A stretch of 37,023 nt of DNA, from NCBI RefSeq assembly GCF_001418495.1, contig NZ_LIQY01000037.1, positions 1 through 37,023 of the forward strand, written 5' to 3'. This stretch comes from Streptomyces pathocidini. Its GTDB lineage: Bacteria; Actinomycetota; Actinomycetes; Streptomycetales; Streptomycetaceae. Below the pieces are notes generated by a model. That model worked only from the letters and a program-made list of their open reading frames with translations, made no database searches and was not told the origin of the DNA. Below, one piece after another: positions 1 to 37,023 of this stretch (position 1 is its first letter; each line of letters starts with the position of its first letter). The position numbers and the translations under genes were made by a program.

Positions 1-624
1 AGCGGGGGCCGGGGCTGCCGTGGCCCGAGGAGGCGGGGGCGGTGCGATCGGTGCCTTGGGAGCCGGATCCGGGGCCTGAACCTGAGGAGCCGGATCCGGG
101 GTCCAGGGAGCCGGTGCCTGCACGGGCGCGGCCGCGGCGGGAGCCGGCGGGGCGGCGGCGATCGGCTGACCGGTGGGTGGCGGAGGCGTCACCAAGGGAT
201 GGCCCTGGTCGTCGGCGGGTTGGGGGTATCCGTACCCGCCCTGACCGTCGGCGGGCCGCGGGTATCCGTAACCACCCTGGTCGCCGGCGGGCTGGGGATA
301 CCCGTACCCACTCCGGTCGTCGCCGGGCCGCGGGTGGCCGTAGCCGGCCTGCGGCGCAGGAGGTTGCGGGTATCCGTACCCGCCTTCGGGCGCCTGGGGC
401 TGCTGCGGGTAGCCGTAACCGCCCTCGGGCGCGCGCGGGGGCTCGGGCTGCTGTACGGGCTCGGGGGCCGCGGCCGGGGTCTCCGGTGTGCCGCTGCTCC
501 CCTCGCTCGAATACCAGGAGGGCGCGTCGTAGAGGATCTGGAACTCGCCGGTGAGCTCCGCGTCCGACGGGTCCCCGTCCTGGGCGGCGCCACCCGAACG
601 GAAGTCGTCCCGCTCGCTGCTCAC
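1..624 (-). CDS. Pro/Gln-rich N-terminus of a T7SS-linked protein, partial
   Basis: The N-terminal 208 codons of a gene that continues past the left edge. It starts at GTG 622-624, with AGGAGG (632-637 on the complement) seven bases upstream. After an acidic start the protein is low-complexity: six copies of a GYGYP or GYGHP motif, each followed by Q/R and P, roughly between residues 65 and 140, then long Pro/Ala runs. No globular domain is visible in this part. In ESX clusters a proline-rich N-terminus fused to a MinD/ParA-like ATPase (the EspI type) is a known architecture, and the position beside eccE fits, but the ATPase part lies outside the window. That assignment is inference. The coding sequence is supported by the start site, the reading frame open to the edge and the protein repeats. 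Confidence 0.75.
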   Translation of the reverse strand, partial: MSSERDDFRSGGAAQDGDPSDAELTGEFQILYDAPSWYSSEGSSGTPETPAAAPEPVQQPEPPRAPEGGYGYPQQPQAPEGGYGYPQPPAPQAGYGHPRPGDDRSGYGYPQPAGDQGGYGYPRPADGQGGYGYPQPADDQGHPLVTPPPPTGQPIAAAPPAPAAAAPVQAPAPWTPDPAPQVQAPDPAPKAPIAPPPPPRATAAPAPA

Positions 625-749
625 TGTTGTGCCTCCTGGCTGGTCAACTGGTGTGGGTGAGTTGTCGTAAACGGGCGGATTCGGACGCGACCCTGCGTCC
701 GCGGCGCCACCGCATCACCAGAAGAGCCTAATCTTTCCCCCCGCACACA

Positions 750-767
750 GGGCAAGTTCCCTTGCCC
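750..767 (-). terminator. Short hairpin between the 276-aa gene and the Pro-rich gene
   Basis: GGGCAAG and CTTGCCC form a perfect 7-bp stem with a 4-base loop, 45 bases past the stop of the upstream minus-strand gene. It may end the eccE transcript. It also overlaps the -35 position of a possible promoter for the next gene (TTGCCC at 750-755 and TAGGCT at 725-730 on the complement, spacer 19), so it could instead be an operator. There is no T tract. Confidence 0.35.
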
Positions 768-787
768 CACCGCTTGGCCCCGCGGCT

Positions 788-833
788 CAGTCCACCCGGC
801 GGGCCGGAACGGTCAGTCCATCCGGCGGGCCGG
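788..833 (-). repeat. Tandem duplication of a gene's 3' end
   Basis: A 20-base sequence ending in CCGGCGGGCCGG occurs at 788-807 and again at 814-833, with one difference. The copy at 814-833 is the last codons and stop of the 276-aa gene. The other copy lies just downstream and carries the same stop in the same context. Confidence 0.7.
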
Positions 834-1643
834 GCCGAGGAGCCCGTTCTCCGCCTCGGTGGCCTGGGTCATCACGTACTGCCGGTGCTTGCGCGTGCAC
901 CACAGGGCGACGTTGTCCGACAGGGTCGGGAGGCTGGCGACGTCCTGCGCGCCGAGCCCCATCACCTTGCCGAGCACCTCCGACTCCTGTGGCGACACCC
1001 GCTGTACGGCGACCACGTCGGCGCCGGCGAGCAGCCGGGGCGCGGTGGGGCCGAGGTAGGGCACGAGGGTCAGGACGGACTGCCAGGGCGCGGCCGTGAT
1101 GCGGCTGCGCGGTGGGCGGGCGCCCAGGTCGCGGACGATGAGCACGGGGCTCGCGGCGGACGGGCCCTGCGGAGCCATCCGGCCCACCTGATGCACCGTC
1201 ACGCACTGCTGGCCGCCGCCGGCCGCCTGCGCCATTGGCGTCCAGGCCTGCGGGCGGGCGGTCTCCACGGCGACGCGCGCGCCGGTCGCGGCCGCGCGCA
1301 GGGCGATGACCTGGGCGATCCACGTACCGCCGACCAGCACCACGTCCAGCCGGGTAGGGCGGCACAGGCCCAGCACGGCGGTCTGGTTGCTCGCGTCGAC
1401 GCCGATGATCAGGCCGTCGTCGCCCACGGGCAGGCTCAGTTGGGCCAGCCGGCGACTGTCCAGGACGTGTGGGTTGCGGCGCGGGCCCAGCAGGCCGAAG
1501 GCCGCCCGCAGCCGCCGCTGCGGCTGGTTGGTGTCGCGGTCCGGGGTGCGCGGCAGGTGGCCGGGGCGCTGGGCCGGGAAGCCCGCACGGTCGGAGGCCT
1601 GGCCGGGACGGCCGGTGAATCCGGGAGCGAGGGGGGTGGACAT
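813..1643 (-). CDS. T7SS-associated protein of unknown function
   Basis: A 276-aa protein. Its ATG (1641-1643) overlaps the eccE stop codon by one base (TGATG), so it is almost certainly translated from the eccE transcript. The first 50 or so residues are Pro/Arg-rich and probably disordered. The rest looks like an alpha/beta fold with alternating hydrophobic strands, for example DVVLVGGTWIAQVIALRA near residue 115 and SPVLIVRDLG near residue 180. No P-loop, membrane segment or signal peptide is visible. I do not recognise the family. Tight coupling to eccE suggests a cytoplasmic accessory of the secretion machine. The C-terminus (PARRMD) is followed by a near-copy of its own coding sequence plus stop, described separately. 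Confidence 0.8.
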   Translation of the reverse strand: MSTPLAPGFTGRPGQASDRAGFPAQRPGHLPRTPDRDTNQPQRRLRAAFGLLGPRRNPHVLDSRRLAQLSLPVGDDGLIIGVDASNQTAVLGLCRPTRLDVVLVGGTWIAQVIALRAAATGARVAVETARPQAWTPMAQAAGGGQQCVTVHQVGRMAPQGPSAASPVLIVRDLGARPPRSRITAAPWQSVLTLVPYLGPTAPRLLAGADVVAVQRVSPQESEVLGKVMGLGAQDVASLPTLSDNVALWCTRKHRQYVMTQATEAENGLLGPARRMD

Positions 1644-2986
1644 CAGCGCGTTCCTCCCAGAGGCAGGGTGGCGAGCACACCGGGGAGCTGCTCGCGGTCG
1701 AGGCGGACCAGGCCGATCTTGGAGGCCGAGGCGACGCGCTCCAACTGGCGGCGTGCGGCGGTGAGTTCGTTCTCGCTGCGACCGGTGAGCCGTATGTATC
1801 CGGACAGCGCCGTGGCATTGCCGCTCGCCTTGCTGAGGGTCAGCGAGAACGTGCTGGCCAGCGCGGGCGAGGCGGTCAGCTGGCCGACCAGCGCGGGCAG
1901 CGGGGCGGCGTCCTGGCCGAGCTGCGGCCAGCGGCCGACCCAGTACGAGGTGTGCCAGCGGTCGTCGCAGCGCCAGACCCGACTGGTCTCCGCCGTACGG
2001 CGGTTGGCGCGGCTGCCGTCCAGCGCCGCACCGCCGGTGGTGGCGGCCGGGTTGACGCAGCTGGAGGTCGCGACGGCCGAGACGATCCCGGACTCGCTCA
2101 GCACCTTGGCGCTCAGGCCCGCCCCCATCAGGCGGCTGGTCAGGTGGTCGGCCACGCGCAGCAGCGCCCGCCGGGCGCCCTGCATCCCGCCGCCGCGGGC
2201 CTCGACGGCCTCCGGGCACAGCTCGGGGTCGAGCTTGAGCGCGACCCAGGTGAGCCGCAGACCCGGGGTCATGCTCTGGGCCTGGAGCGGCGCGTAGCTG
2301 CGCGCGGCCATGGCCTGCTGGGGCAGGTGCGGCGCGGGCGCGGGCTGGGTGTGCTGGACGACCTGGACGGAGGCCAGCTTGATGTCGTCCACCTCGAGCA
2401 GGGCCTGGAGCAGGTCGAGCGGCACTTCGCGCGCGCCGGGGGCCGGGCGCAGCGGGGTGTCCATGGCCTGCACCTGGACCAGGGCGGTCAGGAACGTGCC
2501 GTCGCCGACCATGCCGATCTCACGCTGGCTGCGGTCCTGGAAGGAGTACGTGCGCAGCGCCGGGTCGCACTCGACCGCGGGCGCGAAGCCCGGGTCCGTA
2601 CCGGCTGGGAGCGGGGCGCCGTTGCGCTTCCTGCGGTCCTTCAAGGCGCGGGTGGTGGCGAACCACTCCTGGAGCGGGCGGCCGTGGCGGCGCAGCAGGC
2701 CGAACAGGACGAGCGGCACGGCGAGCACGGTGGCGACGGCGAGACCGATGGGCCGGAGGAGCCATCCGGCCACGAACAGCGCGGCGGCCAGCTCGATGAC
2801 CACGAGTTGCTGCACCCGTACCGAGGCGCCGCTGCCGGCGCGCCTGGAGAGCGAGGGCGCGGCCGGGCCGAGGCGGGCCGGAGCGGCTGACCGCTCTCCC
2901 CGCTGGGCGTCGTGGTCTCGCTCCGTCCGGCGACTGTCCGAACGACGGCTGTCGTTACGGCGCCGGGACCTGGTCGCTGTGCTCAT
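1643..2986 (-). CDS. eccE: Type VII secretion membrane component EccE
   Basis: A 447-aa protein with the EccE layout. A basic, disordered N-terminus of about 55 residues is followed by two adjacent hydrophobic segments (about residues 58-75 and 79-98) and a soluble C-terminal domain of about 340 residues. EccE is the peripheral membrane subunit of actinobacterial ESX systems, completing the complex with EccB, EccC and EccD. ATG at 2984-2986 is preferred. An in-frame TTG four codons upstream sits directly against the GGGAG ribosome-binding sequence and is a poor start. The gene diverges from eccB across 195 bases, so both core genes may share a control region. Sequence divergence of EccE makes the name dependent partly on context. 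Confidence 0.85.
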   Translation of the reverse strand: MSTATRSRRRNDSRRSDSRRTERDHDAQRGERSAAPARLGPAAPSLSRRAGSGASVRVQQLVVIELAAALFVAGWLLRPIGLAVATVLAVPLVLFGLLRRHGRPLQEWFATTRALKDRRKRNGAPLPAGTDPGFAPAVECDPALRTYSFQDRSQREIGMVGDGTFLTALVQVQAMDTPLRPAPGAREVPLDLLQALLEVDDIKLASVQVVQHTQPAPAPHLPQQAMAARSYAPLQAQSMTPGLRLTWVALKLDPELCPEAVEARGGGMQGARRALLRVADHLTSRLMGAGLSAKVLSESGIVSAVATSSCVNPAATTGGAALDGSRANRRTAETSRVWRCDDRWHTSYWVGRWPQLGQDAAPLPALVGQLTASPALASTFSLTLSKASGNATALSGYIRLTGRSENELTAARRQLERVASASKIGLVRLDREQLPGVLATLPLGGTR

Positions 2987-3024
2987 CCCCCGGTACAACT
3001 CCCTTTGTTATTCGGCCGCTTGGT

Positions 3025-3064
3025 GTGAACTGGCGGCGCATCACGCTACCCCGTACCGTACGGT
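3025..3064. promoter_or_regulatory. Divergent eccE/eccB control region with palindromes
   Basis: Between the two divergent core genes lie a 10-bp perfect palindrome ACCGTACGGT (3055-3064) and an inverted pair GTGA-N12-TCAC (3025-3044). The second resembles the loosely defined BldD half-sites, but it is short enough to occur by chance. A possible -10 for eccB, TAGTAG, lies at about 3082-3087, without a convincing -35. Confidence 0.3.
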
Positions 3065-3181
3065 GCGATCGTCACACGGCATAGTAGAGGTCCCCTCTGA
3101 CAGAGCCGTCACGGAGTACCGGACGGACTGGGGGGTTTCGCGCCTCAGCAGCAAAGCGACAAACGGGGAGTTGACCCATCG

Positions 3182-4753
3182 ATGGCGACACGTAGGGATG
3201 AGCTGAACGCCTACTCGTTCGCGCGCAGGCGAACGGTGGCCGCGTTCCTGCAGCCGTCCCCGCACGGATCGGAAGAGGGTGCCCCGCGCCCGCTGAAGAC
3301 CGTTCTGCCGAGCCTCGGCGTGGGGGTGCTGGTGCTCGTCGGCTTCGGCGCCTGGGGAATGCTCAGTCCGACGGCGCCCAAGGGCTGGGACAACGTGGGC
3401 GAGAAGGTGCTCGTCGGCAGCGAGTCGACCACCCGTTACGTCCTGGTGAAGACCAAGGGCGAGCAGAAGGCGAGCCTGCACCCCGTCCTCAACCTGGCCT
3501 CGGCCCGGCTCTTGCTGAAGCCGGACAAGTTCGAGGTCGTCAAGGTCAAGGAGTCGGTGCTCGACGAGAGCAAGTACTCGATGGGGGCCACGATCGGGAT
3601 CCCCTTCGCGCCGGACCGGCTTCCCTCCAAGAAGGACGCCGAGTCCGCCAAGGTCTGGTCCCTGTGCGAGGCCCCCGGCGGCGGCGAGGACAAGAAGTCG
3701 CGCAAGGCGACGTACGTTCTGGACAACGCGGACTACGAGAAGTTGCTGCACCGGGGGAAGGGGGAGCTGGGCAGGAGCGGGGCCCTCTATGTGGAGGGGC
3801 CGCCGGTCACCGGCGACGGCCGCGGCAACGAGTACATGGTCACCTCGGACGGCCGTGCCTACCTGATCGGTGGCGAGGTCTCGGATGACGAGTCGAACCT
3901 GCACAAGGTCCTGAGGCTCCAGCTCAAGCGCGCCATGCTGGGCGACGAGGCCCAGCCGCAGGAAGTCAGCAAGGAGTTCCTCGGCACGCTCCTCCCGGGC
4001 GGCGTCGTGGAGTTCCCCAAGCCCGAGGGCGCCGGGACGAACGCCGACCTCCCCGGAGTCGACCCCAAGTACACCAAGGTCGGACTCGTCCTCAGCATCG
4101 CGACGGCCTCGGGCAAGGAGCAGCAGTACGTGGTCCTCAAGAAGGGGGTGCAGCGGGTCTCCCCGTTCACCGCCCAGCTGCTGCTGCGCAACCCCTACCT
4201 CGAGGACCTCTACGAGGGCGAGGTCCCCGAGCCGGTGAAGGTCAGCATCAACGACATCATCCCCGTCGACGGCGAGTGGATGTCCGAGATGAAGTGGCCC
4301 GCGTCCACGGTCGAGCAGTCCAACACCCAGAGCGAGGGCGGCAACAGCGTCTCCTGCAGCGTCTACCACGGCAAGCGGGACGACATCACCGGCCTGCGCA
4401 AGATGACGATGTGGGTCGGCCGGGACTACCCGAAGGACGTCTCCCAGAGCGGCTCCAGCTCGTACGTCTCGCCCGGCAGCGGCCTGCTCTTCAAGCGCGT
4501 CACCGGCACCGCGGGTGGCGGCGGCAACGTCTACCTGGTGACCGACACCGGCCTGCGCTACTCGGTTCCGGCCACCAACGACAGCTCGGTGACCGGCGCC
4601 GCCAAGGGCGACCAGGAGCAGACCAACACGGCACAGATGAGGCTCGGCTACGACAAGGTCCTGCCCGCGTCCGTGCCGGCGGCGTGGGCCGATCTGCTGG
4701 CTGCCGGGCCCGAGCTCAGCAGCGGCAACGCGGAGCAGGCGCAGGGCTCTTAG
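3182..4753 (+). CDS. eccB: Type VII secretion core protein EccB
   Basis: A 523-aa protein with EccB organisation. The short cytoplasmic N-terminus contains RRDELNAYSFARRR, typical of the family. One transmembrane helix (about residues 39-60) is followed by a large extracytoplasmic domain of about 460 residues. That domain contains internal repeats with hydrophobic strands followed by polar loops, and a Cys near residue 163 and another near residue 396 that could pair. EccB is a core membrane-complex subunit. ATG at 3182 is preceded by GGGGAG about ten bases upstream. It is the first gene of a plus-strand run that continues with the esx pair. The length is near that of mycobacterial EccB (about 480-500 aa). 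Confidence 0.95.
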   Translation: MATRRDELNAYSFARRRTVAAFLQPSPHGSEEGAPRPLKTVLPSLGVGVLVLVGFGAWGMLSPTAPKGWDNVGEKVLVGSESTTRYVLVKTKGEQKASLHPVLNLASARLLLKPDKFEVVKVKESVLDESKYSMGATIGIPFAPDRLPSKKDAESAKVWSLCEAPGGGEDKKSRKATYVLDNADYEKLLHRGKGELGRSGALYVEGPPVTGDGRGNEYMVTSDGRAYLIGGEVSDDESNLHKVLRLQLKRAMLGDEAQPQEVSKEFLGTLLPGGVVEFPKPEGAGTNADLPGVDPKYTKVGLVLSIATASGKEQQYVVLKKGVQRVSPFTAQLLLRNPYLEDLYEGEVPEPVKVSINDIIPVDGEWMSEMKWPASTVEQSNTQSEGGNSVSCSVYHGKRDDITGLRKMTMWVGRDYPKDVSQSGSSSYVSPGSGLLFKRVTGTAGGGGNVYLVTDTGLRYSVPATNDSSVTGAAKGDQEQTNTAQMRLGYDKVLPASVPAAWADLLAAGPELSSGNAEQAQGS

Positions 4754-4758
4754 GGGCA

Positions 4759-4799
4759 CCGGCGCGACGCCGGGGAGCCCGAAGCGCCGGGGGGGGCTC
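4759..4799 (+). terminator. Possible terminator after eccB
   Basis: CCGGCG-cga-CGCCGG (4759-4773) is followed by a GAGCCC/GGGCTC pair (4775-4799). They begin within ten bases of the eccB stop and lie before the separate esx promoter. There is no T tract, which is usual in high-G+C actinomycetes. Confidence 0.45.
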
Positions 4800-4893
4800 T
4801 CCAGCGCACGGAGGGGCGCACTCGACCCCCTCGCGCATCAACTCACCTGGTTCTGAAGTGGGTTGGGGCGGCGCTGTCCCACCACAGGGCCGG

Positions 4894-4929
4894 GTATCTG
4901 TTCGCTCTGTCGGCAGATACGACTAGAGT
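4894..4929 (+). promoter_or_regulatory. Likely esx pair promoter with overlapping palindrome
   Basis: TTCGCT (4901-4906) and TAGAGT (4924-4929) are 17 bases apart and sit about 95 bases before the first esx start. An exact inverted repeat, GTATCTG (4894-4900) and CAGATAC (4914-4920), brackets the -35 and reaches into the spacer. The arms are 20 bases apart centre to centre, about two helical turns, as expected for a dimeric regulator. The regulator is unknown. Confidence 0.5.
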
Positions 4930-5022
4930 TGAGCATGACATCGACCGGATGTGACTCCTTCGGGAGCCGGATTCCGGCCGGTGGATCTACCCGAACTCCT
5001 ACGTCTCATGGGGGACACGAGC

Positions 5023-5343
5023 ATGGCTGGACAGCAGTTCACCATGACCGAGGAGGAGATGGTCGCTTTCAGCGGTCGCATCTCCTCGGTCAACTCCTCG
5101 ATCCAGGGCGAGATCCGTCGTCTGCAGACGACGGTCGACAACGTCACGAGCGGCTGGAAGGGCGGCGCGGCCACCGCGTACAACAACCTTCAGAGCCAGG
5201 TCAATCAGGATGCCAACAAGATCAACCAGATCCTGATGGACATCAAGGAAGCGATCGACCAGAGCACCAAGGCGTACTCCGCCTCGGAAGAGGAGCAGCG
5301 CTCCTCGATCCAGAACATCGCCGCCCAGTCCCCCTTCGGATGA
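5023..5343 (+). CDS. esxB: WXG100 type VII substrate (EsxB-like)
   Basis: A 106-aa helical-hairpin protein. The turn carries SGWKGGAATAY (WXG motif) around residues 46-56, and near the C-terminus YSASE matches the YxxxD/E export signal recognised by EccC. ATG at 5023 has GGGG eight bases upstream; an ATG five codons earlier lies on the ribosome-binding site itself. It is the first gene of a two-gene operon with the next WXG100 gene. Such pairs form heterodimers that are exported together. In mycobacteria and S. coelicolor the first gene of the pair is usually called esxB. That naming here rests on order and could be swapped. Confidence 0.93.
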   Translation: MAGQQFTMTEEEMVAFSGRISSVNSSIQGEIRRLQTTVDNVTSGWKGGAATAYNNLQSQVNQDANKINQILMDIKEAIDQSTKAYSASEEEQRSSIQNIAAQSPFG

Positions 5344-5407
5344 TCGAGCCCGTGCGCTCGCGCGCACGGCGTGACCGAAGCTTCCACGACATCTGAGGAG
5401 ACAACCA

Positions 5408-5698
5408 ATGTCCGGGCAGATCCTCGTCAATTTCCAGACGATCTCCCAGGCCGCACAGGACGTGCGTTCGACGGCCAACAACATCCGCCGCCAGCTCGAC
5501 GACCTCGAGGCCGGCGTCAAGAAGATCGCCACCTCGTGGGAGGGCTCCGCACAGGAGGCTTACCGCGCCAAGCAGGCGGAGTGGGACCAGCGCGCCGCCT
5601 CGATGCAGCAGACGCTCGAGGCCATCGCCAAGGCCCTCGACAGCGCCGCGCAGAACTACCAGAGCACCGAGTCGGCGAACGCCAAGATCTGGGGCTGA
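5408..5698 (+). CDS. esxA: WXG100 type VII substrate (EsxA-like)
   Basis: A 96-aa WXG100 protein, close to the canonical size. SWEGSAQEAY (WXG) occurs at about residues 43-52 between two amphipathic helices, and YQSTE near the C-terminus is a second YxxxE signal. ATG at 5408 is preceded by GAGGAG eight bases upstream. It lies 64 bases after its partner and before a hairpin (5711-5747), so the pair forms a bicistronic unit. It probably forms a heterodimer with the 5023-5343 product and is exported through the Ecc channel. Experimental work in S. coelicolor has linked the orthologous pair to sporulation. Confidence 0.93.
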   Translation: MSGQILVNFQTISQAAQDVRSTANNIRRQLDDLEAGVKKIATSWEGSAQEAYRAKQAEWDQRAASMQQTLEAIAKALDSAAQNYQSTESANAKIWG

Positions 5699-5710
5699 CG
5701 CCGGCGCTTG

Positions 5711-5747
5711 ATGGGGACGGGTGCGCGTGCGGCGTGCCTGTCCCCAT
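5711..5747 (+). terminator. Hairpin after the esx pair
   Basis: ATGGGGAC and GTCCCCAT form an 8-bp stem enclosing a G/C-rich loop that can pair further. It starts 12 bases after the stop of the second WXG100 gene. A second perfect hairpin, CCGGCCTCG-ctg-CGAGGCCGG, follows at 5766-5786. Confidence 0.55.
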
Positions 5748-5787
5748 TGGCGATTGGCCTGTGGGCCGGCCTCGCTGCGAGGCCGGT

Positions 5788-5912
5788 CGGCTCGATTTCG
5801 GTCCGGCTTCGGCCGGCTCGATTTCTCGCCCGGTCTCGGGTCTTGTCGGGGGCCTGGGGCTGGCTTGGTTGGTTGTGTTCGGCTTTGACGCCGCGTTTGG
5901 GCTTTGACGCCG
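5788..5912 (+). repeat. Direct repeats before mycP
   Basis: CGGCTCGATTTC occurs at 5788-5799 and 5814-5825 (period 26). GGCTTTGACGCCG occurs at 5881-5893 and 5900-5912 (period 19). The 265-base gap otherwise contains only the two hairpins and the mycP ribosome-binding site. The TTTGACG in the second repeat resembles a -35 but no matching -10 was found. Confidence 0.6.
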
Positions 5913-5963
5913 TACGGAGGCCTCGGCCTCGTGGGACGGCAGGCAACGGGAGGACGTAGGACA

Positions 5964-7412
5964 GTGGGTTCTGGGGCATCGCGGAGGGCTGCCGCGGCAG
6001 CTGCCATGCTGGCGGCCGTCGTGAGCGGGGTGCCCTTCGCGGGAGCGGCACCGGCCGCGGCCGACGCGCGGGTGTCCGGCGGGGGCGGCGGCTCGGCAGC
6101 GGGTTCGGGTGTGGGCTCGGGCACGGGTTCGGGAGCGGCCTCGGGGGTGGGTCTGGGAGCGGCCTCAGGAGTGGGTACTTCCCTCGCGGACGGCGGTGAG
6201 GACGGCGTGCGCTTCCAGGTCGACGACACCAACTGCTCGTTCCCGTCCGACCCGATCAAGGGCACGCCGTGGTCCCTGCAGCGGCTCGTGCTCGACCAGC
6301 TCTGGAAGGACACCCGCGGTGAGGGCGTCAAGGTCGCCGTCATCGACACGGGTGTCGACCCGCGCAACCCCCAGCTGCGGAGCGCGGTTTCGAAGGGCAG
6401 CGACTTCCTGGACAAGGGCGGCGACGGCCGCCTCGACAAGGTCGGCCACGGCACGAAGGTCGCGGGCATCATCGCGGCCCGCGAGTCCTCCGCGAGCGGC
6501 TTCATCGGCCTGGCACCGAAGGCGACGATCATCCCGGTCCGCCAGAACGACGACCAGGGCAAGGGCAACGTCGCCACGATGATGCAGGCCATCAAGTACG
6601 CGGCGGACGCGGGCGCGAAGGTCATCAACATCTCCCAGGACACCGCCTCGAAGATGGACCCGAGAGTGGACGCGGCCTTCCGGGCCACCGTCAAGTACGC
6701 CCAGGAGAAGGACGCCCTGATCGTTGCGTCCGCGGGCAACAACGGCGCGGACGGCAAGATCAAGGAGACGTACCCGGCGGCGTACGAGGGCGTGCTCGCC
6801 GTCGCGGCCTCCGACCGCAACAACGCGCGCGCCCCCTTCTCCCAGTCGGGCGAGTTCGTGGGCATCGCGGCCCCCGGCATCGACATGGTCTCGACCGTCC
6901 CCGCCGGCGGCCACTGCGTGGACCAGGGCACGAGCTTCTCCGCCCCCTACGTCTCGGGCGTCGCGGCCCTGATCCGCGCCAAGCACCCCGACTGGAGCCA
7001 CGAGCAGGTCATCACCCAGATCGAGCAGACGGCGGACCGCACGAAACCCGGCCGCGACAACTTCGTCGGCTGGGGCGTGGTGGACCCCGTCGCCGCACTC
7101 ACCGACGACACGGCCGCGCCACCGGAGTCCGGCCCCACCGCCGACCCGGTCGGCGGGGGCGGCGACCGCGCCGACGTCGAGGCCGCCACCATCATCCTGG
7201 GCGAATCCCCCCAGCAACGTACCGAACGCTTCGCCCTCTACGCCTTGGCGGGCGGCCTCAGCGCGGTCATCCTCCTGATAGGCGGCGGAGTGGTCCTGGG
7301 CGACTGGCGCCGCAAGCAGGGCGGTAGCGGGCCCTCTCGCCGGAGGCGCGTGATCCACGCCCGAGTCGTCAGCAACAACTTCGAAAATAACGGGGAGCCA
7401 CGACATGGCTGA
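5964..7412 (+). CDS. mycP: Mycosin, membrane-anchored S8 subtilisin-like protease
   Basis: A 482-aa secreted serine protease. GTG at 5964 with GGGAGGA nine bases upstream gives a clean signal peptide: RR, then an Ala-rich hydrophobic stretch ending near the AAADA at residues 31-35. A Gly/Ser-rich linker (about 38-75) precedes the protease domain. The catalytic triad is Asp128 (VIDTG), His162 (GHGT) and Ser324 (GTSFSAP), with oxyanion Asn259 (SAGNN). Cys91 and Cys318 could form the mycosin disulfide. A C-terminal transmembrane helix (about 424-447) precedes a basic cytoplasmic tail. Mycosins are needed for the stability and function of ESX complexes. The stop overlaps the start of the next gene by eight bases. 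Confidence 0.95.
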   Translation: MGSGASRRAAAAAAMLAAVVSGVPFAGAAPAAADARVSGGGGGSAAGSGVGSGTGSGAASGVGLGAASGVGTSLADGGEDGVRFQVDDTNCSFPSDPIKGTPWSLQRLVLDQLWKDTRGEGVKVAVIDTGVDPRNPQLRSAVSKGSDFLDKGGDGRLDKVGHGTKVAGIIAARESSASGFIGLAPKATIIPVRQNDDQGKGNVATMMQAIKYAADAGAKVINISQDTASKMDPRVDAAFRATVKYAQEKDALIVASAGNNGADGKIKETYPAAYEGVLAVAASDRNNARAPFSQSGEFVGIAAPGIDMVSTVPAGGHCVDQGTSFSAPYVSGVAALIRAKHPDWSHEQVITQIEQTADRTKPGRDNFVGWGVVDPVAALTDDTAAPPESGPTADPVGGGGDRADVEAATIILGESPQQRTERFALYALAGGLSAVILLIGGGVVLGDWRRKQGGSGPSRRRRVIHARVVSNNFENNGEPRHG

Positions 7413-7716
7413 TCAATACAAGGTCGAACTGAGCGAACTCGAAGGCACGATCACGAAGCTGAACGGCGTCCTGAGCCGTCTCGGTAACGCGGATTCAAAC
7501 GCCAAGACAAACACATATCTTCCTGCGGGGGCATTGGGGACCGGGTTCGACGAGGCGGATTCGCTGGCGAGCGCGCACAGCACGATGAAGACGCACATCG
7601 AAGACGTCGTGACGTATCTGAACGACGTCGTGAATTCCTTCGGAGACAAGACTAAGAAGGTTCACGGGGCGTACCAGGATTCCGAGTACGACGCTCAATC
7701 GGGATTTCGTGGCTAG
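7405..7716 (+). CDS. ESX-like small helical protein without WXG
   Basis: A 103-aa protein in WXG100 size range, with two predicted amphipathic helices around a short Gly-containing turn (LPAGALGTGFDEAD at about residues 39-52). There is no Trp at all, so the WXG motif is absent. YQDSEYD near the C-terminus offers YxxxE-like spacing. ATG at 7405 lies inside the end of mycP, with GGGGAG about ten bases upstream. It is followed after 35 bases by a PPE-like gene. I infer it is the partner of that larger protein, as PE is to PPE, but no family could be named. Codon use changes here: more A/T in third positions than in mycP. Confidence 0.85.
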   Translation: MADQYKVELSELEGTITKLNGVLSRLGNADSNAKTNTYLPAGALGTGFDEADSLASAHSTMKTHIEDVVTYLNDVVNSFGDKTKKVHGAYQDSEYDAQSGFRG

Positions 7717-7751
7717 TGGCTGCGGTGCGGACCAACGAGGGGCAGTGAGAC

Positions 7752-9155
7752 ATGGCTGAGGAAAAGATCGACCAGGTCGGCTACGACTATCAGGCAGCGA
7801 ACATGTGCTTCAACGAGAGGCACACGACGAACTTCGCCGGTGGTAGGGACATGGACCAGATGAAGGCCATGGTCGCCAATGCCAACCCCGACGCGGTGAA
7901 GAAGGTCGCCGATGGCTGGATGGGGCTCAGGGATGAGCTCGCTGGTGGGGATGGCAGCGTAAAGGCGGATTTCGACAAGGCCGTGGCGCACATCCTGCAG
8001 CACTGGGAGGGGGCGTCCGCGGAGAGGTTCTCCGAGCATGCACGGCAGATCAGCAAGAGCCTTCAGGACTGCTCCGAATATGCCCGGTACACGTCGGTCG
8101 CGATGCGGAACGCGGGCGAGGTACTTGGCCGAATCAAGCCCGAAGTCGACGCCATGGAGAAGCCGAGCGGGTTCTCCAGCGCGATGAACAGCCTTGGAGA
8201 CGGCTTTACGCGGAGCGACGAAGGGCTCAACAACGACTTGAAGGGCGGCAAAGGCGCCCAGGAGGCCCTCGACCGCAACCACGACGACCTCTCGGCAGGC
8301 CGCGAAAGGCAGCTCGAGATGGCTGCGAAGATGGAGACGCTTGGCGCGGCTTATCAGTCGCAGGCTAAAGCGATGGGGTCGTGGAACAGGAAGACGAATC
8401 CACGAGACGATGAGGAGTATCCGGGGGAGCCCGGAGGCACAGCACCCACACCTGTGGTCATGCCGACGGCACCTTCGCCTCGTACCCCGAAGAACGTGTC
8501 CCCAGGGGTGGTTCGTAGTCCCCAGACCGGCTCGATCAGCCCATCGAAGCCTGCGGGCCCGCCCCGTGACTCGGGCATCACAGGCGGGGCCCAGAAGCCC
8601 GTCGCCCCGAAGCCTCAGGTGGGCACGGCCATCGACGGCATCACCAGCACCGTCGGTGGCGGACCAACTCCCGGTGCACCGAGCACCGCTCCAGGCGGCG
8701 GAACACCCGTTGGCGGCGGACCGGCCAGCGGTGCGGGCCCTGTCAGCACCGGTGGGACGGTCAAGGGCGGTGCCACAACAGGCCGTTCCGGTGTCGCAGG
8801 ACGCCCCGGAGCGGGCGGCATGGGTGGCGCAGCGGGCGCAGCCAAGGGCGGCGCCGCAGGAGCACGCTCCGGTGGCATGGCGCGGCAGCGTGGCGGCGTG
8901 GTCGGAGGCGCGGCCAGGGCAGCGGCTGGCGCAGCCAAGGGAACTGCTGGCGGCTCGGGTCTGCACCGCAGCCGGGGTGCAGCAGCCGGATCGGGTGCAG
9001 CCTCTCGTAAGGGTGGTGTCGCAGGTGTCCCCGGCGCCCGCAACGGCCGTCCCAACGAGGAAGAATCCCGCGAAGGCGAGCGCCCCGACTACCTCATCGA
9101 AGACGAGGAAACCTGGACCCCGCAGCGTAACGTGGCGCCTCGAGTCATCGAGTAA
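7752..9155 (+). CDS. PPE-like putative T7SS substrate with Gly/Ala/Pro-rich tail
   Basis: A 467-aa protein. The N-terminal 200 residues are helical, with HWEG at 84-87 (WXG-type turn) followed by a long helix. Residues from about 220 to 440 are low-complexity, rich in Gly, Ala, Pro, Thr and Ser. The protein ends with an acidic segment containing EDEETWTPQRN and VIE. That layout (folded WXG domain, disordered tail, conserved acidic C-terminus) recurs in PPE-like proteins of Streptomyces as far as I recall; the recollection is not verified here. No PPE tripeptide is seen at the start. ATG at 7752 follows GAGGGG. It sits between the WXG-less small protein and a second mycosin, which suggests a substrate-partner-protease group. 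Confidence 0.85.
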   Translation: MAEEKIDQVGYDYQAANMCFNERHTTNFAGGRDMDQMKAMVANANPDAVKKVADGWMGLRDELAGGDGSVKADFDKAVAHILQHWEGASAERFSEHARQISKSLQDCSEYARYTSVAMRNAGEVLGRIKPEVDAMEKPSGFSSAMNSLGDGFTRSDEGLNNDLKGGKGAQEALDRNHDDLSAGRERQLEMAAKMETLGAAYQSQAKAMGSWNRKTNPRDDEEYPGEPGGTAPTPVVMPTAPSPRTPKNVSPGVVRSPQTGSISPSKPAGPPRDSGITGGAQKPVAPKPQVGTAIDGITSTVGGGPTPGAPSTAPGGGTPVGGGPASGAGPVSTGGTVKGGATTGRSGVAGRPGAGGMGGAAGAAKGGAAGARSGGMARQRGGVVGGAARAAAGAAKGTAGGSGLHRSRGAAAGSGAASRKGGVAGVPGARNGRPNEEESREGERPDYLIEDEETWTPQRNVAPRVIE

Positions 9156-9235
9156 GCTGCTTGGTTTGCTGTCGCAGTTGGTAAGAGGGTGTGGGCGGGG
9201 ATGGTCTCGCCCACACCCGAGAGAGGACACAACGG

Positions 9236-10528
9236 ATGGGCTTCTCCCGGACATTGCGCACTGCAGGTCTCGGCGTGCTGGCAGGTGCATTGCTGGTTGC
9301 TTCTGCACCGCTCGCTGCAGCGGATGAGGTCAGAGACAAGCAATGGGCACTCCAGGCGCTCAAGGCAGAAGCCTCGTGGAAGGTCTCGCAGGGAAGCGGT
9401 GTCACCGTTGCTGTCATCGATGACGGAGTAAATGCGAACCACATCGACCTTCAAGGAAATGTCCTGGAAGGTAAGGATTTTGTGGACGGCGGCAGTCCCA
9501 CTCCCGCGCCGGGTGATAACCACGGCACAGCAATGGCTGCACTTATCGCTGCCCACGGCCACGGGACCGATGATGGTGTGAAGGGCCTAGCGCCTGCGGC
9601 GAAAATTCTTCCAATCCGTGACTTTGACTCAGAAGCGGGCCAGCTTGGCACTGTGATTCGGTACGCGGCCGATAACGGTGCATCGGTAATCAATGTCTCA
9701 CAGTGCTTCGAATCCAGCAGCCCCTTTGAGCAGGCCAAGGTATCCGATGCCGTAGCCTATGCATTGAAGCGTGATGCTCTGGTTGTTGCCAGTGCGGGTA
9801 ATCAGGATGAAGACACAAAATGTTACCCAGCGGCTGCGCCGGGGGCACTTGGCGTAGGTGCCGTGAAGAACGATGGAACTATCTGGGAAAATTCCATCTC
9901 AGCGCCCTACGTGTCCTTGACTGCTCCCGGCACTCACATCTTTTCCGCAGCTGGGGTTGGCAACACGTATCGTGCTGGCTCGGGTAATTCAGACTCTTCT
10001 GCCTACGTGGCGGCAGCTGCAGCTCTCCTCCGGTCGAAATTCACGGACTTGACGGCAGGTCAGATCGCTAACCGCCTCGTCAAGACAGCTGCCCTACCCG
10101 ATGTCGCCAGAGGGGTTTCCCTGCCGGACGAACGATACGGCTATGGCAGCATCCAACCCTTGGCTGCGTTGACCAAGGACATCCCCGTCGGCTCGAAGTA
10201 CGGTCCACTCAAGATTCCTGAGTCTCTCGATGGGAAGCCATCCGTTGATGAACCTTCGCTCGGCATGAGCGATGCCGAGCAGGAGCAGGCTGACCGAAAG
10301 GCTCTGATCATCTGGTTGGTTATCGGCGTGGTGGGCCTGGTTGCCATTGGTCTGCTCGTGCTGCTGATCGTCAAGCTCTCCAGGCGCAAGAAGGGCAACA
10401 GCGGTGATTCGGACGGTCCTTCCGGATCGGCGGGTTACTCGCAGCACGGCCAGCAGCCCTTCCCGCCCCAGCAGAACCCGTACCACCAGCCCACCCACAC
10501 GTCCGGCCAGTGGCCGCCTCAGCAGTAG
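9236..10528 (+). CDS. Second mycosin-like S8 protease, membrane-anchored
   Basis: A 430-aa S8-family protease. ATG at 9236 with GAGAGGA eight bases upstream gives a signal peptide (residues 1-29, ending at APLAAADE). The triad is Asp62 (VIDDG), His96 (DNHGT) and Ser252 (GNSDSSAYV). Asn189 (SAGNQ) supplies the oxyanion hole. The Ser region departs from the usual GTSxSAP: Thr is replaced by Asn and the Pro is lost, although the nucleophile is kept. A transmembrane helix lies at about 356-381, followed by a Gln/Pro-rich cytoplasmic tail. It lacks the long Gly/Ser linker of the first mycosin. The gene is markedly A/T-richer than its neighbours (32 G+C in 60 at 9661-9720, against 41 in 60 at 6961-7020). 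Confidence 0.92.
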   Translation: MGFSRTLRTAGLGVLAGALLVASAPLAAADEVRDKQWALQALKAEASWKVSQGSGVTVAVIDDGVNANHIDLQGNVLEGKDFVDGGSPTPAPGDNHGTAMAALIAAHGHGTDDGVKGLAPAAKILPIRDFDSEAGQLGTVIRYAADNGASVINVSQCFESSSPFEQAKVSDAVAYALKRDALVVASAGNQDEDTKCYPAAAPGALGVGAVKNDGTIWENSISAPYVSLTAPGTHIFSAAGVGNTYRAGSGNSDSSAYVAAAAALLRSKFTDLTAGQIANRLVKTAALPDVARGVSLPDERYGYGSIQPLAALTKDIPVGSKYGPLKIPESLDGKPSVDEPSLGMSDAEQEQADRKALIIWLVIGVVGLVAIGLLVLLIVKLSRRKKGNSGDSDGPSGSAGYSQHGQQPFPPQQNPYHQPTHTSGQWPPQQ

Positions 10529-10542
10529 GTGCTGGCTGACAG

Positions 10543-10577
10543 CGAGCCCGGTGCCCTTGACGGGGCTACCGGGCTCG
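10543..10577 (+). terminator. Terminator after the second mycosin
   Basis: CGAGCCCGGTGCCC pairs with the 3' arm ending ACCGGGCTCG, giving a 14-bp stem with one bulged T. It starts 15 bases after the stop, and TATTCGTTTG follows. It marks the right edge of the low-G+C group. Confidence 0.7.
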
Positions 10578-10785
10578 TATTCGTTTGAGGGCAGCCTGCC
10601 TCGGTTGTGGAGAGATCGGGCGCACCTGACCGGCTTGGCTCTCCGCAGTGGAATATCCAAACCCCGAGGGCACCGGTGAATCTGCGCGCCAACTGCAGTT
10701 GATGTGAGGCCACTACAGCCCAGCCCCGGTCTTGTCTGAGAACCTGTTGGGGCATGTGTCGTTCGAGTCGGCAGTTTGGGTGGTT
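10578..10785. other. Intergenic gap with 12-bp palindrome
   Basis: No gene seen. It contains a perfect 12-bp palindrome CAACTGCAGTTG (10690-10701), 85 bases before the next start, a possible operator. No clear promoter hexamers were found. Confidence 0.3.
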
Positions 10786-11517
10786 ATGAACTACAACGGT
10801 CAGGAATCGGCTCCGCATGGCCAGCAGCACGCGCCACCCGTGCAGGCCCCGTCCGCGCACGCCGTTCTTCCCTCCCACTTCGAGGTGGCGGAGCGGAAGC
10901 TCCGTACGTACGACCGGCTGCAGGGTGGGGAGCCCGCAGCGGTCGTGCGGCCCGCGGGGACAGGCGACTTGAAGGGCGCCGTCGCGCGGGTGCAGGTCGC
11001 TCAAGGGGCCCCGCGGCAGGGGAAGAAGGCGCGGCCCGCCTTTGCGGTGAACAGCGTGTACGACGGGTCGCCGCTCTGCACTGTGCAGCCCGCGGGTGAA
11101 GGCGAGTATGAGGTGTACGGAGGCGATGGCGCCGCGCTCGGGCGGATCGCCCGGCGTGGGGGAGCGGTACTGCCATGGCCGCGGCGCGTGCGCTGGACCG
11201 TCCAACTCGCCTCCAGCGGTGAATCATTGGGCGGGAAGGTAGGGACCTGGTACGCCTGGCTCGGGATTGTCGTCTTCGTGCCGTTCTATGCCCTCCTCTG
11301 GCTGATCATGACCGCGTACGCCCTGCTCCACCTCCTCATCGGGGAGAAGGAGGACACGAGTTGGGACCTCGGCAGCCCGTCCCGCACGCTGTGGCGCGGA
11401 GCCGGGTCGGGGACGGTCATCGAGCACGAGGGCAACTGCGTCTACCGGATCGGTTCCCCGCAAGTGGACCATCGCCTGGCCTACGCGCTGGCCGTGCTTC
11501 ACGCGTGGGACCGCTGA
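10786..11517 (+). CDS. Membrane protein of unknown function in the T7SS locus
   Basis: A 243-aa protein. The N-terminal 25 residues are Gln/Pro/His-rich. A soluble domain of about 130 residues follows, with a strand-rich pattern. A long hydrophobic segment (about residues 164-193, WLGIVVFVPFYALLWLIM and on) is enough for one or two membrane passes. The C-terminal 45 residues look globular and end in LHAWDR. ATG at 10786 is chosen as the first good start; upstream in-frame codons have no ribosome-binding sequence, and the one here is also weak. I do not recognise the family. G+C content returns to the normal high level. It stands between the low-G+C group and cassette 1 and could belong to either. 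Confidence 0.75.
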   Translation: MNYNGQESAPHGQQHAPPVQAPSAHAVLPSHFEVAERKLRTYDRLQGGEPAAVVRPAGTGDLKGAVARVQVAQGAPRQGKKARPAFAVNSVYDGSPLCTVQPAGEGEYEVYGGDGAALGRIARRGGAVLPWPRRVRWTVQLASSGESLGGKVGTWYAWLGIVVFVPFYALLWLIMTAYALLHLLIGEKEDTSWDLGSPSRTLWRGAGSGTVIEHEGNCVYRIGSPQVDHRLAYALAVLHAWDR

Positions 11518-11643
11518 CGGTCCCTGCGCTCGTAGCTGTGAGCTCCAACTCCCGTTTCCCGCAAGCCCTCTGTGGATCGGCCGCCGTCGCTTCGATAGCC
11601 TGAGCGGCGGCGGCTCGATCACGCTGACGGGGAGGCGACGGGG

Positions 11644-11928
11644 ATGTCGGACATCAAGATCGATGTCGATCGCATGAAGGTTCTGCTGAACAAGCTGGAC
11701 CAGGCGGACGACCGCATGCGCGGTGCCTGCGAGAAGTTGCAGAAGGTCGGGCCCACGGGCCTGGGCACCGACGGGCTCGACAACGCCTGCGACGACTTCC
11801 AGGATGACTGGGGCGACGGCATCAAGCGCATCGCCGATGCGTCCGAGAAGATCCACGAAGGGCTCAAGAAGACGCTCGAGTCGTACGAGTCGAATGAGGA
11901 AGAGACGAGGAAGGGCTTCACGGGTTAG
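11644..11928 (+). CDS. Small WxxG helical protein, cassette 1
   Basis: A 94-aa protein of WXG100 size, with a long first helix, a turn and a second long helix. Instead of WXG it has W-G-D-G within FQDDWGDG (about residues 52-59). YESNE near the end fits YxxxE. Its middle shares a strong pattern with the product at 18632-18943: GTxxLDxACxxFQDxW. That protein occupies the same position in the inverted cassette 2. ATG at 11644 is preceded by GGGGAGGCGACGGGG. It is probably co-transcribed with, and a partner of, the effector-like protein that follows 250 bases downstream. The family has no name I can give. Confidence 0.88.
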   Translation: MSDIKIDVDRMKVLLNKLDQADDRMRGACEKLQKVGPTGLGTDGLDNACDDFQDDWGDGIKRIADASEKIHEGLKKTLESYESNEEETRKGFTG

Positions 11929-12178
11929 CAGCCGCGTCCCGGGGCTTTTCCGGAGCTCTCCTGGACCTCTCCCAGGGTTTCCCGGTGGCTTTCCAGCGGC
12001 TCACCGGAGGCTCTCCGGGAGTTATCCACAGGGGTGGTCCTCCGCGGACGCGCAGTCCACCCTGGTTCCTGGGCAACCACTCGTCACAACGGCTCAACAC
12101 GCCGCGCACAAACGGCTCAACACGCCGCACCACGGCCGAAGACGGCGCATAACGGACGGCGGATAACGGGGAGAGAAC
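11929..12178 (+). other. Cassette 1 leader: direct repeats and small hairpins
   Basis: A 250-base gap without a gene. The first half has short G/C hairpins, for example CCGGAG-gct-CTCCGG near 12004. The second half has an exact 17-base direct repeat, ACGGCTCAACACGCCGC, at 12089-12105 and 12112-12128 (period 23), followed by several ACGG-containing near-repeats up to the ribosome-binding site (GGGGAGAG before 12179). It may bind a regulator. A single TTATCCACA at 12022-12030 is considered coincidental. Confidence 0.6.
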
Positions 12179-13441
12179 ATGGGCGATTCCAACTGGCCGG
12201 GGCTGGGGTTCAACCCCGCCAAGGGCGACTTGCACACGGTCGAGTCACTCGCGTACGACGTGAAGACGGTCGGCGACGAACTCGACGAGTTGCACGAGCT
12301 GTTGACGAGCGTCGGCAAGACGGATGGCGTCTGGGAGGGCGAGGCCGCCCAGAAGTTCAAGGACAAGCTCGGCGAGCTGCCCAAGTACCTGAAGCAGGGT
12401 CATGAGTCCATGACAGCCTGCTCGCAGGCGCTCAAGGCCTGGCAGACCAGACTCCAGGGCATGCAGTCGCAGGCCAAGGGGCTGGAGGCCGACGCCGTGG
12501 AGGCGCGCCACAAGCTCGACCAGCGCAACTCCGATATCGAGCGGGTCAACGGCAGGATCCAGGCCGCCCGCGGCCGCGAGCTCACCGAGGCCGAGGCCAA
12601 GCAGCTGGGGGACGAGTCCGAGGCCGCCCAGAACGCGGCGAACGCCGCCGTCGCGTCCCTTCAGGAGATCATCGATCGGGCCGAGAAGCTCCAGCAGGAG
12701 TGGCAGGACCGGGCGGGGGAGGCCGAGGACGCCATCCGCAAGGCCGCCGAGAACCGGCCACCGGACATCGGCATGTGGGAGAGCTTCACCGACGGCCTGA
12801 AAGCGGCCTGGGACGGCTTCACGGACTTCCTGGTCGAGCACGCCGACCTCTTCTCCACCATCTCCAGCGCGCTCGCGGCCGCAGCCCTCGTCGTCAACGT
12901 CATCCCGATCGGCGGCCAGGTGGCCTCCGCGATCCTGGGCGCGGGCTCGGTCGCCTTCGCCGGGGCCGCCATGGCGGGCCACTGGATGGGCGCGGCGCGG
13001 GGGAACGGCACACCGATCTGGAAGATCGGCCTCGACGCGCTCGGCGTGATCCCGGGGCTGGGCGCCGCCAAGGGCCTGGTGTCCGGCATCAAGGCGGGTG
13101 CCAAGGGTGCCAAGTTCGCGACCGGCCTCGCGCAGGGCGGCAAGACCATGATGAACCAGCTCAAGAACCCGTTCAGCACAAAGATGATCAACAAGGGCCT
13201 GGGGCTGTTCGGGAAGGCCGTGGACCCGGCGTTGCTCACCACCGGGGTCAAGGGCTTCTCCACCGGATTCGGCGCGGGCAACCTGCTGTTCGGCGGGAAC
13301 GACGGCGGAGACGCCGCGCAGAGCGGATCCGGGGCGCAGAGCGGCTCCGGCACACAGAGCGGATCCGGCGCCCCGAAGGGCGTCCAGACCATGCCGTACC
13401 CGGCCACGCCCAACACCTTCCACCAGACCCTGGCGGCCTGA
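12179..13441 (+). CDS. Putative T7SS effector with N-terminal WXG domain, cassette 1
   Basis: A 420-aa protein. The start has GLGFNPAKG (residues 8-16), followed by a WXG100-like helical hairpin with WEG at 52-54. A long coiled-coil region follows (about 75-195). A hydrophobic, Ala/Gly-rich central part (about 220-270) contains at least two possible membrane-inserting helices, and then a further Gly/Ala/Lys segment. The tail has three SGSG(A/T)Q-type repeats (about 384-400). The layout resembles LXG/WXG polymorphic effectors, but the C-terminus shows no nuclease, ADP-ribosyltransferase or other toxin motif. It shares start motif, WEG position and hydrophobic centre with the 17340-18635 product. 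The next gene begins five bases after the stop, implying translational coupling with its partner. Confidence 0.85.
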   Translation: MGDSNWPGLGFNPAKGDLHTVESLAYDVKTVGDELDELHELLTSVGKTDGVWEGEAAQKFKDKLGELPKYLKQGHESMTACSQALKAWQTRLQGMQSQAKGLEADAVEARHKLDQRNSDIERVNGRIQAARGRELTEAEAKQLGDESEAAQNAANAAVASLQEIIDRAEKLQQEWQDRAGEAEDAIRKAAENRPPDIGMWESFTDGLKAAWDGFTDFLVEHADLFSTISSALAAAALVVNVIPIGGQVASAILGAGSVAFAGAAMAGHWMGAARGNGTPIWKIGLDALGVIPGLGAAKGLVSGIKAGAKGAKFATGLAQGGKTMMNQLKNPFSTKMINKGLGLFGKAVDPALLTTGVKGFSTGFGAGNLLFGGNDGGDAAQSGSGAQSGSGTQSGSGAPKGVQTMPYPATPNTFHQTLAA

Positions 13442-13446
13442 CCGAG

Positions 13447-14592
13447 ATGAGCGAACCCACCACTGCGGCGCCCGAACCCACCACGGCCGCACCCGAATAC
13501 GCCGTCGCCGCAGCCGCCCAGGAAACGCGGCGCCTCCACGTCGGCTGGATCATTCCGCCCTTCTTCCACGAGATCCCGGTGGACGTGGAGGACGCCGACG
13601 CGGCGGCCGAGCGGCTCTACGACGTGGTGAAGGAAGTCCTCGCGCACGGCACCGAGGACGAGCAACTGCGGATGTTCCTCATCTACGCGACCCTCGTGGG
13701 TGAACTGCGGGACGCGGGCGCGGTGTACGCGGGCTTCTGCGCGATGGACATGGGCGGCCGCCCCAGCACCGCGACCGTGGCGGTCTACCGGATACCGCTG
13801 CAGGGCATCACCGCCGACCAGGTGCTGGCTGAAACCTACGCGGGCCTCCGACGCGCCCACCCCGACGACGACATCCAGGTCAGCGACCTGCCCTGTGGCA
13901 AGGGCGTGGTGCGGATCGGCGGCGCCCCCTTCACGCTCGCCGCCGAGGTGTCCCCGACCGGCGAGCCCGTAGAAGTGCCGCGCGGCCAGATCCAGGTGTA
14001 CGTCCCGCTGCCGAACGACGCCGACCTGCTGGTCTTCGAACTCAGCACCCCCTCCATGGAGGACTGGGACTTCTACTCGGAGATCTTCGCCGAGATCGTG
14101 CGCACCCTGGACTGGGGTACGGACGAGGAGGTCGAGATGGCCACTGTTCTCTCCCAAGCCCCCTCCATACCCGATGTAGCCCCCGACCCGGCCGTCGTCC
14201 AGGAGCTCTACGCCTGCTCCAGCCGCGTCCTGGACAGCCTCGCCGTCCGCGGCCGGATGGACCAGGGCAACCAGGTGTCCGCCGTCACCTGCCCCGACTG
14301 CTGGTCCAAGGGCCTGCGTTCGGCCTGCGCGGTGCGCCACCAGTGGCAGGTGGAGGAGGTCGAAGACGAGGTGCTGGCAGCCGCGCTCGGTCGACTGGAC
14401 GGCCAACTCCAGGCCGGAGGCTGGTTCAAGCTCGCCGAGACCGAGGGCCGGAGCGTGGCACTGGCGGCGGACGGAGGCTCCGGCCCCCGTGTCAGCGCGG
14501 CGCTGATACCCGGCCAGCGCCGGCTCGTCGTCGAGGTCACCGCGCCCTGTACGCGTACGGTGCGGGGCACCGGCGACTCGGTCTTCGGCTGA
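13447..14592 (+). CDS. DLPCG-motif partner protein with CxxC domain, cassette 1
   Basis: A 381-aa soluble protein. Residues 30-225 form an alpha/beta domain with PFFHEIPVD near the start, DLPCGKG at 147-153 and VYVPLPN followed by a hydrophobic strand. The same elements occur in the same order in the cassette 2 protein at 16546-17340, so the two are paralogues. From about residue 240 there is an extra domain with CPDC (282-285), Cys294 and His298, a possible metal site. The gene starts five bases after the effector-like gene. By position it could be a chaperone that holds the effector for secretion or an immunity protein. The sequence does not decide between these. I do not recognise a named family. 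Confidence 0.85.
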   Translation: MSEPTTAAPEPTTAAPEYAVAAAAQETRRLHVGWIIPPFFHEIPVDVEDADAAAERLYDVVKEVLAHGTEDEQLRMFLIYATLVGELRDAGAVYAGFCAMDMGGRPSTATVAVYRIPLQGITADQVLAETYAGLRRAHPDDDIQVSDLPCGKGVVRIGGAPFTLAAEVSPTGEPVEVPRGQIQVYVPLPNDADLLVFELSTPSMEDWDFYSEIFAEIVRTLDWGTDEEVEMATVLSQAPSIPDVAPDPAVVQELYACSSRVLDSLAVRGRMDQGNQVSAVTCPDCWSKGLRSACAVRHQWQVEEVEDEVLAAALGRLDGQLQAGGWFKLAETEGRSVALAADGGSGPRVSAALIPGQRRLVVEVTAPCTRTVRGTGDSVFG

Positions 14593-14714
14593 CCCCCGCT
14601 CCCGCCGCTCGGGCTGACCCCCGCTCTCCCCTCTGCCCGGGCTGCCCGCCGGCTCCCGTCGCCCGGGCTCCCCCTCCCCGCTCCGCTCCCCGAGCTGACC
14701 AACCCACCTACCCT

Positions 14715-14849
14715 CCGGATCTCCAGGGCCGACCAGCCTCCGGACCTCTGGGGGCCGATCCGCCACCCCGGACCTCCGGGGGCTGACTTGCCACCCCGGA
14801 CCTGCGGAGCCGATCCGCCACCCCGGATCTCCCGGGCTGACTCGCATCC
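14715..14849 (+). repeat. Five degenerate 25-28 bp tandem repeats
   Basis: Units begin at 14715, 14740, 14768, 14796 and 14823. The consensus starts CCGGACCTC, continues through GGGGGC and ends GATCCGCCACC. The two middle units are nearly identical. They fill most of the 283-base gap between the partner gene and the membrane protein gene. C-rich sequence with three GGGCTG(A/C)CC copies precedes them. No open frame is conserved across the units. Confidence 0.8.
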
Positions 14850-14875
14850 CTCCGAATCCTTGATGGGATTCCGCC

Positions 14876-15847
14876 ATGACGACGCTTCCCTCCGACGGTC
14901 CGGCCGCCCCGCTGCCGGTGAGCGGCCGCACGCTGTCCTCGGCTCCCGGTCTCGCCGACGCGGTCGGCGGCCTCAACAGCACATACCGCATGGACTACTT
15001 CGACGACCACGCAGTACGCCGCATGCTGGACGAGCACCGGGCCGCGTACCGCCGTACGACCCAGGGCGCGCCGATCCGACTCGTCTCGATCGCCGGGACG
15101 GTCGGGCTGGCCTGGCTGCTGTGGACGGCCCTGAGCAGGCCGGAGCGGATGGCTGAGGCGATGGCGCTCCCGGCCTCGTTGCTGGCCGTGTCGGTCCTGG
15201 CCTTCGCCCTCGTCTACCGGCAGGGCAAGCGGAGGCTGCGCCATCCTCACTTGGAGGGGTACCGCCACGTCCTCGCCGCGGCCCGGGCGCACGGAGTGGC
15301 CGTCACCCATGTCCCGGACTGGCTGACGGGCCGCGGCGGCGGGGGAGTAGAGGCGGCGCCACTGCCGCCGTACGCACCGCCCCTCGGGGCGGCGGACTCG
15401 GCGGACGCCGACCAGCCGCCGCAAGCCGCCGACCAGCTGCCACGCGCCGACCAGCCGTCGCAAGCCGCCGACCAGCCGCAGCACGCCGGCCAGTCGTCAC
15501 ACGCTGCCGTGCCACCCCCGCCCGCGAAACCGGCCGGCGTGGCCGAGTACGAGCGCGTCGCCGACCGTGGCGGATGGCATGACGAGGTCGGGTGGCTGTG
15601 CGTCATCGCCGCGGGCGTGGGCGTGACGCTCGCCGCCGTGCGCGACCAGCCCGAGGCCTACGCGGCGCTGCTGTTCGCACCGCTCGCCGCCGCCGTCTGG
15701 ATCACCGGGTACCGGGAGGGACGCCGCAAGCGCGCGCTGGAGGCCGAAGCACGGGCGTACGTGAACGAGTTGAGCGCCGCGCAACCAACAGGCGCGGCGC
15801 TCCCCGAACTCTCTCCTCAACTGCGCCGGCTGTTCGACGACAACTGA
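14876..15847 (+). CDS. Membrane protein with Asp-Gln-Pro repeats, cassette 1
   Basis: A 323-aa protein with two pairs of hydrophobic helices (about residues 67-80 and 97-115; about 242-258 and 262-280). A disordered loop of about 90 residues between them carries a 13-residue repeat, ADQPxQAADQxxx, at 15407-15445 and 15446-15484, with a decayed third copy. The N-terminal 60 residues contain a conserved-looking NSTYRMDYFDDHAVRRML segment. ATG at 14876 follows GGGA at good distance. It closes cassette 1 and converges on the cassette 2 membrane gene, 70 bases away. Unknown family. A role as membrane anchor or immunity for the cassette product is inference. Confidence 0.85.
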   Translation: MTTLPSDGPAAPLPVSGRTLSSAPGLADAVGGLNSTYRMDYFDDHAVRRMLDEHRAAYRRTTQGAPIRLVSIAGTVGLAWLLWTALSRPERMAEAMALPASLLAVSVLAFALVYRQGKRRLRHPHLEGYRHVLAAARAHGVAVTHVPDWLTGRGGGGVEAAPLPPYAPPLGAADSADADQPPQAADQLPRADQPSQAADQPQHAGQSSHAAVPPPPAKPAGVAEYERVADRGGWHDEVGWLCVIAAGVGVTLAAVRDQPEAYAALLFAPLAAAVWITGYREGRRKRALEAEARAYVNELSAAQPTGAALPELSPQLRRLFDDN

Positions 15848-15917
15848 GTCACCGATAACCGAGTCACCAAACAACCGAGTCTTCGACGGCAGCCGGCCCC
15901 ACCGATCACCGGTCCCG

Positions 15918-16523
15918 TCAGCCGACGCGGGCCCCCGCCGCCCGCGCACGCTCCCGCGCCTCGGGGCTGACCCCGCGCTTCCGTGCGGACGTCCGGCCGT
16001 TGAACGCTTCCGGTTGCGACACGACGATGAGCCGTCCGGGGCCAGGCACCGCGGCGACACCGACGAATCGAGGGTCACCGGCGAACCAGATCTCACCAAC
16101 GGCATCCGCCTTCGCGGCACGAACCCAGTACGTGTATCCGCTGCCGAGCCAGTTGCCTTCCTTCAGTGAGACCTGCTTCTCCGGCTGATCGGGATTGGGC
16201 ACGCTGATTCGGACGGTTCCGTTCTTCGCGATGGCGACCGCGTTTTCCAGGCGCTGCCACGGATACACCTTCAGAACCGGGCGCAGCCCCTTGACGGTCA
16301 GCAACCTGCCGACCGCGGCCATCGACACGTAGAGAATGACCAGCCACAGGGGGAACGTGATCCAGAGCCATACTGGTGTCAGGAATACCACGTTGGCGTA
16401 CAGCCAGATGACGTGCAGCACCAGGGAGAGGAGGGCGACGCCGGTCCGGAACATCACTGTGCGCCGGAAGGCCCTGCGGGTCGCCGGATCTTCATAGGCT
16501 GTCTTGAACGGGGTTGGGTCCAC
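15918..16523 (-). CDS. Two-helix membrane protein with WFAGD motif, cassette 2
   Basis: A 201-aa protein with two transmembrane helices (about residues 25-47 and 52-74) and a cytoplasmic domain with KVYPWQ near residue 86 and EIWFAGDPRFVGV near residue 150. The same motif pair (YAWEP and EVWFAGDFRYGGV) occurs in the 24996-25580 product, so these are paralogues at two sites of the locus. GTG at 16523 with GGAAG ten bases upstream is preferred. GTG at 16562, overlapping the preceding gene, is an alternative giving 214 aa. It is the last gene of the minus-strand cassette 2 run. Family unknown to me; the C-terminal domain may be a PH-like beta fold. Confidence 0.82.
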   Translation of the reverse strand: MDPTPFKTAYEDPATRRAFRRTVMFRTGVALLSLVLHVIWLYANVVFLTPVWLWITFPLWLVILYVSMAAVGRLLTVKGLRPVLKVYPWQRLENAVAIAKNGTVRISVPNPDQPEKQVSLKEGNWLGSGYTYWVRAAKADAVGEIWFAGDPRFVGVAAVPGPGRLIVVSQPEAFNGRTSARKRGVSPEARERARAAGARVG

Positions 16524-16545
16524 GACGAGTTCACTTCCAGACTGA

Positions 16546-17340
16546 TCAACCAAATACGGCACGGACAGAGGCCGCGACCGCGGACTCGGGGATCTGCTCC
16601 TTGACATCCTCGGGCAGCGGATTCTCGAAGCTCACCATTTCGGCGATCCCGCGGTGGATGTCCCGGTAGTGCTCCCGGGCCCCCACCGCGGTCGTCGTGA
16701 GGGTGAGGACGGCCAGTGCGCGACCGTCCGGGAACGGGAGGTAGGCCGTCACCTCGTAGACCGAGGACCGGCCGTTGTCCACCCCGGCCGGGGCCTCCCG
16801 GCGGTTGTCCACCCCATCCGGGACCTCGACGATCGTCTCGGTGAACGCGCCCGGCCCGCACGGCAGGTCGACCACCGCCAGCGGCACCGCGTTCTGCCGC
16901 TGCGTGGCCGCGCGGACCGCGGCCAGCTTCGGCGGGCTGAAGGGGATCTCCGTACGGGTCAGGGTGAGGACGGACTCCAGCATGGAGCCGTCGTCCGCCT
17001 CGTGCGCGCCGATGGAGACGTGCACCACGCCTTCCTTCAGCATGACCCCGGCGAGCCCGCGCGCCTCGGCCAGCTTGTCGAGGAAGTCGGCGCGTTGGTC
17101 CTCCGGTACGAGTTCGAGGAGGGCGTTGACGGCCTCGACGAGCCGGGTGCCCTCCGGCGTACCCGCCTCGGCGAAGAGGTCGCCGATCGGGATCTCCACG
17201 AACCCCGCGGGGACGGCGAACCACAGGTCGCAGTCGCGCCGCATCGCGGACTCCTCGATGGCGTACGAGAATTCGGCCTCTTCTCCGGCCTGCGCCCCCG
17301 CCTGCGCCCCGGTCTGTGTTCCGGCCACTGCTTCACTCAT
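16546..17340 (-). CDS. DLPCG-motif partner protein, cassette 2
   Basis: A 264-aa soluble protein whose ATG overlaps the stop of the effector-like gene by one base (TGATG). After a Gly/Ala/Gln-rich N-terminus it shows AVPAGFVEIPI (about 42-52), DLPCGPG (158-164) and a YLPFPDG strand segment. All are in the same order as in the 13447-14592 product, but without that protein's CxxC extension. A short internal duplication gives GVDN twice, about residues 177-192. Cytoplasmic, no membrane segment. Either a secretion chaperone or immunity factor for its upstream neighbour. The tight coupling supports a stoichiometric partner. Confidence 0.85.
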   Translation of the reverse strand: MSEAVAGTQTGAQAGAQAGEEAEFSYAIEESAMRRDCDLWFAVPAGFVEIPIGDLFAEAGTPEGTRLVEAVNALLELVPEDQRADFLDKLAEARGLAGVMLKEGVVHVSIGAHEADDGSMLESVLTLTRTEIPFSPPKLAAVRAATQRQNAVPLAVVDLPCGPGAFTETIVEVPDGVDNRREAPAGVDNGRSSVYEVTAYLPFPDGRALAVLTLTTTAVGAREHYRDIHRGIAEMVSFENPLPEDVKEQIPESAVAASVRAVFG

Positions 17341-18635
17341 CAGCTGAACAGCACCTTCAGGGTCTTGAGGGCGGTGGCGCCGTGGGCGGCCCCGTCGAAC
17401 GAGCCCGCGCGGGCGCCGTCCATACCGGTGCCGATCCCCTCCGCCACGGGGTTCTGGATGTCGTCCCAGGCGTTCTTCGCCACGCCGTACACGCCGGTGA
17501 CCGCGCCCGCTCCGGCGACCGAGATGTCGACGACCTTCGCGGCGGTGGCCGGGTTGGCCGCGCCCTTTACCAGCCAGGTGGTGAGCGGGTTGTCCGCGGC
17601 GGCGATCCGCTGGGCGGCCACCCAGGTGTTGCTGCCCGTGCTGGCGAGCTTCTGGCCCAGGGTGAGCGCCTCCGCGCTCGCGCTGGCCGCGCGCGCGGTG
17701 CCGTTGATACCGCGGGCCACGGCGCCGATGCCCGGGACCATGCCGAGGGTGTCGCCGACCACGCCGACCGCGTTGCTCCAGAAGTCGGCGTCGAACTCGC
17801 CCTTGGTGAAGCCGTCCTTGAGGGAGGCTCTCACCTTGGGGTCCGACAGCCGGCTGATGAGTGTGGCCGCGCTCGCCGCCGCCGCGACCAGGAGCAGGAT
17901 GGGGCCGACCGGCACGGCGAAGAAGAGGGCGGCCAGGCCCGCGATCGCCGCGATCGCGCCGAGGATGTCGGTGAGGTTCTCGCCGACCCAGTCCATGGCC
18001 TTCTCGAACCAGTTCGGCTCCTCGGGAGCCAGCTTGTCCGTGGCGTCGCGGATGGTGCGCGCCTTGCCGCGGGCGTCGGTGGAGTGCTCCTCCTCCAGCT
18101 CGCGGGCGCGGTTGACGACGGCGGTGTACGCGTTCCTGGCGCTGGTGACCGCGTTGCGCGCCTTGTTGAGTTCGTCGGTGGCCTTGTCCAGGCGGGCCTG
18201 GGCGTCCCGCAGCTCCGCCTCGCCGGTGACCTGCTTGCCCGCGAGTTTGAGATCGGGGTTCGCGGAGGCCGTCTTCTCGTTGCCCTCCGCGGTCGAGATG
18301 TTTCCCTTGGCGCGCTCCGCCTCGCCGTTCAGCGTCCTGGCGCGGTCCTGGTAGCCGTCGAGCGCCGTCTGCCACTGGGTGAGCGCGGTCGCGGCCTTGG
18401 TGATGGAGGCGTGGGCGTTCTTGAGGTTGGTCGGCAGTACGCCGTCGAGCTCCTCGCGGAACGCGACTGCCGCGTCGCCTTCCCAGGACGTCCCGGCCCG
18501 CAGCTTCTCGATCATCCTGTGGGCCTCGGAGATGACCTCCGCGGACTTCGTGAGCTTGGACGACAGCGCGGTGACCGTACCGGTGTTGCCCGGCGCCGGA
18601 TTGAATCCCAGGTGGGGATATGGATTGGCCGTCAT
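17340..18635 (-). CDS. Putative T7SS effector with N-terminal WXG domain, cassette 2
   Basis: A 431-aa protein with HLGFNPAPG at residues 8-16 and WEG at 51-53. Both are at the same place as in the cassette 1 product. A long charged helical region (about 80-210) and a strongly hydrophobic centre (about 218-258, with NLTDILGAIAAIAGLAALFF) follow. The C-terminal 150 residues are Ala/Gly-rich and helical, without recognisable catalytic motifs. The ATG overlaps the stop of the small WxxG gene by four bases (ATGA). The arrangement of small protein, WXG-headed large protein and partner is that of LXG-type effectors in other type VII systems. Whether it acts on other cells or is a structural substrate cannot be told here. 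Confidence 0.85.
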   Translation of the reverse strand: MTANPYPHLGFNPAPGNTGTVTALSSKLTKSAEVISEAHRMIEKLRAGTSWEGDAAVAFREELDGVLPTNLKNAHASITKAATALTQWQTALDGYQDRARTLNGEAERAKGNISTAEGNEKTASANPDLKLAGKQVTGEAELRDAQARLDKATDELNKARNAVTSARNAYTAVVNRARELEEEHSTDARGKARTIRDATDKLAPEEPNWFEKAMDWVGENLTDILGAIAAIAGLAALFFAVPVGPILLLVAAAASAATLISRLSDPKVRASLKDGFTKGEFDADFWSNAVGVVGDTLGMVPGIGAVARGINGTARAASASAEALTLGQKLASTGSNTWVAAQRIAAADNPLTTWLVKGAANPATAAKVVDISVAGAGAVTGVYGVAKNAWDDIQNPVAEGIGTGMDGARAGSFDGAAHGATALKTLKVLFS

Positions 18636-18943
18636 TTTCCGCCCCCGTCCGCCGCGGCCTTGCGAAAGCCCTCTTCGAGTGCCCGCTCGACCTCTTCGTA
18701 GTTTTCCTTGCTCTGCTTCACGGTCTCCGCGAGTTTCTTCGCCTGCTCGGCGATCTGCTCGGAGCCGTACTTCCAGTGGTCCTGGAATTCGTTGCAGGCG
18801 TCGTCCAGTTCTTTGGTCCCGATGCCCTCGGGCGTCGCGTCCGCCATTGATTTGCGCACTTCGTCCAGTGCGTTTCTGGCGCCGTCCAACGTCCGGGTGA
18901 AATGCCCCAACTCACCCGTGTCCACGTTGAAATGCTCGCCCAC
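18632..18943 (-). CDS. Small WxxG helical protein, cassette 2
   Basis: A 103-aa protein. GTG at 18941-18943 is chosen because GGGGAGG lies six bases upstream. Two long helices flank a turn with FQDHWKYG, a WxxG in place of WXG. Together with the cassette 1 homologue it defines the pattern GTxxLDxACxxFQDxW. NYEEVE near the C-terminus provides a YxxxE match. The stop overlaps the start of the effector-like gene, so the two are made together and are likely partners, comparable to the small helper proteins encoded next to LXG effectors. Confidence 0.88.
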   Translation of the reverse strand: MGEHFNVDTGELGHFTRTLDGARNALDEVRKSMADATPEGIGTKELDDACNEFQDHWKYGSEQIAEQAKKLAETVKQSKENYEEVERALEEGFRKAAADGGGK

Positions 18944-19036
18944 GTGAATCCTCCCCGTTACCTGCTCCGGCACCGATGCGGCAGCCGTCCGAACTCTGCC
19001 CGCAATCGTGCCATCTTCTCGTTCCCGCTCACCAGT

Positions 19037-19060
19037 TGGGCGTCCTCGCCGGGACGCCCA
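19037..19060 (-). terminator. Second hairpin beyond eccC
   Basis: TGGGCGTCC-tcgccg-GGACGCCCA is a perfect 9-bp stem. It lies five bases beyond the stronger hairpin at 19066-19097 in the direction of eccC transcription, so together they form a tandem terminator. Confidence 0.6.
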
Positions 19061-19065
19061 CGAAA

Positions 19066-19097
19066 GAGGCCGTACCCGTCGAAACGGGTACGGCCTC
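19066..19097 (-). terminator. Strong terminator of eccC
   Basis: GAGGCCGTACCCGT-cgaa-ACGGGTACGGCCTC is a perfect 14-bp stem with a stable tetraloop, 45 bases after the eccC stop. It separates eccC from cassette 2, which is on the same strand. Confidence 0.8.
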
Positions 19098-19142
19098 CCC
19101 GCGTGAATCCGGTGAAGATCACTTCTCCGGACGGTGTTCCGC

Positions 19143-22100
19143 TCAGCTCTCCGGCAGATATCCCGTCTGCACCAGCTGCCCGCTGCCGCGGCGGGAGACG
19201 AACTGGCCCCGACCGGGCGGCATCTGAGTCGCCTTGATGTTGTTGAACACCGGGCCCTCCGACGGGTCGCCGGAGAGGACCACGCCCTGCGCGCCCAGTT
19301 CCTTGATGCGGGTGAGGACCGGCTCGAAGGAGGAGCGCGAGGCGCCCGAGGTGGAGCGGGCCAGGATGATGCGCAGGCCCAGGTCCCGGGCGAACGGCAG
19401 GTACTCCAGCAGGACCGACATCGGGTTGCCCATCGACGTGGCGACCAGGTCGTAGTCGTCGATGAAGATGAACGCGTCCGGCTCGTTGTACCAGCTGCGG
19501 TTGCGCAGCTGCTCCGGCGTCACGTCCGAGCCCGGCATACGGCGGCTCATCGAGCCGGCCAGCGACTCCATGACCTCCTGGAGCTGCGGCCCCGAGGCGC
19601 AGTACTTGTACATGTGGCTCTCGGGCACCTGGCCGAGCAGCGCCCGCCGGAAGTCCGAGACCACGAACAGCGCCTTGCCCGACTCGTACCGCTCGGACAC
19701 CTGCTTGGCGATGAGCCGCAGCAGCGAGGACTTGCCGGACTCGCTCTCGCCATAGATGACGAACAGCGGGTCGGTCTCGAAGTCCACGAAGACCGGCGAC
19801 AGCGTGAGCTCGTCCACGCCGATCGCGATCCCGCGGCCGGAGAAGTCCCCGCCGCGCGGCAGCTCGGCCGCGGGCAGCATCGTCGGCAGCATCCGCACCT
19901 TCGGTGCCGTACGGCCCTGCCAGGCGTTGTTGACGGCCGAGGCGAGGCCCGCCATGCCGTCCGAGAGGTCCTCGACCGTCGGCGCCCCGTCGATGCGCGG
20001 CGTCGCCGCCAGGTAGTCGAGCTTGTCGGGGGAGAGGCCGCGGCCGGGCTTGCCCACGGGTACGTTCTCGGCCCGCTTGCGGTCGAACTCGGACTCCATC
20101 GCGTCGCCGAGCCGCAGTTCGAGCCGGTTGAGCACCTGGTCGCGCAGCGCCGGCCGCATCTCGGTGTAGCGGGTGGCCGTGATGACCAGGTGGATGCCGA
20201 AGCCGAGACCGCGGGTGGCGATGTCGGTGATGACCGGGTCGAGCAGCTCGTAGTCGTTCTTGAAGGTCGCCCAGCCGTCGATGATCAGGAAGACGTCGCC
20301 CCAGTGCTGGTCCGGATAGTGGCCCTGGGCCCGCCGGTTCCGGAACGTCCCCATCGAGTCGATGCTGTTGGCGCGGAAGAACTCCTCGCGCGCGTTGAGG
20401 ATGCCGTGCACCTCCGCGACCGTACGACGCACCTTCTCCGCGTCCAGTCGCGAGGCCACCCCGCCCACGTGGGCCAGGTTCTCCAGCGCGAGCATGCCGC
20501 CGCCGCCGAAGTCCAGCGCGTAGAACTGCACCTCGCTCGGGGTGTGGGTGAGGGCGAACGAGGCCGTCATCGTGCGCACCAGCGTCGACTTGCCGGACTG
20601 CGGGCCGCCGACGATCAGCGCGTGGCCGGACGAGCCGGACAGGTCCGCGTACAGCACGTCGCGGCGCTGCTCGAAGGGCTTGTCGACCAGGCCGAGCGGT
20701 ACGACCAGCTTGCCCTGGCCGTGGTAGCCCTCGGCGAACAGGCCCCGCTCCGCACTGGTGCCCAGCGCGGGCAGCACCTGGTCGAGGCTGAACGGCTCGT
20801 CCAGCGGCGGCAGCCACACCTGGTGCGCCGGCGGTCCCTGGCCCTCCAGGCGGCTCACGATGACGTCCAGGACCGTGTCCTTCAGCGCGTCGTCGACGTC
20901 GTCGCGCCGCACCTCCGGCTCCGGCTCGGCGAGGATCCGCACCGGCACCGGCGCCGCGGTGAACAGCACCGGCGAGCGGTCGATGCGGCGCCCGCCGGAG
21001 GCGACGGGGCCGTCGGCGCGGTAGGTGCCCGACACGTACGCGGCCTTGAACTGCACCATCGTCTCGGTGTCGTACTTCAGGATGCCCGCGCCGGGGACGT
21101 TGGGCAGGTGGTAGGCGTCAGGCACGCCGATCGCCGTACGGGACTCGGCCGCCGAGAAGGTCCGCAGACCGATCCGGTACGACAGGAAGGTGTCCAGGCC
21201 GCGCAGCTTGCCCTCCTCCAGCCGCTGCGAGGCGAGCAGCATGTGCACACCCAGCGAACGGCCGATGCGGCCGATCTGGATGAACATTTCGATGAAGTCC
21301 GGCTTGGCGGCCAGCAGTTCGCTGAACTCGTCGATGATCAGTACGAGCGAGGGCAGCGGGTCGAGCGGGGCGCCGGCGGCGCGGGCCTTCTCGTAGTCGG
21401 TGATGTTGGCGTAGTTGCCCGCCTGGCGCAGCAGCTCCTGACGGCGCGTCAGTTCACCGGTGATCGAGTCGCGCATGCGGTCCACGAGCGTCAGCTCGTC
21501 GGCCAGGTTGGTGATCACCGCGGAGACGTGCGGCATGGTGCCCATGCCGGTGAAGGTCGCACCGCCCTTGAAGTCCGCGAGGACGAAATTCAGCGTCTCC
21601 GAGGAGTGCGTCACCGCGAGGCCGAGTACGAGCGTGCGCAGCAGTTCCGACTTACCGGAACCGGTGGCGCCGACACACAGGCCGTGCGGGCCCATGCCCT
21701 CCTGCGAGGCCTCCTTGATGTCCAGCATGACCGGCTCGCCGCTCTCGCCGAGCCCGATCGGCACCCGCAGCCGCTCGTGCAGCGTGCGCGGGCGCCAGGT
21801 GCGGGCGACATCCACGCTCGCGGCGTCGCCGATGGACATCAGGTCGGTGAAGTCCAGGTTCGCCAGCAGCGGCTCGTCGGCGTCGGCCGCGCCCAGCCGC
21901 AGCGGGGCCAGCTGGCGCGCCAGCGACTCGGCGTGCGCCTGCGACAGAGTGTCCGGCACGCCGGTGAACACCCCGGCGCCCGCCTCCAGTTCGAGCACCT
22001 CGGGGTAGACGCGCACCGCGAGCGAGCCGCGCAGCTCGTCCAGGTCGCCGGGCACCACCTCGACGATGGTCACGCCCTGCAGGCCCTCGGCCGAGGCGAG

Positions 22101-23090
22101 CACCGAGTCGGCCGGCACACCGCCGCCGTCCAGGACGACGACCACGTGCGGCTGGTCCAGGACGGGCTGGCCCTCGGTGTTGAACCGGGCCCGGCCCTCC
22201 AGGTCGCTCGCGATCATCTCCTCGACCTCGCCGAGGTCCTGGCACATCAGCCGGCGCGTGCCGGCTCCGTCGGACTCCTTGTGCTGCAGGTGCGGCAGCC
22301 ACTTGGCCCACTCCCACTCCAGCGCCGCGCCGGGCGCCGCCACGACCGCGATCCGCAGGTCCTCGGGCGAGTGCAGCGAGGCCAACTGGCCCAGCATCGC
22401 GCGGGTCTGGCCGTACACCGCGTCGGGGTCGCCGGAGACCGTCACGTGGTAGAAGGAGCGCAGCCCGATCGCCAGCGGCAGCTCGCCCAGCGTCCCGTGG
22501 CCCGCGATGAACTGCTGCATCGCGTGGGCGGTCAGCGGCTCCAGCTCGTCCACCGGCGCCGTCTCGGGGGCGACCAGCGGCGTGGCCAGCTGCTGCGGCC
22601 CGAGCCCGAGGCGCACCTGTACGAAGTCCGGGTCCGTGGAACGCCGTTCCCACAGCCGGGAGCCCTCCGCGACCAGCGCCCACAACTGCTCGGGCGCCGG
22701 GTGCAGGTAGTACTGCGCGTCGCGCTGCTTGTGCGCGGTCCGCCGCACCTCGCGCCGCTTCTGCGCCAGGTACTTGAGGTAGTCCCGGCGGCCCTCGGCC
22801 ATCTGCCCGGACGGTCCCTTGCGCGCGCGCACCACCTGGGCGATGACCATCGCCACGGTGGACGCCATCATGAGCATGCCCATGATCTTCATGAAGCCGC
22901 CGGCGCCCTGGGCGCCCGGCATGAAGAAGAAGGCCGCCGACGAACCCATGCCGAGCATCGGCAGCAGGTTCATCAGCAGGCTGTCGTCCTCATTGCGCGG
23001 CAATTCGGGAGGAGGAGCGAGCTTGACCTCCTCACTCGGCACCTCCGGCGGGAACACCCGCGGCGGGCGCTTGACGATGACGACGCTCAC
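19143..23090 (-). CDS. eccC: Type VII secretion ATPase EccC (three FtsK/SpoIIIE domains)
   Basis: A 1315-aa motor of the ESX machine, with EccCa and EccCb fused as usual outside mycobacterial ESX-1. Two transmembrane helices lie at about residues 39-60 and 65-88, then a DUF region and three P-loop domains. Walker A: GATGSGKS (474-481), GGPQSGKS (828-835), GESESGKS (1114-1121). Walker B: LIIDE (584-588) in domain 1, but LIIDG in domain 2 (Asp938) and FIDDY in domain 3. Only domain 1 therefore has the catalytic Glu, as in characterised EccC proteins where domains 2 and 3 regulate and bind substrate. The start is GTG 23088-23090. It diverges from eccD across 273 bases. Confidence 0.97.
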   Translation of the reverse strand: MSVVIVKRPPRVFPPEVPSEEVKLAPPPELPRNEDDSLLMNLLPMLGMGSSAAFFFMPGAQGAGGFMKIMGMLMMASTVAMVIAQVVRARKGPSGQMAEGRRDYLKYLAQKRREVRRTAHKQRDAQYYLHPAPEQLWALVAEGSRLWERRSTDPDFVQVRLGLGPQQLATPLVAPETAPVDELEPLTAHAMQQFIAGHGTLGELPLAIGLRSFYHVTVSGDPDAVYGQTRAMLGQLASLHSPEDLRIAVVAAPGAALEWEWAKWLPHLQHKESDGAGTRRLMCQDLGEVEEMIASDLEGRARFNTEGQPVLDQPHVVVVLDGGGVPADSVLASAEGLQGVTIVEVVPGDLDELRGSLAVRVYPEVLELEAGAGVFTGVPDTLSQAHAESLARQLAPLRLGAADADEPLLANLDFTDLMSIGDAASVDVARTWRPRTLHERLRVPIGLGESGEPVMLDIKEASQEGMGPHGLCVGATGSGKSELLRTLVLGLAVTHSSETLNFVLADFKGGATFTGMGTMPHVSAVITNLADELTLVDRMRDSITGELTRRQELLRQAGNYANITDYEKARAAGAPLDPLPSLVLIIDEFSELLAAKPDFIEMFIQIGRIGRSLGVHMLLASQRLEEGKLRGLDTFLSYRIGLRTFSAAESRTAIGVPDAYHLPNVPGAGILKYDTETMVQFKAAYVSGTYRADGPVASGGRRIDRSPVLFTAAPVPVRILAEPEPEVRRDDVDDALKDTVLDVIVSRLEGQGPPAHQVWLPPLDEPFSLDQVLPALGTSAERGLFAEGYHGQGKLVVPLGLVDKPFEQRRDVLYADLSGSSGHALIVGGPQSGKSTLVRTMTASFALTHTPSEVQFYALDFGGGGMLALENLAHVGGVASRLDAEKVRRTVAEVHGILNAREEFFRANSIDSMGTFRNRRAQGHYPDQHWGDVFLIIDGWATFKNDYELLDPVITDIATRGLGFGIHLVITATRYTEMRPALRDQVLNRLELRLGDAMESEFDRKRAENVPVGKPGRGLSPDKLDYLAATPRIDGAPTVEDLSDGMAGLASAVNNAWQGRTAPKVRMLPTMLPAAELPRGGDFSGRGIAIGVDELTLSPVFVDFETDPLFVIYGESESGKSSLLRLIAKQVSERYESGKALFVVSDFRRALLGQVPESHMYKYCASGPQLQEVMESLAGSMSRRMPGSDVTPEQLRNRSWYNEPDAFIFIDDYDLVATSMGNPMSVLLEYLPFARDLGLRIILARSTSGASRSSFEPVLTRIKELGAQGVVLSGDPSEGPVFNNIKATQMPPGRGQFVSRRGSGQLVQTGYLPES

Positions 23091-23363
23091 CGATGCACCA
23101 GTCCTTCACGCAAATCGCAAATTTCGAACCGCCCCCGCGGCGCGGCCCCCGTACGACGTCAACCTCCCGGGCCGGCAAGCGTTTCGGCGCGGCCCACGAG
23201 TCAGGGCGTTGATCCTACTGTTCTCCGCAAGCGGTGAACCCGGCCGGGGGGAACGGGTGTTGGGGATGGACGGTAGGGTGACGCTCCAGCATGCGCGGAG
23301 CGGGGGACACCCCGGGAGAACCGCGTCCGAATCACCCAGTACTGGACGAGGGGGAACCGTCAG
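23091..23363. promoter_or_regulatory. Divergent eccC/eccD intergenic region
   Basis: No gene. Possible -10 elements are TAGGAT on the minus strand (23212-23217) for eccC and TAGGGT on the plus strand (23274-23279) for eccD. Neither has a convincing -35. The eccD ribosome-binding sequence GAGGGGGAA is at about 23348-23356. Confidence 0.35.
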
Positions 23364-24833
23364 GTGAGCACGGTTTCAGCAACCGGATTCTGCAGAGTCA
23401 CGGTCGCGGCACCGAACAGCCGGATCGATGTGGCGCTCCCGGAGGACGTGCCGCTGTCCGATGTTTATCCGGAGATCCTGCGCCTGTCGGGCCAGACTCC
23501 GGAGGAGGCCGCGCCCACCGGTTACCACCTGGTCCGCAGAGACGGCAGTGTCCTCGACGACGGCCGCTCGCTCGCCGAGCAGCAGATACGCGATGGCGAA
23601 CTGCTCCTCATGCGGCCGTTCGCGGACTCGCTGCCGCCCGCCGTCTTCGACGACGTCGTGGACGCCGTGGCCGCCGCCGTCGAGACGGACCGCCGCAGCT
23701 GGAGCGACCGCATGATGCGCGGCGTCGGCCTCGCCGGCGGCTTCCTGCTGCTGACCATGATGGCGCTCGTGCTGTGGTTCTCCGAGCCGCTCAAGCACGA
23801 CATGCACGGCCTGCCGGGCCTCATCGCGGGCGCCGCGGGCCTCGTGCTCGTCACCGTCTCCGGCGTACGGGCCCGGGTGTACGACGACCACCGCTCGGCC
23901 GTCGCGCTGGGCCTGGCCTCGCTGCCGCTCCTGCTGGTCGCGGGGTCCGGCATCATGCCGCTGAAGGGCGACGAGGGGCCGGGCCGGCTGCACCTGCTCG
24001 TCGGCTGCGTCGTCGTACTGATCGTCTCGGTGCTGCTCGTCCTGCTGCTGCCGGAGGCCGACGCCCCGTTCGTCGCCGCCTCGTTCGCGGCCGGCGTCGG
24101 CACGATCGCGACGTTCCTCGCGATCATCACCGGGGCCCAGCCGCGCGAGGCCGCCGCCGTCACCGCGGTGGTCATGGTCGCCGTCATCGGCTTCCTGCCC
24201 GGCTGGTCGGCCCGGTTCGCCCGGCTGCCCATCGGCTTCCGCTCGCCCGACCAGATCGCCCGGCGCAACCAGCGCGACAGCGACCAGCAGGAAGAGGAGC
24301 CGGTCGACTTCCAGGTCATCACCGCCCAGGCCCGCCGCGGCCACGAGATGATGCTCGGCCTGGTCGCTGGCTGCGCCGCCGCGATCGTCGGCTCCGCGGG
24401 CGTCGTCCTCGGCTTCTCCACCAGTGGCTGGGCGCAGGCCCTGGCCCTCGCGGTCGGCCTGGCCACCCTGATGCGGGCCCGGCTCTTCCTCTACACCGCG
24501 CAGGTCGTCGGCCTGATGCTCGCCGGCATCTCGACCGTCTGCCTGCTGGTGCTCGGCCTGGCCCTGCACCCGCCGGCCGACATCGTCAAGGAGCTGGTCC
24601 TCAAGGGGAACAGCGGCCCGCTGGACATCCGCACCATCTGGCTCGCCGCCGCCGTCGCGCTCGGCGCGACGCTCCTGGTGGCCATCGCGCTGATCGTCCC
24701 GCGCCAGGGCGTGACCCCGTTCTGGGGCCGCATGCTCGACCTGGCCGAGGGTGCGGTCCTGCTCTCCCTGATCCCGCTCTGCCTGGCGGTCCTCGACCTC
24801 TACATGGCGGCCCGCGGCATGACCAGCGGATAG
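23364..24833 (+). CDS. eccD: Type VII secretion channel protein EccD
   Basis: A 489-aa integral membrane protein. The N-terminal 90 residues have the ubiquitin-like (YukD) domain typical of EccD. From about residue 115 onwards there are about eleven transmembrane helices, with a large cytoplasmic loop rich in Glu/Gln and Arg (about residues 290-325). EccD dimers line the ESX pore. GTG at 23364 is preceded by GAGGGGGAA. It is transcribed away from eccC and ends 21 bases before a strong hairpin, so it is probably a single-gene transcript. Confidence 0.95.
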   Translation: MSTVSATGFCRVTVAAPNSRIDVALPEDVPLSDVYPEILRLSGQTPEEAAPTGYHLVRRDGSVLDDGRSLAEQQIRDGELLLMRPFADSLPPAVFDDVVDAVAAAVETDRRSWSDRMMRGVGLAGGFLLLTMMALVLWFSEPLKHDMHGLPGLIAGAAGLVLVTVSGVRARVYDDHRSAVALGLASLPLLLVAGSGIMPLKGDEGPGRLHLLVGCVVVLIVSVLLVLLLPEADAPFVAASFAAGVGTIATFLAIITGAQPREAAAVTAVVMVAVIGFLPGWSARFARLPIGFRSPDQIARRNQRDSDQQEEEPVDFQVITAQARRGHEMMLGLVAGCAAAIVGSAGVVLGFSTSGWAQALALAVGLATLMRARLFLYTAQVVGLMLAGISTVCLLVLGLALHPPADIVKELVLKGNSGPLDIRTIWLAAAVALGATLLVAIALIVPRQGVTPFWGRMLDLAEGAVLLSLIPLCLAVLDLYMAARGMTSG

Positions 24834-24854
24834 CCGGCCCCTACCCCGGCAACC

Positions 24855-24886
24855 ACGGCCGCCGCCCACATCAGGGCGGCGGCCGT
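24855..24886 (+). terminator. Strong terminator of eccD
   Basis: ACGGCCGCCGCCC-acatca-GGGCGGCGGCCGT is a perfect 13-bp stem 21 bases after the stop. It also faces the minus-strand gene ending at 24996 and may act both ways. Confidence 0.8.
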
Positions 24887-24891
24887 TGCGC

Positions 24892-24987
24892 ATACCGCGT
24901 ACGAGATACCGCGTACGAGCCGGATGCCACTGCCCGCGTACGAACTCGGACAGGGCTGCCGCGTATGCGCCACAAGCCGCGTACGAG
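24892..24987. repeat. Five copies of CCGCGTACGA
   Basis: An exact tandem duplication of ATACCGCGTACGAG (24892-24905 and 24906-24919) is followed by further copies at 24934-24943, 24959-24968 (one or two changes) and 24977-24986. They lie in the gap between convergent genes. Confidence 0.75.
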
Positions 24988-24995
24988 TCAGCGGT

Positions 24996-25580
24996 TCAGC
25001 CCGCGCTCCTGGCCCTGCCCGCGCGGGTCAGCCCCGCCTTCTCCGCGAGGGTGCCCGCCCCGGGCTCGGCCCGCGGGGAGGCCTTCTTCAGGTTGGCCCG
25101 GATGACGCGGATCGGCCGGTGCCCGCCCGGCGGTGAGACCACCCCGCCGTAACGGAAGTCGCCCGCGAACCACACCTCCTCGATCCGCTCCCCGCCGTCG
25201 CGGCTCAGGTCGTACCGGAACGGAACCGTACGGAACGGCGCCTGGCGGCCGGGCTCCGGCCGCAGCGAGATCTGGGTGTCCCGCCCTGCGGAGTCGAAGA
25301 CGCAGGGGCAGGGCTCCCAGGCGTACGTCCGCAGGATCCGGCCCATGCGGCGGGCCGAGACGATCGTCCAGGCGGTGACCGGCACGAGGACCAGTACGGC
25401 GGCGGTGGTCCGCACGGCCAGCCCGATCGAGTCGTCGTCGGGCCGCGCGACCCCGGCCGCCACGGTCCCCGCCCAGGCCGCCAGTTCCGCGACCAGCCAG
25501 CCGGTCCGCAGTCGGATTCTCCTGCGCCAGGCCGCCGCCGTACGGGGTTCGTCCATCGCTGCCGCGGATCCGGGAATCAT
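24996..25580 (-). CDS. Two-helix membrane protein with WFAGD motif (paralogue)
   Basis: A 194-aa protein related to the 15918-16523 product. Two transmembrane helices (about residues 28-45 and 55-73) are followed by RTYAWEPCPC and, near residue 150, EVWFAGDFRYGGV. The C-terminus is basic. ATG at 25580 with TAGGA eight bases upstream is preferred; ATG at 25556 is an alternative start. It is convergent with eccD and marks the end of the T7SS locus. The shared motif suggests that both WFAGD proteins serve the secretion system, one inside cassette 2 and one beside the core. Function unknown. Confidence 0.8.
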   Translation of the reverse strand: MIPGSAAAMDEPRTAAAWRRRIRLRTGWLVAELAAWAGTVAAGVARPDDDSIGLAVRTTAAVLVLVPVTAWTIVSARRMGRILRTYAWEPCPCVFDSAGRDTQISLRPEPGRQAPFRTVPFRYDLSRDGGERIEEVWFAGDFRYGGVVSPPGGHRPIRVIRANLKKASPRAEPGAGTLAEKAGLTRAGRARSAG

Positions 25581-25692
25581 GGCCGCGATCCTAGCCACGG
25601 GCGGAGCCGCGGCCGCGGGCCCGCGAAGGACGGACCGGGACGGGGCCAACTCGTTGGGTCCCGGAGACCGTTGGCGTCTAGGCTGCGGTCGC

Positions 25693-26223
25693 ATGACGGC
25701 GACCGACGAATCCCCGACCAAGCACCCGACGGCCGAGGACCACGCCCCCAAGGGACCCAAGGCCGGGGCCTCTGACCCGCAGGACTCGACGGCCGGACAC
25801 CCTGATCCGCAAGACTCGGCGCCCGCGGACCCCGACCCGGCGGCCCCGGCAGCCAGAGCCCCCGAGTCCGAAAGCCCCGAGCCCGAAGACCGCAAGCTCG
25901 ACGACTCCGAGCCTGAGAACCCCGAGCTTGAAGACCGCAAGCCCGGGGACCCGGAGAAGCGCCCCCTGTCCCCGCGCCAGGCCCGCCGCCTCCGCGTGGC
26001 CGTCGCCGCGGCCTTCATGGCCGCCGCCGCTGCCGCCCTGGTGGTACGGCTCAGCGCGACCCCTTCGGTGCTGACCGTCGGTGTGTACGGAGCCGCGCTC
26101 GTCCTCTGCGGCGTGGTCATCGAGCTGAGCCGTCGCGGCCGCACCCGGCTCGGCATGTGGCTGCTGGGCTGCGGTGTCGCCGGTGTCGCCCTGGCCGAAT
26201 GGCTCCTGTGGACCGGTGGCTGA
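25693..26223 (+). CDS. Small membrane protein with acidic Pro-rich N-terminus
   Basis: A 176-aa protein. The first 95 residues are disordered, rich in Asp, Glu, Pro and Lys, with imperfect repeats (DPQDS twice; EDRKLDD and EDRKPGD). A basic patch RQARRLR is followed by three or four hydrophobic helices (about residues 100-120, 124-140, 150-170). The third-position base use is typical of the genome. Probably transcribed alone between the WFAGD gene (divergent) and rpsO. Family unknown. The hydrophobic part resembles many small actinomycete membrane proteins without assigned roles. Confidence 0.75.
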   Translation: MTATDESPTKHPTAEDHAPKGPKAGASDPQDSTAGHPDPQDSAPADPDPAAPAARAPESESPEPEDRKLDDSEPENPELEDRKPGDPEKRPLSPRQARRLRVAVAAAFMAAAAAALVVRLSATPSVLTVGVYGAALVLCGVVIELSRRGRTRLGMWLLGCGVAGVALAEWLLWTGG

Positions 26224-26406
26224 CCCCGGGCGGACCGCCCGTTCCCGCCTGGTACGCTGTGTGACGGCCGTTTGTGTACGCGCCCTCGGTCGCCCCCGGC
26301 GACTGGCGGCAGCGCCCAGCGAGCCCCGCCTCCCGAGTCACGGAAGCTCCCCTGAGACAGAGACCAGGGGCACTCGGCGGCTGAAACGAGATCCCGAGGA
26401 GTACGC

Positions 26407-26694
26407 GTGTCGCTCGACGCCGCTACGAAGAAGCAGATCATGTCCGAGTTCGCGACCAAGGAGGGCGACACCGGCTCCCCCGAGGTCCAGGTCGCGCTGC
26501 TCACCCGCCGTATCTCGGACCTGACCGAGCACCTCAAGGCCCACAAGCACGACCACCACTCCCGCCGTGGTCTGCTGATCCTGGTCGGCCAGCGCCGCCG
26601 CCTCCTGCAGTACCTGGCGAAGAAGGACATCACCCGCTTCCGCCAGCTGGTGGAGCGCCTCGGTATCCGCCGTGGTGCCGCGGGCTCGAAGTAG
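26407..26694 (+). CDS. rpsO: 30S ribosomal protein S15
   Basis: A 95-aa protein with the S15 signature: residues 20-70 have [16 protein letters not shown], then [18 protein letters not shown] and QRRRLLQYL, which contact 16S rRNA helices and S6/S18. S15 is a primary binder in small-subunit assembly. GTG at 26407 has GAGGA six bases upstream. It is followed by pnp in the arrangement conserved across bacteria, with an RNase III-type hairpin between them. Confidence 0.98.
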
Positions 26695-26703
26695 GACTGC
26701 AGT

Positions 26704-26742
26704 GAAGGGAGCGGTTCCCGAATCCGGGGAGCCGCTCCCTTC
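26704..26742 (+). promoter_or_regulatory. rpsO-pnp intergenic hairpin, likely RNase III site
   Basis: GAAGGGAGCGG on the 5' side pairs with CCGCTCCCTTC on the 3' side, and the stem continues through a G-U pair to about 16 bp around a 7-base loop. It starts nine bases after the rpsO stop and has no T tract. In Streptomyces the rpsO-pnp readthrough transcript is known to be cut by RNase III at such a hairpin. It may also partially terminate transcription. Confidence 0.8.
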
Positions 26743-27000
26743 GCCGTACGCGAGGACGACCGAAGCTTTGTAGTCTGGTCGCACAGCGCGGATGCGCGGG
26801 ACCCCCGCGGAGCCGCGCCCGAACACCGACAACTGAAGACGTACGAGGAGGGGCGCCCCGCCCGCCGCCGGTCCTCGGTAGTGGCCCCCGGGACCTGAGA
26901 CCCCGGGTGCTTCGATCGAAGACCGGCCCGCACAGGAGGCGCTCCACCGCCATCGTCCCGCGCCACACGGGCCCGGGACGCAGACGAGGAGATTTTCCTG
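26743..27000 (+). promoter_or_regulatory. pnp leader region
   Basis: No gene seen. A possible -10, TAGTCT, lies at 26771-26776. A CCCGGG/CCCGGG stem (26887-26892 with 26902-26907) and a perfect palindrome CTTCGATCGAAG (26910-26921) lie within the leader. GAGGAGA (26986-26992) is the ribosome-binding site. A separate pnp promoter is known in Streptomyces, but its position here is not certain. Confidence 0.4.
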
Positions 27001-29232
27001 GTGGAGAACGAGACCCACTACGCCGAAGCCGTGATCGACAACGGCTCCTTCGGCACCCGCACCATCCGCTTCGAGACGGGCCGCCTGGCCCGTCAGGCCG
27101 CCGGCTCCGCCGTGGCCTACCTGGACGATGACACCATGGTGCTGTCGGCCACCACCGCGTCGAAGAACCCCAAAGACCAGCTCGACTTCTTCCCGCTGAC
27201 GGTCGACGTCGAGGAGCGGATGTACGCCGCCGGGCGCATCCCCGGCTCGTTCTTCCGCCGGGAGGGCCGCCCCTCCGAGGACGCGATCCTCACCTGCCGC
27301 CTGATCGACCGCCCGCTGCGCCCCTCCTTCAAGAAGGGCCTGCGCAACGAGATCCAGATCGTCGAGACGATCATGGCGCTCAACCCCGACCACCTCTACG
27401 ACGTGGTCGCCATCAACGCCGCCTCCTGCTCCACCCAGCTCGCGGGCCTGCCCTTCTCCGGCCCCATCGGCGGCACCCGCGTCGCCCTCATCAAGGGCCA
27501 GTGGGTGGCGTTCCCGACCCACAGCGAGCTCGAGGACGCCGTCTTCGACATGGTCGTGGCCGGCCGCGTCCTGGAGGACGGCGACGTCGCGATCATGATG
27601 GTCGAGGCCGAGGCGACCGAGAAGACGATCCAGCTCGTCAAGGGCGGCGCCGCGGCGCCGACCGAGGAGGTCGTCGCCGCCGGTCTCGAGGCCGCGAAGC
27701 CGTTCATCAAGCTCCTCTGCAAGGCCCAGTCGGACCTCGCCGCCAAGGCCGCCAAGCCCACCGGCGAGTTCCCGGTCTTCCTCGACTACCAGGACGACGT
27801 CCTGGAGGCGCTCTCCGCCGCCGTGCGCGACGAGCTGGCCCAGACGCTGACCATCGCCGGCAAGCAGGAGCGCGAGGCCGAGCTGGACCGCCTCAAGGCC
27901 GTCGCCGCCGAGAAGCTGCTGCCGCAGTTCGAGGGCCGCGAGAAGGAGATCTCGGCGGCCTACCGCTCGCTGACCAAGACCCTGGTGCGCGAGCGCGTCA
28001 TCAAGGACAAGGTCCGCATCGACGGCCGCGGCGTCACCGACATCCGTACGCTCGCCGCCGAGGTCGAGGCGATCCCGCGGGTGCACGGCTCGGCGCTGTT
28101 CGAGCGCGGCGAGACCCAGATCCTGGGCGTCACCACGCTGAACATGCTGCGCATGGAGCAGCAGCTGGACACGCTCTCGCCCGAGACGCGCAAGCGCTAC
28201 ATGCACAACTACAACTTCCCGCCGTACTCCACCGGTGAGACCGGCCGCGTCGGCTCCCCCAAGCGGCGCGAGATCGGCCACGGCGCCCTCGCCGAGCGCG
28301 CGCTGCTGCCGGTGCTGCCGACCCGCGAGGAGTTCCCGTACGCCATCCGCCAGGTCTCCGAGGCGCTCGGCTCCAACGGCTCGACCTCCATGGGCTCGGT
28401 CTGCGCCTCGACCATGTCGCTGCTGAACGCCGGTGTGCCGCTGAAGGCCCCCGTCGCCGGTATCGCCATGGGCCTGATCTCGCAGGAGATCGAGGGCGAG
28501 ACCCACTACGTCACCCTCACCGACATCCTCGGTGCGGAGGACGCCTTCGGTGACATGGACTTCAAGGTCGCCGGCACCAAGGAGTTCGTCACCGCCCTCC
28601 AGCTGGACACCAAGCTCGACGGCATCCCCGCGTCGGTGCTGGCCGCGGCCCTCAAGCAGGCCCGCGACGCCCGCCTGCACATCCTCGACGTGATGATGGA
28701 GGCCATCGACACCCCGGACGAGATGTCCCCCAACGCCCCGCGGATCATCACCGTCAAGATCCCCGTGGACAAGATCGGCGAGGTCATCGGCCCCAAGGGC
28801 AAGATGATCAACCAGATCCAGGAGGACACCGGCGCCGAGATCACCATCGAGGACGACGGCACGATCTACATCGGCGCCGCCGACGGCCCGGCCGCCGAGG
28901 CCGCCCGCACCACGATCAACGGCATCGCCAACCCGACGATGCCCGAGGTCGGCGAGCGCTACCTGGGCACGGTCGTCAAGACCACCACCTTCGGCGCCTT
29001 CGTCTCGCTGCTCCCCGGCAAGGACGGCCTGCTGCACATCTCGCAGCTGCGCAAGCTCTCCGGTGGCAAGCGCGTCGAGAACGTCGAGGACGTGGTCAGC
29101 GTCGGCCACAAGGTCCAGGTCGAGATCGCCGAGATCGACCAGCGCGGCAAGCTCTCCCTGATCCCCGTGATCGAGGGCGAGGATGCCGAGGCCGAGGCCA
29201 AGCCGCAGGAGAAGGACGAAGCCTCGAAGTGA
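27001..29232 (+). CDS. pnp: Polynucleotide phosphorylase (PNPase)
   Basis: A 743-aa phosphorolytic 3'-5' exoribonuclease and 3' polymerase. Two RNase PH-like domains (about residues 10-235 and 330-560; [31 protein letters not shown] is the conserved first-core segment, shortened here to its recognisable end [12 protein letters not shown]) are joined by an alpha-helical domain. A KH domain ([11 protein letters not shown], about 597-607) and an S1 domain ([15 protein letters not shown], about 656-670) close the protein. In actinomycetes PNPase was also described as guanosine pentaphosphate synthetase I and synthesises RNA tails. GTG at 27001 has GAGGAGA eight bases upstream. Its stop overlaps the next start by four bases. 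Confidence 0.98.
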
Positions 29233-30608
29233 CGTCTCGTACGCACAGGACGACGGCCCGCACCTCTTCGGAGGGGCGGGCCGTCGCCCGTACCCAAACC
29301 CTTCTCAAGGGCGAGAACGGCATCGGCACCGTCCGTAAGACCGTCCTCCCCGGCGGCCTGCGGGTCGTCACCGAGACCCTGCCCTCGGTACGGTCGGCCA
29401 CCTTCGGCATCTGGGCCAACGTCGGCTCCCGGGACGAGACCCCGGCCCTGGGCGGCGCCACCCACTACCTGGAGCACCTGCTCTTCAAGGGCACCGAGCA
29501 GCGCACCGCCCTGGACATCTCCTCCGCGATCGACGCGGTCGGCGGTGAGATGAACGCCTTCACGGCCAAGGAGTACACGTGCTACTACGCGCGCGTGCTC
29601 GACACCGACCTGCCGCTCGCCATCGACGTGGTGTGCGACATGCTCACCGGCTCGCTGATCGCCCCCGAGGACGTGGACGCCGAACGCGGCGTCGTCCTGG
29701 AGGAGATCGCGATGACCGAGGACGACCCGGGCGACGTGGTGCACGACCTCTTCGCGCACACCATGTTCGGCGACTCCCCGCTCGGCCGCCCGGTCCTCGG
29801 CACGGTCGACACGGTCAACGGCCTCACCCGCGACCGCGTCGCCCGCTTCTACCGCAAGCACTACGACCCCACCCACCTGATCGTCGCCGCCGCGGGCAAC
29901 GTCGACCACCAGCGCGTCGTACGCCAGGTCCGCGCGGCCTTCGACCGGGCCGGGGCGCTCACCCGCGAGGACGCCGAGCCCGTCGGCCCGCGCCGCGGCG
30001 CCAAGACGATCCGCACCGGGGGCCGCGTCGAGGTGCTGGACCGCGCGACCGAGCAGGCGCACATCGTCCTCGGCATGCCGGGCATCGCCCGCACCGACGA
30101 ACGCCGTTGGGCCCTCGGCGTGCTCAATGCCGCGCTCGGCGGTGGCATGAGCTCGCGGCTGTTCCAGGAGATCCGGGAGAAGCGCGGCCTCGCCTACTCG
30201 GTCTACTCCTACACCTCCGGCTTCGCCGACTGCGGCCTGTTCGGGGTGTACGCCGGCTGCCGCCCGAACCAGGTCGGCGACGTCCTCAAGATCTGCCGCG
30301 ACGAGCTGGACCAGGTCGCCGAGCACGGCATGGACGACGACGAACTGCGCCGCGCCATCGGCCAGTTGTCCGGCTCCACCGTCCTCGGCCTGGAGGACAC
30401 CGGCGCGCTGATGAACCGCATCGGCAAGAGCGAGCTGTGCTGGGGCGAGCAGCTGTCGGTCGACGAGATGCTGCGCCGGATCGCGGCCGTCACCCCCGAC
30501 GACGTACGGGCGGTGGCCAAGGATCTCCTGGGTCGGCGGCCCTCGCTGTCGGTGATCGGGCCGCTGACCGACCGGCAGTCCGCCGAACTGCACGAAGCCG
30601 TCGCGTGA
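29229..30608 (+). CDS. M16-family zinc peptidase
   Basis: A 459-aa metallopeptidase of the M16 (pitrilysin/processing peptidase) family. The inverted zinc motif HYLEH is at residues 79-83, with the third ligand Glu in VVLEEI (about residue 159). The usual C-terminal half carries the [20 protein letters not shown] segment and a substrate-binding R/Y region. GTG at 29229 overlaps the pnp stop (GTGA), so it is translated in step with pnp. The conservation of this pair in actinomycetes and firmicutes is known, but the peptidase's substrate is not. Cytoplasmic: no signal peptide. Confidence 0.95.
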
Positions 30609-30622
30609 CGCACACGGCGTGA

Positions 30623-31405
<783 letters not shown>

Positions 31406-31413
31406 GCTGTCCC

Positions 31414-31869
31414 GTGCGCGCCAAAATCACGTATTTCGCCCTGTCGGCCGCCCTGGTCGGCTACCTCGTACTGGTCGGCAACCGCGGGGTCGCCCTCATC
31501 CGGCAGGGCACCCCGATCACCGTCGCCTTCGGGGCGTCCGTGCTGGTGCTGCCGCTGATCGGCGCCTGGTTCCTGTGGCAGACGACGAGGTTCGCCCGCA
31601 GCGCCAACCGGCTGGCCGCGGAGCTGGAGGCCGAAGGCGGCCTGCCGGTGGACGAGTTGGCCCGCACCCCGAGCGGCGCGATCGACCGGGACTCGGCCGA
31701 CGCGGTCTTCGCCAGGCGGCGGGAGGAGACGGTGGAGTCGCCGGAGGACTGGCGGGCCTGGTTCCGGCTCGCGGTCGCCTACCACGACGCCCGCGACACC
31801 CCGCGCGCCCGCAAGGCCATGCAGCGCGCCATCGCCCTGCACGACGGCAAGCCGGTCCGAACGGCCTGA
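31414..31869 (+). CDS. Small membrane protein with TPR-like tail
   Basis: A 151-aa protein. GTG at 31414 is eight bases after the dapB stop, so it is probably coupled to dapB. Two transmembrane helices (about residues 5-22 and 36-55) are followed by a charged linker and a C-terminal helical pair (EDWRAWFRLAVAYHDARD followed by ARKAMQRAIALH) that looks like one TPR unit. The family is found beside dapB in actinomycetes as far as I know, with no established role. Confidence 0.85.
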   Translation: MRAKITYFALSAALVGYLVLVGNRGVALIRQGTPITVAFGASVLVLPLIGAWFLWQTTRFARSANRLAAELEAEGGLPVDELARTPSGAIDRDSADAVFARRREETVESPEDWRAWFRLAVAYHDARDTPRARKAMQRAIALHDGKPVRTA

Positions 31870-31880
31870 CACGGCACGGC

Positions 31881-31923
31881 AGTCGGGCCCCGTACGCGAC
31901 GAGAACGCGTACGGGGCCCGACT
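31881..31923. terminator. Perfect 18-bp bidirectional terminator
   Basis: AGTCGGGCCCCGTACGCG and its exact complement surround a 7-base loop (acgagaa). It lies 11 bases after the TPR-like gene and 50 bases past the end of the convergent minus-strand gene, and likely serves both. Confidence 0.85.
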
Positions 31924-31973
31924 CCGTAAATCAAGCTCCAGGTAGATCAGCTCCGGGGCCGATCAGCTCCGGT

Positions 31974-32552
31974 TCAGTCCCGGTGCTCGTCGGTCCGGTA
32001 CTCGGCTGCCCACGCCTCGACGGCGTCCGTCGCCATGTCGAAGGCCTCCAGCCGGCCGAGGAAGTCCGCGTCGTGGTCGGTGACCAGCGGCCGCAGCGGC
32101 TCACCCGACACCGGCGTGGCCACCAGGGCCTGCCCCTGCACCGTACGCGGCAGCCCGAGCCACTTCACCGGCTGCTGCACGGTCCTGACCTCGGCGAGCT
32201 CGGCCCACGGCACGGTCGTCGTGGAGAAGACACCGGCCCGCCGCAGCCCCTGCGCGCTCACCCAGGCCCCGGCCCGCACCAGCCGCACGGCCCCCACGAT
32301 GACGGCCGTCGCCGCGGCCATGCACAGCCCCGCCCCGGGCAGCGCCCCCGCGAGGGCGATGATCATGGCCGCGAACAGCATGTACGAGGCCAGCAGCAGA
32401 AGCAGAGCGCCGCCCGCGACCCGCCAGGGGCCCGGACGGTACGGGCGCCGCCAGCGGTCCTGGTCGATGTGCGGCAGCGCGCCACCACCCGCGTCCGCGG
32501 GGTCGTCGGAGTCGTCGAAGGCGCGATCGGCCGTCAGGAAGGGCAGGGGCAC
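31974..32552 (-). CDS. PH-like membrane protein
   Basis: A 192-aa protein. Two transmembrane helices (about residues 45-68 and 72-92) follow an acidic N-terminus. The C-terminal domain has STTTVPWAELAEVRTVQQ and a beta-rich pattern as in small bacterial PH-domain proteins (DUF2581-like set). GTG at 32552 has GAGGA six bases upstream. Its function is unknown. It is convergent with the dapB group. Confidence 0.8.
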   Translation of the reverse strand: MPLPFLTADRAFDDSDDPADAGGGALPHIDQDRWRRPYRPGPWRVAGGALLLLLASYMLFAAMIIALAGALPGAGLCMAAATAVIVGAVRLVRAGAWVSAQGLRRAGVFSTTTVPWAELAEVRTVQQPVKWLGLPRTVQGQALVATPVSGEPLRPLVTDHDADFLGRLEAFDMATDAVEAWAAEYRTDEHRD

Positions 32553-32666
32553 GGCAGGTCCTCACTCATGCTGCACGCTCGCTGTGTGCCCGGTGAGGTT
32601 ATCGATGCGCGCAGGACCCGACCACCCCAGGGGTACCGGTCGGGACCTCCCTCGCCCGCGGCGGGC

Positions 32667-32909
32667 TCAGCGCCCCTCGGCCGCTTCCGAGTGCTGCGTG
32701 GTCTTGCCGTGCGGCCCGGACTCCATCGCGGGCATCCCGAGCAGCAGCGCCCCGACCAGCGCGGCCGCGGCCGTCAGGCCTATCAGCGTCCGTCCGGCTA
32801 TCTGCGCCGCACCGGCCCGCGGGCGGGGCGGCGGCTCGACGTTGCTGCGGAAGCGGTCGGCCTCCACGACGAAGGCGAAGGGCACGGGCTCTCGTCGGCG
32901 GCGGAACAT
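32667..32909 (-). CDS. Small single-pass membrane protein
   Basis: An 80-aa protein beginning MFRRRREPVPFAFVVEADRF. One hydrophobic helix lies at about residues 39-60, with a short His/Glu-containing tail. ATG at 32909 is supported by AGGGAG seven bases upstream. It is followed after 114 bases by the PH-like gene on the same strand. Unrecognised family. Confidence 0.65.
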   Translation of the reverse strand: MFRRRREPVPFAFVVEADRFRSNVEPPPRPRAGAAQIAGRTLIGLTAAAALVGALLLGMPAMESGPHGKTTQHSEAAEGR

Positions 32910-33085
32910 GAAGGGCTCCCTGGGAACCTCGAAGTGTGATCTGTTACCTATACAGACGTCGTAAGTGCCCGAAAGGTGCCCGATTCCGGCGAGTTCTTCC
33001 TTGATCTTCCACTGCCGCGGGAGTTGTCGGTGGCGGGCCGTACAGTGGGCGCGGCCCTGAGGGACGCGAATGGAAGGACCCTGCG

Positions 33086-33838
33086 GTGACCGAAACCCCC
33101 GCCGAAACCCCCGCCGAGACCGCAAAGCCCGGCTTCCGCAGCGATGTGACCGTGGAACTGGTCAAGCACAGCGCGGCGGACTCCGACGTGCTCTGGGCGG
33201 CCAGGGTCTCGACCGCCGGCGAGCAGTCCCTGGAGGAGCTGCAGAAGGACCCGGAGCGCTCCAAGGGCCTGATCAACTTCCTGATGCGGGACCGTCACGG
33301 CAGCCCCTTCGAGCACAACTCGATGACGTTCTTCGTGAGCGCCCCGATCTTCGTCTTCCGCGAGTTCATGCGGCACCGGGTCGGCTGGTCCTACAACGAG
33401 GAGTCCGGCCGCTACCGGCAGCTCCAGCCGGTCTTCTACGTGCCGGGCGAGGCCCGCAAGCTCGTCCAGCAGGGCCGCCCGGGCAAGTACGAGTTCGTCG
33501 AGGGCACCCCAGCGCAGCACGAACTGACCGGCCGCGCCATGGAGGACGCCTACCGCCAGGCCTACGAGGCGTACGAGGAGATGCTCGCGGCCGGCGTCGC
33601 CCGCGAGGTGGCCCGCTCGGTCCTCCCGGTCGGCCTCTACTCCTCGATGTACGCGACCTGCAACGCCCGCTCGCTGATGCACTTCCTCGGCCTGCGCACC
33701 CAGCACGAGCAGGCGGCGGTGCCCTCGTTCCCGCAGCGCGAGATCGAGATGGTCGGCGAGCAGATGGAGGCCCACTGGGCCGGACTGATGCCGCTCACCC
33801 ATGCCGCGTTCAATGCCAACGGCCGTGTGGCGCCGTAG
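33086..33838 (+). CDS. thyX: Flavin-dependent thymidylate synthase ThyX
   Basis: A 250-aa enzyme converting dUMP to dTMP with FAD and methylenetetrahydrofolate. The signature RHR at 96-98 is followed by Ser107 (RHRVGWSYNEES), an eight-residue spacing accepted as the RHRX7-8S form. RHGSPFEH (70-77) and QLQPVFYVP are further family motifs. GTG at 33086 has GGAAGGA seven bases upstream. A disordered Thr/Pro/Ala-rich N-terminus of about 15 residues precedes the fold. Transcribed alone or with dapA, from which it is separated by a promoter and hairpin. Confidence 0.97.
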   Translation: MTETPAETPAETAKPGFRSDVTVELVKHSAADSDVLWAARVSTAGEQSLEELQKDPERSKGLINFLMRDRHGSPFEHNSMTFFVSAPIFVFREFMRHRVGWSYNEESGRYRQLQPVFYVPGEARKLVQQGRPGKYEFVEGTPAQHELTGRAMEDAYRQAYEAYEEMLAAGVAREVARSVLPVGLYSSMYATCNARSLMHFLGLRTQHEQAAVPSFPQREIEMVGEQMEAHWAGLMPLTHAAFNANGRVAP

Positions 33839-33875
33839 AGAACGGACGTCCGGATCACCGCGCGAAGTGTCCGTA

Positions 33876-33905
33876 TTGCGACGTTTCGTGAAGTTCATCT
33901 AGGCT
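33876..33905 (+). promoter_or_regulatory. Likely dapA promoter
   Basis: TTGCGA (33876-33881) and TAGGCT (33900-33905), spacer 18. The predicted start (about 33912) lies just before the hairpin at 33917-33954, so that hairpin would be the 5' end of the dapA mRNA. Confidence 0.5.
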
Positions 33906-33916
33906 GAACAAACGGA

Positions 33917-33954
33917 CCCGGCACTGCTTGAACCCCCGAGCAGGCAGTGCCGGG
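33917..33954 (+). terminator. Hairpin between thyX and dapA
   Basis: CCCGGCACTGCTTG pairs with CAGGCAGTGCCGGG over 14 bp with one G-U pair and a 10-base loop. It can terminate thyX, 78 bases upstream, or attenuate or stabilise the dapA transcript. Confidence 0.65.
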
Positions 33955-34007
33955 ATCCGCATTCCAGGGGGCCCCGAGGGCGCACGGCGCGAGGAGCTAC
34001 GAGTAGC

Positions 34008-34916
34008 GTGGACCCCATGGCTCCGACCTCCACACCGCAGACCCCCTTCGGACGGGTCCTGACCGCCATGGTCACGCCGTTCACCGACGACGGCGCAATC
34101 GACATCGACGGTGCACAGCGGCTCGCGGCCCACCTCGTGGAAGCCGGCAACGACGGCATCGTCGTCAACGGCACCACCGGTGAGTCCCCGACCACCAGCG
34201 ATGCGGAGAAATCACGGCTCGTACGGGCCGTGGCGGAGGCCGTCGGGGACCGCGCCCACGTGGTCGCCGGAGCTGGCACCAACGACACCCGGCACAGCGT
34301 CGAACTGGCCCGCGCCGCCCAGGCGGCGGGCGCGCACGGCCTGCTGGCAGTCACCCCGTACTACAGCAAGCCCCCGCAGGAAGGTCTCTTCCGGCACTTC
34401 ACGGCCATCGCCGACGCCACCGAGCTGCCGGTGATGCTCTACGACATCCCCGGCCGCAGCGGCGTGCCGATCAACACCGAGACCATCGTCCGCCTTGCGG
34501 ACCACCCGCGGATCGTCGCCAACAAGGACGCCAAGGGCGATCTCGGCCGCGCCAGCTGGGCCATCGCCCGCAGCGGCCTCGCCTGGTACTCCGGCGACGA
34601 CATGCTGAACCTGCCGCTGCTCTCGGTCGGCGCGGTCGGCTTCGTCTCCGTCGTCGGCCACCTGGTCACACCCGACCTGCGCGCCCTGCTGGACGCCCAC
34701 CTCACCGGAGACGTCGCCAAGGCCACCGAGATCCACCAGAAACTCCTGCCGGTCTTCACCGGCATGTTCCGAACCCAGGGCGTCATCACGACCAAGGCCG
34801 CGCTCGGCCTCCAGGGCCTGCCCGGCGGCCCGCTGCGCCTGCCGCTGGTCGAGCTGTCCCCCGAAGAGACGGAGCAGCTCAAGCGGGATCTCGCCGCCGG
34901 CGGGGTACACCTCTGA
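34008..34916 (+). CDS. dapA: 4-hydroxy-tetrahydrodipicolinate synthase
   Basis: A 302-aa TIM-barrel aldolase that joins pyruvate and aspartate semialdehyde. Schiff-base Lys173 (ANKDAKGD), Tyr145 (YDIPGR) and Thr56-57 of GTTGES match the catalytic set; YYSKPPQEGL (118-127) lines the site. GTG at 34008 is eleven bases after GAGGAG. ATG at 34017 is the alternative and gives the conventional MAPTSTPQTPF start. It follows dapB by 2.6 kb with thyX between, and precedes RNase J. Confidence 0.97.
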   Translation: MDPMAPTSTPQTPFGRVLTAMVTPFTDDGAIDIDGAQRLAAHLVEAGNDGIVVNGTTGESPTTSDAEKSRLVRAVAEAVGDRAHVVAGAGTNDTRHSVELARAAQAAGAHGLLAVTPYYSKPPQEGLFRHFTAIADATELPVMLYDIPGRSGVPINTETIVRLADHPRIVANKDAKGDLGRASWAIARSGLAWYSGDDMLNLPLLSVGAVGFVSVVGHLVTPDLRALLDAHLTGDVAKATEIHQKLLPVFTGMFRTQGVITTKAALGLQGLPGGPLRLPLVELSPEETEQLKRDLAAGGVHL

Positions 34917-34941
34917 CCAAGACTTCACAACTCCATATATG
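34913..34941 (+). promoter_or_regulatory. Likely rnj promoter at the dapA stop
   Basis: CTGACC (34913-34918) and TATATG (34936-34941), spacer 17. The -35 contains the dapA stop codon. The A/T-rich CATATATG stands out in this genome. Confidence 0.5.
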
Positions 34942-34966
34942 ACGACAACTGCAAGTGCACGAAAGT

Positions 34967-35009
34967 CACGCGCGCCGCGTGCCTCGTACCGGGGCAGGTG
35001 GCGCGCGTG
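34967..35009 (+). promoter_or_regulatory. Structured 5' leader of rnj
   Basis: CACGCGCGCC (34967-34976) and GGCGCGCGTG (35000-35009) form a perfect 10-bp stem. The loop can pair partly. The 3' arm ends three bases before the AGGAGA ribosome-binding site (35013-35018). It may affect translation or decay of the RNase J mRNA. Confidence 0.5.
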
Positions 35010-35023
35010 GTGAGGAGAGTTCT

Positions 35024-36709
35024 TTGAGTCATCCGCATCCCGAGCTCGGCCCCCCGCCGAAGCTCCCCGAGGGTGGCCTGCGCGTCACCCCGCTCGGCGG
35101 CCTGGGCGAAATCGGCCGCAACATGACCGTCTTCGAGTACGGCGGCAGGCTGCTGATCGTCGACTGCGGAGTGCTCTTCCCCGAGGAGGAGCAGCCCGGA
35201 ATCGATCTGATCCTGCCGGACTTCAGCACCATCCGGGACCGGCTCGACGACATCGACGGCATCGTGCTCACGCACGGCCACGAGGACCACATCGGCGGCG
35301 TTCCGTACCTGCTCCGCGAGAAGGCGGACATCCCGCTGATCGGCTCCAAGCTGACCCTCGCCCTGATCGAGGCCAAGCTCCAGGAGCACCGCATCCGGCC
35401 CTACACCCTCGAGGTCGAGGAGGGCCACCGCGAGCGCGTCGGCCCCTTCGACTGCGAGTTCGTCGCCGTCAACCACTCCATCCCGGACGCCCTCGCCGTC
35501 GCCATCCGCACCCCGGCCGGCATGGTCGTGCACACCGGCGACTTCAAGATGGACCAGTTGCCGCTCGACGGCCGCCTCACCGACCTCCCCGCCTTCGCCA
35601 GGCTCGGCGAGGAGGGCATCGACCTCCTCCTCTCCGACTCCACGAACGCGGAGGTCCCCGGCTTCGTACCGCCCGAGCGGGACATCTCCAACGTCCTGCG
35701 CACGGTCTTCGCAAGCGCCCAGAAGCGGATCATCGTCGCCAGCTTCGCCAGCCACGTGCACCGCATCCAGCAGATCCTGGACGCGGCACACGAGTACGGG
35801 CGCCGGGTCGCCTTCGTCGGCCGCTCGATGGTCCGCAACATGGGTATCGCCCGTGACCTGGGCTATCTGCGGGTCCCGCCCGGCCTCGTCGTCGACGTGA
35901 AGACCCTCGACGACCTGCCGGACGACGAGATCGTGCTGGTCTGCACCGGCTCCCAGGGCGAGCCGATGGCCGCGCTGTCCCGGATGGCCAACCGCGACCA
36001 CCAGATCCGGATCGTCCAGGGCGACACCGTGATCCTGGCGTCCTCCCTCATCCCGGGCAACGAGAACGCGGTCTACCGCGTGATCAACGGCCTGACGCGC
36101 TGGGGTGCGAACGTCGTCCACAAGGGCAACGCCAAGGTCCACGTCTCGGGCCATGCCTCGGCGGGCGAGCTGCTGTACTTCTACAACATCTGCAAGCCCC
36201 GGAACCTGATGCCGGTGCACGGCGAGTGGCGCCACCTGAGGGCCAACGCCGAACTGGGCGCCCTCACGGGAGTCCCCAAGGACCGGATCGTCATCGCCGA
36301 GGACGGCGTCGCGGTCGACCTGATCGACGGCATCGCCAAGATCGCGGGCAAGGTCCAGGCCGGTTACGTGTACGTGGACGGCCTCTCGGTCGGCGACGTC
36401 ACCGAGACCTCACTCAAGGACCGACGCATTCTCGGCGAGGAGGGCATCGTCTCGGTCTTCGTCGTGGTCGACTCGACCACAGGCAAGATCACCGCCGGCC
36501 CGCACGTCCACGCTCGCGGCTCCGGCATCGAGGACGCGGCATTCGGCGAGGTGATCCCCAAGATCGAGGAGGCGCTGGCGCGTTCCGCCGGGGACGGCAT
36601 CGTCGAACCGCACCAGCTCCAGCAGCTGATCCGCCGCGCGGTCGGCAAATGGGTCTCCGACACCTACCGCCGCCGCCCGATGATCCTCCCTGTCGTCGTG
36701 GAGGTCTGA
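35024..36709 (+). CDS. rnj: Ribonuclease J
   Basis: A 561-aa metallo-beta-lactamase/beta-CASP ribonuclease with endo- and 5'-exonuclease activity, central to actinomycete mRNA decay. The metal site HGHEDH is at residues 84-89 (THGHEDHIGG); the beta-CASP motif A/B region (SDSTNAE, then SFASHVHR) follows, and GHAS with PVHGEWRHL completes the site. The C-terminal dimerisation domain ends in RRRPMILPVVVEV. The start is TTG at 35024 with AGGAGA five bases upstream; a longer upstream reading lacks any such site. It is the last gene before the rRNA operon promoter region. Confidence 0.96.
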   Translation: MSHPHPELGPPPKLPEGGLRVTPLGGLGEIGRNMTVFEYGGRLLIVDCGVLFPEEEQPGIDLILPDFSTIRDRLDDIDGIVLTHGHEDHIGGVPYLLREKADIPLIGSKLTLALIEAKLQEHRIRPYTLEVEEGHRERVGPFDCEFVAVNHSIPDALAVAIRTPAGMVVHTGDFKMDQLPLDGRLTDLPAFARLGEEGIDLLLSDSTNAEVPGFVPPERDISNVLRTVFASAQKRIIVASFASHVHRIQQILDAAHEYGRRVAFVGRSMVRNMGIARDLGYLRVPPGLVVDVKTLDDLPDDEIVLVCTGSQGEPMAALSRMANRDHQIRIVQGDTVILASSLIPGNENAVYRVINGLTRWGANVVHKGNAKVHVSGHASAGELLYFYNICKPRNLMPVHGEWRHLRANAELGALTGVPKDRIVIAEDGVAVDLIDGIAKIAGKVQAGYVYVDGLSVGDVTETSLKDRRILGEEGIVSVFVVVDSTTGKITAGPHVHARGSGIEDAAFGEVIPKIEEALARSAGDGIVEPHQLQQLIRRAVGKWVSDTYRRRPMILPVVVEV

Positions 36710-36723
36710 CGCCGCATCAGCCC

Positions 36724-36773
36724 ACTGGACGGCCGCCCTGACGCCGATTTGCATCAGGTCACGGCCGTCCAGT
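36724..36773 (+). terminator. Long inverted repeat after rnj
   Basis: ACTGGACGGCCG (36724-36735) is exactly complementary to CGGCCGTCCAGT (36762-36773), and a CCTGA/TCAGG pair lies inside the loop. It begins 15 bases after the stop and likely ends rnj. It overlaps a candidate rRNA promoter (36749-36778). Confidence 0.65.
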
Positions 36774-36875
36774 ACGTTTACGGCTCCGCCTGAGCGAGAA
36801 CCCGGCACACAATTCGTGTACGGAGAACTCGCGAAGGGGAGGGTGGAAAACCGGCTCAGAGAAATCTGATAAAGT
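36749..36875 (+). promoter_or_regulatory. rRNA operon promoter region
   Basis: TTGCAT (36749-36754) and TACGTT (36773-36778), spacer 18, form one candidate. TGATAAAGT (36868-36876 region) is a second -10, in a context I recall from Streptomyces rRNA promoters. Tandem promoters are normal for these operons. Confidence 0.45.
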
Positions 36876-37023
36876 CGGAGACACCGAAGGGAAGCCCGGA
36901 GGAAAGCCCGAGAGGGTGAGTACGAAGGAAGCGTCCGTTCCTTGAGAACTCAACAGCGTGCCAAAAGTCAACGCCAGATATGTTGATACCCCGTCTCCGG
37001 GCCGTGATGGTCTGGGGCGAGGT
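36876..37023 (+). other. Conserved 5' leader of an rRNA operon
   Basis: The sequence CTTGAGAACTCAACAGCGTG (36941-36960), followed by the CCAAAAGTCAACG and TGTTGATACCCCG segments, matches the Streptomyces 16S leader as I know it, including the antitermination-type element. No 16S sequence itself is reached; it is expected some 150-250 bases beyond the right edge. Confidence 0.85.

What the first reader, a model, noticed from the sequence alone, without database searches (positions are those of the whole stretch)
7405..10577. Lower-G+C island with its own substrate pair and mycosin
From inside the end of mycP to the terminator at 10577, A/T in third positions rises (32 G+C of 60 at 9661-9720, 41 of 60 at 6961-7020). 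The three genes (WXG-less small protein, PPE-like protein, second mycosin) form a self-contained substrate-protease group, suggesting later acquisition into the locus.
Basis: partly seen in the sequence, partly recalled or inferred. Interest (0 to 1): 0.65.

Follow-up and report, generated by a model that had tools for sequence, protein, structure and literature searches.

The report
Swappable secretion substrate-protease gene cassette
Inside a Streptomyces protein-export (type VII) locus lies a three-gene cassette for a presumed two-part exported protein and its own protease; it looks like an old, repeatedly exchanged part of the locus rather than a recent newcomer, and its presumed exported protein ends in a conserved tag that almost always sits next to such a protease gene.

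Summary
The composition drop is real. GC3 falls from 0.92 in neighbouring core genes to 0.73, 0.75 and 0.63 in the three genes. Against sampled genes of the same genome only the second mycosin is extreme (0 of 89 as low).

"Later acquisition" is only partly right. The trio follows mycP1 in the same order in 18 other distinct Streptomyces loci; a diverged PPE-mycP2 version sits in 7 of 14 other fetched ESX core loci, again GC3-poor. Mycosins 1 and 2 are two old groups. So the module is old in the locus, but its alleles are exchanged: two species with core genes 96-99% identical (eccB 80%) have trios only 49-64% identical, breaking at the first gene's start.

The pair has T7SS features: YxxxE in the small protein, WxG and a PPE-like helical domain in the large one. 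The large protein ends in a conserved tag, RPDYLxEDEETW...PxVIE. Of 101 assessable tag sites, 99 have a mycosin gene directly downstream. In the sampled class I found the tag only in this genus. Recognition or cleavage by the mycosin is inferred, not shown.

The parts
1643..2998 (-). eccE, ESX core
   Evidence: TIGR03923, 203 bits
3182..4753 (+). eccB, ESX core
   Evidence: TIGR03919, 176 bits
4951..5343 (+). WXG100 protein (label esxA is mine)
   Evidence: WXG100 above cut-off in Pfam and NCBIfam
5408..5698 (+). WXG100 protein (label esxB is mine)
   Evidence: TIGR03930, 75 bits
5904..7412 (+). mycP1, core mycosin (start codon uncertain)
   Evidence: TIGR03921, 352 bits; old group separate from mycP2
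7405..7716 (+). small helical PE/Esx-like presumed partner, 103 aa, no WXG; first gene of the cassette
   Evidence: homologues in 59 of 295 sampled genus genomes; helical hairpin model of modest confidence, weak best match to EsxA
7672..7686 (+). YxxxE motif (Y90-E94) of the small protein
   Evidence: YxxxD/E in 21 of 25 aligned homologues, FxDAE in the other 4
7752..9155 (+). PPE-like presumed substrate: helical domain (residues about 25-210), Gly/Ala/Pro-rich low-confidence linker, C-terminal tag
   Evidence: alignment A2, model, PPE/EspB/EsxA structural and profile matches
8004..8012 (+). W85-x-G87 of the PPE-like protein
   Evidence: WxG in 31 of 31 aligned homologues
9081..9152 (+). C-terminal tag RPDYLIEDEETWTPQRNVAPRVIE at the end of the PPE-like protein
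   Evidence: YLxE[DE]xxTW in 29 of 31 rows; tag profile found in 117 of 199 genus genomes
9236..10528 (+). mycP2, second mycosin: hydrophobic N-terminus (presumed signal peptide), subtilase domain, C-terminal TM, Pro/Gln-rich tail
   Evidence: Peptidase_S8 136 bits; TIGR03921 277.8 bits, just below its cut-off of 278.75; D62, H96, N189, S252 conserved in 59 of 59 aligned mycosins
10289..10387 (+). C-terminal transmembrane segment of mycP2 (about residues 352-384)
   Evidence: Kyte-Doolittle windows up to 3.3
10563..10576 (+). terminator-like hairpin after mycP2 (no more than chance in this scan)
19143..23090 (-). eccC ATPase of the same locus
   Evidence: TIGR03924/TIGR03925

Best explanation
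7405-10528 is a T7SS substrate-protease cassette of the Streptomyces ESX locus. The small protein (YxxxE) and the PPE-like protein (WxG) probably pair like PE-PPE proteins, are recognised by EccC and exported; the PPE-like chain carries a long, probably disordered linker and a fixed C-terminal tag. MycP2, presumably exported by Sec and anchored by its C-terminal helix, probably waits on the outer face and docks on or cuts the C-terminal part of this substrate, as MycP1 does with EspB in mycobacteria. The cassette is an old part of the locus. Its alleles are exchanged between strains by recombination whose left edge, in the pairs examined, is the start of the small gene, and copies also sit elsewhere in some genomes. 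Its low GC3 is a lasting property of the PPE and mycP2 genes. Shown: gene content, motifs, conserved catalytic residues, synteny, tree conflict, left breakpoints, tag-mycosin gene linkage. Inferred: heterodimer, export, cleavage, role of the tag.
For: Same order after mycP1 in 18 other distinct loci; diverged PPE-mycP2 in 7 of 14 other core loci. Core and trio trees conflict (15 loci; core = eccE, esxA, esxB, mycP1, eccB left out): the core data reject the trio's clade B (AU p 8e-4), the trio data reject the core's grouping L053+L061+L048 (AU p 2e-65). L053 and L061: eccE 98%, mycP1 96%, fourfold sites 95 and 94% there, but small 49%, PPE 64%, mycP2 61%; identity falls from 93-100% to 56% at the small gene's start. 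Catalytic D, H, S and the oxyanion N in 59 of 59 aligned mycosins, three of them duplicates of L047, and the triad aligns with a solved subtilase. WxG in 31 of 31 PPE-like rows, YxxxD/E in 21 of 25 small rows. The five best VIA-align entries are PPE proteins (Z 9.9-10.6), EspB at 8.3; EsxA profile match E 4e-6. Tag followed by a mycosin in 42 of 42 loci, 15 of 15 more and 42 of 44 chosen mainly among weaker tags, one further at a contig edge. Independent: in S. pratensis the mycosin Sfla_1620 and Sfla_1621 are among 59 core genes more than 5% divergent between strains whose median core identity is 99.59% (PMC4239341, section 11 read). MycP1 cuts EspB (PMC5156307, part 1 of 2 of the text read).
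Against: No experiment shows pairing, export or cleavage. The trio does not always travel whole: in L056 small and PPE are nearest type B, while mycP2 falls with type A. The tag is nearly the same in alleles A and B although their mycosins differ by about 35-43%, so it may bind something common to all and not the cognate mycosin. The fold match is not far above unrelated long-helix proteins (Z 9.0; the tool warns that Z under about 13 can be a common arrangement for helical proteins), and no Foldseek match reaches E 0.001. The small protein's model is of modest confidence (pLDDT 68). eccB also shows a mixed history (80% between L053 and L061, 94% between L053 and L048), so exchange is not confined to the trio.
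Confidence: 0.7

Rival explanations
1. Recent horizontal insertion of a foreign three-gene block into an ESX locus that lacked it.
For: Lower GC3 than the neighbours; small protein of the window's type in only 59 of 295 genus genomes; trios in stretches without core genes: L052, L054, L060, L063, L070; 6 of 14 other core loci show no trio gene in the stretch held.
Against: Same position in 18 other distinct loci with diverged sequences; diverged trio in 7 of 14 other core loci; lower GC3 shared by the diverged homologues; no mobile-element gene among 10 neighbours scanned, which is only a part of them.
Confidence: 0.08
2. No exchange: the trio is simply a fast-evolving, weakly expressed part of the locus with relaxed codon choice, inherited vertically.
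For: mycP2 is less alike than mycP1 at protein and (uncorrected) fourfold sites in all 45 pairs compared; the lower GC3 is persistent.
Against: Conflicting trees with strong AU tests and a sharp identity break at the small gene's start; two genomes (G291, G234) carry type B in the locus and type A elsewhere. Within type B the small gene is 99-100% identical and 89-95% at its 44 fourfold sites among L048, L057, L058 and L059, more alike than eccE or mycP1 there, which simple fast evolution does not predict.
Confidence: 0.12
3. Differential loss after an old duplication: both types were once tandem and each lineage kept one.
For: Tandem mycP2 copies in L048, L049 and L067; two types in one genome in G291 and G234.
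Against: No locus with both complete types side by side was seen in the stretches read; core genes of L053 and L061 are 96-99% identical (eccB 80%), leaving little time for sorting.
Confidence: 0.15
4. The tag is a docking or chaperone signal for the common ESX machinery, and its link to mycosin genes only reflects operon structure.
For: The tag hardly varies between alleles while the mycosins do; mycobacterial EspB has a chaperone, EspK (PMC9811218, title and start of abstract seen in the listing).
Against: The core WXG100 pair of the window carries no such tag yet belongs to the same machinery; tags megabases away from the core mycosin (L140 in G014, L143 in G004) are still followed by a mycosin.
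Confidence: 0.3

Closest known systems
EspB / MycP1 of mycobacterial ESX-1
   Same: PPE-like helical domain with WxG, long unstructured C-terminal part, a membrane-anchored mycosin that processes it; similar length of the substrate (details of EspB recalled; cleavage by MycP1 from PMC5156307)
   Different: EspB fuses the PE and PPE halves (PDB titles), here they are two genes; EspB has no DYLxEDEETW tag that I know of (recalled); MycP1 is also a core component, whereas here a second, separate mycosin exists beside the core one
PE-PPE pairs (PE25-PPE41 and others)
   Same: Small partner gene first and PPE gene second (order recalled), WxG in one and YxxxD/E in the other; best structural matches are PPE chains
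   Different: No match to Pfam's PPE model; no EspG-type chaperone looked for; own mycosin and C-terminal tag
Sfla_1620/Sfla_1621 of the S. pratensis esx/bldB operon
   Same: Mycosin listed with an Ala/Pro-rich ESX-associated protein, both unusually divergent between strains (PMC4239341, section 11)
   Different: Homology of Sfla_1621 to the PPE-like protein was not tested here; the section describes divergence only, no cassette exchange, tag or pairing

Membership tests
Mycosin (T7SS subtilase) | Subtilase domain with D-H-S triad and oxyanion N | tested here: met
   D62, H96, N189, S252; conserved in 59 of 59 aligned mycosins; Peptidase_S8 136 bits
Mycosin (T7SS subtilase) | TIGR03921 score above curated cut-off | tested here: inconclusive
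   277.8 bits against a cut-off of 278.75 over nearly the full profile, E 1e-82
Mycosin (T7SS subtilase) | N-terminal signal peptide and C-terminal transmembrane anchor | tested here: met
   hydrophobic windows at residues 9-32 and 352-384 (hydropathy only, no signal-peptide predictor)
WXG100/PPE-type T7SS substrate | WxG turn in a helical hairpin | tested here: met
   WxG in 31 of 31; EsxA profile match E 4e-6 over that region; helices 70-84 and 88-134 around W85-G87
PPE-type T7SS substrate | Full PPE fold | tested here: inconclusive
   PPE chains rank first, Z 9.9-10.6, but unrelated long-helix chains reach 9.0 and the tool calls Z under about 13 unsafe for helical proteins; no Foldseek E under 0.001
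PPE-type T7SS substrate | Pfam PPE family match | tested here: not met
   only a sub-threshold WXG100 match, 17.6 bits against 27.3; so it may work like a PPE protein but is not filed in that family
PE/EsxB-type partner | C-terminal YxxxD/E secretion motif | tested here: met
   Y90-E94 in the window; 21 of 25 homologues, F in place of Y in 4
PE/EsxB-type partner | Pairs with the WxG protein and is co-exported | not testable with these tools
   needs co-expression or secretome work
EspB family | Cleavage of the C-terminal part by a mycosin | not testable with these tools
   needs biochemistry; only gene linkage was shown
Recently inserted genomic island | Absent from the orthologous site in relatives | tested here: not met
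   same site occupied in 18 other distinct loci, though 6 of 14 other core loci show no trio gene
Recently inserted genomic island | Composition atypical against the genome | tested here: inconclusive
   mycP2 is below all 89 sampled ORFs, small and PPE are within the range

The most novel reading that the evidence does not exclude
Streptomyces has a so far undescribed protein-sorting pair: a C-terminal tag (RPDYLxEDEETW...PxV[IV][DE]) on T7SS substrates that is recognised by a dedicated neighbouring mycosin, which frees or releases the substrate at the outer face. The pair is an exchangeable cassette whose two allele types swap in otherwise near-identical export loci, as expected if the exported product is under pressure to differ between strains.
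Probability: 0.35. Interest if true: 0.7.

Novelty: new variant of a known kind. Interest (0 to 1): 0.55.

Why it matters
Why actinobacteria keep an extra mycosin beside the core one is, as far as I know, open. A tag that is genetically bound to that extra mycosin turns the question into a simple test: does the tag decide which protein the mycosin acts on? The allelic exchange adds that the presumed exported product varies between strains more than the machine does, which points to contact with neighbours, phages or predators, or to developmental signalling (speculation). It also warns that low GC3 inside a Streptomyces locus need not mean recent transfer.

Tried and rejected
Rejected: recent insertion (see rivals). 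Rejected: bldA-type control through TTA codons; there are none in the trio or in eccB, esxA, esxB and mycP1. Phage origin: mycP2 against 50,697 phage records gave 23 records with partial subtilase matches, none covering 80% of the query (10 of the 23 listed). Plasmid origin: the PPE-like and small proteins each match 1 of 72,556 plasmid records, the same 2.8-Mb linear replicon of Streptomyces sp. BHT-5-2; it carries eccE, eccB, both WXG100 genes, mycP1 and the trio, so it says nothing about mobility of the trio alone. Neighbours of the trio: 10 proteins from six loci (L047, L052, L054, L057, L061, L062) scanned with Pfam gave no transposase or integrase, 3 gave any match; other neighbours were not scanned. 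Sigma-70 promoter scan: none.

Results that weakened my reading: L056 is a mosaic; the small gene's GC3 is not consistently low in other loci (0.74-0.93); two assessable tags lack a downstream mycosin (L234, L253); L050 has core and mycP2 but no recognisable small or PPE gene, and L068 a mycP2 only; L069's trio lies next to an eccC-like gene, so it is not clearly away from a core; 6 of 14 other core loci showed no trio gene in the stretch held, one on a 6-kb contig, and a seventh (L103) only a mycP2 about 7 kb away. The tag profile was built from 16 trio loci; 11 of the 42 loci are such seeds. Linkage was tested on 102 tag matches, a part of those listed; the 45 were chosen by me, mainly weak ones. 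Tag counts are lower bounds, because only part of the candidates per genome is scored. Rows dropped: L055 (duplicate of L047) and two short mycP2 pieces of L049 from the tree; 17 of 106 ORFs from the background; eccB from the core tree.

Literature: seven searches of the held open-access library. Among the titles and starts of abstracts listed (lists capped at 10-20, up to 66 papers matching) none describes the tag or the cassette exchange; subscription journals are mostly not held, so this is weak. Papers: PMC4239341 passages and section 11; PMC5156307 part 1 of 2; PMC10924467 and PMC11217815 passages only; others listing only.
Full report
What was claimed.

The observation. Both base counts are exact. 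GC3 is 0.73 (small), 0.75 (PPE-like) and 0.63 (mycP2), against 0.92 for eccB, esxA, esxB and mycP1 together, far beyond chance. The drop begins at the small gene and ends in the last codons of mycP2, whose final 30 codons are back at 0.97. The strain's own background, estimated from 258 kb in 40 contigs, has mean GC3 0.82 in 89 coding-like ORFs (17 of 106 dropped as not coding-like); small and PPE lie inside that range (18 and 25 of 89 are as low) and only mycP2 lies below all 89. The sampled contigs have 64% G+C and the window 70%, so the flanking core genes are themselves GC-rich.

Setting. The window is the ESX (type VII) locus of a Streptomyces: eccE, eccB, two WXG100 genes, mycP1, the trio, further small genes, eccC, and then polynucleotide phosphorylase and dapB. 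The genus follows from a same-genus genome, G221, whose contig has the same length as the named record of S. griseorubiginosus.

What the genes are. The small protein has no WXG; homologues carry YxxxD/E near the C-terminus (21 of 25; 4 have F for Y), and a model of modest confidence is a helical hairpin with EsxA as a weak best match. The PPE-like protein has W-x-G in 31 of 31 rows and a helical domain at about residues 25-210, mostly at pLDDT above 90, then about 230 residues of low confidence, read as disorder. Its profile matches EsxA structures (E 4e-6), and the five best structural entries are PPE proteins (Z 9.9-10.6) with EspB at 8.3; unrelated long-helix proteins reach 9.0, no Foldseek match is under E 0.001, and the tool calls Z under about 13 unsafe for helical proteins, so the full PPE fold is likely but not proved. 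Pfam's PPE family is not met. MycP2 is a subtilase with all catalytic residues (59 of 59 aligned mycosins; triad aligned with a solved subtilase), a hydrophobic N-terminus and a C-terminal anchor. It scores one bit under the curated mycosin cut-off.

The tag. The PPE-like protein ends in RPDYLIEDEETWTPQRNVAPRVIE. The core of the block is kept in 29 of 31 homologues while the linker before it varies freely. A 40-column profile (A4) finds it in 40 of 61 and, in a larger overlapping draw, 117 of 199 Streptomyces genomes, and in 13 of 246 genomes of the class, all 13 in the window's genus; 102 other genera gave none. In all 42 tag loci returned a mycosin match starts 21-103 bases downstream on the same strand (11 of the 42 are seeds of the profile). 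The 15 new loci give 15 of 15, at 65-119 bases. I also took 45 further tags, chosen mainly among weak ones: 42 have the mycosin, 2 do not, 1 lies at a contig edge. In all, 99 of 101 assessable sites; other listed tags were not tested.

History. The small protein of the window's type occurs in 59 of 295 genus genomes. Besides the window, the order mycP1, small, PPE, mycP2 was read in 18 distinct loci: 14, where L047 and L055 are the same record and count once, plus L117, L118, L120 and L203. L119 repeats L048 and is not counted. Trios with no core gene matched in the stretch read: L052, L054, L060, L063 and L070 (L070 has another, distant mycosin nearby); L069 lies next to an eccC-like gene and L062 is cut by its contig end. 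Of 14 other core loci fetched (L101-L114), 7 carry a diverged PPE plus mycP2 after mycP1, 4 of these also a recognisable small gene, one has only a distant mycP2, and 6 show none in the stretch held. In the tree of 73 mycosins, core mycosins and second mycosins form separate groups with long branches between them; one row I had labelled mycP1 (in L070) falls outside the core group. In the 14 loci the PPE gene (GC3 0.67-0.78) and mycP2 (0.54-0.76) are below mycP1 (0.86-0.93) each time; the small gene is not consistently low (0.74-0.93). In the 7 diverged trios PPE (0.67-0.84) and mycP2 (0.68-0.82) are below eccB of the same locus (0.84-0.95) each time; several mycP1 ORFs in that call were extended too far upstream to serve as yardstick. 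Fourfold sites of mycP2 are far diverged, 24-51% identical among the ten loci compared. I infer that a composition that survives this is not a residue of a recent donor.

Exchange. Among the ten in-locus relatives compared (window included), core and trio disagree. L053 and L061 share eccE at 98%, esxA 98%, esxB 99%, mycP1 96% (eccB 80%), but small 49%, PPE 64%, mycP2 61%; L053 and L048 show the same pattern, with eccB at 94%. Sliding identity falls from 93-100% to 56% at the start of the small gene (L053 position 9640; 60-base windows), and for L047 against L057 homology resumes at L047 position 13711 at 76-93% per window. With eccB left out, the core data reject the trio's type-B clade (AU p 8e-4), and the trio data reject the core's L053+L061+L048 (p 2e-65). 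The window's trio groups with type A (100/99), while its core branches outside all nine others. Two genomes, G291 and G234, have type B in the locus and type A elsewhere (G234's locus typed). Against a clean single unit: L056 has small and PPE nearest type B and mycP2 with type A, and eccB also shows mixed ancestry. An independent report on S. pratensis strains lists a mycosin (Sfla_1620) and an Ala/Pro-rich protein (Sfla_1621) among 59 core genes more than 5% divergent, in a species with median core identity 99.59% (PMC4239341, section 11 read).

How it most likely works. Small and PPE-like proteins pair, with the YxxxE and WxG signals on different partners as in PE-PPE, and leave through EccC (inferred from motifs and fold). 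MycP2 is exported by Sec, anchored outside, and acts on the C-terminal half of the PPE-like protein (inferred from the linkage of tag and mycosin genes and from MycP1 cutting EspB, PMC5156307). The tag hardly varies between alleles while the mycosins do, so it may instead bind a common partner; I hold that open at about 0.3.

Verdict. The composition shift and the three genes are confirmed; "later acquisition" is replaced by "old resident with exchanged alleles". The unit is a new variant of a known kind (T7SS PPE-like substrate with mycosin). The tag-mycosin linkage is the part that seems new; the listings of seven literature searches show no description of it, in a library without most subscription journals.

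Noticed in passing
L054:13078-15486: Near a stand-alone trio lies a protein with a T7SS signal domain (PF21725) and an ADP-ribosyltransferase domain (PF03496): a likely T7SS-exported enzyme.
   Followed up: no
L047:11369-13644, L051:12335-14607, L053 (same place): A third, more distant mycosin follows mycP2, preceded by a protein with one hydrophobic stretch, without the tag but with its own conserved C-terminus (ending RRTVLGK): possibly another partner-protease pair.
   Followed up: partly
L249 (G028:C22:1-9300): Three tag-mycosin pairs lie in tandem within about 9 kb.
   Followed up: partly
small genes of L048, L057, L058, L059: Within type B the small protein is 99-100% identical, with fourfold sites more alike than those of eccE and mycP1, while mycP2 of the same loci is 74-80% identical: different ages inside one cassette.
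   Followed up: partly
L203 (NZ_CP081497.1:1452612-1472117): eccE, eccB, two WXG100 genes, mycP1 and a trio lie on a 2.8-Mb linear secondary replicon of Streptomyces sp. BHT-5-2.
   Followed up: partly
window 5904-6200: The first 100 codons of the mycP1 ORF have GC3 0.70-0.76 and a Gly/Ser-rich repeat, so the true start of mycP1 may lie downstream of 5904.
   Followed up: no
window 11644-13441: After the trio a WXG100-like small gene (below cut-off) and a T7SS_signal protein (PF21725) form a second presumed substrate pair, seen again in L056.
   Followed up: no
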